Positions 1 to 64,000 of a stretch of 64,000 nt of DNA are shown here, piece by piece. Source of the DNA: Hexactinellida sp. DTS-2022. Taxonomy: Eukaryota > Porifera > Hexactinellida. Position numbers and translations under genes: made by a program. Position 1 is the stretch's first letter. Every line of letters starts with the position of its first letter. The notes below the pieces were generated by a model, which was given only the letters and a program-made list of their open reading frames with translations, made no database searches and was not told where the DNA came from. Location of the stretch: the NCBI GenBank assembly GCA_028753945.1, contig JAPNXP010000014.1:1240001-1304000 (forward strand), read 5' to 3'.

Positions 1-159
1 TATAAATAATTCAAAAATAAATTCAATGTTATTACGATCCAAGTTTATAGCTGAAAGCCTGAAACCATAGATACAATAAAGATTTCTACTATATATGAAT
101 AATTCAATTAATTCAATTGGTATGTTAACTAGAACATTGTATTATATATTTCCAGTTGT

Positions 160-960
160 ACTTGCTTTACATAAGGGGAAGTTTATGATTCTAGTATTTT
201 CAACATTTATTACTATTGGTTGTTGTTTTCGAAAAGTTTCTGTTTTTTCAGTCGATAATATTCCCTCTGCTCCTCTATTAAGCTTAATTGAGCTGAGAAA
301 ACCTCCATTTGTTTGCAGAGAACTTTTTGCTGTATTGCTGTAGAGGAAGTAGACCAGAGGATGGCAATGACCTAACTGAAGATTTTTCGGCGCTCCTCAT
401 ATGTTTTCGGGTACGTATTCCACAGTAGAACTATTGTTTACAAGAACTTCTGGTGCATCGAGGATCATGGAACTTTATTCAATAACAAGTTCTTCAGGTA
501 GGGAATTTGATGGTCCTTCGAAATTCGAATAAATCTGTACTTCCCAAATGCCACTAAATACTGGTGTACCCTCTAGCATCTCTGTTACCTACTCCGTTGC
601 AGTGGTTGACAAGTATTTGTCATGAGCAAGGATAAGTATAGCCTCGTCATCTATTTCTCCAACTGCATTTGGTCCTCCTCCTATCTGTCTTGCTTCTCGA
701 CGACTACTGTCCACATGAAACTTTGCAGCTCCCTTGAGATTATTCCATTTTTTCTTAAAGTCTTTAACATCCCTATTGTTTCCATGTATCGAATTAACCT
801 TTCCTACCATATCGTTCCACAGTAACCTCTTCTCACTATTGAGGTCAGCACAGTGCCCAGTACCAGAGTAAATCACCAGCGGATGGAATCGCGTCAATGA
901 GTGTATACTCTTCCTCTTTGGACCAGTTACCTTTTCAAGGTTTTTCCATTTTCTTTAGCT
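160..960 (-). pseudogene. Decayed Myb/SANT-like DNA-binding protein (NAIF1/Harbinger-accessory type)
   Basis: The minus strand encodes a Myb/SANT-like domain. W-S-K-E-E-E-Y-T-L-I opens it near 930, and LNSEKRLLWNDMVGKVN, KKKWNNLKGAAK and RREARQIGGGPNA follow at about 840-690. This order is typical of the trihelix-like domains in NAIF1-type proteins and Harbinger transposon accessory proteins, which bind DNA. The opening helix lies in a different frame from the rest, so there is a frameshift near 900-870. Downstream the frame continues to about 160 with three in-frame stops, near 588, 469 and 400. I see no DDE nuclease beside it. It could be a lost host gene or the Myb half of a Harbinger element. 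It is clearly not functional as read. Confidence 0.6.
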
Positions 961-1137
961 GAAATTCAAATATTCACTTTAATTTAAACTTTTTCAATAA
1001 CAACAGCCGAAGATGCAACCCAGTTGTACTCGACGATAATTATCAAGCACGCAAATTGCAGGAACTCCAAAATATTATTTTTAAAGTTAAAAGAATACAG
1101 TAAGCTATTACATTAGCATTCCATACACTAATATGCT

Positions 1138-1285
1138 CAGGGTGTGCTGGGTCCAAGGGGCCCAGGCGGGATTATCTTCCAGAAGGGCCCGAAATTTTTC
1201 GTGGGCCCTACGGGCACACGGTAAGCAACTTTCCGGGTGGTCCGGGCGGGATTCCCGCCTGCCATATATGGCCAGCACGCCCCTG
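1138..1285. mobile_element. hAT-type MITE, 8-bp TSD
   Basis: A 148-bp GC-rich element begins CAGGGTGTGCTGG and ends CCAGCACGCCCCTG, its imperfect inverse. It is flanked by the perfect 8-bp direct repeat AATATGCT (1130-1137 and 1286-1293). The terminal CAGGG and the 8-bp duplication fit the hAT superfamily. It has no coding capacity. Confidence 0.85.
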
Positions 1286-1394
1286 AATATGCTATGCTAT
1301 TACATTCCCATATTGCATTACAATCCCTAACTCAATATCAAATGCGTTTAGAGTCACCTCGGGACAGGGTTAATTTGACCCAATTAAGCGGTTA

Positions 1395-1665
1395 AACCTA
1401 TTAACAGTGGATCTGTCATGGAATTTTGGTCCCCTTGGAAAATTGGTCAAGGGGAGCAAAGTTTTCATGGGAATTTTGGTCCGTCTGTGTAAAATTGGTC
1501 TCTCTGAGGTTTGTGTTGATTTAGTTGCCGTATTTACTAGAAATAGTAGACTAGGCGATTTTTCGTCAAATTGGGACAAAAATTTTTTATGAATAAGCCT
1601 GTCACTGGAAATTTGGGCCCGAAAAATTGATCCCGGACGAAAATTCATGGAATATTGGTCCCATT
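1395..1665. repeat. Foldback-like repeat with ATTTTGGTCC motifs
   Basis: The stretch is built of forward and inverted copies of short GGAATTTTGGTCC-like words, with a CTGTCA motif at the left. The same words make up the larger repeat at 5126-5790, so this is probably a related, older non-autonomous element. Reading frames across it are products of the repeat and have no recognisable protein. Confidence 0.4.
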
Positions 1666-1877
1666 TTCACTTTCAGTTACAATTGTAAATGAATTTACAT
1701 TCAGTTTAAATTGAATTTACCTAGTCGTCGAAGGGTTTAAATCTATGATCAACCAGGGATGTTTTCGCTGCAGTGTTGAGTTACACCAAGGCCGCGCTGA
1801 GTTACACCAAGGTCTCAACCTTAAAAAAAAAACCTGAACTACGGTGAACTACTATATAGTATAACTAAGACCTATAT

Positions 1878-2054
1878 CAGCGTTTCTCAACCTCTTTCAG
1901 TCTGTCGCCCCCTTAACGAATCGGGGCACTTCCAATCGACCCCTCCGATTGTATTCTACTGCCCTGACCGGAGAGCGGGTCCCATTTCTAAGTCAAACCT
2001 CCGTTTTATCGCCCCTAGCCCCAGGGGCGATATTTCCCATGTTGAGAAACACTG
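1878..2054. mobile_element. hAT-type MITE, near-perfect 8-bp TSD
   Basis: A 177-bp element starts CAGCGTTTCTCAACCT and ends with the inverse form, GTTGAGAAACACTG. The flanks are ACCTATAT (1870-1877) and GCCTATAT (2055-2062), seven of eight bases identical. This terminus is a common hAT end. The same end sequence recurs beside the RAD51 N-terminal piece at 62734. Confidence 0.85.
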
Positions 2055-2411
2055 GCCTATATGATAATCGCTGTCTGTGCTGCACGGCTAGATAACTAGC
2101 AGCCCTAAACTATTTCACATCACTCTTCCTTCTAATCGTCGGATCGTCTTCCAATTCCAATTCGCCGTACCAATTGGGTGCACGTTTCTGTCTAGTAGAC
2201 CTCCTCAAGGATCATGATCTGTGTACTTCCTAAGGATCATGATTTGTGTACTTTTTGTTATCTCCAAGTTTTGGTCACTGATATGTAAGTTGCCATCTCG
2301 CCTTTCTACCACTACCCAAGGACCTTTAAAGAGGGCAGCGAGGGTGTTGGGTTGGCATTCATCCTTGACTAAATATCATGTCCCGGACCTACCTCAGACT
2401 CTTTAGCTCCT

Positions 2412-3415
2412 CTATCGTAATACCTTTTTCATCCTACCTGGTCCTTGTGAAATGTCCGTGTTCTCTTCCTCGTATAGTTTCGCATTATCCCGTTGCATTG
2501 TATCAAAATAGACATCCATTTCTGGGTAGTCGTTAGTTTCCATGAGTGGGATGGGAGTGTCAACCCTAGTCCTAAGCCGTGATCCGTACATTATCTGTTT
2601 TGGTGAGAATCCGGTACTCGCATTAAACTGTGCGTTGTGCGCAAAGGAAACTTCTTGCAGTATCTGAGGCCAGGCCGCATAGTCTAACCTCTTCTGTGCA
2701 AGCAAGCAACGCATCGTTTATTTGAATGATTGTATGCACCTCTCTGCTTCCCCATCCCCCTGAGGATGGTAAGGGGATGAGTGTAGCTTTTGTATGCCCA
2801 CCTTCGCATGCCTCTTGGATGATCCTTCCATCAACGTTTCGTCCCTGATCTGACAGAAGGGCGATAGGGTATCCATGTCGATGAAACCACCCTTTCTCGA
2901 GGGCTGCAAGTACGGTACTCGCATCTTGGTCCTGCATTGCTATTGCTTCTGCATACTTCGAGAACAAATCGACTACAAAAAGCATGTATCTGTAGTTGTC
3001 TCTTGACCAAGGGAGGGTGGCTTTTATGGGTAACTGGCCATTGGTATTAATTACGTGATGGGCCACGTGCGTTGTGTTAGGGCTCTTGGGATTTATAGCA
3101 AATACGTCAGAATACTCTACCAGGAGTTCTAGGAGCGCTGCTTGCAGATCACGATCCAAGTTTGGGTTTATATTCCACTGTGACTCTCTCTGGTTAGCTC
3201 CTGCTGTGATGCTACACCTTTCGCTGAGGTTGGCCTCCGAGGATACTTGCCTCCGAGCCTATCCATTCGCAGCCTAACCTACCTCTATGTCCGTCCCAAT
3301 CAAATTCCGTAGAGCTGAACTTTCTCAGGAAATCTCTTCCTAAGATGATAGTAAATTCTGTGCTGTCGAGGATCAAAAATGTGTGCTTTAGTTCGTGCGT
3401 CTTTCCAATGTTCAC
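2412..3415 (-). mobile_element. Gypsy-type LTR retrotransposon fossil (pol fragments)
   Basis: Minus-strand reading frames resemble pieces of a Gypsy/Ty3 polyprotein in the expected order: an aspartic-protease-like part (about 3415-3210), a short stretch resembling the region before reverse transcriptase, then integrase core and C-terminal parts (about 3030-2412) with the HSSPYHPQGDGEAERC motif. No LTRs were recognised. The copy is old and broken several times over, so it cannot be active. It is named from motif resemblance only. Confidence 0.75.
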
Positions 3416-3419
3416 AGTA

Positions 3420-3920
3420 ATTTCGGCACTACATAATATAGTAACGGGCGAGTGAAGTGAAACTTGTATTTTCAGTAGAATTCGTCAGAGGAACTCTTCA
3501 CTTAACAATATGCCAACGGTTCGATAATTGGGTCCACGGATGGAAGTAGGGGTCGACAAGATCTCTAAATTTGTATTACGGGCAATGGGAGGGGGTCCAC
3601 AGAATGTTTGGTATTTGCTAAAGGGGTCCACGGTTCAAAAAGGTTTGGGTTCGCTGTGATAGTCTGTATCTCGAATAAAATAATAATTAATTAAAACTCA
3701 TTAAAATTGTTTGATTTTACAAGAATTGATACAGGCCTGTAGCCATAAAGCGATAGTGGGTGGGGCTATGAGACTAATAGGAGGGCAGGCGCAATACCTA
3801 ATGGAATCACAAAAACTAGATCTTAAATTAATTGAGAAATATACTAATAACTAACTTGAAAATATTTGCGCCAAAGCCCCCCTCCCTAAATTGAACTTTC
3901 AAACTTATACGTACGTATAA
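3420..3920. other. Non-coding stretch with MITE-like remnants
   Basis: No gene is visible. Around 3530-3650 there are related GGTCCACGG words in direct arrangement that look like the remains of a non-autonomous element. Nothing else was recognised. Confidence 0.4.
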
Positions 3921-3922
3921 TA

Positions 3923-4245
3923 CAGTAGAAGCTCGTTAGTAATAACACGGTTAATACAGCCCCTTCAAAGTCTTTTCAACACAATCATATTGGTTAATAC
4001 GAATCCCGATGTAAGCGCGCATTGGGGACCCCAGCATTTTAGGGCCCCTGTCACTAAATCCCTAACGTTTTAGGAACCCCGTCCCCATTTCGCTAACGTT
4101 TTAAAGCACAGGGGGCCAAAAACGCTACGATTTAGGGACGGACCCTAAAACGCTGGGGTCCCCATAACGCGCTTACACCGGATAAGGCGAACAAACGCAT
4201 ATTGATGGTCCCCTGGCTGGTATTCGTACTAACGAGATTCTACTT
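3923..4245. mobile_element. Mariner-like MITE (TA target), with nested palindromic insert
   Basis: The left end CAGTAGAAGCTCGTTAGTA and right end TACTAACGAGATTCTACTT are imperfect inverted repeats next to TA on both sides (3921-3922 and 4246-4247), as Tc1/mariner elements leave. Inside, about 4010-4182 is a second inverted structure with TGTAAGCGCG ends and GGGGACCCCAGC arms. It is probably a separate nested element. It has no coding capacity. Confidence 0.55.
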
Positions 4246-4579
4246 TATAAATGTATTACTTTACCCGGCCAAAAGTATTTAAAATCCGAAATTTGTGCCA
4301 CAAGTGGCTGATGACAGGGATACATATACGGTACCTCTTCAAATATCGACATAACATGACCTGAAAACATTAGGTTTTAAAGTTTATAACGATAGTAATC
4401 ATAGTATGAAATTATAACTAACTGATATCAATTTAGTGGCATTTGGGTTTCTGTCAATGGTACACTTGTGACACAAGTGGCGCAAAAAACCGCGTGCCAC
4501 GCCAATGCAGGCAGAGTATATCCTAGTAGTCCTACCACACTTAGAAAATTTATCGAAAGTGGAGAAATACACCTTACAC

Positions 4580-5082
4580 TAGTGCTGCGAACTGGAATTA
4601 AATTTGATTCAATTCAGTTACAGTTACAGTTACAGTTTTAGTTTCATTTCAGTTACAGTTTTAATTCAGTTACAGTTACAGTTTTTATTTCAGTTACAGT
4701 CTTAATTCAGTTACAGTTTTAATTCAGTTACAGTTTTAATTCAGTTACAGTTTTCATTTCAGTTACAATTTTCATTTCAGTTGCAATTTTACTATAGTCA
4801 GTACAATTTCGTACTTAGTTAGGTATTCCAAGGTCTGCAGACAACATAATCTAGTTTCATTTTTTCTAATTTCATTTTGTGCCGCCTACTTGTGCTGCAA
4901 ACCGGAATTGAATTTGAAGAAATTCAATTTCAGTTTTAATTTCAGTTGGAGAAAAATACATTTCAGTTACAGTTACAGTTACAGTTTTATAAACGAGTAC
5001 ATTTCAGTTACAGTTACAGTTACAGTTTAGAAAAATCGCTAAAACTATTTCAGTTTTAATTCAGTTACAGTTCGCAGCACTA
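4580..5082. mobile_element. hAT-type non-autonomous element filled with CAGTTACAGTT repeats
   Basis: The termini TAGTGCTGCGAACTG and CAGTTCGCAGCACTA are perfect inverses. They are flanked by the perfect 8-bp direct repeat CCTTACAC (4572-4579 and 5083-5090), which fits hAT. The interior is mostly tandem TTCAGTTACAGTT-like words. An internal GTGCTGCAAACCGG near 4888 repeats the end motif, suggesting internal duplication of the terminus. It has no coding capacity. Confidence 0.85.
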
Positions 5083-5125
5083 CCTTACACTGGCTTGAAC
5101 ATAGATCAAATTTACTAACAAGTAG

Positions 5126-5790
5126 CCCTGTCACGAAAAAATTGGTCCGGGCCAAAACTGGTCCGGTCGGAACAATTTTGGCTCGGCCAAAAATGGTCCG
5201 GGACCAATTTTGGCCTGCCATAAATGGTCCTAGCTTGCTAAAATAGGTCCGGCCTAAACTTTTTGCCAGATCGCACTAAAGTTGCTATAACAAACCTCCC
5301 ACTAGTGCGAAATTGTATAGGACGATCAATTATTAAATTGAAAATGTATCTTTTTCTAATTGTCTACTATGGTTCAGGGGAAAAAGGAGTCCCTTATAAG
5401 TATGAAGGCATGAATAATAGTGAAAAGAATTGGTTTTGTAATTGTGATATATGGAGTTACGGTGTAAAGAATCAACTTTGTAATTGTGTATTATTGACTA
5501 TTGTAAAAACATTTGCATCTCTATGTATTTTTGTGTTAATGAATGATAAAAGCTCTATGATTATTGTCTTGGAATGGCTGCCAAAAACTGGTCCGGCGGG
5601 GACCACCTTTGGCCAATGGGGACCGCCTTTGGCGACCAAAACTGGTCCGGCCGGACCATTTTTGGCGACCAAAGCTAGTCCGACCGGACCATTTATGGCC
5701 GGCCAAAATTGGTCCCGGACCAGTTTTGGCAGTCAAAAGTGGTCCGGCCGGACCACTTTTGACCCGGACCAATTTTGGCGTGACAGCCCC
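5126..5790. mobile_element. Foldback repeat with GGTCCGG arrays
   Basis: The left part begins CTGTCACG near 5132 and the right part ends CGTGACAG near 5784. Between them are multiple inverted copies of AATTGGTCCGG-like words (5135-5250 and 5580-5775) around an AT-rich core (5260-5570). I found no convincing target duplication, so the class is open. Proline- and glycine-rich frames here are artefacts of the repeats. Confidence 0.5.
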
Positions 5791-5990
5791 TGCCATGATG
5801 CTATAGTATTCTATACGAGGATGTATGAAGCTATATTCATTGGGATACCATAATGACCAATTTTCAGGGAGGGAAAGAAATGAGAACCTACCTTGCATTT
5901 CCTGGAAATCTTTAACTTCTCCTTTTCTTCTTTGAATGACTCAGGCTAAGTGATAGAGCTGAGAAAACAATTCATCTTCCGCTGAGTAGA

Positions 5991-6257
5991 CTACTGTGTA
6001 TGAGACAAATTGAGAATAGTAGGAGGAAAATCCTGGTAGATTAACTTGTGAAGAATATCTATCAGCTCTAGATTCACACGAGCAATGTTGCGAATTGTAT
6101 CGCCTCCATTGGGAAACGGTGAGTCTCTTCTCTGCAAATTGCCCGAATAAAGCTTGTCTGAATGATCTGGTTTCTGATTCATCTTGAAATGCGCAAACCG
6201 GTCATCTGATTTGTAGTTACCCTTACAATTTGGAGCCGAACAACTACGTAGTGGCAT
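5991..6257 (-). pseudogene. THAP-domain fragment
   Basis: An 88-residue frame opens M-P-L-R-S-C-S-A-P-N-C, followed by a Y-K-S and an F-A-H-F-K stretch. This matches the start of a THAP zinc finger (C-x4-C, then the F-x-F-P region), a DNA-binding domain of P-element transposases and host THAP proteins. The second zinc-binding half is not present in frame, so this is a lone first exon or a relic. A P-like transposon lies 3 kb to the right, but its ends do not include this piece. I cannot tell host from transposon origin. Confidence 0.5.
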
Positions 6258-6259
6258 AT

Positions 6260-7425
6260 TTCACTTAGAAGCAAGCATAACCACAATAAATCAATTCAAT
6301 TATGACAAACAAGAGTGTAATAATTCGTAAAAACAGAATTTAGATGAAAATTCTATTTCGTTTTTACATTGAACTAATCGTATCGTGACCAAATACAAAA
6401 AACCCCTCACAGACGGGATGGGAGTGTGCTCCTTCTGATTACACTTCCCCAATGTTTAATTTAACTAGAATTTCAATATTCAAATTACATTTCATCTTAA
6501 TGTAATACAATTTAATTAATGTTTGAATTGTGAAGACTTCAAATGTTTAATTAAATTAATTAAAGATTAAATATTACAAATAGAAATTAGGAATACGTGC
6601 TAGTATTTACGTTACTATCTTGAATAATAAATTGACATCATCATCAACTTGTAAAATATTCCAACTTCCAAGTGTTTCAATTGCACTTGTATGAAACACA
6701 TATTCACTTACAAACCAATCAATAACAGTCATTATAGCAGATAGTAGGCTTATGTAATATGTTCTATTGTATTGAGTATACTATAGAGTAATTACAATAT
6801 GGAGAAGATGGCTGATTTATGTAAATAATCGTTAATAAAACGTAGAATTGATTAGCGACCTAATAATTTTAATTGATATATAGAAAGAACATCCTTAGGA
6901 GAATACAACCTCTATATTTTCAATAACTAATTCGAATTATTAAAGAGTCACTGGACCAGAATACAAATTTCGATATAACTGACGAACAAAAGCGAAATTG
7001 AGAAATCGGGCTTCGAGGTGATCATCTCCAGGAAATTTTATATCTACTGTCCAAATTAAAAATCTCTATCCCTTATGGTTTAGTCAGGCCATCGCGTACG
7101 GCCGGCCGCGGCCAGCCAGCCGGAAGTCCGACAGAGGTAAATTCAATAGTGTGCACTTATAGTATAAAACTATAGTAGGACCCTACTATAACGTTTTTAC
7201 TAGAAGAAGCACACTAAAAACTTGTTACTCGTAGGTTGACTAATTTACCTCGAATAATTTAAACAAATCCCGTTATTTACTTTTAATAATTATCATAAAA
7301 TCTAAATATATAAACAATTTCCAAAAAGCGGGAGTTTTAAAAGTTTGGCGGGAGGTCGGGAGGATGGGACAAAAAAAGGCAAAAAAGCGGGAGGGTTGGC
7401 AACCCAGATAAATGAACTTCCTCTA
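6260..7425. other. AT-rich intergenic stretch
   Basis: No coding sequence or named element was recognised. It is mostly AT-rich, with a short GC-rich CGGCCGGCCGCGGCC patch near 7100 and a GCGGGAG-rich patch at 7330-7390 that may be MITE remnants. Confidence 0.5.
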
Positions 7426-7429
7426 GACC

Positions 7430-7710
7430 AATTAAATCGCAGTCTCATATAATAAGCATTATATATTATATAATGCACATATAACAATCACAATTGATAC
7501 AATACTAATCCTTTTATACTAATTGAATGCTAGCTGCTAATCCATACTGGAAAAACCCTCCAATTTAATAGGCTAGAGTTTTGGCACCTTTAGGAAGGGA
7601 AGATGCGAATATTTTTCTTAGATATTAGAACTTGTTTCTAGATATACTATTTCCTACCCCCTGCCAAATTTCAAGTCTGTAGATGTAGCTCTTACAAAAA
7701 AATCACTGTG
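7430..7710 (-). mobile_element. GT-microsatellite/hairpin repeat family, inverted fragment
   Basis: The reverse complement matches the dispersed repeat at 34640-34975 and 9550-9900, including TACAGACTTGAAATTTGGCA, the TATCTAAGAAAAATATTC segment and the GGATTAGCAGCTAGCATTCA segment. It lies just downstream of the sugar transporter. I place it in a Helentron-like non-autonomous family, tentatively. Confidence 0.6.
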
Positions 7711-7761
7711 ATTTAATATATTAGATAATCTATTCTGTGGTTATCAGTACTTATCACATTC

Positions 7762-9189
7762 CTATTGCCCCACTGCGTAGGTGTCGGTTGCTATGACTCC
7801 GCAGAGCAGGGAGCTCTCCTGGAATATCTCCTCTATCTCGTCGGCCCTCAGCCCCTTCGTCTCCGGCAGGAACGCCACTATGCACACACACGACACAATA
7901 TTCACACCTCCCAGCACCAGGAAAGTGTACCCATTCCCTATGGCCCCTGCTACGAATGGGAACCCCGTTAGAACCGCTATAGCGTGTGTGTTAAGCGCCA
8001 CTTGGAGAATCCCGGAAGCCAGCTCCTTGGTCCTAACGGGGAATATCTCTCCCGCTATCACATACACCACCGATCCCCATCCGATCTGGAACCCGAGGCT
8101 CCCCGCCCCCAAACTAGCTCCCGCCCACACCGCGCCCCACCCACACATTCCACACGTACCGTTCTGTTGCCAGGCCAGCTGTTCCTCTGCTATGAAGTAG
8201 CTCGCAAGAGACAGGAGCGACGCCGTAACGAGCACAGCTGAGCTCAGAAGCAGAGGCTTCCTACCACACGTCTCCAGGAGCAACAGCGATAATACGGCCC
8301 CCATAAGCCCCATTAGGGGTACCCCTAAGGCCAGCACATCGGGGTCTAGGCCACTTGTCCCCTCCAGGAGGGGCGAAGTGTAGGCTAGCATTATGTCGGT
8401 CCCTGTGTTTATGAATCCTATTCCCAGAAGCACCCCCACGGCAGTGGCTTTGAGTCTATACCTGGCCAGAGCCGTTCTGCAGTAGTGCTTGTTGTCTCTG
8501 TCTGTCTCGAGAGCTCTGGCGATAGCCCCGCATTCCTCTAGCCCGTCTCCGTCTCTAAGAAATTCCAGTACTATCCTGGCCCTCTTCTCCAGGCCGCGTG
8601 AGTAGAGCCAGGTAGGACTGAGTGGCACTAGTGGCAACAGACAGGTGTGAAGTAGCGACACAGCTATGCCCACTATGCAGAGCCATCTGAATGATAGGAA
8701 ACTCCCGAATACGTATACCACCAGTGTTCCTGTCACATCGTAGACCCCCTGGAATCCGGACAGAAACCCCCTGGCCCCCGGGGGGCAGAGCTCCCCGAGA
8801 TAAACCGGTGTAATCGCCAGGATTAATCCGGCACCTATCCCGTGGAACAACCTACCGGCCAATAGAAACGCGGGGTTTGTCGCAGCTGCTATTAGCAGGA
8901 GGCCAGCTGACACCGAGAGAGAGCTGGCCATAGCAACCAGTTTGCGACCTAGGTATTTGGAGCCTGGGATGGATAGCACATTCCCGAGTGCCATTCCCAC
9001 TACGAAGAGGGATATGAACACCGGATAGGTTGAGTCGTCTAGTAGTCTTAGGGAAAGCAGCTGGGATAAAGTGGGGGAGGGAAATCCTATACCGAACCCT
9101 ATTTGCAGTAACCCCATGGATACTAATTGGGAGAGAAGGAATTCTCTTCTCGTAAAGTTCAGTTTCAGTTTCTTCTTTAGAGATTCCAT
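7762..9189 (-). CDS. SLC2-type sugar transporter (MFS)
   Basis: An uninterrupted 475-residue frame has the full signature of the sugar-porter branch of the major facilitator superfamily, plasma-membrane facilitators of hexose or trehalose. G-R-K follows the second membrane segment, and PVYLGELCPPGARG follows the fourth. PLSPTWLYSRG sits at the PESPR position before the central loop, CGRKPLLL after the eighth segment, and AGEIFPVRTKE in the tenth. PETKG closes the last segment. About twelve hydrophobic segments are visible, and the length is normal for the family. The ATG at 9189 is the first in frame. The gene has no introns and is clearly more GC-rich than its surroundings. Its upstream flank is only 200 bp from a large P-like transposon. 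Substrate cannot be read from sequence. Confidence 0.93.
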   Translation of the reverse strand: MESLKKKLKLNFTRREFLLSQLVSMGLLQIGFGIGFPSPTLSQLLSLRLLDDSTYPVFISLFVVGMALGNVLSIPGSKYLGRKLVAMASSLSVSAGLLLIAAATNPAFLLAGRLFHGIGAGLILAITPVYLGELCPPGARGFLSGFQGVYDVTGTLVVYVFGSFLSFRWLCIVGIAVSLLHTCLLPLVPLSPTWLYSRGLEKRARIVLEFLRDGDGLEECGAIARALETDRDNKHYCRTALARYRLKATAVGVLLGIGFINTGTDIMLAYTSPLLEGTSGLDPDVLALGVPLMGLMGAVLSLLLLETCGRKPLLLSSAVLVTASLLSLASYFIAEEQLAWQQNGTCGMCGWGAVWAGASLGAGSLGFQIGWGSVVYVIAGEIFPVRTKELASGILQVALNTHAIAVLTGFPFVAGAIGNGYTFLVLGGVNIVSCVCIVAFLPETKGLRADEIEEIFQESSLLCGVIATDTYAVGQ

Positions 9190-9382
9190 TAGTCCTCTGG
9201 TGTGTTAAGTTGACATTGAAATTGGTGATAAATTATTATTAATATTAATAATTTTAATACTAATTTGCTAAATACGATTAATCTCAGAGATGATACAAGA
9301 TAGAACAAACTTCAAATTGATCAATGATCCTTATGCCATATAACACCTCTACAAATGGGTGTTGACATCGTCAATAAAATTT
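9190..9382. promoter_or_regulatory. Short upstream flank of the sugar transporter
   Basis: About 190 bp of AT-rich sequence separates the transporter start codon from the target duplication of the P-like element. Any proximal promoter must lie here or within the transposon. I see no strong named promoter motif. Confidence 0.3.
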
Positions 9383-9544
9383 CTTAGTACATAGCCTACT
9401 CTATATATGCAGGGACGTCGCCAGGATTTTTCATCTAGGGGGGGCGGCAAAATTACCAGGGGGGGCATGCCCCCCCTCCCCCCCCCCCTCACAAAATTCG
9501 TATCAACGAGAGTCGATTATAATATGAAATTATCAAGTTTCTAT

Positions 9545-9900
9545 CTTATATATTAAATCTAAATGGTTTTTTTGTTTTGTTTGTTGTTTGTTTGTTCGGA
9601 ATTGATTGAGAAACTGGGTAAGAGCTACAGACTTGAAATTTGGCAGGGAGGTGGGTAACTACGTATCTAGAAACAAGTTCTAATATCTAAGAAAAATATT
9701 CACATCTTCAATCTCAAAAGGTAACAAAACCTTTAGCCAATTAAATTCGAGCGTGGCACAGTATGGATTAGCAGCTAGCATTCAATTAGTATAAATTGAT
9801 TTAGTGTCTCTAACATTTGTTAAGCGTGCATTATAGAATGCCAATCTGAAACTGCAATTTAATTGGGCGAGAGAAAAATACTAAATCCAATCAATTATTT
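9545..9900 (+). mobile_element. GT/hairpin repeat family, 5' half
   Basis: This matches the repeat at 34640-34975 segment by segment: a TTTGTTTGTT run, CGGAATTGATTGAG, TACAGACTTGAAATTTGGCA and the GGATTAGCAGCTAGCATTCA segment. The matching 3' part with GCGAAGCGCGC appears at about 14640-14695, beyond the MULE, so the MULE probably interrupted this repeat. Confidence 0.5.
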
Positions 9901-10819
9901 GTAATTTACATTTTTTAAAGGATCGTGGCCGCTTACTTCCAACGACTATATATGGAGTAATTAAGTAGGAAGTCCGACAATTCGTACCACGACAATTCGT
10001 ACCACGACAATTCGTACCAGACAATTCGTACCAGCGACAATTCGTACCACGACAATTCGTACCACGACAATTGGTACCACGACAATTCGTATCTAATTTG
10101 ATTGGTCTAATTATTTATAAGAGTTGTTTTGTTATTCTAATGAAAATATGATTGAATTGGTGAATTTGAATGCATATTTTATTCTTTTACGATGCAATCT
10201 AATAATTGACGAAATAACGTTACAAGATCAAGAATTCCTTTTACTTGGTAACTAATCATTGTGTGACTATTTATTTAAAGTAGATTAAATAAGTTTATTC
10301 TGCGAGTGTTGAGTAATTACATACTCTTACTTGCTTTGATCCATTCTGAATTTAACCTCAATTACGAGATGTTTAAAAATATCATTAATATATGCTTTCA
10401 TTCTATTGAATGATTATTAGTTATGAGAAACGTTTATGGAACCAGTACCGAATGCCCTTTGTAAGTTGTAGCGAACAGTCTCACTTTCTTACTATATCAT
10501 AATGGCAAGGATTCAATCTTTTAAAACACTCAACTTTCTAAGCGTCTAGTTGTATATGCCCTAACTTATAAATTTCAAGTTTCAACATACAATTTAATGA
10601 GTCATTGATAGATATTATCAGTGTAGATTCTACCCCTGGTAACAAGATTAACAGTGGTTTATCCGAAATTAATTAATAAACTTCAAATTGACACGGAAGA
10701 TCTCACTTTATATTAGCCTAATATTAAATAAAGTTACAGTGCAGTGTTGTTGTCTAGAATGGTTCTGGTGAGAGCTGTTGTCTATTTAATGAATTTAATG
10801 AATATACTTTTAAAATAGT

Positions 10820-11560
10820 ATGGATTATTTGTCGATTCCTTGGGAAAACAGAAGGATGTGGAATAGTATCAAACGCTTAAGTCCAGACTCCAACCCAAAT
10901 TACCTTTTGATTGATTTCGAGCAGGGTTCGATTAACCTTTCAGAGAAGTGTTGGCAAATGACATACAGTGGAATTGCTTTATTAGCAACTCCCCTATTAG
11001 CAACATTGCTCTATTTGCAACATATTTTAATATCCCAAGCGAGCTTTTAATGTTATTTCTGTTCCCCTATTAGCAACCAAATTCCATGCAAAATGCGAGT
11101 TGCTAATAAAGCAATTCCACTGTATTTCAAGGGCTGATTTTCCACTTATCGCAATCAGTGTATAGGAAAGTACAATAATTATGTCTACAAATTCGGTATT
11201 TGAACGATCCAGATTTCGCACTAATTTGTAGAAAGTTGCCTACTTTGGCATATTTACTTACCCCCGCACCCCCGCAGTATATATTAACAGCATTTGAACA
11301 GCTTAAATCCCAATTTCCAACTGAAGCATTGCCCTTTTTTCTTATAATAAGAATACATATGTCGGGGAAAAAGGATCAATTCGGATACTGTGATTTGCCT
11401 TTATTCCCAATTCCAATGTGGAATGAAATCAGTTTAGTTACATACGGATTACCTATAACCACGAACGCTGTAGAAACATGGCATCGTGCATTTTCAGTTA
11501 CTGTTGTAAACCATTATCTCACATGTCTCAAATTCTGTGGTTCGCTAATTGTCGAGCAAT
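10820..11560 (+). pseudogene. MULE transposase relic, C-terminal half
   Basis: Translations match the intact MULE protein at 12533-13972 from its middle to near its end, but with strong divergence. RRMWNSIKRLSPDSNPNYL and LIDFEQGSINL lie at 10850-10940. A mariner MITE follows, then IFHLSQSVYRKVQ near 11140-11180, LPTLAYLLTP at 11230 and LPITTNAVETWHRAF, which carries the catalytic glutamate, at 11450-11495. The N-terminal half and FLYWCH finger are not recognisable. Besides the MITE there is at least one frame change near 11180. This is a different and older MULE lineage than the inverted pair beside it. Confidence 0.7.
10966..11122. mobile_element. Mariner-like MITE inserted in the MULE relic
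   Basis: A 157-bp element has perfect inverted ends CAGTGGAATTGCTTTATTAG and its complement, with TA on both sides (10964-10965 and 11123-11124). It interrupts the relic transposase between the QMT and the IFHL segments. Confidence 0.85.
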
Positions 11561-12523
11561 CAGTTCCTCCTCTACGACTCGGGACCGGAGACGCAGAGGA
11601 TCCTCATCTTCGGGACACAGCGCAACCTGGAGATGCTGCGACTGTCGGGCTACTGGATGGCTGACGGCACCTTCAAGACGGCTCCCTCCCTTTTCGCCCA
11701 GGTGTATGTGGTGCATGCACTCCGTGGAGGGCCTCAAGTCATGCGGGATGGTCACCTGCTGCCGAGTCTGTTCGTGCTGCTGCCCAACAAGACGGAGGCT
11801 ACCTACAGGAGGATGTGGGAGCAGATTCGCCTACTCTGTCCCCTTGCCCAGCCGAGGCGGATGCTCTTGGACTTCGAGAAGGCTGCGATTAACAGCTTTG
11901 AGGCGGTGTGGCCGGACACACTGGTCAAGTGCTGCTTCTTCCACCTCACGCAGAACGTATGGCGCAAGGTGCAGGCTGCTGGCCTGCAGGCTGCCTACAG
12001 CCAGGACGAGGAGCTGGCTCTGCGCATCAGACACCTCCCAGCTCTCGCGTTCGCCCCGCTCACGGATGTGCCCGGCCTGTTTTCAGCTGTAGCGACGCTG
12101 CTCCCGATGCCAGAGGCCGCCGAGCTGGTCCTGTACTTCGAGCAGACCTACATCGGGCGTATTCTCCCAGGCGGCACATACCAGGCGCCGCTGTTCCCTA
12201 TCGGCCTCTGGAACTACCACATGGATACGCCCTTCGGACTGCCTCGGACCACCAACGCCGTGGAGGCCTGGCACCGCAGCTTTAACGCCACTGTTGGCTG
12301 CCACCACCCTACCATATGGAAGTTCTTAGCTGCCCTGAAGCGGGAGCAGGGCCTTGTGGAGGTGCGGCAGGCTAAGTTCACCGCGGGAGCGGCGCCCACC
12401 AAGCGGAAGAGCGCACAGGCTAACGAGGAGAAGCTGGTTAATCTAGTCACCACTTATTATAGTCGTAATCGTATAGAGTTCTTGAGAGGAGTAGCACATC
12501 ATTTCAGTTTGGGAGCGGATTAA
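11549..12523 (+). pseudogene. N-truncated MULE transposase, inverted copy
   Basis: From about 11561 this frame repeats the intact MULE transposase of 12533-13972 in opposite orientation. It starts at the FLLYDSGPE segment, so it lacks the FLYWCH finger and roughly the first 165 residues, although the DDE triad region is present (MADGTFK, MLLDFEKAA, TTNAVEAWHRSF). About 870 nt differ from the partner at only a handful of sites. The last 85 nt before the stop differ at roughly one base in five. No natural start was found upstream, where the sequence joins the older MULE relic. It is probably non-functional but could form a hairpin transcript with its partner. Confidence 0.8.
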
Positions 12524-13503
12524 TACCTATCACTAGGCTGTTAATCCCTCTCTTCTGAATTGGTGTGCCACGACTCTTAGGAACTCTATTCCAGTGCGAT
12601 TATAATAGCTGGTTGCTAGGTTAGTCAGCTTATCCTCGTTAGCCTGTGCGCTCTTCCGCTTGGTGGGCGCCGCTCCCGCGGTGAACTTAGCCTGCCGCAC
12701 CTCCACAAGGCCCTGCTCCCGCTTCAGGGCAGCTATGAACTTCCATATGGTAGGGTGGTGGCAGCCAACAGTGGCGTTAAAGCTGCGGTGCCAGGCCTCC
12801 ACGGCGTTGGTAGTCCGAGGCAGTCCGAAGGGCGTCTCCATGTGGTAGTTCCAGAGGCCGATAGGGAACAGCGGCGCCTGGTATGTGCCGCCTGGGAGAG
12901 TACGCCCGATGTAGGTCTGCTCGAAGTACAGGACCAGCTCGGCGGCCTCTGGCATCGGGAGCAGCGTCGCTACAGCTGAAAACAGGCCGGGCACATCCGT
13001 GAGCGGGGCGAACGCGAGAGCTGGGAGGTGTCTGATGCGCAGAGCCAGCTCCTCGTCCTGGCTGTAGGCAGCCTGCAGGCCAGCAGCCTGCACCTTGCGC
13101 CATACGTTCTGCGTGAGGTGGAAGAAGCAGCACTTGACCAGTGTGTCCGGCCACACCGCCTCAAAGCTGTTAATCGCAGCCTTCTCGAAGTCCAAGAGCA
13201 TCCGCCTCGGCTGGGCAAGGGGACAGAGTAGGCGAATCTGCTCCCACATCCTCCTGTAGGTAGCCTCCGTCTTGTTGGGCAGCAGCACGAACAGACTCGG
13301 CAGCAGGTGACCATCCCGCATGACTTGAGGCCCTCCACGGAGTGCATGCACCACATACACCTGGGCGAAAAGGGAGGGAGCCGTCTTGAAGGTGCCGTCA
13401 GCCATCCAGTAGCCCGACAGTCGCAGCATCTCCAGGTTGCGCTGTGTCCCGAAGATGAGGATCCTCTGCGTCTCCGGTCCCGAGTCGTAGAGGAGGAACT
13501 GCT
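11561..13503. repeat. Large inverted repeat of MULE transposase genes
   Basis: Arms of about 945 bp (11561-12505 and 12555-13503) face each other tail to tail around a short spacer. Identity is near complete for the outer 870 bp of each arm and drops abruptly to about 80 percent in the innermost 85 bp. Confidence 0.85.
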
Positions 13504-13972
13504 CCCCCTTGGCTGTCTGCTGGTACTCTGCCGGTAGCACCAGCTCCTCCAGACCGGCAGGCTGCACCGGGGCTGCCAGCTGCTGCACGCGCTGGCGCTG
13601 TATTGTCCGCTTCAGGCTGTCCAGCTTGGGTAGCTTAACAGCCGTGCCCTCAGATACCGTCGCCATACTCTCCCCCACTATGTGGTGTGAGCTGTCCTGC
13701 GACTCTCGTGCCCGCCTCTTGATGCCTATCTTGGTCTCACAGCAGCTCACTGCCTGCTCGTCAGGGGCGTGGAGGTGCTCATTCGTGCGCTTCACTATCT
13801 CCGTACCTTGGGTGTGTATTCTAGCATTACAAATCCCTCTCTTCTCGCACAGCCAATGCGTCACCTCTCCTACTCTCCTATGTTGTCCGTAAATATATCC
13901 TCTCTCCACCAGCTTGTTTCCTCCTCTCTCTGTCTTCAGTAGCCTAAAAGGCGGAGCCAGAGGGGGCTCCAT
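12533..13972 (-). CDS. FLYWCH zinc-finger MULE transposase (intact)
   Basis: This is a 479-residue single-exon transposase of the Mutator-like (MULE) class, which cuts and joins element ends in the nucleus. An N-terminal FLYWCH-type zinc finger lies at residues 15-70 (W-L-C-E-K-R-G-I-C ... H-L-H) and should bind DNA. The MULE DDE nuclease follows: MADGTFKTAPSLF (first Asp), RRMLLDFEKAAINSFEAV (second Asp) with CCFFHLTQNVWRK after it, and GLPRTTNAVEAWHRSF (Glu). The start ATG at 13972 is followed by an uninterrupted frame to 12533. The sequence is GC-rich against the AT-rich ends of the element. It faces its truncated inverted twin across a spacer of under 60 bp. Intactness suggests recent activity. 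Confidence 0.88.
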   Translation of the reverse strand: MEPPLAPPFRLLKTERGGNKLVERGYIYGQHRRVGEVTHWLCEKRGICNARIHTQGTEIVKRTNEHLHAPDEQAVSCCETKIGIKRRARESQDSSHHIVGESMATVSEGTAVKLPKLDSLKRTIQRQRVQQLAAPVQPAGLEELVLPAEYQQTAKGEQFLLYDSGPETQRILIFGTQRNLEMLRLSGYWMADGTFKTAPSLFAQVYVVHALRGGPQVMRDGHLLPSLFVLLPNKTEATYRRMWEQIRLLCPLAQPRRMLLDFEKAAINSFEAVWPDTLVKCCFFHLTQNVWRKVQAAGLQAAYSQDEELALRIRHLPALAFAPLTDVPGLFSAVATLLPMPEAAELVLYFEQTYIGRTLPGGTYQAPLFPIGLWNYHMETPFGLPRTTNAVEAWHRSFNATVGCHHPTIWKFIAALKREQGLVEVRQAKFTAGAAPTKRKSAQANEDKLTNLATSYYNRTGIEFLRVVAHQFRREGLTA

Positions 13973-14659
13973 TTGATTTTTTCTTTCCCTTGAGTTACGA
14001 TATAGGTATTGGAATAGTACTATAATTGATAAATTTTGTCTCTATTTTTATTTATAGCTGTATAATTTTATTTTGCAACCAGTTAATGACGAAGTTACTG
14101 AGAACAATCAAAGTTACTCGGGTGAATAGAAGCTGAATAGAAGCATGACGAAGCTACCTGAGAACAATCAAAGTTACTCAGATGAATAGAAGCTACAGCT
14201 ATTGTTTAGTTTATCATTTTAAAGATAAATTCCATCTTCATAGAAACGATTTAGTTGATCACAAGATATTATAATTCTAATCTTACTGTAGATACAGCAA
14301 TTTATTCCTTAATTTAATACTCAAATAAAAATACAATAATTTATACCTAACTTTTATAAATAATTAGACCAATCAAATTAGATACGAATTGTCGTGGTAC
14401 CAATTGTCGTGGTACGAATTGTCGTGGTACGAATTGTCGCTGGTACGAATTGTCTGGTACGAATTGTCGTGGTACGAATTGGGGTGGTACGAATTGTCGG
14501 TATCCGAATTAGGAAAGCTGATTCCAAATATGATGTTGTTAACAACCCATGTGTATATATTTGTTGTTTAGATGTAGACGTTATAAGGAATTTACAAACG
14601 TTACTTCTATTATTTGTTGGTTGGTATATATGAGGCACCAGAAGGGTGCTTTCTGCAGC

Positions 14660-14694
14660 CGCGCAGCGAAAGCAAGCGAAGCGCGCTTGTATAC

Positions 14695-14725
<31 letters not shown>

Positions 14726-14730
14726 GTACA
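14660..14730. repeat. Hairpin terminus plus (ATA)n microsatellite
   Basis: GCGAAAGCAAGCGAAGCGCG is followed by CTTGTATAC and about ten ATA units. The GCGAAGCG word is the signature of the 3' end of the GT/hairpin repeat family seen elsewhere in the window. Confidence 0.5.
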
Positions 14731-15271
14731 CATACAACGTTATTTGGCAATAATTTAGCAGGGGGGTATGTCCAGGGGCACGAAATTTTACCAGGGGGGG
14801 CATTGCCCCGGGGCGAGGATTTCTACCAGGGGGGGCATTGCCCCCCTATGCCCCCCCCCGTGGCGACGTCCCTGTATATATGGCCTGACAGTAACCTAGA
14901 AATGTGGGTACAATTGCACAATCTTACACCCCCCTACTTTTTCAAAGATGGTCAAAATCACTGTATGCCACGTGATAGAACCCGTCGAGACATGAAGATT
15001 GAGCTAAAGATCACTAAAATCGGTTAAGAAATAAAAAAGTTAAAATTTTTTTAACTCATAAGCCAAACTCTATGGGAAAAATTGAAATCATCACTGAAGC
15101 CAAATATACTATAAAATAGTATTGTAGTAGCATAGTTATGTGCATACAAGCCAATTTACATGTCTAACACTTCACTTCGTTATTACGGTGTCAGATTCAT
15201 TTTATCAGATTCCTATTCTAAATTTCAAATCTCCAGTTTCATATTTATTCTACTAAATGCTAAGCTACATT

Positions 15272-16413
15272 ATTCATTATTTCAACTGTTATTAGATTCT
15301 TAATTGTAGTGGGTCAGTTTTCAAATGACTGACTTAGGTAGTTTATATTTTATGTCCGTATCCTCTCCACAGAACAAAGTTTCATTTTGAAACTAAGAGC
15401 TCAAAATTTCAGGATATGTCTCACAGGTTATAGATGTCACCCTGTATTTTCAATCCCAATCCTTTTTCCTGATTTCTCTTACTTTTAACCAAATCCCATA
15501 AATCCAGTCAGTCTTAATAAATTAACCAACAGTATGGCAATTTCTGAGTTGTTAATTCCTTTCCATTCTAATTAAACAAGCTGAATATACATTTAGAATC
15601 AAACCAAGTTATTTGTTGTTAGTTTTATTATCTATTAACCAGGGGCCTTATTCACTATCATTTCATAAACTTAAACTAAGTCTAAACAAAGTTTTGAATT
15701 AGTTTAGGCTAAGTTTACTTAACTTCGCAAAACTTATCTGCAAACTTAGTTTTGTATAAACTTAAACTTAACTTAAATTATTATTTCCTCGCAATCTACG
15801 AACATTTTTACTTGATCAATCTATTACCTTCTTTAATTGCAAATTATTTTCCAGTGAAATATCAAAACACGATTCCACCACCCAAAAATTAGGATATAGT
15901 ACAGTAGTGTTTATATACTACAAGAATGTGAGGTACGTATAATAAATGAATTAATAAAATAATTTTCAAATAGTACAAGCATATTAAAATGAAAAAATCA
16001 TATAAGTCTGGTAAGAACTAGACTTAAATTTTTAGTTCAGTGGTTCCCATTGTGCCAACCTGGGGTGCATGAACCCCTTGGGGGTGCACGGGACAAGGAG
16101 TGAGTGAATATTGAGCATTTTAAAGTCAACTATTTTTTATTATAATCTGCAAGTGCATTCTGACTACTTGACTATATTGATTGATTACTATTGTGTTCTG
16201 TGAGTAGTGAATATTCTCCTGTCTATTATATTAATTACATAAAATAGTCGGGGTCAATAGAGTCATTCAGACTTAGGTATCTCCTGGGGGTGCACAACCA
16301 AACTTTCATGTATCAGGGGGTGCACTAGTAAAAATAGTTTGGGGAACACTGGCTTAGTTTAGCACAAACTAAGTTGATAAGTTTAGAGAATAAATGCAAC
16401 ATGATACTTAGTA
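15272..16413. other. Non-coding interior of the Merlin-like element
   Basis: No gene was recognised. A TAAACTTAAACTTA-rich zone at 15650-15775 with a matching fragment near 16360, and GGGGTGCAC words near 16060-16330, suggest further short non-autonomous insertions. Confidence 0.4.
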
Positions 16414-16523
16414 CAGTCGAAACCGGTTTTTTCTAACCAATTCTTTGCATGGAAATAAAGTAAGAAAAAACCGATTTATAATAGTTAGAAAAAACCGGTG
16501 TTAGAATAAACCGGTTTCGACAG
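16414..16523. mobile_element. Mariner-like MITE (TA target)
   Basis: A 110-bp foldback starts CAGTCGAAACCGG and ends CCGGTTTCGACAG, with TA on both sides (16412-16413 and 16524-16525). Internal AACCGGTTTTTTCTAAC arms continue the palindrome. It has no coding capacity. Confidence 0.8.
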
Positions 16524-16674
16524 TAATTCGTTGGATTGTAGGTAACAAATTATAATCGTGTATGGTGAACTTTATCTAATCGATTAACAATTTAGGAAAT
16601 GGAAGCCACTGCATCGTGGATTATCAATTGTTTAATAATATAATTTAACAATTACCAAATTACAGGAAGTACAA

Positions 16675-17622
16675 TTAAACTACTGGGTATTGATCCCTTA
16701 TTTCTTTAATTAAATTGGAGAAAGTAGCTTCTATATATTTTTTTCTCCAACATATTTCGGCCAGATAGGTGTCCAATAGTTCCGGATTTGTAGTCATGGA
16801 GTTCCTCATCCTTTTTTTCGCTTGACCCCAAGTACTTTCCACAGTTTGGGTATGTACACCAGTGCTGGGATTTACAAAATTTACGCTATGGTTAACGGTT
16901 AAGTGTTGGAATGTGCTAGCAGGAATTAAATTATACGAGGCCCATTCATCAGAGTAGATAGTAGTCCCAGGGAGAATATACTGCTGTATGATCGGGACTA
17001 AAGTTGCTGCTGTCCGATTAAGTACAGGGATCATAAAAACCTCCTTTGTATCTCTATCAATTCCTCCAAATACCCATTGACCTGAAAGTAAACGACCTCT
17101 GGAATATTTTCTGTGACCGAATTTTGATTCATCTATTTCAACGATATGTCCAGGTCCGCCAATTGGTTTGGGATTAGTTAAAAATACTTCAACACACAAG
17201 TCACGAATAAAGTTCTTCCAATCAGTGATTGTATGTTCTCCCCAACCAAGATTCTTGTGTAAAAATGCCGTTGTTTGCAGATTATCAGCCCAGAAATAGA
17301 GAAATTCTACCAATTCGGGTAATGGTACATTGGAACCTTCGAAAAATGAACCAATCCTCAGTGATGCGAACTTTTTACAGTTTTTTTCCGGACATCTCCA
17401 CCCCTTTCCTTCTGATATACCCGAAAATGCACCAGGACGCATCATGCTACCGCATTTACATAGCATCCCTCTAGCTAAAAGTCCATTAGTCTGCAACCAC
17501 GTGATACAGGTATTTTCATCACTAGTAACAGCACGAAAAAGTTGCTTTAATGTCATTTCATTATCAGTAGGGAAGATTGTAGGAACCATCAAAGGTTGGA
17601 ATGAAGGAGCAATTGCCATCAA
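16675..17622 (-). CDS. Merlin (IS1595/ISXO2-like DDE) transposase
   Basis: A 315-residue uninterrupted frame encodes a transposase of the Merlin superfamily, the eukaryotic relative of bacterial IS1016/IS1595. An N-terminal zinc-ribbon-like part has CKCG and WRCPEKNCKKFASL. It is followed by FFEGSNVPLPELVEFLYFWA, a segment typical of this family. The nuclease carries VEIDESKFG (Asp), TIYSDEWASY (Asp) and THTVESTWGQ-like TQTVESTWGQ (Glu). The start ATG at 17622 has a second methionine right after it. It lies between near-identical 365-bp inverted repeats that I take as its ends. The AT-rich codon use matches the surroundings, which argues against bacterial contamination. It is probably still able to make protein. 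Confidence 0.9.
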   Translation of the reverse strand: MMAIAPSFQPLMVPTIFPTDNEMTLKQLFRAVTSDENTCITWLQTNGLLARGMLCKCGSMMRPGAFSGISEGKGWRCPEKNCKKFASLRIGSFFEGSNVPLPELVEFLYFWADNLQTTAFLHKNLGWGEHTITDWKNFIRDLCVEVFLTNPKPIGGPGHIVEIDESKFGHRKYSRGRLLSGQWVFGGIDRDTKEVFMIPVLNRTAATLVPIIQQYILPGTTIYSDEWASYNLIPASTFQHLTVNHSVNFVNPSTGVHTQTVESTWGQAKKRMRNSMTTNPELLDTYLAEICWRKKYIEATFSNLIKEIRDQYPVV

Positions 17623-17639
17623 TGATCAATGAAAGAATA

Positions 17640-19764
17640 ATTACGTGTGATATGTAAATGTGAAATTTTAGAATTGTCTTCTCTGAAACTCTTTTATATT
17701 AATATAAGTGGTGATTTGTATGCCATTTTGGAATTTAAGGTATCTAAGGTCTTTACTACTTGTGGTTTGTATGAAACTTTTATGAAACCAACCATTGCTT
17801 AACAATTATCATTCCAATTGTAATTTTAAAAAGTTAGTATGAACTACAATTGACTAATTTAGAGTGCTTCCAATTGGATTGAGGGTTTCTTATTGAATTA
17901 AATTATAATCATTCATTACTGCATAAAAACCATTGAAATGATTGCAAATACGTATACTATGTATAATTCTGTTTCATAATAACACAAAACAGAACATTAT
18001 TATAATAACGTACTTCGAATTTCAGGAGGAACCTACTTTGTATTTGGGGAGCAGGAGTCGGCGCGGCGCTCCAAATTTTGAACATTATTCATTTTTATGA
18101 ATTATTACAATTCCTTCAGGTAAATCACTAATGCCAATCCTAATTGATTTCCCTAAGAAGTACTCCAACCTAATGATTCATGTATCAAAGAATCTCTTAA
18201 ATAATTGGTTAAGAAATTTAAACAATTTTTAGGAATCAAGAATCGTGATAAAAGCTTTTAATTTGTGAAAATTTATGTTCAATTGTAGTTAATTTGGTAA
18301 AAGCTCTTCGGAGTCTGTCGTTTCGCGATAGTACACTCATTAATATTGACTATTAAGCATTAAGCAGGATTTATTAATTTAAGAAATAAATTCACAACAG
18401 ATTAGAATCATTTTAGGCTCAAGAAGTTTGCAGAAATAATGGTCGGTAAACATATACGATTTATTTTTTAAATTATCCTCTGAGTAGTTAAAAGCAACTC
18501 CATATACACTCATGAAGTTTGTTTACTCTGTATGAAATAAAAATAAATGTATCAGTTGCATGGCTGTAAATAAATCATTTTTCCCAAAATCAAATCATTT
18601 GAAATAATTGGTTTGATTTAAAACCCTGATTGAGATGTTTTAGAATTGTTTATTAATGATGTAATTCATGTAGATGATGTTATTTGATATGAAGAAGTTG
18701 TGAAGAAGTTTTAATTAATGAATGTGAACCTTCTGGAATTTCTAAAATCCGCCAACGCTTCTCATATTATCTAAGTATTTCTAGACAAACTAATATGTGG
18801 ATACCTCTTTGGGGGTAACAGACAACTCTGCTTGAAATGATACAAAGGCGCATAGGATTCTGATTTTATTTCCATTCTAGTATTTATTGATAGGAATTTC
18901 AACACATGTAAGAATATTGCAGTAATCTGGAAGGGGCTTATTTATAAAATATTATTAATGTTGACAATTTATCTCCAAGATTACTATTGTAGGTGGTCAT
19001 TTGGTAAAACAGTATAATAATAGCATGTGTTATAAAACAGGCATTAAGCAACTAGTATATATTTGATTCTTTCAAACTCAGTCTATTCAAAATAGGGGTA
19101 CAATCGAAATTCGGAAATACGGTGCTCTCATATTTGACATTTTTGGATCCAAATTTCCTTCAAATCTTTTCTGAAGTTAATGGATAAGCACATTTAAATA
19201 AATATACATTCAATCGAGTTTCAATAAATTTGTAAATTTGTTGTTACTAAGAGAACTTTCTAAAATAGATCATGTCTGAAAATTAGTTGATAATGAGAAA
19301 TGTTGCTAATAAGCAATGTTGAAACCAATTAGTACAATATTCGGGTTGATGCAGAATATCAGCATTTGGGATTTGGTTGGCAACCAGATATATTCGGTTG
19401 ACCAGATAGTACTTTTCAGTTGATCAGGTACATAATGAAGGGCAGAGGAAGCAATTTAAACTTGGTATGCCTAAATTAAACGTATCGTCGTAGCTAGCTA
19501 CAGCATGGCGGTACGCGTCTCAAGTTATAGGTTTTAATTATTATACAGACGAATAATTAAATAATAATCTAATAACAGTTGAAATAATGAATAATGTACG
19601 CAAGGGTGGGGTTGGCTAACCGATCTGAGTCAAAATTTTTAAATACTTTATACATTAATTTCCCAATAACTCTGCTGTTATTCAACAGACCGGCTAACTG
19701 CTTAATAAAATCTCTAACCGTTAACCGATGTCAGCAACGGTTACCGAATTCAGCCTTAACCTTA
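17640..19764. other. Non-coding interior of the Merlin-like element
   Basis: AT-rich sequence without a recognisable gene. At about 19603-19756 are mirrored GGGGTTGGCTAACCG and CGGTTACCGAATTC words, which also occur at 46310-46340, 46590-46640 and 46990-47025 and mark a small repeat family. Confidence 0.45.
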
Positions 19765-20189
19765 AATGTAGCTTAGCATTTAGTAGAATAAATATGAAAC
19801 TGGAGATTTGAAATTTAGAATAGGAATCTGATAAAATGAATCTGACACCGTAATAACGAAGTGAAGTGTTAGACATGTAAATTGGCTTGTATGCACATAA
19901 CTATGCTACTACAATACTATTTTATAGTATATTTGGCTTCAGTGATGATTTCAATTTTTCCCATAGAGTTTGGCTTATGAGTTAAAAAAATTTTAACTTT
20001 TTTATTTCTTAACCGATTTTAGTGATCTTTAGCTCAATCTTCATGTCTCGACGGGTTCTATCACGTGGCATACAGTGATTTTGACCATCTTTGAAAAAGT
20101 AGGGGGGTGTAAGATTGTGCAATTGTACCGTTAACTAACCTTGATCTCTTTACCTAGTAGTTGGTTGGTGTGGTTTCCTTAATGAGAGC

Positions 20190-22020
20190 AACATAACGTT
20201 TATTCTCGCTAAAATGGCTGAAAAAAATATCTCAGTAGATTTGTACTTTGAAATCATTGCTTATTTATCCACCTCAGCCTATTTTAATGGGCTGAGTTTA
20301 TCCGTTCCCATTGCTGCAATTAGTGACATCCGATAAATTGAATCTGTTTTACAGGAACTTGCTTTAAAATACAACTCTAGTTCTTATTGTGATTATCCCC
20401 TTAAGTTCGGTTGTGCATCCTTTGAAGATGTATGTCAATTATATAATTCAGAAAGAACAAGTTTAGCCAAGTCAGCTCCTCATTTAACTATGGAGTCATG
20501 TTTTCCGTCTAGCAATGAGCGTCAAAATGTCAAACTGGTTTTGAAAGTCGTTAACGAATTAACAATATCTGCGCTAACTATCCAGAACGAATTGCGTTAT
20601 CCAGAATATAGAAAGAATACTCCTGAGTTTGTTGATACCCTTCTTACTGTTCTGAAATTATTCAACGTTAACACACCATTTAAAGAATAACTTTGAACGA
20701 TAATTTCTCTAGACCTTTTGACTTTTAATGACAAGCGATTTCTATTTTGACTCGTGTAGTTTTTGGTTCGATGCTTGGCAAACTTTACCAGAAAAAATTG
20801 GCAAACTGAGTAAACAAACATACACCAGTTTTAGACATGCTTGTATTGCCTTACCACAAATTACCCATCATTTGACTCAATCTTGTGGCTTTACATATGT
20901 GTTGTCCTCCTTTCTACAGACGGATCCCTTGGAACACCATTTCGGTCTATACCGTATGATGTCGGGTTCTAATTATCACATCTCCTATCTTCAAATCCTT
21001 GAACCGAGCGTCGACTTAAACTTTCTAGCATATTAAACATATTTACTGACCAACAAGACACTTCCTTTCAATCTATTGTCATTTGTTAAGTCATTTTCTT
21101 CTCCGTATAGCGTATTCCACTACTGATGGTGAGTTCAATTTGGAGCCATTTCTTGATGAGATTAATGATCTATCAATAATTGATTGTGGTTCACAGTTGC
21201 TTCAATCATTAGCCTTTATTGCAGGCTATACAGTCCATCAGTACCTGAAACAAACAAAACCGTGTCATGTCTGTCTACATATGCTAATAGTTGATATAGA
21301 ATTTCTCCTTGATTTAGACCTGGACTCTCAGTCAGGGGCGTCGGAAGCGTGAAATCGGGGAGGGGGCAATCAGAATTTAGAGGGGCAGACAAAAAGCTAA
21401 TTCTTAGTAGTATAAAACCCAAAGTGATTTTATGTCTTTTTTGATAGTTTCACTTCGGATAAGAGCAGTGGTATCATGACATTTGAACTCATGTGTATCA
21501 TTGGTGTTGTTATTTAATCTATTTGGATATGGGAAGGGGCTCAGGCGAGGGGATGCACAGATGAGGAAGCACCGTGGGGGGGCACCCCGAGATTTTTGAG
21601 GGGGGCACGTGCCCCCCCCCCCCCCCCTTCTGACGTCCCTGCTCTCAGTATAAACTTCTGCAGCTAACGGACTGTGGCGGACTTAAATATCCATCTGAGC
21701 CAGTTTTAAATTCCATATTTGTTATATGGAAGACCTTTAGTGCCATCGAAAACAATAAAGAGCTGATGACGAAGCTTGTAAGTGGACCTTCTAGAAAAAT
21801 ACTAGTTGAACTCACGTTGATGTATTTGGAAGATTGTGATTATCGTGATCCAAGTATTTGGAAATCTACTTGTAATTGCTGTGGTGTGTTTAGTTGGAAC
21901 ATCTTATCGAAGCTAGTCTTTCCCGCTGCGAATTGCTTTCTTGCAAACAAAGTTAAGAATTATAACTCGCTGGTTCTTTCAAAAAGTATAGAAAAGCGTA
22001 AATTAAAGAATTTCTCTTAA
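20190..22020 (+). pseudogene. P-element/THAP9-type transposase relic
   Basis: Plus-strand frames match successive parts of a P-type transposase. LYNSERTSLAKSAPHL and NVKLVLKVVNELTISAL lie at 20430-20580, LQTDPLEHHFGLYRMMSG and NYHISYLQILE at 20915-21000. A C-terminal part with FIAGYTVHQYLK and a CHVC motif lies at 21215-21270. After a MITE insertion (21333-21641) the reading continues in the 21650-22020 part, ending near KNFS. A TTTTACAG acceptor near 20354 suggests at least one original intron. There are several stops and frame changes, for example near 20690-20730 and 21035, so it is dead. It is the resident gene of the 13-kb element and identifies its superfamily. Confidence 0.75.
21333..21641. 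mobile_element. hAT-type MITE inside the P-like transposase
   Basis: A 309-bp element starts CAGGGGCGTCGGAAG and ends CTTCTGACGTCCCTG. It is flanked by the perfect 8-bp repeat CTCTCAGT (21325-21332 and 21642-21649). It has poly-C and poly-G subterminal runs. Confidence 0.9.
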
Positions 22021-22429
22021 TTATGTGGCTACTTATTTGTATTTACGATTATTTGTATACTCTGTTTATTCTTATTTCTATTATGTAGTTAAGTGTGTCG
22101 TGTGTCACTGCTAGAGCCAGAGAGAGAAAGAGGAGAGAGAGGAAAGAAAGCAAATAATTGTGTATTATTTACTGTATATTAATATTAGAAATTCTACTAT
22201 TTGTGTTTATTATTACTATTAAATTATGAAAATCCAATCACCGTTGTCATTACAGCTAATACTAATCACGGGCTATGCTAGCAGGGCTGAGTTATGTTTA
22301 CGACCTAGAGACGTATAAAGAACTCAGTAGTTCAATATAGAAAACATTAAAAAATTAACATTCCCATCTTCTTGTGCATCCCTGGTACATCTACTGTCAG
22401 GCCATATATAGAGTAGGCTATGCTTAGTA

Positions 22430-22640
22430 CAATTTTGTGAATTATATATTTCGAAAATGTTGGTTGGTGTTGGGTGAACTCCCAACACGCACATAAAAAA
22501 TGCTGACTCATCACCTATTACATTCTACTGAAACTTGAATATCTCTGAAATGAAGTGAGCTAATACGAAACTTCCACCACTCTAAGGGTCGTTGCCTTCT
22601 GAAACACCTTTCTGAAATAATTTAATACCTTCATAGTGAT
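22430..22640. other. Non-coding
   Basis: AT-rich sequence just outside the P-like element. It contains a GGTTGGTGTTGGGTGAACTC-like patch with its inverse CAACAC. Nothing else was recognised. Confidence 0.3.
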
Positions 22641-22646
22641 GATGAC

Positions 22647-22775
22647 ATGGCGAAAAAAATCCAAAATTTCAGCTGTGCCAACAGCATTTTCTTTGGAGTC
22701 AATTACCCAACCGGTAGCCACCAAAAGATAGTGCCACCAAAGGGAAATGCGTCGGCACAGCTTTTATTTTGCATT
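22647..22775. mobile_element. MITE with AGCTGTGCC(G/A)ACAGC ends, decayed copy
   Basis: CAGCTGTGCCAACAGCATTT at the left and CGTCGGCACAGCTTTT at the right are mirror images. The sequence matches the better copy at 25047-25190, on the other side of the NHL gene. Confidence 0.55.
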
Positions 22776-23724
22776 TTGTTATTGTTCTATTTGCAGTGTA
22801 TTATTCAGCCATTTGTTAATACGCTCCTAATCATGGTCTGATCCAATTTTAATACGCCTAAATCACAAATTAATGTTGCAGTATATGAGAAGATTCCAAA
22901 TTTTCGCACTCCTATAGTCAAAATTTCCAAAAATCATGCTCCAAAAGGAGCGTCTCGCGCTCCTTGAAAATTCATTCTGTACTTGTTGTAGTTGTCTTGT
23001 TATTGTTGCTGGTAGGACTAGGCTGCCCCCAGCAGCGAGGCTGCGATAGCAAATGTATTCGCCTTATCAGAATTCGTATTAACTAATATCATTTGTATTG
23101 AAAAGGCTTTGAACAGGACTGAAATAGTGTTCCTACTAACGAGGTACCTAAACTTAATCCTTATCAATTAAAACTGTGAAGGAATCAAATAGATTCGTGA
23201 AACGTTTAAAAGTGGATATGCTGTAGAAATAATTTCAGGATATATTTTTGGCACCATAATTCTTTTGGGGGGGGGGGTATATTGGAATTGATACCTTTCC
23301 ATATTAGTGTCAATGGGATAGCTATGTTAATAATCCTCTACACTAATTAACAGTAGCTTATAACACTAAATATAAGCAAACAGCAAACATTAAGTAGGGA
23401 TCAAATATAGTATTTCTGATAGTATTTACGCCGCTGTACTTAAGAACATAACTATGCTATAATATAATTACAATACACAGTTCGTTATCAATTAAACTAT
23501 TAAACTGTGTAGACAAAGACGGTAACATTTAATAATATAATGCACAGTATAAATTAGGATCACAAATATGTTAGAAACTTAGAACAGAGATACTAAATAT
23601 ATAAATATAAATTAATTCGATATTGGTATGCGATACATACTAATCTTTATTATCATAATTTCGATTGTATAAAATCTTACTAAAGTAAATATACATCTCT
23701 ATAGGTAAATGTAAATTAAAACAT
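22776..23724. other. Non-coding flank 3' of the NHL gene
   Basis: No gene was recognised. A run of nine to ten G lies near 23268-23277. The sequence before 23725 is AT-rich and may hold the NHL gene terminator, but I see no unambiguous signal. Confidence 0.35.
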
Positions 23725-24969
23725 TTAAAGAATAACAATGCCAGGAGAATTCCCGCCTTGAAAGCTCATCACAATGTTTCCATCCCTGGTTACACAAACA
23801 CCGTAGGGTTGGTCTAGTTTGAAAGTTTTGAATAGAATAGAATGGAGTAAATTACCATCTGGTGATAAAATGAACAAACAGTTCTTGTCAGAATCCGAAA
23901 TAAGGAAATTCTGTTCAAAATCAAAGTTGAAATGGCAAATTAAATTTGAGAAAATTGGGTTCTTCTTGATAGTATTCAGCAGTTGACCAGTTTTAGAAAA
24001 CAGTTTAATCCTACCTGTTCGCTCCATAATATACAATGTATTATCCCAAACTCGCAGAGCGTTGGATTCGCAAATAGCATTGTTAGCTATCGTCCTCAGG
24101 AACTGAAGATCCAAATCAAACACAGAAACACGATTGTTCCCATACTCCACTACGAATATCTCTTCATTATCAACAGCTAGGCCTGACGGTTTAACCAGCT
24201 GACCAGGATTAGAGCCTTTAATTGTGCGAGAATGTTTCTCCATAGAGAACTCTTTGAAGTGCCATTTCGTTAAAAAATTCCCTTTCACGTCTGAAACAAA
24301 TAAAAAATTATCCCACTTAACTATCTCCCATGGCCAAATTAATTCTTTCTTGCCAAATTCATCCACATTTTCTCCTTCTAAGGTAAATACTTGTATTCTA
24401 GAATTGCTCATATCAGCAATGAATATTCTATCTTCTTCTACCAATACACCTCTCGGATTATTGAACTTTCCTTTGCCAGTACCAAACTTTCCAAATCTTT
24501 CCAATGGTTTATGGATGAGATCATAGTTTTTTGTAGGAATTTTTGTTCTCTCTGCTGAGTCTGCTCTATTCAATACACCAAGGTTACAAATTAACCATTC
24601 TATTTGATTAGTCTCACAGTTGAATGTTATTCTTGGGAGGTTCACATCTTCATCCTTTTCACTGATTTGTCTCGTCAGTTGTGTTATTCCCTCTAACATA
24701 CATTTTTTGGAGGTTTGAGCTCTCGCTCTAGTAAATAACATTTCCAACTCAACTTTCTCGGATTTCAATTCCTCAAGGGATCGGACAATTTTGGACTGAC
24801 TACATGAGTACTCCTGTTCCCATTCGTCTAGTTGTTGTAGCAAGGACAGTTTCCTATCGATTATATTCTGAACGATGCAACTGAATTTCTCCTCGATTCT
24901 TATTCTAATCCTATCAAACACATTGCTTCTACCTGCTTGGATGAAGTTATCTAGTTGGTTCGTAGCCAT
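23725..24969 (-). CDS. Coiled-coil/NHL-repeat protein (TRIM-NHL-like, no RING)
   Basis: This single-exon gene encodes 414 residues from the ATG at 24969. An in-frame ATG at 25113 lies inside an upstream MITE and is not the likely start. Residues 1-110 form a long alpha-helical coiled coil, with motifs such as RIRIRIEEKF and SLLQQLDEWEQEY. From about residue 155 come at least four NHL-type beta-propeller repeats, for example FGTGKGKFNNPRGVLVEED with IFIADMSNSRIQVF, QLVKPSGLAVDNEEIFVVEY with NNRVSVFD, and LDQPYGVCVTRDGNIVMSF. This is the layout of the back half of TRIM2/TRIM71 and NHL-1 proteins, which bind RNA or other proteins, but RING and B-box are missing. Such RING-less genes are often amplified in families. 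Function here is unknown. The gene is intact and flanked by two copies of one MITE. Confidence 0.88.
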   Translation of the reverse strand: MATNQLDNFIQAGRSNVFDRIRIRIEEKFSCIVQNIIDRKLSLLQQLDEWEQEYSCSQSKIVRSLEELKSEKVELEMLFTRARAQTSKKCMLEGITQLTRQISEKDEDVNLPRITFNCETNQIEWLICNLGVLNRADSAERTKIPTKNYDLIHKPLERFGKFGTGKGKFNNPRGVLVEEDRIFIADMSNSRIQVFTLEGENVDEFGKKELIWPWEIVKWDNFLFVSDVKGNFLTKWHFKEFSMEKHSRTIKGSNPGQLVKPSGLAVDNEEIFVVEYGNNRVSVFDLDLQFLRTIANNAICESNALRVWDNTLYIMERTGRIKLFSKTGQLLNTIKKNPIFSNLICHFNFDFEQNFLISDSDKNCLFILSPDGNLLHSILFKTFKLDQPYGVCVTRDGNIVMSFQGGNSPGIVIL

Positions 24970-25046
24970 TTTAACTAGCACAAAGGTGAATACTTTAAAG
25001 TAAGGTATTTGAAAGGAATAACACAATTTATCACACGAGAGACCAG

Positions 25047-25190
25047 AAAAAAATCCAAAATAGCAGCTGTGCCGACAGCATCTTCCTTGGAGGCACTGTC
25101 TTTTTGGTGGCAACTGGTTGGTTAATTGATAGTGCCTCTAAAGGGAACATGCTGTCGGCACAGCTGCAATTTTGGATTTTTTTGCAATGT
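25047..25190. mobile_element. MITE upstream of the NHL gene
   Basis: AAAAAATCCAAAATAGCAGC and CTGTGCCGACAGCAT at the left are mirrored at the right by ATGCTGTCGGCACAGCTG and TTTTGGATTTTTT, giving arms of about 40 bp. The element starts under 80 bp upstream of the NHL start codon and must overlap its promoter region. Confidence 0.75.
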
Positions 25191-25690
25191 CATCTTCACG
25201 TCAAGGTCTTATGACCCATTTGTCAAATGGTCACGAGCCACACAAGGAACGATTGATAAATTGGATATTTGTTTCTATCTTATACCATCGAAGGGTTTAA
25301 TGAGATCTATTAAATACGTATGTATAAATCAACAATTATTTATGAGTATAAATTGTATAATTAGTTAATTATTTCGGCAATATTATCCACAGTTAATTTA
25401 ATTAAGTTTAAACAAATTGCTTTATTTTATTTTATTTACTTTTATCCTTGTATATAGCTACTACAATTAAATTGAAGCCAGTTCAAATTCCTAAGTAGAA
25501 TTAGAACTGGGCCACTACACTATAGTATAGTCGGCTCAGTAAAAAATCGCTAAGTACTGTCCTACAAAGGAATATTTAGAGCCCAAGAAAATAAAGAACC
25601 GATAACGAACTTTGAGACTGAAATTGACAAAATAAATAAGGAACTTCAGCCTCAAGTTTGAAGTATGGTTCCTTATAATTATACAGTACA
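25191..25690. other. Non-coding with short dispersed repeats
   Basis: It includes ACTATAGTATAGTCGGC with CAGTAAAAA (25505-25545), shared with 49210-49300 and 54280-54350. It also holds the AAGGAACTTCAGCCT / GGTTCCTTAT unit (25575-25680) shared with 30450-30555 and 52455-52565. No gene was seen. Confidence 0.5.
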
Positions 25691-25691
25691 T

Positions 25692-25890
25692 AATGGATAT
25701 AAGTGGTATGGTGGAAATGGTTCGAAAAACCAAAATAGGAAATAGTTCGAATTTTTAGTATTGCTGCACCATGGATATGTGAAAAATCCGGCTTGATCCA
25801 ACAATACAAAAATGAAAGTCAAACTATTTCCTATTTTGGTTCGAAATATTTCCTATTTTGGAAAATCGAACCATTTCCGCATTACCGATA
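25692..25890. mobile_element. MITE with GGAAATGGTTCG ends
   Basis: GGTATGGTGGAAATGGTTCG at the left is mirrored by CGAACCATTTCCGCATTACC at the right. GATATA lies next to both ends. A related copy lies at 41190-41325. It is non-coding. Confidence 0.6.
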
Positions 25891-25939
25891 TAGTGATAAT
25901 GGTGGGGAAACGGGATTTTTGGCCAAATTATCACTACAT

Positions 25940-26590
25940 CCACTATACAGTCAGGTCTGCTTATTATGAACAAGATTTCGTCTGCTTAATATGAAGATTT
26001 TTTATTATGAACAAGTCCTATGGCCCCGATTAAACAACTTACATAGGGTTTGTATTAAGTTGAGTTCGCTTATTATGAAGTCTCTCTATTATGAACACAA
26101 TTTTTGGTCCCTCGAATGTTCATAATAAAAGAACCTGACTGTAGCTATATCCACTGTATCACTACATCTAATATATGATTGTATACATTGTCAATACATA
26201 TATTCTCATAAGTATAATCAAATTCCTTATCGAATTCAACTGGTAACGAGATTTATACACAAAATATGAAATTATGGGGCTAAGGAATTTCAAAGATCCA
26301 ATACTCTTGGATAATCTGTGCACAAATTACCACTATATCCAATAATGATATAACAATAACCAATAAAATTTTTATGGGATTTGCTCGGTGACACACCAAA
26401 AGGGGCAAAATCATCACTATATCCAATATATCACTATATCCATATCATTATACAGTAGAGCCTCGTTAATACTGTTATGACCCAATTAGGATAATCAGTA
26501 AAGAATATACAAGTAGAGGATAATGAATTATCAACTTTAAGAGTGAACAATGGGTGAATAAATAAAGACTAAACTAAAAGAGTATATGGT
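25940..26590. other. Non-coding with mariner-like MITE fragments
   Basis: CAGTCAGGTCTGCTTATTAT (25950) and its mirror ATAAAAGAACCTGACTG (26125-26143) with TATTATGAA repeats look like a mariner-type MITE of about 190 bp. CAGTAGAGCCTCGTTAATAC at 26455 is another mariner-like end without a clear partner. Confidence 0.45.
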
Positions 26591-27158
26591 TAATCTTGGA
26601 CATACCTAATTTCCGGAACGGGACGGTATGGAACGGTACCATTCCGGAAAATCAAAGTACCTAAATTACGGAACGGGATAGACCCCCAAGTTATCGGTTA
26701 ATTTGGTTATTATAGACTTTAACAACATTTGGTTTTGCATTCTGATATACTATTTTGTACTAAATGTGCTAAATTATCAAGATAAAATGAAACAAACCAG
26801 TGTAAGGGCGTTTAGGGACCCAGGGGCCGAAATAGCTAACCTATTGTGTTCTAGGGGTGCCCTAAATCGCTAGCGATTTAGGGACCCCGCGTTTTGCATA
26901 GATTGAATATATTGTTATAGGTTTAATTAATCAATCTTTAGTTGATCTATCCCAGCTCAAGTACCTAAATTAACAATTTAAATACTAGAACCCTAACTAT
27001 AAATAAATTACAGGAGTGGTATTAGTTGGACTTTCAATTAGGTAGTAACTCAGATTTCATCAGTATGTAATGTGTACGTGCGTGAGAACATTTGGTGATG
27101 GTGGTGCTCTACACCACCTTGTCTACAGTCTACACGTCCGACACGTGTCACTTATACA

Positions 27159-27404
27159 TAGGGTGACCGGAGGATTTTGGGCCAAAACCTGGACATTTCT
27201 CAAAATTTCGACAAAAATCCTGGACACAGGTTATAAAAAAGTGGACACTATTAGTTTATTGTGTGCGAATCGGAGACAATTGGATGATAATAAAAAATAA
27301 CTGGAAATAAAACCTGGACAATTTAGAAAATTACTGGACATCGCATATTAATTGTAAAAAACCTGTGGACTGTCCAGGCTAAAAATTGGAACATGGTCAC
27401 CCTA
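27159..27404. mobile_element. hAT-type MITE, 8-bp TSD
   Basis: The ends TAGGGTGACC and GGTCACCCTA are perfect inverses, flanked by CTTATACA (27151-27158 and 27405-27412). It is 246 bp long, nested in the larger element, and carries no coding sequence. The same TAGGGT end is found on the 49690-50629 element. Confidence 0.9.
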
Positions 27405-27550
27405 CTTATACATACTTAGTGTTTAGGGACTTACATACGTTTTTAATTAATGATAACTCTCGTTGTAAAATGCACATTGTATCACTGCCCTCCTTCCTGA
27501 GTGCGACACTTAGTTAGTATGACTAATAATATTGTAATATTTTAAGAAGT

Positions 27551-27672
27551 CCTCTGCGCGGGTCGTATACGGGTGCCGCCCCCGCCCCGAAAAATATTCA
27601 GATCCTTTGTTCCGCATGAACCCGCGGGTTGCGGGTCCCGCGACCCGCATTAATTAACCCGCGCAGAGGTCT
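27551..27672. mobile_element. Small GC-rich foldback
   Basis: CCTCTGCGCGGGT at the left is mirrored by ACCCGCGCAGAGG at the right, with GGGTGCCGCCC-rich sequence between. It is probably another short non-autonomous insertion, but no clear target duplication was identified. Confidence 0.5.
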
Positions 27673-28139
27673 CGTCTCTATCACTGGACTGGTCCCTACA
27701 TTTAGCGATTTCGGACTAATCGGGCCCTAAAACGCTAATGATTTAGGGCCGGGGGTAAAAGAATAAAAAATAGGAATTTTAGACGGGAAAGGAAGATTGG
27801 AAATAGGAATCACTATTTTGGTTTACTCGGGGTCTCGGTAGGGCATCCACGGGGTTGCATATCTTTCGATCGTGGGTTAAGTGAAAGGAGGTATCTTTGT
27901 TCTGGAAATTAGGGATCAAAATTAACGGAATCGTATATTCCGGAAATTAGGTATTCATATTTTCCGGAACCGTTCCGCGGAATTCCGTAATTTAGGTACT
28001 TTGATTTTCCGGAATGGTACCGTTCCGTACCGTCCCGTTCCGGAAATTAGGTATGTCCTTAATCTTACTTAGTATAGTTCTAACGATACTACGATAGTGC
28101 CTATTCAGTAGTGATCGACTAGGGAGGTAATAATCACTT

Positions 28140-30190
28140 CACAACATCACCCCCACCTCTACAAACTCTCTTCGTCAAACTGTCATCAGAGAGGTCTTCT
28201 AGCCATTCTGATTCGATCAGTTTCCTGGATGGCTTCCTTATCCTGTTTGATGTGCGAGGTCCTACGTCTGATACGATTTCTTCGAACTCTGGGTTCTGCA
28301 CCGGGACGATTGTGTACTCTTCCTCGCTAAGATCGTATCTTTCCAGTAGGCCAATGTCTGCAGGTTAGGGAAGTAGCAATTAGGGAAGTAGAGTTTTGGA
28401 AGGTAAGGTTTGAACCTATTTAGATGTATCCACTTTTCTAGAGACCTTTCCTTCCCTACCCTTTGTTTGATCAAAACATTAGGTCATTTTCAATGTATTA
28501 CTGCCTACGGCCCGTCAAAATTTTGGTCTAGACTACTCTTTCTATTCTGGTTCTTCAGTAGTACTAAATCTCCTATACCTATCTTGGAATTGACTTTCCC
28601 TTGTCGAAGTAATTTTCATATTGGCCCTAGCTTGGGTAAGATTTTCTCCCACTTCGTCGTTGATCATATCTTCCATGAGTTCCAATTCCGTTACCCAATC
28701 GAGTATAGAATCATATCCCTCTCGAGTACTAGTTTCCAAAAAGGCAGTCAACAAAGGTTTGGGATCGATTCCATACATAACCCTGTAGGGTGTAAAACCT
28801 GTACTCTTATTAGGTATAGAGTTCATTATGTAAGTCATTTCGGGGAGGATGGTCGGCCACCTATCTTTCGCCACCTGTCTCTCCTCAAGCATACACCGCA
28901 TGATCTGTTTTATTGCCTGAATACCACGTTCGCTTTGGCCGTCCCCTTCTGGATGGTAAGGCGAACTTCTTTTCTTCTTAATTTCGTGTATTGCTTTTGC
29001 GTTCCTTATTTCGCTCCCGTCCACGTTTGGACCCTGATCATAGGCGCCGAACCCGGGGGGCAGGGGGGGCCCGAGCCCCCCCCTCGTGTCAAACCCGGGG
29101 GGGCGAGGGGGGATCTTGAGGGTGGGCCAGGGGGATGGAGGGTTTTGGCCAAAGGACCTGACGAGCAGGGTGACCAAATGTCCTATTTTTAGAAGGACAG
29201 TCCTTCTCAGGCAGTCATGCTACCTGCTTTCTTACACTGTGTCCTTTTGTATCTTTGAAATTTTTTACAGTCTGTTCAGTCTAATAATCCACTCCTCTAC
29301 CTGTCTAAATAACTTTGTTGTTCAACCATACTCAGAATTATTAAAGTATACTAGCCCATGTCATTGTACAAAAGCCTTTATTCTCAAATGTTCTACTATA
29401 CTGGGTTTCTCAACCTGCGATCTCTTTAGTTTTAAACGTTTCCTTCTTTTAGAGTAGTCATCTGGTTACCCTGATGGAGGAGCACCTAACTTTGACAATT
29501 AACCCAAAACTCCTTGGAAAATTTTATTGAAGTTTAAATAAACAAATTGGCAAATTACCCATTTTGTGAACTTTTTTAATTCAAAACTTGCGTATGCTGA
29601 TTTGTTAATTAATATGTATATCATTTATCATTTTATGAATTTTTCAGCGTTTATATCTCGCAGCATTTATAATTTATATCTGTATCCTATGAATGATCAA
29701 TACCCTCGGAAATCAATGATGTTCCCGGTTATTATTTGGAGAAAAATACAGTGCATAATTTTAGTCTTAGCATCAATTATGCATTGTTGTTATTAAAACT
29801 TCTATAAAGTTTTATTAAAGGTTTCGAGCCCCCCCTCAGTTTTGGAATTTTTTAAAAGTTCGGCGCCCCTGACCCTGATCACTAAGTATGTAGTTTGGAG
29901 GGCCATGTCTAAAAACCCAACCATCGAGTATTCCACTCATAGTGGACGACTCTTGGTCTGCCATGGGATACGATTCTACAAATTTGGAAAACAAGTCCAC
30001 CATGAGTAAAAAAATAACGGTGGTTTGATAATGCCCACGGTAAAGTGGTCACGTCGAAGGAAATCATCTCTCGAGACCTCTTGGAAACATTAATTGGGAT
30101 AAGCTTTTCTTTCGGGTTGCTGTTGGGTTTATTCTTGTGACATATGAGACACCCCCTGCAATATTCATCAATATCAGAATCCATTCGCTA
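28140..30190 (-). mobile_element. Gypsy-type LTR retrotransposon fossil, split by a hAT-type insertion
   Basis: Minus-strand pieces resemble the integrase part of a Gypsy/Ty3 polyprotein: a zinc-binding H2C2-like segment at about 30180-30050 and integrase core and C-terminal parts at about 28990-28540, with the motif SSPYHPEGDGQSERG. The two blocks are separated by the 833-bp element at 29039-29871. No LTRs were recognised. It is broken in several places and old. Confidence 0.75.
29039..29871. mobile_element. hAT-type non-autonomous element in the Gypsy fossil
   Basis: The ends CATAGGCGCCGAAC and GTTCGGCGCCCCTG are inverted with two mismatches and are flanked by the perfect 8-bp repeat ACCCTGAT (29031-29038 and 29872-29879). 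Inside, CAGGGTGACCAAATG (29173) and its mirror CATCTGGTTACCCTG (29460-29475) mark a second, nested foldback. It has no coding capacity. Confidence 0.85.
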
Positions 30191-30429
30191 CCAGAAGAAT
30201 CGGGTTCTGACAAGGCGTGTCGTCTTGTCGACACCTGGGTGACCCATACTGTGCACTATCGAAATTGCTTCTTGTCTCATAACCCTTGGTATAACGACTT
30301 TACTTCCTCTGCACAGTAATCCTTCCCCTAAGAATATACCTATCAATTTTTAATATAATAAGATTAATTCAATATTGTCAATATCCTCTTCGAAATATGT
30401 ATAATCAATTATGTAACGGGGTAGTTAGT

Positions 30430-30560
30430 TTTTTTTGTAAGAAAATAAGGAACCGACAAGAAAATAAGGAACCGATAAGGAACTTTGAGGCTGTAATTGA
30501 CAAAATAAATAAGGAACTTCAGCCTTCTAGTTTGAATTAGGGTTCCTTATAAAACAAAAA
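30430..30560. repeat. Short dispersed repeat (AAGGAACC unit)
   Basis: The AAGAAAATAAGGAACCG word in tandem is followed by GGAACTTTGAGGCTG and a mirrored GGTTCCTTAT. It is shared with 25575-25680 and 52455-52565 (inverted) and is non-coding. Confidence 0.55.
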
Positions 30561-30749
30561 CGTGTAGGTAGCCTTTCGTTTCAGGAAGAAGAAATATTCC
30601 CCTATGTCTTGGCCAAGTTGCCAATGTAATCGGCTGACTTCCTCATATATTAGAAAGTACTGGGCGCATAATACCTCGACTTCCTGCATGGCTATGAAAG
30701 TGTCCATCGGGGGGTCTATGGTTGCTATGGTGATATCTGGAAAGTTGGA

Positions 30750-30878
30750 CATACCTAATTCCGGTACGTAACGGTATGGAACGGTACCATTCCGGATAAT
30801 CTAAGTACCTAAATTACGGAACGGGATAGCCCCCCAAGGTATTGGTTATTATAGAACATTTGGTCTTGCATCCTGATA
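30750..30878. mobile_element. Partial copy of the GGACATACC transposon
   Basis: It begins GGACATACCTAATTCCGG and matches the left 130 bp of the element at 26598-28058 before a mariner-like MITE cuts in. The right end was not found nearby. Confidence 0.65.
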
Positions 30879-31386
30879 CAGTGGAACCTCTATAAGTGGG
30901 GGAGCATGGGACGGGGAAAATTTCAATTGCCCCCCATTCCCCGGTTATAAAATTCAATTGGAAAAACATTACATATGCTATATTATACAAAATTTTCATA
31001 TAACACACACATTAATGCACGTTCTAGTTCTTATTTGTATATTATGACAATTTAGTTAACTGCTGATCTACACTAGGTGATTTCTTCTAAAAACATCAGA
31101 GTAGATCAATCGAAAATATTTTTTCTTTAGAACTTTAGAGTCGATTTATTGGAAATATTGTATTATTTTATAAGAATCATGTTAGGATTTGTCCATTCCC
31201 CCCATTTATGGAGGTTGTTTTGTATGGAGATAAAAACTCCTTGAAATTTATGGTCCCGCAATCCGCATGCCCCACTTCCCCGCTTATAGAGGTTCATTTG
31301 TATGGATATAAACGAATATGGTAAAAAGATTCCCCACTTATGGAGGTTCCCCATTTATAGAGACCCCACTTATAGAGGTTGCACTG
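30879..31386. mobile_element. Mariner-like MITE, 508 bp (TA target)
   Basis: The ends CAGTGGAACCTCTATAAGTG and CACTTATAGAGGTTGCACTG are imperfect inverses next to TA on both sides (30877-30878 and 31387-31388). Internal words such as TTATGGAGGTT repeat the end motif several times near the right end. It has no intact transposase. Confidence 0.8.
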
Positions 31387-31713
31387 TATACTATTATCTT
31401 TGAGATAATGAGATAATTAACTAGTTATGGGCATACTCATGTTCCAATTTTGAACAATTATAACGCGTTTAACTATGATAAAAGCAGGTTATTAAAACAC
31501 GATATTTCGCACCCAGAATAGCGATTACGTAATCATATGGTGATATAGCACAATTCTGAAGGATGCTATGCATACCTTGATACTAAGGTCCTATATAGTT
31601 ATACAGTGGAGTCTCCGAATAACGGACACGTTGGGGAAATGGCTTCTGTCCGTTGTTTAGAGTTGTCCGCTTCTCGGAGACTGGTCCATAATTTTATCAT
31701 ATCACACAATATC

Positions 31714-31734
31714 TATATTATTAAATCTCGATTG

Positions 31735-31787
<53 letters not shown>

Positions 31788-32822
31788 TTTGTTTGTCCGG
31801 ATTGTATTAAAGTGATGGGGGACTAGAAACCGCATTTATATATGAGATATAAACTAACTTTCAAATGTTATAATTGGTAAACAAATGTTATAATAGGTAA
31901 ACAAGTATGCTGAACACGAATTTCGCTTTTACAAATTTATGATATTAATATTTATTGTTGTTGTTTACACAAAATAGGTAAACAAATTTATGAAAATTCA
32001 AAATCAACCTAGAAGTTAGCTTTCAACGGATATATAGGTTAACAATTATGCTATACACGAATTTCGCATTTATAAATTTATAATATAAATATTTATGTTG
32101 TTGTTGTTGACACAAAATAGGTAAACAAATTTATGAAAATTCAAAATCAACCTAGAAGTTAGCTTTCAACGGATATATAGGTTAACAATTATGCTATACA
32201 CGAATTTCGCATTTATAAATTTATAATATAAATATTTATGTTGTTGTTGTTGACACAAAATAGGTAAACAAATTTATGAAAATTCAAAATCAACCTAGAA
32301 GTTAGCTTTCAACGGATATATAGGTTAACAATTATGCTATACACGAATTTCGCATTTATAAATTTATAATATAAATATTTATGTTGTTGTTGTTGACACA
32401 AAATAGGTAAACAAATTTATGAAAATTCAAAATCAACCTGGAAGTTAGGTTTCAACGGGTATTATAGGTAAACAAGTGTGCTTAACACGAATTTCGCGTT
32501 TATAAATTTCTAATATGAATAATTGTTGTTGTTGTTTACAGAAAATAGGTAAACAAATTGATTAAAATTAAAAATCAACCTAGAAGTTAGCTTTCAACAG
32601 GTATTATAGGTAAACAAGTATGCTGAACACGAATTTCGCATTTAGAATTTAGAATATGAAAAACAAGTTAAAACTATGGAAATTTTCTAAAGGGATGTAT
32701 ATAAGTCCCTTTCTGCCATTTTCCATGATAGAAAGGGTGAGGAGTAAGGCCGCACAGCGGCCGTTAACTTGAGGTGCGTAGCACCGATCCGTCGCAAAGC
32801 GACCGAGACCGAAGGGCTCGTA
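31714..32822 (+). mobile_element. GT/hairpin (Helentron-like) element with 143-bp tandem repeats
   Basis: The left end is TATTAAATCTCGATTGTTG followed by a GT microsatellite of about 24 units. The interior (about 31864-32645) holds about five to six copies of a 143-bp unit containing AGGTAAACAA and GAATTTCGC words, the central three almost identical. The right end has the family hairpins (GGCCGCACAGCGGCC and GTCGCAAAGCGAC) and closes at GAAGGGCTCGTA. It has no terminal inverted repeats and no protein. This layout recalls Helentron-type non-autonomous elements, but the class is tentative. Confidence 0.65.
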
Positions 32823-33048
32823 CATAATTTAAATGCAGTTTTACATTTATTAAGGTTGAATAGTTTATAGGAGAGATTCAATTTAATTCGATTCGTTATT
32901 CGTTATTCAAATCGTATTTTACTGTGATAAAAATAAGAAGGTTATAAGTATCCAAAAAATAACTAGCATACTTGATGATTCCAAAGTCTAAACTAATGAG
33001 GTGCTAAAGCAATCTGAGAATTTCAAAATGGCCGCCCTAGGCGCATAA

Positions 33049-33084
33049 CGAAAGTGCATATCCTTTGGCATATGCACTTTCGTG
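33049..33084. repeat. Short perfect hairpin
   Basis: ACGAAAGTGCATAT and ATATGCACTTTCGT are separated by eight bases. It is an isolated stem-loop of unknown meaning. Confidence 0.6.
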
Positions 33085-33299
33085 GATATTTTGAAGTATT
33101 GCATGTTAAAGGGCACATAGTTTACTTACCGCCCGGGGCCCCCAGTGTCCGTTAAGTGTTTTAAATGAAATATATCGAAATTATAAATGGAATGTTGACA
33201 CATTCCTCGGTTGCCAGGGAAATGCAAATTTATTAAAATGAGCCATAACTTTTGTTCTTTTTTTTCAAATCTCATTCACTAATAGACAATAAAGGAATA

Positions 33300-33865
33300 G
33301 TAATTATTGCTGGGACAAATTCATCAGTTGTTCCACCTGGTCACAAGAAGCGTATTTCGACACAGACAGCTCATTAAAGAAGGCATGCTGGACGAGACTA
33401 GACGCAGTAGAGGTTTCTTCTAAAATATTTAAAACGAAATTTAATGTAATTTCAGGGAGGCCAGACTCCTTATCAAATCTTCGACATTTAGAGTGCTCGT
33501 CTGAGAATCAAGAAAATTTCTTTCATAACACCGAAATAGTGAAAGGATTAAAGTGGAAAAGTTAACTATATTTTAATAACTCCTCACTATATATTTCATG
33601 GAATGGATCATATCCGTCCTTGTTGTTGTTCTTGTTGTTGTGTATATAAGGTGAGGAAAGCTGAGGAAGCACAAAGATTTAAATTAGCTGCCAGCAGTTC
33701 CTTAAAATCACAAATTGAGGTGGAGAGTTGAGGTCTCCAAACGAAAAAGCCTCAAAAAAGATGTCAAAGAAATGCGGGCAGAGATCGCAAAATTAAAAGC
33801 CCTTGTGGAGAGAAAACCACACCTCCCAACCCCCACCTCATATTCTTCCCATATTTAATTTTAAT
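33300..33865 (+). pseudogene. Possible coding relic ending in a coiled coil
   Basis: Plus-strand fragments can be read: RKAEEAQRFKLAASSSLKSQ near 33650-33710, then in another frame KRKSLKKDVKEMRAEIAKLK followed by ALVERKP near 33740-33820, ending PTPTSYSSHI. The second part is a clear heptad coiled coil. Upstream at 33320-33380 a piece reading SSVVPPGHKKR is also open. Frames change between parts, so this is either spliced or broken. I recognise no family. Confidence 0.3.
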
Positions 33866-33869
33866 TATG

Positions 33870-34620
33870 TTAGTTCCCCTAGTTAATTATATTTGTATCC
33901 CTAGTTAATTATGTTTGTACATTATGTATGTATGTTCCCCTATTTAATTTAAATGAATAAATAATATCTCTCTCTGTCAACTATAATTAGGAACTAGGGG
34001 ATATGACTAGCAGAAATAGTAAGTAACAAAGAGACAAATAATGTCAAAAACGGGATAATTAATTTCTAACAAGCGCACAATTAATTAATTAATTAATTAA
34101 TTAGGAACTGGGAGTTATAATTAGCCGAAAATAATAACAAACTCTCCCAAATAATGTCTAGTACAGGATAATGAATTTCTAACAAGCGCACAATTTCTAA
34201 TTTAGACGTGGGAGATATAACTAGCCGCAAATAATAACAAACTAGCCCAAATAATGCTAATACGGGATAATGAATTTCTAACAAGCGCACAGTTAAATTT
34301 AAAACACAGTCAACGGCCAAAGGAATTCGACCTCCATTTTCTTGACCATTCATTGGCCATAATTGGTGTACCTTTTCCAGGGTAAAGAATTGAACACTCC
34401 TCTAAGGGCAATATAATTATAATTTTGAACGCCTAAGAGTTCAGTTTTGTATTCTCTTTGGGGACTTTCTGCAAATTTCCCGCTCCCAACGCAAGCATAT
34501 TCCAATTTGTACCCATCTAGGCGTGTGGCCCGCTGCTGGATAAAATTATGTACCACTTTTAGTTTACTAGTTAATAAAATATGGAAAATTCCAAAAATAC
34601 TCAACTTTTTAAAAACTTCC
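33870..34620. other. Non-coding with tandem ~110-bp units
   Basis: From about 33975 to 34300 a unit with TAGGAACTGGGAGTTATAA, AGCCGAAAATAATAACAAAC and TAATGAATTTCTAACAAGCG is repeated about three times with drift. TTAATTAA repeats sit at 34081-34104. The rest (34310-34620) has no recognised gene. Confidence 0.5.
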
Positions 34621-34629
34621 AAATATCTT

Positions 34630-34990
34630 ATATATTAAATATATAAGATATTTGGTTTGGTTTTGTTTTGTTTTTGTTTGTTCAGAATTGATTGAGGAAC
34701 TGGTAAGAGATACAGACTTGAAATTTGGCAGAGGGATAGGAAATACTGTATTTAGAAACAAATTCTAATATCTAAGAAAAATATTCACATCTTCCCTCCC
34801 TAAAGGTGACAAAACTTTTATCCTATTAAATTCGAGGGTTTTCCAGTATGGATTAGCAGCTAGCATTCAATTCGTATAAAAGGATTTTAGTGTCTCTATC
34901 AATTGTTAAGTGTGCGTTATAGAATGCCTATCTGAGACTGTAATTTAATTTGTCGAGAGGAAGTTCATTTATCCAATCAGTTATTGTGTT
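34630..34990 (+). mobile_element. GT/hairpin repeat family, 5' part
   Basis: The left end is TATATTAAATATATAAG with a TTTGTTTTG run, then CAGAATTGATTGAG, TACAGACTTGAAATTTGGCA and GATTAGCAGCTAGCATTCAA. This is the best reference copy for the fragments at 7430-7710 and 9545-9900. The hairpin end is absent here. Confidence 0.6.
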
Positions 34991-35458
34991 CCCTCTGTCT
35001 ACCCATACATTTCTAATATTCCATTGTGTCTATTTGATTATTACCAATCAATACAAAAACTTCTCACATCCCAAAGTCAGGGGTCCACAGAGTTGTACTG
35101 TTCCTTAGTGATATTTTTTTTCTATTTGGAGTTAGTTTATTAATATATACACGGACATGCGTTAATATCTAGAAAACTGTCAGTTCTAAGTTCTAACATT
35201 GATTATAACGCGTAAGACCCCACTGTAATCAATATGTCATAATGAGATCAGTTTATTTTTGGATTGTACCCTATAAAGTATAGCTGCACAGAAATCTCTG
35301 GTGAATCTTCCTCTAGTTTTGCTGTAGCGACCATTTTAAAGTCTAGGAATGTGGGAGTTATCATGAAAGGTCAATTTTCAACTGTTTTAAAGGTTTCTGG
35401 AGAATAACTGTCGAAATTTGCTAGCGATAACGTTGAAATTAATACAGTAGCATGTTTG

Positions 35459-35857
35459 CATATGTAATTTGGGAGTGAATCTAAATTCACACCTTTACAA
35501 TACAAACTTTTAAATTTACAGCCCTTAGAAGTCAGACTTTGACTGCCAACCTACGACATCATTTTGTAGGTTTTTCCCAAAAATGAGCTTCGTCACCCTC
35601 GTTTGAGGTCCCCAGGTCAGTTAGATTCTAAATTTAGGTTTTAGTCCCGAGATATATATCTTTTCATGCTATAATATTAATTTAAACGATATTTATAAGA
35701 CAGCACAGCATGCATTTGACATTTGTATGCCTAAATAGTGATCATATTTAATACTTCATTTTAAGAGTTGAAGTCGAAGTCTGACTTCAAAGGGATGTAA
35801 TTTTAAATGTTTGTATTGTAAAGGTGTTAATTTAGGTTCACTCCCAAATTACATATG
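35459..35857. mobile_element. MITE with about 85-bp inverted repeats
   Basis: The left arm opens CATATGTAATTTGGGAGTGA and the right arm is its inverse ending TCCCAAATTACATATG. Similarity continues through a TTTACAATACAAAC word and a GTCAGACTT word. The core (35545-35770) is unrelated to the arms. Target duplication is unclear because CATATG is itself palindromic. Confidence 0.7.
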
Positions 35858-35861
35858 TTAA

Positions 35862-36035
35862 GTGAATTTCCATGATTCTCGAAATGTGACAACGGCGTCA
35901 TAACTTGATGAGGTGCGATAAATTTCGAGTCAAAACCCAAACTCATTGTCGGATGTCAAAAGTTACCCCGATATGCCAAAAATCATATTTGGAAACTGTC
36001 CAGTTTCTTCAAACAACTCGGAACATACAAACAAA
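35862..36035 (+). repeat. Repeat shared with 62010-62180
   Basis: GAAATGTGACAA, GTTACCCC with ATATGCCAAAAAT, and GTCCAGTTTCTTCAA match the sequence at 62010-62180 in the same order and orientation. It is probably part of a larger non-autonomous element that ends in a GCGGCCCTCGCTTGTA-type terminus at 62250. Confidence 0.55.
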
Positions 36036-36139
36036 TATATACACCGACCCACCCACCCTTGTGTTTAATAGTATGGATAAATTCTAAATTCTAATCTACA
36101 CAAAAAGTTGCCACACATGAATTCATTTGGTAAACTATA

Positions 36140-36613
36140 TCAACGATTACGGTACCAAAAAGTGAATTTTTCACACTGGACTGCCCGTGTAGTATTCTTT
36201 CTACCTGAGGTATCAGATACAAATTCAGATAGTTTGCAGTCGCATATTAATTCAATTCTAAACACATGGGGATGCGGGAGTTTCCCGCCACGCAGTCCGC
36301 GTGTTCTGTCAGGTAAAGGAGATGCGTGCTCATTTTGGATGCACTCTATACAATGCGCTCTCATTTCGTCTAGATTCCATGTTTGCGAAACTGGATCAAT
36401 TTCTGCAGCATAATACGTTGCTTTATCCGATGCAAACAATCCGCAATCAAACATTCCATTTTGCCTTTGAATTTTTGGGAACAATCTATATATTACAAGC
36501 ACCATTGTTGTTTGTGTGTTTGTGTGTTTAATTATTGTGATCAGAGCCGATACAATTAATTGTCCAGAATTAATAGGAAAGACCATATGGTCTAGAGATC
36601 TTAAAATTTGCAT
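36140..36613 (-). pseudogene. Ulp1-like protease/PHD relic
   Basis: The minus strand reads FPKIQRQNGMFDCGLFA, which is the Q-x5-C catalytic region of a Ulp1/SENP-type (C48) cysteine protease. MRAHCIECIQNEHASPLPD follows, and then CDCKLSEF with a later VQCEKFTFWY, which resemble the first half of a PHD finger. The same order is found in the intact protein encoded at 55629-57898, so this looks like a relic of a second element of that kind. The catalytic histidine part and the end of the PHD are missing, and upstream sequence has been replaced by a GT/hairpin repeat. Confidence 0.6.
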
Positions 36614-37451
36614 ACAGGGGTAATTTCACACATCGACAACGATCTATTGGTTTTCTAAACGAAGGGAATAACTCTTTCAGTTTCTATCCGATTCGTACAC
36701 AATGTAGATGGCAAGACAACATGAAATGAGACACACGTATACCGATTTTTGGGTTTATGACGTCACGTGGGAATAAATTCACTGCACATATTGAGGTTTG
36801 GTGCATGCTTGGACCGGGGCAAGATTTCATGACCCGGTGACCCGGTCGACCCGGTAAGCTCAGACCCGGTAGATTTTGACCCGGTGATCCGGTTGACCCG
36901 GTAAGTAAGTATACAGTGACCAGCGATACCAAAGAAATTTCAATTGAAGTACTATGTCTCATAAATATTAAACGACTTACTATATTAAATGAATCTTTCT
37001 AAGTTATAATTCTACAAACCAATAAAATTTATTTAGCATTACTTTGAAGAATCGGGTAAAATCAAAATTAAGTGACCCGGTTGATCCGGTAATCCGGTGA
37101 CCCAGTCCAAGCCGGACCCGGTAGTGACCCGGAGTTTTAGCGAATATTGTGACCCGATTGATCCGGAGACCCAGTTGACCCGATGACCCGGTCCAAGTCT
37201 GAACTTTTGTGATTATCTGCATGACTCAACCTGCATGATTTCAGTTTAGTTAGTTCTATAAGTGATGTATTAATTGCATACAAATATGCATAAGTTTAGA
37301 TCTCTATTCTGTTTTCCACCACACGTTGGGTAAGGCTGCGAAGCAGCAGTTAATCGTTTTACGTAGTGTCTACCACGAACGAACAAAAGTCGCGAAGCGA
37401 CCTTTGTGAGAGAGTGATCCGTCGCGAAGCGACCGAGATCGATGGGCTCGT
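36489..37451 (+). mobile_element. GT/hairpin (Helentron-like) element
   Basis: It starts CATTGTTGTTTGTGTGTTTG, then CCAGAATTAATAGGAAAGAC and TTTGCATACAGGGGTAAT as in the copies at 54457 and 55029. It ends with GTCGCGAAGCGACC hairpins and GATGGGCTCGTTA. The middle (36815-37200) is full of GACCCGG words, which look like a separate satellite-like expansion or insertion. Confidence 0.6.
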
Positions 37452-37919
37452 TACAGTAAATCTTCAGAAAGTGAACATCCTGGGGACAAGCCAAAATGTT
37501 CACTTTTGAGAGATGCTCACTTTTCATGATTTATCATAAGAGGTGTTCGCTTTTCATTATTTATCCTGTCCAGATTCTGCCTCCAATAGTAACTTCTAAA
37601 GTTATCACAAAGCCACATCATGAATTATCTGTGCATTCTCACACAAGTGTGAAAACATAGCTGTCAGTTAAAATTATTTGATTGTAACTATTGCTAGTTG
37701 TATTTTTATAACATATTATCATTCTACTTCTAAAGATAAATAAAATAAATTTCAAATACTGCTACTAAATTCAGCCATTACTTTGCATTTGACCATGACC
37801 ACTGGTTGAAAATTACTCATATACAACCTCAAATAAATCATGCTTTCCTGTGTTAAAAAACCTGGCTACTTTTCTACCGATTGTTTTTTTATGTTTATAA
37901 AAAACACCTTCGGTAAAAA

Positions 37920-38245
37920 CTAGCTAGGTTTTTTATTTAATACAAACGCCGATGATCGCTGTATAAGTAAATTCTAAAGATAATTCTAAATCAGTCCCCC
38001 AAGATCCATTGCGATCCATCATGCTAATTCTAGTATTCATCCACTGACTGGCATTGGCCTTCAGGTAATAAGTCATTATGAGCATTGCAATATTTCGAAA
38101 TTTGTTCTCTGTATTCTCCCTTAATTTTGTTAACTATAAGTTCCCTTATAAGTTTATGATTGTAATCTGTTCCTTTGATGACAAATGATAAGGATCTAAA
38201 TGAGCAATTGCCATCTGGGGATATTCCTTTTCCTCTACCAGGCAC
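37920..38245 (-). pseudogene. OTU-domain cysteine protease fragment
   Basis: The minus strand reads ISPDGNCSFRSLSFVIKGT, the D-G-N-C catalytic motif that opens OTU-type deubiquitinase domains, then HKLIRELIVNKI and the expected spacing. A second piece in another frame reads ISMMDRNGSWGTDLEL, matching the downstream W-G-T-D segment of OTU domains. The frame change near 38030 and the missing catalytic histidine region make it a relic. OTU domains occur in host enzymes and are also carried by transposable elements, and I cannot tell which this was. Confidence 0.6.
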
Positions 38246-38739
38246 TAGACGTCTAGTTTAAAGACTTTGTTAATAGCTTCATTTTCATTAATAATCCCCA
38301 ATATATAGTTCAACACGAGATTTTTACATTCTCTCTCTGCCAACATGAACTTACTGGGTTGAACTCACCATGATAATGGAATTTATTCCCATAATCGAAG
38401 GAAAGTGGAGCTTCCGATTCCTTCATGAGGAGAGAATTACCCTCATCTTTCATTGTTGGCTTTGCTAGTGAATTGGAGCATTTTGAGATTTTTCTTGAAA
38501 TTGAGAGAAATTAATAATTTTATATTTTGATTTTTATGTACAACGCTTCCCATTTCCTACTGGATTTCGCCACTATTCCCAGAAGGCGAGCAGTTTATAT
38601 TTCACACTCTGGAGTAGGATACATTGTCTCTGAGAGCTGGAGTCTATCTGGAATGCATACAAGTGGTTATTAGGTTGATAATTGGAGAAAGTGACGTCCA
38701 CAAATTGCCTCAAATATTGTGATGTGTTTTCTAAAATCT

Positions 38740-39447
38740 AATATTTCCTGGAAACTCTACAGATATTCCCATTTCCCCGCCTGGAGACTCGTTAGATATT
38801 CCTATTTCCCCGCCAGGATATTCGTTAGATATTCCTATTTCCCCGCCTGGAGACTCGGTAGAAATTTCTAATTTCCCCGCCAGGAAATTCGTTAGATATT
38901 CCCATTTCCTCACCAGGATATTCGGTAGATATTCCTATTTCCCCGCCTGGAGCCTCGGTAGATATTCCCATTTCCCCGCCAGGATATTCGTTAGATATTC
39001 CTATTTCCCCGCCAGGATATTCGTTAGATATTCCTATTTCCCTGCCAGGAAATTTGTTAGATATTCCTATTTAGTCACTAGGATATTCGGTAGATATTCC
39101 TATTTCCCCGCCAGGATATTCGTTAGATATTCTTATTTCCCCGCCAGGATATTCGTTAGATATTCCTATTTCCCCGCCTGGAGACTCGGTAGAAATTTCT
39201 AATTTCCCCGCCAGGAAATTCGTTAGATATTCCCATTTCCTCACCAGGATATTCGGTAGATATTCCTATTTCCCCGCCTGGAGACTCGGTAGATATTCCC
39301 ATTTCCCCGCCAGGATATTCGTTAGATATTCCTATTTCCCCGCCAGGATATTCGCTAGATATTCCTATTTCCCCGCCAGGAAATTCGTTAGATATTCCTA
39401 TTTAGTCACTAGGATATTCGGTAGATATTCCTATTTCCCCGCCTGAA
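38740..39447. repeat. 33-bp minisatellite with higher-order repeat
   Basis: About 21 tandem copies of a unit like CCCCGCCAGGATATTCGTTA plus GATATTCCTATTT. Variant units (GACTCGGTAGAAATTTC and TTTAGTCACTAGG) recur exactly 331 bp apart (38851 and 39182; 39071 and 39402). The array is therefore organised in ten-unit higher-order repeats. Its 33-bp period keeps the minus strand open as an 11-residue G-G-E-I-G-I-S repeat, but no gene context supports translation. Confidence 0.85.
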
Positions 39448-39543
39448 GAATTTCGCGAGTCGGAAGCTTCTAGCCAGAGTACTGAATTTCAATTCACCTT
39501 TTGATTTCCAACCAACAACAATAATAATAGCCCATGTCCAGTT

Positions 39544-39649
39544 TTGGAAATAGGAGGCGAAACAACAACAACAACAAACAACTCTAACAACAGTCCACTA
39601 TTAGAAATACCAGAAATAACTGCAAAACAAACAGTGAATGAATTAGGAG

Positions 39650-39680
<31 letters not shown>

Positions 39681-39945
39681 GGGCCAATCCTCTCCATCTC
39701 CTCTCGGTTCCCCGTGGTATCACGAAGGAGAAGAACTCAGCACCACCAGCTTCCACAAGGGTTGCCGTGGGTATGGGAATTCCCATGGGGGTCCCCATAC
39801 CCATGGGAATGGAATGGGAATCAGGTTTTCCCCTGTGGGGATCCCATGGGGATTCCCACAGGATTCCTATGGGAATGGGATGTGGAATGGGAACGGAAAT
39901 TCCATTCCCAAGGCAACCGTGGCTTCCACTCCTCACAGAGGGTTC
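39544..39945. repeat. (CAA)n microsatellites and a palindromic GGGAATTCCCATGG insert
   Basis: Two CAA runs (39560-39580 and 39652-39681) are followed at about 39759-39925 by a foldback. GGTTGCCGTGGGTATGGG at the left is mirrored by CCATTCCCAAGGCAACCG at the right, with many ATGGGAATTCCCAT words. It sits at the 5' side of a LINE fragment. Confidence 0.6.
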
Positions 39946-39974
39946 TGAGCTGGCGCGACTCGGGTTTTATGAGG

Positions 39975-41175
39975 AAGAGGAGGCGATCCAGCCTACTTCC
40001 TCTGCCTAGTAATAGAGCAGGCTGGAGATGTGGAACGCAATCCTGGGCCTGTCTGCGCTGGCTGCCAAACGGAACTGTTACCAACATGGTGCCACAAACC
40101 CTTCCATAAGATATGCACGAGACTAACCAGAAGTCCACAGCAGAAAGTGACTGAGCAACGAAGAGAGTGGAGCTGCCCAGGCTGTGCACTCTTATCCTGT
40201 CAAACAAATCCCTAAACCAACCGAATCAGCATGTGCACCCCCAGGTAGTATCTGGCGGGGTGATAACCGGGAAAACATAGATTCGCCAGAGAAAACTACC
40301 GAAACAAGCCGATGCTGCGTGTGCAAAAAGAAAAACCGAGCAGTCAAGCAACAGATGAAATGCCGCGCATGCAAGGATATATGTCATAAACAGTGCAGTA
40401 AACACACAAGAGCTGAATAACAAATGAATATCGAGCACAATAGCTGGTGGTGTCCTAACTGTATTAATAATGAGGAACGTGAGAAGCTGCAAATGGAAGT
40501 AGCAGCTAGCAGGACCCCAACTTAGTGAGCAAGACCAACTGAGATCGAAAAAACGGGATATACGAAACCAGAGCTCAACGTTGTCCAATGGAACTGTGAT
40601 ACTCTAAAAACTAAGATGGCAGTGTTGGAGATATTTATTCACAATGAACAAGCCGATATCATCATGTTACAGGAAACCAAGATTAACTACAAAGAGAAAC
40701 TTCAGTCCTACCCGAATACAGCACAGCTAGAAGAGACCGCGAGACGATACGAAATTATGAATATAGGAGAGGTGGGGGGCTGGTTATGTTCATCATAAAC
40801 TCTATTCTGTACAGAGAATTAAAGGATAGGAAGACTTCCGAGGCTATAACGGAGATATTGGGCTTAGAAACTAGTGCTGTCAAAAGGAAAAGACTGCAGC
40901 TATGGAATGTGTACATTCCCCCCATACGGAGGTCCAGGAGAGAAAACATAACTGATGAAAACTCACTTAACAACCTTCCACATTGGAACAACACCATCCT
41001 TGTAGGAGACTTCAATTGCCACAGATAAGGAGATGGTATCAGTGAATAACGATGGGAAAACAAGAGTCGAGCGGAAGTTGGACAACACCTGACCTCGCGA
41101 TAACCCATAGTTCCATGGCAGACGCAGTTGACTTCAAAATTATCAATGAGCTCGGATCAGAATACCTGCCAATTA
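39975..41175 (+). mobile_element. Non-LTR retrotransposon (LINE) 5' fragment with 2A-like motif, PHD fingers and APE endonuclease
   Basis: The order of parts is as follows. A 2A-like motif, AGDVERNPGP, lies at about 40019-40050. Next is a first PHD-like cysteine cluster (CAGCQTELLPTWCHKPFHKIC ... WSCPGC in pieces, 40054-40190), then a second (CCVCKKKN, CRACKDICHKQC, WWCPNC; 40315-40460). An APE-type endonuclease follows, with ELNVVQWNCDTLKTKM, DIIMLQETKINY, ILVGDFNCHR and TPDLAITHSSMADAV ending at SEYLPI (40570-41170). Frames change near 40215, 40500, 40790 and 41030 and contain stops. Reverse transcriptase is absent, so the copy is truncated at its 3' side, the opposite of the usual 5' truncation. 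The clade is likely CR1/L2-like. Confidence 0.75.
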
Positions 41176-41189
41176 ACACCGATAAATGG

Positions 41190-41330
41190 TATGGTGGAAA
41201 TGGTTCGTAAACCAAAACCGGAAAGAGAAACATCCAGGCTTTAATCCATGGTCCTAGAACACTATTTAAAAGTCATACTATTTCCTATCTTTGAAAATTC
41301 AAACCATTTTCGAATTACCCGATATATTTA
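41190..41330. mobile_element. MITE copy with GGAAATGGTTCG ends
   Basis: It is related to 25692-25890. GGTATGGTGGAAATGGTTCG is mirrored by AAACCATTTTCGAATTACC, and similar CGATAAAT/CGATATAT words lie outside. It lies where the LINE fragment stops and may mark an insertion. Confidence 0.5.
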
Positions 41331-41339
41331 TCGAATCAT

Positions 41340-41700
41340 CATTTTGACAATGATGTCATCAAAATTAATTTTATCTCATTTGATGAGATAGAGGTGTGAA
41401 ATGTATTATTTGGGTATGGGAAGTTGGGGGCGCCTAACATTCTGCCGTTTAAATCAAAGCTCTATCGAATTGGTGGAGTGAGTTATCCAATTATGTCACA
41501 ATCATTCATGGTTTTTATTTTTGAACCATGGATTAATGGGTTGAATCGTTTTGCTTACATTTGGTATTAGACTATTCATAACTATTTGTTTGACGCACAC
41601 GCAGATATATCTTTTTGAGCAACTACTTATTTACATTTTCAGCGTCATCTCAAAATAAAAAAAGGACCTTCATCAGTTTTCGTTTCAATTTATTTCCTCT
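41340..41700. other. Non-coding
   Basis: AT-rich, no gene or repeat recognised apart from a TATTTCAGCGTCATC-like acceptor context near 41640 on plus that leads nowhere. Confidence 0.3.
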
Positions 41701-41710
41701 AAAAATATTA

Positions 41711-43428
41711 CTATCCGGAAGCGTTAAATAGATCTCTCCGGTGTTTTTCAAACAATTCCTCCTCTTTAGTCTCAGTTAGGAGTTCAATACTGGTAATCAA
41801 CACATTAGTATCATCCACAAAGATCTCCGTTTCGGTTAACCGCCGACAATGAAGTCCAGAACTGTGAATACCAACTAGCCCCTGCAGAATTAGTAACAAA
41901 ACTTGTTTTTTGGATAAATCCGGTGGCGCACTAAAATATTGGAGAAGATTCTTACCCACTATTGTGGAGTGTTTCAGGAAAGCTTTCTTACCAGATTTGC
42001 TGAAGAACATTCCATCACAATTCAGAACGGAGTCACATTTGATTTTGGAAAAAGCATTCACATTCTTAATGAAAATCAATTGGTGTTCGCTACTTACCAA
42101 TTTAAATTCTCTAAGCAGGCATTGCTCTTCGTTGAAAGTTGTTAGAAATGTAGACTCAGGAAAAAGCGAAACTTCCTTAAGGTCCCCAAATAGTCTTCTT
42201 CCCATGAGGGCATGTAAATCGGTCCAAATTCAATCTGACGTTGTAATGCCAGATTTGGGTAGATGATTGGGAGTTCTGAAAAATGCGAGGCCAATTCAGA
42301 GACACTCAAAAGCTACTCGTGCTCTCTCAGCAGCAACTTATGGAATTTGCCTAGAAGCGAACTAATATTGGTCTCGATTGCAGACACATATTGTCAAAGT
42401 CTGAATCTTCAACTGCCTCTTGCAGATCGACTCGCAGATGTCTAAGGTCAGTTCTCATTTTCTTACATTCTTCTTCGTCACCTGTAGCTTAGTCAGGGAG
42501 GGCGGGTTCGACTCGTACAATTGTAGCAATTCCAGCTCATTGAGCAGCTCTGGAACGAGGGTGCTCTTTTCCGATAATTCTCTCTTCAACTCGTAGGTGC
42601 TTTGTCTCTCGGACTGTTCACTACCAGATGCCCGAATAATCTTGTGTATAAGCACGCCAATACCCTCCCCCTCTCCTCCACAATTTCTTCATTCGGGTCA
42701 AGACTCAACAATTGTTGATAGAATATTAAGGAGCCTTGTAGCTTAGGACATAATTCACCAAGCCCTATTTCCTGTTCCTGGCCGATTTTGGATAAGGTTT
42801 CGATTAGATTGGAGATGCTGAGAATTAGTTTGGCTCTGCACTCGTTCCTTAGAGCTACGATCCGGGAGAGCTCTTCGCCCAAAGAGCAGCACCGGATCTG
42901 ACCTATCAGATTTGCAAGCTGTTCCCGATTAGAGCGGACCTCCACCACTTCTGGCATCTGGCTGAGGGAAAACCTACTCCTGTTGGACAGGACTTCTTTC
43001 TCGATATCGCTGAGGGAAGTAGCCTCCTGGCCGGAGTAGAGCTGTTTCTTGGCGCTAATAAATGTTTTAAGTTTTTCAGCTAATGTGTCGAACAGCTGCT
43101 GACACCTGACAGCACTCTCTAATATTTCTAATTTGGCTTTCAGCTCAAAATTTTGAGATTCGAGAGAGATTAAATGCCCACTTGTGGCCTTCATCCTCTC
43201 TTCCATGAACTCCAGCTCATGCATGTACCGAGTTGTAATTTCGGGTCCATGCAGCGGATCGTATTGTTGTTGCTGTTGCTGTCGCTGTCGCTGCTGTTCT
43301 TGTTGCTGCTGTTCTTGTTGCTGCTGTCGCTGCTGTTGCTGTCGCTGCTGTTCTTGTTGTTGCTGCTGCTGTTCTTGCTGTCGCTGTTGGGAAATGGATT
43401 TATGATAATCTTTTCCAACAAAATTCAC
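41711..43428 (-). pseudogene. PolyQ/coiled-coil/kinase-like gene, frameshifted
   Basis: From the ATG at 43428 the protein begins with about 45 residues rich in Q, with R and E, encoded by CTG/TTG-type repeats. About 220 residues of coiled coil follow, for example EITTRYMHELEFMEERM, down to about 42680. The reading then continues in other frames (LIHKIIRASGSEQSERQST, then GDEEECKKMRTDLRHLRVDL, then a piece with LASHFSELPIIYPNLALQRQ). It ends in the 41711-42205 frame, where ILQGLVGIHSSGLHCRRLTE and TEIFVDDTNVLI resemble the catalytic-loop region of a protein kinase with the HRD motif degraded. At least four frame changes make it a probable pseudogene or a region of poor sequence. I do not recognise a named gene. 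Confidence 0.55.
43262..43390. repeat. CAG/CTG-type trinucleotide repeat (polyQ)
   Basis: Impure runs of TTGCTG, TCGCTG and TTCTTG triplets code for the Q-rich N-terminus of the minus-strand gene. They are interrupted by R and E codons, so they are probably stable. Confidence 0.8.
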
Positions 43429-44016
43429 ATATTTTTAATTATTTATATGTACTTCCTCGCTAATCCCAACAGAGGTGTTCCGATTCAAAAAAAATTATGT
43501 TCCGATTAGTGAATTCCGATAATTTGGATCAAACTTGTCCAAACCTTTTTAAACCAAACTAAACATGTAGTATACTACCTAATAACCAAATAATTGTCTG
43601 AGACTTATTAATTTATAATTCCATTGTAATATACGTTGGATCTCCTGTTCGGACTAGCGAGGATGTACTATAAGATAATTTCCAAAGGGAACGCGGAATT
43701 TGACCTACGGCCTACTAGGAATTTGACCTACGTATGATGTAGGAATCTGACCTACGCAAATTCCGAAGTAGGAATTTGACCTACGTATGATGTAGGAATC
43801 TGACCTACGTAGATTGCGAAGTAAGAATTTGACCTACAGTACCCACAATTAAGACTTAGATCAACAAAAGTGATTACATTAAGTACTATTCTTAACGCAG
43901 ACATTTGCTAATGTACAAATTATAACAAAGATACACATTTTCAGTGATTATAATGTATTTTATTATATTGTAGATAACGAAGTAATTACGAATGAATTAA
44001 GTCCTAAAACTTGCGC

Positions 44017-44863
44017 TTACTTCCAGATTTCCTGGGTGAAATGAAACCAGCAGCCAGTGATCTGTATTCCTGGGAATAATCGTTTGAAAACATTCCTAGG
44101 TGCCTTTTCGAAATCGCTGATGGCCATTTTTGGAGAAAATTCCAGAATTATTTCGAGTAATTTCACGAGAACTGTAAAGTATAGCTCTTCGGTCTTATTT
44201 TGCATCAAAATGTGAACAGCAGGAACACTGGTCGATTAAATGATATGAAAATTGTGAATAGCTGGTAAAATAAACGCGGTACTGTGTAGAATGTGCCATC
44301 AAATTGAATTTGTTGAGCTACCTTTAGCTTCTCGAGCATGAAGTCTGATACTAGAATAACTGCTGACCCTCCATTTATATTAACAGTTGCCTTATACAAA
44401 TGGGAATATGGAGTTTCAATAATTAGTTGGCAGAAATCTTGAATATCCTTTGGGAGAGGTGGGAGTAATTTTCTTCTTCTTTTGCACATGCTACTTTCTA
44501 TTTCTTGAAATGATACCAATGTGCTAGCAGGATCTCCCCGACATGTATTATTGAAAACTTCGCGTAATTTTCTGAGACACATTCAGCGGCTCTTTTCAAC
44601 TGATTCCGTAAAGCGATTTCGGGACGTTTGTATGCATTCTCATCATGGTGGTGTTCCCGTGTTAACCTTAAAGTATTAGCAACATGATCAATATGAGCAT
44701 ATCCTGGACATCCTGAGGCTCTATTGAGTGTGCATTTAACGTAGGAGCAACTTTGGGAGGAGCGAACTTTCACGTATAAATAACCTCCTGATTCGTAATT
44801 AAGAGGATTAACCTTTTTCCCTTCAACCATAGAATATTCCATTTGGCAAACAATAGTAAACAA
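44017..44863 (-). pseudogene. FLYWCH/MULE transposase relic
   Basis: A FLYWCH-type finger is readable at 44800-44640 (GGYLYVKVRSSQSCSYVKC, SGCPGYAHI, LTREHHHDE). The first catalytic part follows (VAQQIQFDGTFYTVPRLF, about 44310), then the second (MAISDFEKAPRNVFKRLFPG with WFHFTQEIW, 44130-44020). Frame changes lie near 44575 and 44215. The C-terminal third with the catalytic glutamate is absent, so the element cannot move itself. It is more distant from the 12.5-kb MULE than that pair is from each other. Confidence 0.75.
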
Positions 44864-45466
44864 TAAATATCCAATATTTTTCCGTTGAATATGAGTATAC
44901 TATATGTACGTATATATCGCATATATATATATATAAATGACATGCAGCCATTCTAAGAAGTGGTTAAATGTTATTATTTCCCACTTCACTTGAACAATTG
45001 AAGTATTTTTTATCACTCTTCTCGATTTGTTTAATGCATTATTGTTCGCCATCTACTTTTAACAATTGTGTGAGAATAAATTCGTACCTCAAAAGTGCAA
45101 AGGTTTCTCAATACTTAGATCAAATTCCCACGTTGGTCAAATTCCAACATAGGAATATATGTAGGTCATATTCCTACTCCTTATGTAGGTCATATTCCTA
45201 CACCGGTATATATGTAGGTCAGATTCCTACTCCTTATGTAGGTCATATTCCTAAATCGGAATATATGTAGGTCATATTCCTACTCCTTATGTAGGTCATA
45301 TTCCTACACCGGTATATATGTAGGTCAGATTCCTACTCCTTATGTAGGTCATATTCCTAAATCGGAATATATGTAGGTCATATTCCTACTCCTTATGTAG
45401 GTCATATTCCTACTCCTTATGCAGGTCATATTCCTACACCGGTATATATGTAGGTCATATTCCTAC

Positions 45467-46171
45467 TAGAGGTGAGCGTCGTGTTGAAATTTGTCTTTTA
45501 CACTAACACGACACGAAACATATGACATGAACACGACACGAACACGAAATTCGCCACACAAACAGAACACGACACGAACACGAACACGAAACACGAAACA
45601 CGAAACACGAACACGAAACACGAAACACGAAACACGAATATCAATAAAAAACTCGAAACTCGGACACCGAATACATAGTTTTGAAAAATCAAATTAATAT
45701 ATATAAATTAAGAAATCATAACATTCATAATTATATTTGAATGTAAATAAGTCGAAGCGTGGACCACGGTCTATATTATGAACGCAATATGGAAGAATTG
45801 TCTCAAATACTAGTGACAATATAAGAAAGCAATTGTGGTTGAACAACAATTTAACGGGAACACAAAAGTGAAATAGGAATACAATACAATAACTTGAATA
45901 CCACAAGTATTGTATAATTTTAATAACAAAACCTCGATGAATTTTAACCCAACACCATACGAAGACGATCAAGATACATGAACTTTGAACACGAAAACGA
46001 CACGAACACGAAAGTTTTGGCACAGCACGACACGAACACGACACGAGACATAAACCTTGAACACGAACACGACACGAACACGAAAACTTTGGTCTAACAC
46101 GACACGAACACGAATTCGTGTCGTGTCGTGTTCGTGTTCGTGTCGTGTTCGTGTCTTGTCGCTCGGCTCTA
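45467..46171. mobile_element. hAT-type element rich in CACGAA repeats, 8-bp TSD
   Basis: The ends TAGAGGTGAGCG and CGCTCGGCTCTA are imperfect inverses, flanked by the perfect 8-bp repeat ATTCCTAC (45459-45466 and 46172-46179). Both subterminal zones are arrays of ACGAACACG and its complement. It has no transposase and is nested in the right end of the MULE. Confidence 0.85.
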
Positions 46172-46299
46172 ATTCCTACTCCTTATGTAGGTCATATTCC
46201 TGATTCAAAAAATGCGTAGGTCAAATTCCTATAATCTTAGAGTAGGTCAAATTCCTACTTCGATGTAGGTCAAATTCCGGCGTCGCCTTTCCAAATAGT

Positions 46300-47027
46300 A
46301 CTGCTGATTATCAACAGACCGGCTAACTGGTTAACGAAATCTGTAACCGCCAGGGCCGGCGGAAGAGGGGCGGTTGGGGCGGCCTGGGCCGCCCCACTTT
46401 TTCTGTGATTTGTATGGTACTTTGAAATTTCGCGGGCGTGGTTCGTAATACTATTATACAAGGCTGCCAGACATCTCACAAGGCCGCCCCACCTCTCACG
46501 AGCTTCCGCCGGGCCTGGTAACCGCTAACTGATATTTAATAGCAACATTTTAAGCGGTTAGCCCCGGTTAACAAATCCAGCCTTGTATAAACAATAGCTA
46601 AGGGTGGGGTTGGTTAACCGTTTGGGCCACGGTTACGATTGTCTTCACACTACGGTTAACCGGTTAACAGCCACTGAAAGTTAAATCAAAATATAGAGAC
46701 ATTTTCAGAAAATATTTAAATTTTTAGTACCGACAAATACATTCTTTTTACCAAGTACTCTATAAGTACAATTAACATAAGCACAAGTTTATCAGTTCAG
46801 GTTACTTCTACAATGCTGTCAGGACAACTTGTCACCAAAATACATCGTGTTCTATGGGTAATAAGATAAACAATTATTATATTCTGAACAAAATGCGTGC
46901 AAATTAACAATTTTATCCTAAAATTTGTACTTCTAATTGTAATATTAACATATCGGTTAACTGATCACTAAAATCCGTACAGTTAACCGGTATTAGCGGC
47001 GGTTAACCGAATCCAGCCTTGATTTAA
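46300..47027. repeat. Cluster of GGTTAACCG-ended repeats
   Basis: ACCGGCTAACTGGTTAACG (46318), CCCCGGTTAACAAATCCAGC (46563), GGGGTTGGTTAACCG (46605) and GGTTAACCGAATCCAGCC (47002) mark two adjacent foldback units, each a few hundred bp. Related ends occur at 19603-19756. Exact target duplications were not resolved. Confidence 0.5.
46351..46517. mobile_element. hAT-type MITE, 8-bp TSD
   Basis: The 167-bp element starts CAGGGCCGGCGGAAG and ends CTTCCGCCGGGCCTG. It is flanked by the perfect repeat GTAACCGC (46343-46350 and 46518-46525) and is nested in the GGTTAACCG repeat. Confidence 0.9.
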
Positions 47028-47029
47028 TA

Positions 47030-47541
47030 TTTTCTGAAGGACGAAATGTAGCAGTAGTAAGGAATAAAAACAAAGCTGAACCTTACTAATTATGTAGTAT
47101 AAATAAATGTTATATTGTGCTGATCAGCATGGGCGGAAATTGAATCGTAACCGTAGCCCCAGAATTTACCATTGAATAAAATATTGGGAACAAGAAGATA
47201 CTCTCTCTCCCCTCCCCAACTTGAGGGTGGGGTCGACTCCTCCCTCCTGGCGTTATACAGTAAGTGGCTTAGAAATTAGTACTTATCTCAAGTGTCACTA
47301 AGTGTCTCTTTAACAACAATCAGCCCTTATTTGCAAGTACGTAGTTAATTCTAAATTCGTATTTAGCATATGTAATTACTTAAAATAACCGTCTAAAGCT
47401 AGTCTCTAAGTAAATTCTAATATTTTACAAACTTGTTTACCTATATTGTCAATAACAACAACAAGAACAACAACAAAAATAAATATTTGTATTATAAATT
47501 TGTAAATGGGTCAATTGTGTTCAGCATACTTGCGTACATAT
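47030..47541. other. Non-coding, partly related to the 143-bp repeat
   Basis: At 47380-47530 the words TTGTTTACCTATATTGTCAA and GCATACTTG match the inverted form of the tandem unit at 31864-32645, and recur at 47850-47940. This indicates an old GT/hairpin-family copy that the next MITE interrupts. Confidence 0.45.
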
Positions 47542-47796
47542 CAGAGACGGAACCGGTCGGATCTGACCGGCACCGGTCGACCGGTAGGGTCGGATCGGGT
47601 ACCGGTCGGAACCTTGACCGGCCGGTCGAGATCTCTATATGATCTATTCGATATCATAATATCATAATTTGTTTTCTATTATTTATAAATTATTGTTAGC
47701 TATGATTGACCGGTCGACCGGCCGGTCGGATCGGGTCAAATTTCCAACTGCACCGGTCGGGTCGGGTCATGAAAATCCCGACCGGTTCCATCTCTG
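47542..47796. mobile_element. hAT-type MITE, 8-bp TSD
   Basis: The 255-bp element starts CAGAGACGGAACCGGTC and ends GACCGGTTCCATCTCTG. It is flanked by the perfect repeat GTACATAT (47534-47541 and 47797-47804). It is rich in CCGGTCG words and non-coding. Confidence 0.9.
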
Positions 47797-48368
47797 GTAC
47801 ATATAACTCCCGTTGTAAGTTAGGCTCTATGTTAATTTGGAATATTCATTAATTTGTTTACCTATATTGTCAATAACAAGAAATAGACATAATAGAAATT
47901 TGTGAGTGTAAAATTCGTATTGAGCATACTTGGTTACCTAGTATTCACATTTAAAAGTGAACAAATAACTGGATTAGATCTGGGATATAATTAACTTTTA
48001 ACACCCATAATATTTAGTTAAACATTTTCTATTAGTATGACTCAATCTCGCCTCAACATATATAGTATCAATCGGTACCTCTTGTTCTCGCCACTTGTCG
48101 TGGGGCCACTCTTTTTGCCGCCGCCTCCGCCACTCCTGCCGCCACTTCCGCCACTCCTGCCGCCGCATAAATGCGCCAGGATAATCTAAACATTAGGTTT
48201 GTTTAGGAACTATAGCGGAGTACACTATGTCTATTTAGGTACGATCGAGGGGTGCATAATCGAAATAAGGGGGTACTGCACCCCCCAAAAGAGGCCTAGC
48301 GAGAACACTGATATTACTATTATAAGTCTTAATTCCTTACTTCATGATTGCTTCTCCGCCTGCAGACG

Positions 48369-48502
48369 GGCAGCTCAGGAGTATCAGGGACAGAGACAGG
48401 TCTGAGGGGGCCCTTCTCAGCTGAGAAGGCCCCCCTCAGACCCTGTCTCTGTCCCTGATACTCCTGAGCTGCCTGAGTGACACTGAGCTCAGTGTCACTC
48501 AG
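48369..48502. repeat. Two adjacent near-perfect palindromes
   Basis: 48369-48473 is a 105-bp palindrome centred on CTCAG/CTGAG near 48420, with only small indels in G or C runs between the arms. It is followed directly by a 30-bp perfect palindrome (48473-48502, centre GAGCTC). There is no loop, so both could extrude as cruciforms. An open minus-strand frame runs into them from 48598, reading MTELLTTPENSDQLDSKSS, but I do not recognise it. Confidence 0.8.
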
Positions 48503-48694
48503 AGTCAAAGCGTCTAATTTGAATGCGGTGAGTTCATCTCCAGAAGATTTGGAGTCTAACTGATCGCTGTTCTCAGGAGTGGTGAGTAATTCGGTCATTC
48601 TAATTTTGATGAAAATGTAGCCACAAATATAGCAATGTTGAATAATATAAAATCATTAGTTTTCAATAGCGACCATTGAAATAAGCTGTTGAGA

Positions 48695-48804
48695 CAGAGA
48701 TGGGCTATAGGAAATTCCTATAGCCCATCTCTGTAGCCCATCTCATGTTGTATTTATTAAATCTGCATTCCTATTAGGAATGCAGATTTAATAAATACAA
48801 CATG
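48695..48804. repeat. Second pair of adjacent palindromes
   Basis: 48695-48733 (39 bp, CAGAGATGGGCTATAGGA arms) and 48744-48804 (61 bp, CATGTTGTATTTATTAAATC arms) are both essentially perfect and separated by 10 bp, part of which repeats the first arm. They lie 190 bp from the first pair. Confidence 0.8.
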
Positions 48805-48809
48805 CAATA

Positions 48810-49380
48810 GTTTGGTCTGATTTCCTATTATTCTCCCACACAGCACTGCTTGACCGCACAACATTATATTTCTTCTTTCTGATATCTAACATTATTTTCA
48901 ACAGTTCGACCTCTTCCAAGGGGAGACACACCTCTCTCTCTCCTGCCCCTATCGTCACATAGCTCCTGCCCTTTCCGCCCTCTTTCTCAATCTAATCTCA
49001 ATCTAATACGATAGCGCCTCAAAATACCACTGTATAATTTGTAATAGCATATCCATGGTTTATATTAGTGTATCATACAGCGCCTCAATATACGAAAGCG
49101 CCTCAAAATACGATACAACAGGTTAATACACCACAGAGATAGGTACAATTTCACTATCTTACCTCACCTAGATATTTTTGTGTTTTGTTAGAGGTTTTTT
49201 TAAAATTGTACCTACTAAGGTATAGTCGGCACAGTAAAAATATTAAAGGCAGTAAGATTAGAACTGGGCCACTATACTATAGTATAGTCGGCACAGTAAA
49301 AATATCAGGCAATAGGAACTAAGAAGTTTTGAATAACAATTTGAGTTTAGTGAAAGTATTTATATATTATAGATACACAG
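48810..49380. other. Non-coding with short palindromic repeats
   Basis: It contains CGCCTCAAAATACGA words (49010-49110). The ACTATAGTATAGTCGGCACAG unit occurs twice (49210-49300) and is shared with 25505-25545 and 54280-54350. No gene was recognised. Confidence 0.45.
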
Positions 49381-49387
49381 TAGCACA

Positions 49388-49530
49388 GGCGTAGCACGCG
49401 GTCCGGCTGATCCGGCTTTGGCCGGACCAGTTTTCTTTTCTTGTACTATATTATATGGGAGGGTCCGGCTTTGGCCGGACCACTTTAACTGTTGGGCCGG
49501 AGACTTTTCAGAGCCGTACGACGCCCCTGA
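49388..49530. mobile_element. Probable hAT-type MITE
   Basis: CAGGCGTAGCACGCGG at the left and CCGTACGACGCCCCTG at the right are loosely inverted, with TCCGGCTTTGGCCGGACCA palindromes inside. Flanks share AGTAG but not a full 8-mer. Confidence 0.5.
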
Positions 49531-49689
49531 GTAGTGCTATAATGTCATAACGGAAATGAGGGTGGTCTTATTCGTTATAAATATAGATGCACTTATTGCG
49601 TCTGAGACTCTGAGTGATAAGAATAGCATCATTATGACATAATGAAATCTGGGCATCCGCAGATTTCAAAATAAAAAGTGCATCAATGT

Positions 49690-50629
49690 TAGGGTACCAT
49701 TGTCCAGTTTTTACCCTGGACAGTCCAGTTTTTTGGGCAAAATTTAGAAATTGTCCAGGTTTGTGATTTGTCCAGTTTTTCCCCCAAAATTTGGAATCTG
49801 TCCAGTTTTTGTCCTTTTTTTGACCACCCGGTCATTTTATATAAGTAATAAGACTAATTTTGTCTTATATTCCTTTATGTAACGATTCTAATTGCATGTG
49901 ATTGCGGTATATTCGGTTATCGATAATTTTGTACAGGACGGTCATTTTATATGGAACCATAACCCAACCTGAATTTCAAGTTTCATATTTGTATTCTGAA
50001 AATTATATCTTGCAAGTCTAATTGTTCATTATTTTTCGTATCATATATAATCCTGGAGTGATATCAAAATATTATTTTCCTAATCTCCAAAAAAATTCAT
50101 AGTTGGTCTCATTTGTATTCCTCATTTATCATAGAAATTTGTCAACTTCATTTATTTGTATCCTTAATTTCAACATTTGTATTTATATTTTCATTTATTT
50201 CACATGATATATCAGAATATTTAAAGTTCTTATTTAGTAATATTGTAGTAGTTGGGCTATAAATTATATGGAATAAGCTCACGGTACAAATTGGAAGGTA
50301 ATACAGACAAATTTTGATAGTCGCCTGATTTAGATATTAACGAGAGTGCTTATAAACTGAGGTATATTTTCTATATTACTAAAGTAGAATAGAGTATAAG
50401 CAATGGCTTATCGTGAATTTGAGTGAACAATTTTAACTTGAAATTATATACTCTTATATATCAGAGTATGGAATATACAATTTTAGCACTCCTACGCTCA
50501 TGATGTGAGATTTATCGCGGTTTTAGATTTGTCCAGGTTTTGGATTTTACGTGTCCAGGAATGTCCAGTTTTTTTGGACAAAAAATGGAAAATGTCCAGG
50601 TTTTCGGTCAAAGCCATCTGGTCACCCTA
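49690..50629. mobile_element. hAT-type non-autonomous element, 940 bp, 8-bp TSD
   Basis: It begins TAGGGTACCATTGTCCAG and ends CCATCTGGTCACCCTA, with the perfect repeat ATCAATGT on both sides (49682-49689 and 50630-50637). Both ends are followed by GTCCAGTTTTT words. The 750-bp AT-rich middle has no transposase. It is the largest member here of the TAGGGTGACC family. Confidence 0.9.
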
Positions 50630-50639
50630 ATCAATGTTG

Positions 50640-52010
50640 GCAAACAGTATGAAAGGAACCATTATTATTGTAGATAATTCACATCTAAAATTAGTTATTG
50701 AAGGGCCCAAGGGGTGAATTACCAGATGAAGGAACACCCACGAAGTTATTCCTCTATATACATAAAATTTAGTCTACTCGTTGGTTACTACGTATAAATA
50801 GATACAATTATTGAATAAAAGTAGTTTATTCGAATATTACATATAATTTTAGCAGTATTATTTTGAAAATGACGAATTCTATAAGATTTGATATCTGTTG
50901 GATGAGAAGCATCCTGAGGAAGTCTCCTTCGGCAAGGACAATGAATTGCCTCCAGCGAAATATCGACATGCTAGTCAAAGAGAAGCTCAGGAGTATTGTG
51001 AGCATCCGCGGCCAGGAAGCAGGCAAGGAGGGCTCTGAGGATTATTAGGCGGAAGTGCCTAAACTAAAGAGAGCGACTCTGGATGGCCTTAGTTCATTAT
51101 TAGGTAATGACTCACTATCTCAAAAATTATCAAAGTTAGGCATAGAAAATGTATTATCGATGAATAGGAAGTTACCTATTCCGGACAGATCAGTACCAGT
51201 CTAGTTTATATAACATTGATAGTTTTTGAGTTATGGCACATTTTAGGAAATATACATTTTCCATGGCAACCGAGGAATGTGTAATATTCCATTTATAATT
51301 TCGATATATTTTATTCTACTAGTACTTCTGGGTATAACCATGTTCCAATTTAGAACATTTATAACGCGTTTAACTATGTTAATAACTATGTTAAGTATGC
51401 TAGAAAGCAAGATAATTCGCAACCAAAATTACCATAACGTCATCAGATGATGACATATCACAATTCTGGAGGGTGCTATGTATACCTGGATACCATATTC
51501 CTATATAGTTAATACAGCTCTTTTCAGCTCTATCATTGCTAATTATAGGAATAAAGATCAATTCTCCATTTCTCAATGCACTTTAAGTAATCCATGGTAC
51601 ACAAATTTTCGCTTAAAACTCAAGCCTTTTATATCGAAGGTCACGGCCTACTATATAAAGGCCATTTCACTGCTTTGGACCAGGGATAAGATAAAGGCGG
51701 GTTTATTTTTCTAACTGTAACAAATTATCTGATTAATACTATTATACTAGACTCATTATATCAACTATACATATCAAAGTAGTATATTTGGTTCATAGTT
51801 GTCTCCCAACATTAATTCAAGCTCAAGTATAGTAGTAGAATTATGAAAACTAAGCAAATATTTAGAGGAATTTCTTGATAAGTTTCTTTGGGGCAGGTAG
51901 TAGGAACAATATGATTATTTGCCTTGTTGCTGTTAAGTAACAATTGGCTACTGTTGTTAAAATTTAAAGTAATAAATTGATTTTCCTTCTGTACTAAGCA
52001 ATCTATATGT
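50640..52010. other. Non-coding stretch
   Basis: Short open frames at 50863-51048 and 51478-51714 match nothing I recognise and show no domain. Words such as AACCATGTTCCAATTTAGAAC and TTATAACGCGTTTAACTATG (51338-51380) also occur at 31438-31475, which marks an old dispersed repeat. Confidence 0.4.
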
Positions 52011-52012
52011 TA

Positions 52013-52331
52013 TGTCGATTTTACAAAAATTCAACTCCCAAAATGTCGATTTTGTAAAATCAACATACAAACTTAAGTTTAATTTGTAAAATAGTTGATT
52101 TTATAAAATCGACATTTTTAATTACTGTAGTTGATTTTGTAAAATCGACATTTCACAATGTCGATTTTATAAAATCAACATTTTTAATTAGTTGATTTTG
52201 TAAAATCGACATTTTAGAATGTCGATTTTACAAAATCAACATATTTTATTTATTGATTTTGTAAAATCAACATTTCAGAATGTCGATTTTACAAAATCAA
52301 CTAATTGGAAATGTCGATTTTATAAAATCAA
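52013..52331. repeat. Alternating inverted minisatellite (GATTTTGTAAAATC)
   Basis: At least ten copies of a unit of about 24 bp containing GATTTTGTAAAATC or GATTTTACAAAATC alternate with ATGTCGATTTT and AATCAACAT joints. The array is palindromic at every scale. No gene lies near. It could be a satellite or the swollen core of a foldback element. Confidence 0.75.
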
Positions 52332-52454
52332 GGCTTCATTCTTAAGGTGTTAATACTTGAATCCTCTAAGGAGACGTTATGACCCTATTTATCAGGCTGT
52401 CCCTCCACAATCCCGTCTTTCAGGCTAGCGACCTTACCAAAATTTCTGACCCCG

Positions 52455-52565
52455 ATACACGTTTTTTATTATAAGGAACCCTAATTCAAACTTCAGGCTG
52501 AAGTTCCTTATTTTTTGCCAATTTCAGCCTCAAAGTTCCTTATTGGTTCCTTATTTTCTTGGGCT
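52455..52565. repeat. Short dispersed repeat (AAGGAACC unit), inverted
   Basis: This is an inverted copy of the repeat at 25575-25680 and 30430-30560. TTATAAGGAACCCTAATTC runs to GGTTCCTTATTTTCTTGGGC. A weaker relative lies at 52780-52860. Confidence 0.55.
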
Positions 52566-52569
52566 CGAA

Positions 52570-53510
52570 ATATTGCTTAGTAAGAAGGTACCTACGTATT
52601 CAATTACTTAATTAACTGATTATTAACATTTTAACAGTAGGCTTGATGAGTTTAAAGTAGTATTTGAAAATGATACAATTGATTATATATCAAAGAAAGA
52701 TATAGACGATGTTGAATTATTCTTGATAAATTAATAAATTATACTATGATAGGTATATTATTTATGGTTTTATCTCAGGCTGGGCAGTTCCTTAAGAGTT
52801 CCTTAATTTATTGCCAATTCTCAGCCTGGGGTTTCTTATAAAGGTGTTCCTTATTTTAAAAAAAACGTGTAAGATGTATTAAGCGTTTCTAGTCTTCAGT
52901 GTTGTGTACACCCTAAGGTCCCTTATCCGGGCACTGTCGTCCGGAGGGTGCCCGTAACTGGGAATTTCCGGGTCTCAGAAATACAATGGCAAATACATGT
53001 GCAAACGAGTGTCTAATCCATATTTTCTAGATTCATACAAAAATCAAAACTGATGGTTTTAACGCGCGACGGGTTGTGGATAATTAAGATATGTATTTGT
53101 TATATAATTTTGTCATTAAATCTAATTATATTGATTCAACTTGTGGTAATTATATTGAGTCACTTGTGAGATCGAGTAGGCTTCCATTTCACTAGTTACA
53201 TTTATCTATTATATCACACAATTAGACGATTAAATCACATAACAGGTTTCCCCTTAGGCATTCGTTGCTAATTACTATATAAACTAAAGACTTGGGTTTA
53301 ATTAAAATTACATCTAATTTATCGATTATTAAACTTGCTTATACTCGTTAAATATTTGATATTTTTATGATCTTGCGATAGCTCACACGTTTCGAATGTA
53401 AGTACAGTGGAACTTCGCTTAGTGGGTACTCGGCTTAAGACGTACTCTCGGATATTACGTACTGTTCGCTAATAACCGATTTTTCCTACTATCAAATCCA
53501 TCATAAATGA
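52570..53510. other. Non-coding stretch
   Basis: AT-rich; no gene recognised. CAGTGGAACTTCGCTTAGTG at 53406 looks like a mariner-type MITE left end without a right partner. Confidence 0.35.
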
Positions 53511-53513
53511 TTC

Positions 53514-53715
53514 GCAGTGGCGTAACTAGGATTTTTGAACTGGGGGGGGGGGGCAAGACAAAATTCTGGGGGGCTCAGGGTGGGTCGGTCGGATGGATTA
53601 GTAAATTTAGCTAAGTATATATCCTAAAAAAGTGGGGGGGGGCAAATGGGGGCAAGCTAAAAAAACAGGGGGGTGGGGGGGGGAGGTCGCTCCCCCTTGC
53701 CCCCCCCCCCATCTC
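53514..53715. mobile_element. hAT-like MITE end with poly-G tracts
   Basis: CAGTGGCGTAACTAGGATTT is a widespread hAT terminus. It is followed by GGGGGGGGGGG at 53540 and further G runs to 53690, then a C run to 53710. The expected right terminus is not seen, so the boundary is uncertain. Multiple G runs could form quadruplexes. Confidence 0.5.
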
Positions 53716-53786
53716 ATTGAGGTTTTTTCTAAATACAAATGACTTGTTTATCCAACTTATACTACACTATATTCTTTTAGATACTA

Positions 53787-54307
53787 TGGATATTTCAAAT
53801 CAGGGACCAATTGATATTACTTTCCGAGAATTGAGTCCAATACAGTTATGCTCACAAGGAGAGACTAACGAAGATTCATTATCTGAAAAGAGAGCTGATC
53901 TAAGTCAGGACATTCAGTGTACCCTGATTTCTTCTCAGGTTGTCCCGATTAATGATCTCGAGCTGTCTAGTCAGTGTTCCTCTAGCTGTGCTATTCCTAG
54001 CAAGGGCACACCGATCTCTACTCCCAAGACTCGGAAGAGGAAAGGGTATAGAGCTACTAAGGATAGAAAGAGAAATGCTATGAAAAAGAGGAGAACGGAT
54101 GATGCAGAGTTTCGTATTAAAGAAAACGAAACAAGACTTGCGAATGTCAAGAAAGCTCTGGAAGAGCCTGAAATAAGAGCGAGACATAATAGTGATGAGT
54201 CGAAGAGAATGACAAATAAGCTCAAGGATCCGGATGAGAGGGTAAAACATAGTGAACGCCAGATGAAGCTTATTATTATTGTGCCGAGTATAGTGGCCCA
54301 GTTTTAA
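53787..54307 (+). pseudogene. Basic repeat protein fragment, possibly Helitron-associated
   Basis: From the ATG at 53787 about 173 residues are open, starting MDISNQGPIDITFRELSP. The second half is highly basic and repetitive: TPKTRKRKGYRATKDRKRN, DDAEFRIKENETRLANVKKA, EEPEIRARHNSDESKRMTN, DPDERVKHSERQ. Similar D-P-E-x-R-x-K-E-N repeats precede the Rep/helicase gene in many animal Helitrons. No helicase follows, and the frame ends inside the ACTATAGTATAGTCGGC repeat, so it is truncated. Function is unknown. Confidence 0.35.
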
Positions 54308-54456
54308 TCCTACTGCCCTTGGTTAGTTATTACTGTGCCGACTATACTATAACGCTAAACATATAATACATAGTATATGTTGTACATACAATGCTACATT
54401 CTTTCTTTTTGCGTTCTGATACATCTACCTATCTATCTATTTATCTATCTATCTCT

Positions 54457-54474
54457 ATATTAAAAGAGGAATTG

Positions 54475-54519
<45 letters not shown>

Positions 54520-55028
54520 TCCAGAATTGATTGGAAAGACTACGAGTCCCAGAAAGCTGAAAATTTGTATACAGGGGTAATTTTGTACTGCGACAACGAT
54601 CTATTGGTTTTTGAAGAGAAATATTCACATTTAAAGGTGACAAAATATGTTAGCCAATTAAATTCGAGGGTTTGTTAGTATGGATTACTAACTTATTCAA
54701 TTAGTATAAATAGATTGTGCATAATAGAAATATATTCTGAGGCTCCAATTTGATTGATTGAAAAAAATTCATTTAACCAATCAATCATTAGTCTATTCTA
54801 TTGCCTGTTTTTCTTTTAGTATTATTTTGATTCGAGCTTTCTTATCGTGCAACTGAAATTTATTGAGCTACTAAAACTCATTATTAATGTGATTGCTTTT
54901 GGGGAGGGAAAGGCCGCGAAGCGGCCGTTAATTGTATCGCGTAGCGCCTAACACGAACAAACAAAAGTCGCGAAGCGACTTTTGTGAGAGAGTGATCCGT
55001 CGCGAAGCGACCGAGACCGAAGGGCTCG
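54457..55028 (+). mobile_element. GT/hairpin (Helentron-like) element, complete copy
   Basis: It starts TATTAAAAGAGGAATTGTTG with a (GT) run of about 20 units, then GTCCAGAATTGATTGGAAAG and ACAGGGGTAATTTTGTACTG. The 3' part has three hairpins (GCGAAGCGGCC, GTCGCGAAGCGAC twice) and ends GAAGGGCTCGTA. The next copy begins at the very next base. It has no inverted termini and no coding sequence. Confidence 0.7.
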
Positions 55029-55296
55029 TATATTAAAAGCGAAATTGTTGTTTGTGTGTTTGTGTGTTTGTTTGTGTGTGTGTGTGTGTGTTTGTCCAGA
55101 ATTAATTGGAAAGACTACGAGTCCCAGAAAGCTGAAAATTTGTATACAGGGGTAATTTTGTACTGCGACAACGATCTATTGGTTTTTGAAGAGAAATATT
55201 CACATTTGAAGGTGACAAAATATGTTGGCCAATTAAATTCGAGGGTTTATTAGTATGGATTAGCAGATTTCATCAATTAGTCATATATTAAAAAGT

Positions 55297-55405
55297 ACAC
55301 TGGACATGTCCATTAGGTACACTGGACATGTCCGTTAGGTACACTGGACATGTCCGTTAGGTACACTGGACATGTCCGTTAGGTACACTGGACATGTCCG
55401 TTATG
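55297..55405 (+). repeat. Left terminal array of the KDZ element (5 x 22 bp)
   Basis: Five tandem GTACACTGGACATGTCC units are joined by ATTAG or GTTAG. The inner 10-mer GGACATGTCC is a perfect palindrome. These are likely transposase-binding sites. Confidence 0.9.
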
Positions 55406-55628
55406 TACATAGTGATAAGATGTTTGTGGTTTACAAACTGTGAGAAGATTTTGTTGTTTATCATATTTAATTAGGACTATAAATAGATCAAACTGAGCCT
55501 ATATTGTGTCACTATACTTCATATATTAATAATTTCTTGCTATATTGACTAATAATCAAATTAAAAATTTGAACCTTCTTATTCATCGAAAACAAATTTC
55601 TAAATTCAGTCAATCAGAATATTTTCGG

Positions 55629-57898
55629 ATGCCTCGTATAACCAAGGGTAACGCAAGGGAACATTTATCAGAAGCAATCCAAAGATTCCAAAAGGTTACA
55701 GGAGAATCCATCGGCGTAGTCTACTCCTGGAAGGGTGCATTATCAGTAATTGGTAACAATTATTTACGGGAACATATTTCTGAAACCAAAGAAATAGTTT
55801 GGAGATCTTTGACTTTCGAGCGATCAACAACACTAGACGACGCATCGTACATTTTAGATAAAGAAGATGAAATGATGCATCTTCTAAAACAAGATCTAAA
55901 ATCACTCAGTGTCTCGGTATTGAGGAAGATTTTGTCGTGGGCTACTCAAAAGGCACCCAGTGAGTTTTCCTGTTTTTCCAACATGCACGATTCAACTGTG
56001 TTGTTCAACAATATTACATGAAACTAAATTAGTTGATGATCATATAAAGTTGCAACAAAGTATATCGTGCAATTTATATAATTACGAGCCCTTCGGTCTC
56101 GCTTTTTTTAATAGCCAAAAAATATTAATTCGTAGTCTGCATACTTGTTTACCTTATAGGCTTATCCAACAAATGGAAGTTAGTCTCTAGTTCATTTCGA
56201 ATTCTCCATAATTTGTTTACCTATTTTTGATAAACAACATCAGTAAATATTCATTTTTGAAATTTGTAAATGCGAAATTCGAAATCAGCATACTTGTTTA
56301 CCTATAATAACATTTCGAATTTTTTTTCTCATATACGTATAAATGCGGTTTCTATTCCCCATCACTTTAATAGAATCTAAGCAAACAAACACACAAACAA
56401 ACAACAATCGAGTTTTAATAAAATTACTTTTCCTAATGGAATATTTCAAATCAATTGGAATGGTAAAATCGTAATTCTAAAATACTCGACTAGAATTAAC
56501 TTAAATGACTTAATTATTGTAGGAAAACCGCGTAATTTTTGGGGGAACAGCGAATTTCAGCCTATATTTTGGCCTAAAGATTTACCTTTTCTGAAAAAGT
56601 CAAAGAATTTGGACAGATCTACATTACTCATTGTAGTCCAATCAATACGCGAATATCTATACCCAGAACTTTGTGAGAGAGCTTTAACTGAGAGTTTTAG
56701 AGACAGGTCACCTATTCATTTAAAAACAAATAAAGATCCATTGGAAACTGAAATTAACGATGAAATTTTTACAAATCCAACTGCTATTCCTTCAGTGATT
56801 TCCAGCCAGCAACAATCTCAAAATAATTCTCCCGGACCTAATTCTCTTGATCTTAATTTCAATTCAATTCCTTCTACTCCCATTGTCTTATCTGGACTGC
56901 AACTCGATCACCCACGCTCCCCAGCTTTACTTATCCCTTTTTCGGATACTTCACCAGCTTCAATTATAAAACTATCTGGTGCAATTCCGTTAAGCCCTTT
57001 AAATGTAAAATTTATAACAATTTTAGATGAAAAAGTGAGGAAAGAATGTCTTAGAGAACTCTCAAATCCCAATACTTTCCTTAGTGATGTAACTATCAAT
57101 GCTTTTGGGGTGAGTTTAATTAGGATAATGTTATTTTAAATAGCAATAATGGAATTTCTATTTCGTATTTTAGGTTCTAATGAAAAACAACTACCCACAC
57201 ATTCTCGGACTTCAGGATACTATATTATCAGAGGTAATTATCGCTTTTTGAATGTACTTATACTACTAATATAATTAGAAATGATACTTCATTTAATTTT
57301 ATAGAATCGCCAGTTCATCAAAGCACCACTAACAAGTTTTCAAATCCATCATGATGGTGGATTACACTGGGTGTGCTCAAGGATTGATGATAAAGGAGAT
57401 GTATCTGTTTACGATTCGATGTATCACCAGCACACTAGCGAAAAACTAGACATCCAGCTTGCACTTCTCTACCGTAGAGAATCTGGAGATTTAAAAGTAA
57501 CTGTGGAACCCCTACAACAACAAAGAGGTGTATCGGATTGCGGAGTGTTTGCGATCACTGTTTGCATCGCATTGGCGAATGGTTTAGAACCTGACCAAAT
57601 GAGATGGCGCCAAGCAAATATGAGAAAACAGCTCCAGAGTTTTATCAATTCGGAAAAGATATCACCCTTACCTACGCTTTCAAATCGACTGGCTTCAAAT
57701 GTGAGTAGTACAAAACACGTTTATACCATCAAGTTATGGTGTCTGTGTCGGTTACCCGAATTCGCTTACAAAAACATGGTCATGTGTCCAAGCTGTCATA
57801 TATGGTTTCACAAACCATGTATTGGACTCAAGGATACTAGTCAAAAGGTACTCTCGTTTATATGCAGAAAATGCCAAACTACAAAGATGAAAGAGTAA
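55629..57898 (+). CDS. Ulp1-type cysteine protease with C-terminal PHD finger (transposon-encoded)
   Basis: I infer four exons: 55629-55959, 56523-57109, 57174-57233 and 57305-57898, all with GT-AG introns and frame kept, giving 523 residues. Exon 1 and early exon 2 (GNAREHLSEAIQRF, then RKPRNFWGNSEF) are unrecognised. Exon 4 starts a C48/Ulp1 protease with the full catalytic set: H347 in HHDGGLHWVC, D363 in VYDSMY, and Q399 and C405 in QRGVSDCGVFA. A perfect C4HC3 PHD finger follows at residues 472-516 (CLC, CPSC, WFHKPC, CRKC). Such proteases cleave SUMO or similar tags, and PHD fingers read histone tails. It lies convergent to the transposase. A GT/hairpin repeat (56083-56430) sits in intron 1. 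Start codon choice is uncertain because an upstream in-frame ATG lies near 55545. Confidence 0.82.
55960..56522 (+). other. Intron 1 of the Ulp1/PHD gene, enlarged by an insertion
   Basis: The donor GTGAGT at 55960 and acceptor TTATTGTAG ending at 56522 join codon A|GA in frame. The other introns of this gene are 64 and 71 nt. The extra length here is mostly the GT/hairpin repeat at 56083-56430. Confidence 0.75.
56083..56430 (-). mobile_element. GT/hairpin element inside the KDZ transposon
   Basis: Inverted relative to the outer copies: ACGAGCCCTTCGGTCTCGC at the left is the 3' terminus, and CAACAATCGAGTTTTAATA at the right is the 5' start. The middle carries one unit of the 143-bp repeat type (GCATACTTGTTTACCTAT). 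It arrived after the KDZ element. Confidence 0.7.
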
Positions 57899-57949
57899 AC
57901 ATGTGATCAAGTTATTTATTTAATGATTTAGTGAACTAAATTCAATTTA

Positions 57950-60900
57950 TTATAATTTTTCTAATTCTTGTTTATTCAAACAATACAAAAAATATCGGAC
58001 ATTGTAAAATACGTTTTCAATCCGCATGAAAGATACTTGAGTAGATATTCTTCTGAGCGTAGAGAATAATTGCTCGCAAACTTGAGAATTAATTCTCTTG
58101 AAATCTTCACTTTTGACAGATTTCAAAGAATAAGATGGGTTGCAGCAATGATTCTTCCAGTGAAAGCGGTCAACCAGGAATGTTGTATCTTTGAAAAGTT
58201 GAGGATCTCTAAAATAACAATTGATTCATACAGTAAAACTAGGTGATAACGTACCACCAGGGGAAAGCAAAAAGTACGTACTAACTAGTTCTACTAATAT
58301 TAATAGAATTGGACATCCAACTGAAAAAAATTGCATAACTTATGCCTAAATGTTTTAGAGATAGTTTTCTCATCTGTGAGGGAACTTATTATTTTGATCT
58401 AGGTTCTAACCTGATAATGCATGTGGTATGTAAATTACACGCATTGTCGTATATAATTATACGTGGGGGGGTTTGAAATAACGTCAGCAATAGATTGAAT
58501 ACTGTTGTTGTGGACTCTTTAGAACGAAGAATTTCAAATCCGTAGCATACTTTATGCTTACAAACTAGAACTAACAGTCCCGGTGATAGCCTTTGGTGTT
58601 TTGGATATACTTTTGTACATCTTTTAATACTTTTCTCTTCATTCTCGTCTTCATAAATAGGTAATCTATTGGATAAATCATTTAACAGGAGTTCATACTT
58701 GTATACATTAACATATAGTAAGATACCTGTAACGTCTTGCTATTGCTGGAAAGTATTGAATAAAATTATTAGATGATGCTGCCTCAACTAATTTCCTTCT
58801 ATCTCTATGAGAATTGAGTGCCTCAATTTTGAACAGAATTGACTTTAACAAACCAGCTAGAAGAGGATTAAGAGTCAACGCCGTGTTCAGTTGTTCATTT
58901 ACTTCAGAAAACGAATTAATGAGAAACTTGAAAGTGTAAATTTTGCCGCAAATCTCGAATAGTATTCCTGGATTAATTGGTGTTCCATCAGAAAGCTGGA
59001 CAATAGCTTTCATTTCTTCATCATCGAGAATTGAAATAGGAAATAGGCCAGTAATCGGCTCGGATCGGGACAAGAGTTCGATGACAACTTTGGCGTTGGG
59101 ATAACTATAGTTAACTGCATAAATCTCTTCTCTAACACTATTAGCAAAGATTAAATAATCGCTAAATTCTTTGAACTCTAGAGAACTTATCATGGCATGA
59201 AATGCGCCTTCTAACAATCCATTTTCACAATATTCTCTGAGATTTTTTCTGTTTTTTAGATCAGAAATGAATAATCTTTTTGACATAGGGACTAATGGGT
59301 ATCTCTGATTCTCATCATATTCTTGTTGTGAATCAGGAAGTTCTTTGATTGTCCCCATTGTGATTCCATCTAAAACCAATATTTCCGGAGCATCTCTACA
59401 CCTGGGGCAAATAAAGCTGTTTGTGTAGTTAATATCTAACATTCGTAAATATCCATTCCATCCGTGTTGCAAAATGTGGTAACTAAAGCTGAGTTCTCTG
59501 CCCATCCTGTGGAATTTATTATTCTTTGCTCTAAAATTATAGGAAGATGATATTTAACCTTTAAATTACGTACATAGACTTTATGAAAATACATACCTCA
59601 TGTATCCATGAAGTGTATTCCTTGACATAGTCATAAATTCGCTGTATTCGTATAGGACTCCGTAATGGATAAAGTACCGATTGTTAACATTGAGTAATAA
59701 ATATTTATCACCCTCAAAGACAACTTTGCAATTACACTTCCCTTCGCAGGTTGTAGTATACACTAAATATATGACAAATTAAGTCTGCATATCGGAAAGG
59801 TAAACAACATAAATTATACATACCTGTATGTTCTTTTAAGTCAAGTATATCATTTTCTGTGTAAACAATGATGCCCTTCTTTACTGCAACTAAATTTTTC
59901 TCACTATATTTATGGCCTTGCTCGCAAAAAGAAATATCCGATTTGAGATTTATGGGTAGCATGATTCCTTGTGTAAGCTGTTCATTATAAATATTTGCTA
60001 AGTTCTTACTTAGTTTAAATGGAATTTCTCGAGTAGATATTGTTGAATAGTCAAGAGCCTTCGGGGCTATAGGTATTTGATCTATGTATTCAGAAAGAAT
60101 CTTCTGTAAAGTTGACTTTTGTTTGCACATTCCGCTACAGTTATCGCAATACCACTTTCTTTCTTTCATATAAAAGCAGTGATATCCATTCCTAATGAGA
60201 AAGATTGTATTAGCATCTATTGTAAAATAGGTACTGTCTGCGTGTGATTTGGATTCTGCTAAAGCCAAACTTTGGAACTCTAAGCACATGTTATATGCTT
60301 GATAATGTAAGTATGAATTTAGGTGACAAGATAAACATATCTCCAAACTTGTTTCAATCAAAACCCTCTTCTTCGTTAACAATACTTCACCTAACATAGG
60401 AAAATAAAGTAATTAAAAAAATCACAGAAATTCAGTGAACTTATTTACTTATATTACCATTAGTGACATCAAAATCTGACATAAATATGACTGAGGAATC
60501 CTGCAAACGCCAGGCCTTCTGTTTGTCGGATAGAATATGTACATATTGGTCTAGTATTGGAATATTTAATATCAGCTCTCCTTGTGAACATATCTCAGTA
60601 CTTTCTTCTTCTTTATGTTCTCCTAAAAATAAAAAAAAGTTAAGTGTATTTCTTACTTGAATTATTTAAATAATTATATATACGTACATGTTTTGCCTGG
60701 AAAGAAATAACATTCGAAATGACATTGAACAGTTATAATAAATTCCTCATTTTATTTTTCAAATTAGAATTAGAATTAGTCCTCAATTATGAATTAATTA
60801 AACCCGAAAATCGAGCTTGTTAACTCGACCCAGTTGATTGGGCCAAGTAGACTTGTATTAATCATCTTAGATAATTATTCCTTGAAAAATGGCAAGCCAA

Positions 60901-61233
60901 CCAATTTCATGGACTCATCAGGGGGTAACTCTCTTGCTGAGTCCCTGAAATTGGATGCAGAGCAACCAGTTTCACACTGGGTCGTTGTTCACATAACATT
61001 TTGATCTACAATAAAATCAAAACTCGTATATGAAACTTACTAGATGCAATTGCAAATTGCTGTTCAGATATTGTAGTCATATTTGTGGATTTAGAAATAT
61101 CAATTCTTTCGATATAAAGGGTTGCTGGAGTAACGTCAAATTTCTCCTCAACTAGTCTTCGTTTTCTCGGGTGGTTAATATCAAACGTTGAGGTAGAGAG
61201 TTTTTCAGCCATTTTGATTTGTATCGATGTCAA
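57950..61233 (-). CDS. KDZ-family (Zisupton/HMGXB3-like) transposase
   Basis: I infer seven exons: 61233-61041, 60622-60458, 60390-59824, 59762-59597, 59530-58727, 58665-58411 and 58208-57950. All have GT-AG introns and continuous frame, giving 802 residues, or 795 from the ATG at 61212. Cysteine-cluster parts come first (EICLSCHLNSYLHY, KWYCDNCSGMC, FCEQGHKYSE), then the C-N-C segment with LLNVNNRYFIHYGVL. FICPRCRDAPEILVLDG matches the C-P-x-C ... DG block of this family. The KDZ nuclease region follows: LSPGLLVLVCKHKVCYGFE, IIIYDNACNLH, FLVDRFHWKNHCC and INSQVCEQLFSTLRRIS. These blocks are characteristic of Zisupton elements and the vertebrate domesticated gene HMGXB3. No stop interrupts the spliced frame. 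The protein should bind and cut the terminal arrays in the nucleus. AT-rich codon use matches the rest of the element. Confidence 0.85.
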
Positions 61234-61349
61234 ATAATACTTATGAATAGAAATACAGAAATTTTCATTTATTTATATACTTTACGCGATTCAAATTAAA
61301 ACATGTGACTATTGATGCTTTGCCTTGAGATTGGGGGGTCGACTGTCTA

Positions 61350-61513
61350 CCTAACGGACATGTCCAGTGTACCTATTGGACATGTCCAGTGTACCTAACG
61401 GACATGTCCAGTGTACCTAATGGACATGTCCAGTGTACCTAATGGACATGTCCAGTGTACCTAATGGACATGTCCAGTGTACCTAATGGACATGTCCAGT
61501 GTACTTTTTAATA
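61350..61513 (-). repeat. Right terminal array of the KDZ element (7 x 22 bp)
   Basis: Seven tandem units, inverted relative to the left array, read GGACATGTCCAGTGTACCTA, with CCTAACG, CCTATT and CCTAATG joints. It ends ACTTTTTAATA. It has two more units than the left end. Confidence 0.9.
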
Positions 61514-61858
61514 CCTCCAATTAGTATAAATAGATTGTGCATAATAGAAATATTTTCTGAGGCTCCAATTTGATTGATTGAAAATAAATTAATTTAACCA
61601 ATCAATCATTTGTCTATTCTATTGCCTGTTTTTCTTTAAGTATTATTTTGATTCGAGCTTTCTTATCGTGTAACTGAAATTTATTGAGCTTTTAAAACTC
61701 ATTATTAATGTGATTGCTTTTGGGGAGGGAAAGGCCGCGAAGCGGCCGTTAATTGTATTGCGTAGTGCCTAACACGAACAAACAAAAGTCGCGAAGCGAC
61801 TTTTGTGAGAGAGTAATCCGTCGCGAAGCGACCGAGACCGAAGGGCTCGTATATTAAA

Positions 61859-62255
61859 AGCGCAATTGTTATGTTTTTGTCAAAACATGCGAAAATGAGA
61901 ATATTGGCAATCTGGTGTGACGAGTCCGCATCATTAATATACATGTTCTATTAACTTTCAGATTTTTATACTCTTAGAGGGCGGGAATTATGTGCGATTA
62001 AGTGAATTTTGAATTTTCAGGGTTCACGAAATGTGACAATGACGTAATAACTTGTCGAGGTGTGAGAATTTTGAGTGGAAACCGCAACTTGTTGGCGGGT
62101 GCCAAAAGTTACCCCTATATGCCAAAAATTACATTTGGAAACCGTCCAGTTTCTTCAATCAATTCGGAACATACAAACAAATACAAGCTGCCCGTCCGCG
62201 CCACGCGCGTCCTTACAACTTGCACTCGGGCCTGCGGCCCTCGCTTGTATTCAAA
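61859..62255 (+). mobile_element. Third head-to-tail repeat of the GT/hairpin type
   Basis: It starts TATTAAAAGCGCAATTGTTA immediately after the second copy but then differs, carrying the GAAATGTGACAA / CCAAAAGTTACCCC block shared with 35862-36035. It ends GGCCTGCGGCCCTCGCTTGTA, a different hairpin terminus. It is probably a related subfamily or a chimera. Confidence 0.5.
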
Positions 62256-62259
62256 ACAC

Positions 62260-62730
62260 ATGCCTTTTCAAATTAAATGTCGGTTGTATTTAATTACATA
62301 CTCCAATATACTTAAACTGATTCTAGGCTCTATAAAATCTTTCGATTATGGAACGAAAATTGACGAAAAACTTAGATACCCCCTCCTACTTCACGCTTTT
62401 TGTCATTTTTGTAATAAAAAGTACGGATTGTAACACTTACCCCCTTGAGCATTACTTAAATTCAAAATCACATATTGATTATATTACGGGAATCATTTGG
62501 GTAATATTATATTTAGGTGACCGCTAGTGACCCACATAACAGTAATGCTATTGTTTCAGAGTAGGGCTGTGCCCCCCTAAGCTGTCTATTTATCCGTGGG
62601 CCCCAGCCATAGGTATATACGTTTAATGACATAAAAAATAATTGGGAAATACTAATCAGCGCCTGTATTGTTGAATATTTATGCTAGTTAGAACTGACAG
62701 TTTTCTAGATATCAACGCATGTCCGTGTAT
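62260..62730. other. Non-coding
   Basis: AT-rich sequence with no recognised gene, preceding a hAT-like end at 62734. Confidence 0.35.
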
Positions 62731-62733
62731 AAC

Positions 62734-62760
62734 AGTGTTTCTCAAACTTTTTCGGACAGA
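62734..62760. mobile_element. hAT-type MITE terminus, solo
   Basis: CAGTGTTTCTCAAACTTTTT matches the end of the MITE at 1878-2054. It runs directly into the RAD51 N-terminal piece, and its pyrimidine run followed by CGGACAG resembles a 3' splice site. No mate terminus was found. Confidence 0.45.
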
Positions 62761-63043
62761 GCCCATTAGCTACCTCGAGTCGCGTGGCGTTAGTGCGGGC
62801 GACATAAAGTTTCTAGAAGAAGTCGGATTCCACACAGTAGAATCAATCGCTTTTGTATCCAAGAAACAGCTGATTGTAATCAAAGGCATCAGTGAAGCGA
62901 AAGCCGACAAGATTCTCTCCGAGGCGAGAAAGCTAATCCCGATGGGATTCACAACAGCGACTGAGGTTCATCAGAAGCGGTCTGACATTGTGCATATCTC
63001 AACTGGCAGCTTTAACCAAACAAGCAATAAATCATCACAATAG
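62755..63043 (+). pseudogene. RAD51: RAD51 N-terminal domain fragment
   Basis: The plus strand encodes [19 protein letters not shown], continuing through [29 protein letters not shown] and [17 protein letters not shown] to HISTGS. This is the N-terminal helix-hairpin-helix region of RAD51 (human residues about 22-100), which binds DNA. After STGS the frame leaves the family and stops at 63043. No GT donor follows at that point. AATAAA at 63078 and an A run at 63100 follow. The ATPase core lies in opposite orientation just to the right. This is either an exon displaced by an inversion or a partial duplicate. Complete first and later exons are not visible on this strand. Confidence 0.7.
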
Positions 63044-63049
63044 TTTGTG

Positions 63050-63150
63050 TTGTATAAGCAGTGTAACAGTTATAAAAAATATAATAAATTAGTGAGAAGT
63101 AAAAAAAAAAAATCTGTTGTGTAAAAAAAATTTAAAAAAAAAATCTGTGA
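63050..63150. other. A/T-tract junction between the two RAD51 pieces
   Basis: AATAAATTAGTGAGAAGT is followed by A12, ATCTGTTGTGT, A8, TTT and A10, then the end of the minus-strand RAD51 frame. The duplicated ATCTGT words next to A tracts suggest a rearrangement or retroposition joint. Confidence 0.45.
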
Positions 63151-64000
63151 CATCGCCTATCCCTCCCGGGAGGATGGCAAACACAGTTTCGCCTTCCGGG
63201 AGATAGGGCGAAGCGTTAATTTGGCATAGTCGAGATTCTTCCCTGCCTTTTCTGAGATACAGCCTTGTGGTGGAGGCGTGTGCTATTATGTTACCGCCGA
63301 TCGGTATATTCGGATCCACAGAGGTAGATCTAGCAGCGCCATCAACCTGCGCCACCACCTGGTTTGTTATAACAACCGAAATTCCGAATTCGTCGGCCAT
63401 TCTTTGCAACACGCGTAAAAACTTGCCCAGGAGCGTTTGTCGGGCGTATAGCTCTCCCCTCCCCGAGTAATCTGTCCGGAAGAGACCAGTCGCGCTGTCC
63501 ACCACCAGAAGCGGGTATCGGCTCTTTTTTGACATGATATTGCAAGCCTGCACTAACAGCTGGAACTGGTGGTCCGTGTTGTAGGCCCTGGCGTAATCTA
63601 TGTTCTCTAGTACTGTTGTGCCGGTGTCAGAGGAGATCCTGTTCCCCCGTGAAAATTTTTCCCCCGAACAATATTTCCTAGGAAATATTGTTCGGGGGAA
63701 CAATTTTCACGGGGGAACAGGATCTCCTCTGACAGGTGTCATAGTAAATCCTGTTCCCCCATCTTTTTGTTCCCCCGAACAGTATTTCCTAGCAAATCCT
63801 GTTCGGGGGAACAAAAAGATGGGGGAACAGGATTTACTATGACACCGGTCAACTTGAAGCGGGCTGCAATTGCCAGCACTCGTTCCGAACGGAAAGAAGA
63901 GTCTGTGCCGATGTATAGACATTTCCCCGCGCCCCCGCCCATGTTAGTCGGGAGCTGACACGTGACCGCCAGCGTGTGGCATATCTGGGTCTTACCAGTA
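63130..64000 (-). CDS. RAD51: RAD51 recombinase core, interrupted by a palindrome insertion; runs off the window
   Basis: Reading leftwards from 64000, [17 protein letters not shown] (end of Walker A), [18 protein letters not shown] and RFKLTG are followed by a 220-bp palindromic insert (63625-63844). [18 protein letters not shown] then resumes, with [19 protein letters not shown] (Walker B and following), [15 protein letters not shown] (loop L1), [18 protein letters not shown] (loop L2) and [13 protein letters not shown]. This is RAD51, the strand-exchange ATPase of homologous recombination, rather than DMC1. Without the insert, [10 protein letters not shown] aligns exactly with human RAD51. 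The insert and 4-bp duplication add 224 nt, which shifts frame, and no GT-AG pair restores the joint exactly. After the natural C-terminus a poly-T tract extends the frame to 63089. The coding part is GC-richer than its surroundings. It may be a damaged copy. Confidence 0.8.
63625..63845. repeat. Back-to-back 110-bp palindromes inserted in RAD51
   Basis: 63625-63734 and 63736-63845 are each about 110 bp and almost perfectly self-complementary. They are related to each other through shared ATCCTGTTCCCCC, TTCCCCCGAACA and TATTTCCTAG words. Outer words TGTCAGAG and CTATGACA mirror each other, and CCGG lies on both sides (63621-63624 and 63845-63848), as a short target duplication would. Confidence 0.8.

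Follow-up and report, generated by a model that had tools for sequence, protein, structure and literature searches.

A two-gene KDZ transposon of a glass sponge pairs an NRF1-type partner protein with terminal arrays of palindromes

Zisupton elements, which belong with the Kyakuja-Dileera-Zisupton (KDZ) transposons, generate target duplications of 8 bp according to PMC12730594, and those of Pristionchus carry multi-exon genes, as stated in PMC9297572. The cargo described for Zisupton/KDZ elements in the texts consulted is TET/JBP in fungi. A second relevant system is NRF1 (Erect wing family; PDB 8k4l and 8k3d); according to PMC10810270, its site is GCGCATGCGC, residue R206 of the human protein reads the central CA/TG of that site, and human NRF1 needs GCGC repeats. 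Here, we describe an element in the window (the whole 64,000-nucleotide stretch analysed, from the glass sponge Hexactinellida sp. DTS-2022) that resembles Zisupton/KDZ elements in its match to PF18758 above cut-off, inverted ends, 8-bp duplications and multi-exon genes, but differs in that its ends are 22-bp palindrome arrays and that, instead of TET/JBP, it carries a partner gene combining NRF1-type, Ulp1 and PHD regions. This combination is the new part of the finding, and the partner gene, the most unusual part of the element, had gone unrecognised in a preliminary description of the locus. Among the best-ranked open-licence PMC matches, no paper was found that joins NRF1 with KDZ or Zisupton; likewise, no Zisupton paper surfaced in open-licence PMC for a link to Ulp1 or SUMO proteases, nor did any paper there describe an NRF1-type partner together with NRF1-site arrays in a KDZ element.

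The window element is a two-gene cut-and-paste KDZ-class DNA transposon in an animal genome, with a seven-exon transposase gene and a convergent four-exon partner gene (Table 1). Its terminal inverted arms (124 nt, 97% complementary) consist of tandem copies of a 22-bp unit, 5.2 on the left and 7.1 on the right. The element lies at exactly the coordinates given in the preliminary description, its mirrored ends and 8-bp duplication were recovered, and the neighbouring repeat copy that it took to be uninterrupted indeed lacks the insertion, as the joined flanks aligned to it with 94.7% identity over 608 alignment columns and the duplicated sequence was present in it once.

Table 1. Coordinates of the element and its parts (positions in the window).
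Feature	Position	Strand	Remarks
Whole KDZ transposon	55282..61517	.	6,236 bp
Left target-site duplication CAATTAGT	55274..55281	.	single CAATTAGT in uninterrupted neighbour repeat
Right target-site duplication CAATTAGT	61518..61525	.	
Natural empty site (uninterrupted neighbour copy of target repeat)	54456..55059	+	
Left terminal array	55295..55409	+	22-bp unit GTACACTGGACATGTCCGTTAG; 5 GGACATGTCC palindromes; stops 219 bp upstream of partner ATG
Right terminal array	61348..61504	-	7 GGACATGTCC palindromes; starts about 135 bp upstream of transposase ATG
Partner exon 1	55629..55959	+	N-terminal portion of NRF1-type region; R99 aligned to human NRF1 R206
Partner exon 2	56523..57109	+	remainder of NRF1-type DNA-binding region (FWG...FWPKDLPF), then linker
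Partner exon 3	57174..57233	+	
Partner exon 4	57305..57898	+	Ulp1-type protease, residues 338-432 (about 57338-57622); PHD finger, residues 472-516 (about 57740-57874)
Transposase exon 1	61041..61212	-	start codon at 61212
Transposase exon 2	60458..60622	-	
Transposase exon 3	59824..60390	-	
Transposase exon 4	59597..59762	-	part of CxC4-like cysteine cluster, residues 260-372
Transposase exon 5	58727..59530	-	CPRC...LVLDG
Transposase exon 6	58411..58665	-	YDNACNLH; KDZ domain, residues 654-771, across exons 6-7
Transposase exon 7	57950..58208	-	FLVDRFHWKNH, NSQVCEQ

A copy on contig C7 differed from the window element at 8 positions over 6,166 aligned bp and was flanked by AAATTTTC, not CAATTAGT, so that copies with the same ends and different 8-bp flanks, for which a search of the assembly had been proposed, do exist. 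Both reading frames are open in this copy, and the earlier claim of two intact spliced genes is true of it as well as of the window element. A perfect 8-bp duplication flanked 7 of the 10 elements with both ends readable; the imperfect ones agreed at 7/8 (L042), 6/8 (L039) and, in register, 1/8 bases (L054). The L054 duplication gave a 7-base match once shifted by one. The sequence GTACACTGGACATGTCC occurred 43 times in the 112.4-Mb genome (reversed control, 0), 42 times inside five window-family elements and once ~0.6 kb from a transposase fragment of 97.7% identity. Judged from its copies and duplications, the window family appears to have been recently mobile.

The transposase model comprises 795 aa (minus strand), as opposed to the 802 residues proposed previously, and is open through GT-AG introns. 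Thus the seven exons, GT-AG splicing and open frames of the preliminary description stood, but the two genes together contain nine introns (6 + 3) and not ten. At the junction of transposase exons 5 and 6, an intron of 29 nt was rejected because the frame requires a 61-nt intron at 58726-58666. Membership of the KDZ class was borne out by the Pfam KDZ domain PF18758, which scored 34.1 bits against a curated cut-off of 26.6 (E 2.9e-8); the CxC4 match (E 6.2e-5, 23.3 bits) lay below its cut-off of 26.9. The motifs CPxC..DG, YDNACNLH and NSQ..EQ, which we take, partly from the earlier note, to be conserved KDZ blocks, are all present in the window transposase, as had been claimed. Across the loci whose match covers the respective block, and counting copies of the window's own family, DG was found in 11/11, exact YDNACNLH in 8/11 and exact NSQ[VI]CEQ in 10/14. 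The transposase dN/dS of 0.09-0.16, from four between-family comparisons with estimable dS, points to constraint.

The partner model (523 aa, plus strand) is likewise open through GT-AG introns and begins with a region of the NRF1 DNA-binding family, followed by a Ulp1-type protease and then a PHD finger. The PHD finger scored 26.2 bits (PF00628; cut-off 24) and the protease 22.6 bits (PF02902; cut-off 20.7), and the latter shares with the Ulp1/SENP SUMO proteases (Peptidase C48) the catalytic H, D, Q and C, although its catalytic match is shortened and is followed by the PHD finger. The catalytic cysteine was seen in 10 of the 12 loci shown, with Y in L039 and a misalignment in L052. When a profile of the eight aligned partner N-termini was searched against PDB, human NRF1 was retrieved (E 1.4e-6 and 2e-6), the following match being at 1.1. 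In a separate PDB search with the partner profile, SENP1 and Ulp1-like chains were the next matches, all at E 0.024-0.83. The protein search, which like the transposase search scored the 8,000 candidates sharing most words, returned 10 relatives, seven from the glass sponge Oopsacas minuta and three ENA proteins. O. minuta was the source of all named protein relatives in these searches, which fits the early-branching host suggested in the preliminary description. One of the latter, P0014 (720 aa), has a Ulp1-like region and then a PHD region in the same order as the partner, slightly below both Pfam cut-offs, but has no NRF1 match at E 0.1 and instead shows an N-terminal CxC...CxH pattern that, by eye, we take to resemble SWIM. 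The N-terminal DNA-binding module may therefore have been exchanged.

Homology of the partner family to NRF1 is best supported at the level of the family. PF10491 matched 8/8 aligned partner N-termini (E up to 1; best E 1.4e-11), with P0004 and P0005 exceeding the cut-off, and two O. minuta homologues in UniRef are named after the NRF1 domain. The window partner alone gave only E 0.12 (12.5 bits; cut-off 23.5), so its own assignment rests on its relatives, and both the window and C7 copies were absent from the matches of a genome search for the NRF1-type domain at E up to 10. The partner profile aligned to human NRF1 across ~100 residues from about residue 146 onward, and covered only the last portion of the dimerisation domain (54-172), the upstream part of which is unaligned. 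R99, the counterpart of R206, was invariant in 8/8 aligned partners, as were the counterparts of W224, P231, W234 and P235. The outer base contacts of human NRF1, N242 and R244, are replaced in the window partner (K/S on the simplest reading), and P0003 and L055 have N and K there; the alignment is uncertain by one residue at this place. A one-to-one residue code for the change from GCG to GGA in the site was rejected as unproven because L053 has the window's KKS there yet carries GCGCATGCGC arrays, and because gap placement is ambiguous. Apart from its position within a transposon, the partner is unlike NRF1 in its fusion to Ulp1 and PHD regions.

Genome-wide, 72 loci of NRF1 type were found in addition to the probable host gene, some of which may be chance matches since the search admitted E values up to 10. 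In 47 cases a Ulp1/PHD match lay no more than 5 kb away (~0.5 expected), 46 of these 47 NRF1-type loci being upstream of it on the same strand, and 43/45 Ulp1-transposase pairs were convergent. A further 16 of the 72 had no Ulp1 or transposase match inside 8 kb, and 11 of 25 checkable array clusters were not near NRF1-type, Ulp1 or transposase genes. Related loci were chosen by protein or DNA similarity and not by motif; among the nine that had arrays, the NRF1 site GCGCATGCGC was exact in seven and altered by one base in an eighth, and the ninth had a different palindrome. Two such sites 12 bp apart (GCGCATGCGC-N12-GCGCATGCGC) occurred at 105 places in the genome (reversed control, 0). An array lay 82-219 bp upstream of the partner ATG in 9/9 loci measured, and L050 had no such array in the stretch examined. 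The palindrome of the window family is GGACATGTCC, in which the CATG core is kept; L054 has an NRF1-type domain, but its arrays consist of TTCGACWGTCGAA, without CATG. GGACATGTCC also fits the p53 half-site consensus RRRCWWGYYY; this reading was dropped because the profile PF00870 found no p53 homologue in the host, although the control genomes were equally without a match, and in view of the NRF1 sites at related ends.

Taken together, these sequence comparisons favour, with a probability of roughly 70%, a two-gene KDZ transposon in which the partner binds the end arrays, aiding both transposition and gene regulation. The partner would bind in dimeric form to the palindromes, which recur at 22-bp intervals at either end, and might there help the transposase to assemble on both ends. 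It would also regulate both element genes, as the arrays lie directly upstream of both start codons. The Ulp1-type protease could strip SUMO or a similar modifier off silencing proteins; anchoring of the complex to modified histones could fall to the PHD finger.

Binding to their own inverted repeats is common among DNA transposases, and the strongest competing explanation, though improbable, is that the transposase itself binds the terminal arrays while the NRF1-type partner acts elsewhere, for example on promoters of the host or against silencing. The CxC4-like cysteine cluster of the transposase would fit such binding, as would L054, whose arrays changed though its partner retains the R206 counterpart; transposase binding does not, however, predict the exact sequence read by NRF1 at seven of nine related array loci. 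Less probable still is that host NRF1 is the main array binder, with the element borrowing a host activator for its promoters and its encoded domain serving as a decoy or modulator. A nearly full-length NRF1 DNA-binding domain, probably that of the host, does lie outside the elements (C1:12370499, E 3e-50, profile positions 1-212), and the distance of the arrays from the partner start codons suits a promoter role, but this explanation leaves the element's own NRF1-type domain unaccounted for, and GGACATGTCC is without the GCGC repeats required by human NRF1. That the resemblance to NRF1 is superficial and reflects only a short stretch rich in W and P within an unrelated domain is very improbable: the weak match of the window protein alone and the restriction of most genome matches to profile positions ~135-190 would be in keeping with it, but PF10491 matches all eight members, the PDB search retrieved NRF1 over ~100 residues with no close competitor, and the element ends carry the NRF1 site.

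The favoured reading, in which the partner binds the arrays, describes a clan of DNA transposons that encode a form of one of the major promoter factors of animals and bear arrays of that factor's site, and it raises the testable question of whether host NRF1 activates such elements. Because it has a near-identical second copy, the window element is well suited to studies of KDZ transposition, and the natural protein-site series GCGCATGCGC, GCGCATGCAC, GGACATGTCC and TTCGACWGTCGAA opens a change of specificity to study. As sponges are an early branch among animals, these elements also bear on the origin of NRF1. It is conceivable, if doubtful, that capture ran opposite to the obvious direction and that a KDZ-type transposon supplied, in its DNA-binding subunit, the ancestor of the animal NRF1 DNA-binding domain and, in its terminal palindrome GCGCATGCGC, the first NRF1 site; in that case the glass-sponge elements would be surviving relatives of this source, and the outer bases of the site would since have shifted in families such as that of the window.

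Both flanks of the KDZ transposon carry the 8-bp target-site duplication CAATTAGT, which sets the element's boundaries exactly where the preliminary description had placed them (see table). That description had also compared the duplication with an uninterrupted neighbour copy of the target repeat, and this comparison held: CAATTAGT is single there and, once the two flanks are joined, the copy aligns with them at 94.7% over 608 columns. The left terminus starts CATATATTAAAAAG and the right finishes CTTTTTAATACCTC, their five outermost bases being unlike; directly inside both lie arrays of a 22-bp unit, each unit with the palindrome GGACATGTCC (five in the left array, seven in the right), and the inverted arms span 124 nt at 97% complementarity.

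Coordinates of features (window positions unless a locus or contig is named)
Feature	Position	Strand	Observation
Target-site duplication	55274-55281; 61518-61525		8 bp
KDZ element	55282-61517
Dispersed repeat in partner intron 1	~56080-56420		Matches L046, L051-L054, L056 and L057 at 72-86%
Inverted repeat	11561-13501		947 nt, 97%, spacer 47 nt; two MULE transposase frames facing each other, with a FLYWCH zinc finger as well in the frame on the minus strand
ISXO2/IS1595-like (Merlin-type) transposase	16675-17622		Open frame, E 3.9e-20
Frame like the Ulp1/PHD partner by eye (DCGLFA...CDCKLSEF)	36140-36613	-	Pfam gave nothing at E 0.01; may be the remnant of a similar element
RAD51-like coding segments (identified by eye)	62760-64000	+ and -	Looks like a rearranged copy
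RAD51-like N-terminal piece	~62760-63040	+	Remainder on -
Perfect-armed palindromes	63625-63734; 63730-63851		Break the minus-strand RAD51-like piece
L051 terminal array	L051 1583-2040		~20 units
Related elements (genome G000)	C1:8395079-8400820; C1:14225150-14230947; C1:17396183-17402078		~5.7-5.9 kb; GCGCATGCGC arrays at both ends around transposase, Ulp1/PHD and NRF1-type matches

The minus-strand transposase gene was modelled with seven exons (795 aa) and the plus-strand partner gene with four (523 aa). GT-AG borders, as initially proposed, were found in all introns, but these number nine rather than ten, and the transposase is shorter than the 802 residues first suggested. Intron 1 of the partner has a common position in 6 of the 8 related loci where a gene model was attempted (none for L048 and L053; a stop inside the L052 model). 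The transposase scored 34.1 bits against Pfam KDZ (cut-off 26.6), confirming its assignment, and 23.3 bits against CxC4, under the cut-off of 26.9; the element is a KDZ transposon. It has both the 8-bp duplications and the multi-exon genes described for Zisupton in passages of PMC12730594 and, for nematodes, PMC9297572; the former passages also report TET/JBP cargo in fungal KDZ elements. Among the matches listed, the closest protein to the transposase was LOD99_7756 of the glass sponge Oopsacas minuta (65% identity over 77%).

The partner matched Pfam Peptidase_C48 (22.6 bits, cut-off 20.7), PHD (26.2 bits, cut-off 24) and, weakly, Nrf1_DNA-bind (PF10491; E 0.12). Six relatives listed in one protein search were all from O. 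minuta (P0002, 61% over 99%), and a further search added three unnamed ENA proteins; the ENA protein P0014 had Ulp1-like and PHD matches, both slightly under cut-off, and no match to the NRF1 family. Given the O. minuta relatives of both proteins, the host is probably a glass sponge. The weak match prompted a genome search with PF10491 at E up to 10, which returned 76 places, the window and contig C7 copies not among them. One on contig C1, a nearly full domain (E 3e-50), was taken as the host gene, and 18 further places were over the cut-off singly or together with neighbours in frame. Merging left 72 non-host loci, 47 of which had an Ulp1/PHD match within 5 kb (expectation ~0.0068 per locus, 0.5 over all 72), with the NRF1-type match upstream on the same strand in 46 of these 47. 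An Ulp1/PHD or transposase match lay within 5 kb of 55 of the 72, and neither lay within 8 kb of 16. Ulp1-transposase pairs were convergent in 43 of 45, as in the window.

All eight aligned partner N-termini (window, the database proteins P0002 and P0003, L051 and L054-L057) matched PF10491 (best E 1.4e-11), and a PDB search with their profile put the human NRF1 entries 8k4l (E 1.4e-6) and 8k3d (E 2e-6) first, the next match being at E 1.1. Sequence comparison places the partner clan in the NRF1 DNA-binding family; for the window partner by itself, membership is weakly indicated. Among the matches listed from the open-licence literature, none described KDZ elements with NRF1 sites or with an NRF1 domain.

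Related loci were picked by DNA or protein similarity to the genes, and the termini of nine carry arrays with a period of 22-23. Seven of these (L048, L049, L051, L053, L055, L056 and L057) contain GCGCATGCGC exactly, L052 only its one-base variant GCGCATGCAC, and L054 TTCGACWGTCGAA; no array was seen in the stretch of L050 examined. Genome-wide, GCGCATGCGC-N12-GCGCATGCGC was found at 105 places (reversed control, 0), and 14 of 25 clusters, drawn from 50 of these places, lay within 8 kb of an NRF1-type, Ulp1/PHD or transposase match. The array lies 82-219 bp upstream of the partner ATG in all nine loci where this distance was taken (window, L048 and L051-L057).

According to passages of PMC10810270, R206 of human NRF1 touches the central CA/TG of the site; the outermost G is contacted by N242, and the two pairs that follow it by R244. 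Counterparts of R206, W224, P231, W234 and P235 are unchanged in all eight N-termini. The window family differs from human NRF1 at the outer contacts, and its site retains CATG with changed outer bases. L053 shares these outer-contact residues yet has GCGCATGCGC arrays, so no simple residue-to-site code is evident. As GGACATGTCC contains no CpG and GCGCATGCGC four CpG-type steps over both strands, the two may differ in DNA-methylation sensitivity.

The C7 copy differs at 8 positions over 6,166 bp, with both genes open (amino-acid changes: partner 1, transposase 2), and its duplication, AAATTTTC, provides the different flanks sought in another copy. C1 and C2 hold broken or older copies, and L042 is a deletion derivative of ~2.7 kb. 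Perfect 8-bp duplications flank 7 of 10 elements with both ends readable (five of the window family, five related); the others match at 7/8 (L042), 6/8 (L039) and 1/8 in register (L054; seven bases match if shifted by one). Transposase dN/dS, from codon counts that are approximate owing to overlapping matches, was 0.09-0.16 between families in the four comparisons with estimable dS (L048, L050, L051 and L052; saturated in the remainder) and 0.37-0.97 within the window family, from few changes. Array length seems to change fast, since L051 has ~20 units at one end and ~3 at the other, and the C7 copy has 4 and 6 against 5 and 7 in the window. Nearly identical match scores suggest that the three related C1 elements are recent copies.

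What the sequences show is homology, position and sites; as to mechanism, we think that a partner dimer would bind the terminal arrays, help the transposase to pair the two element ends and regulate both genes of the element; the protease and PHD finger may counter silencing or serve in tethering.
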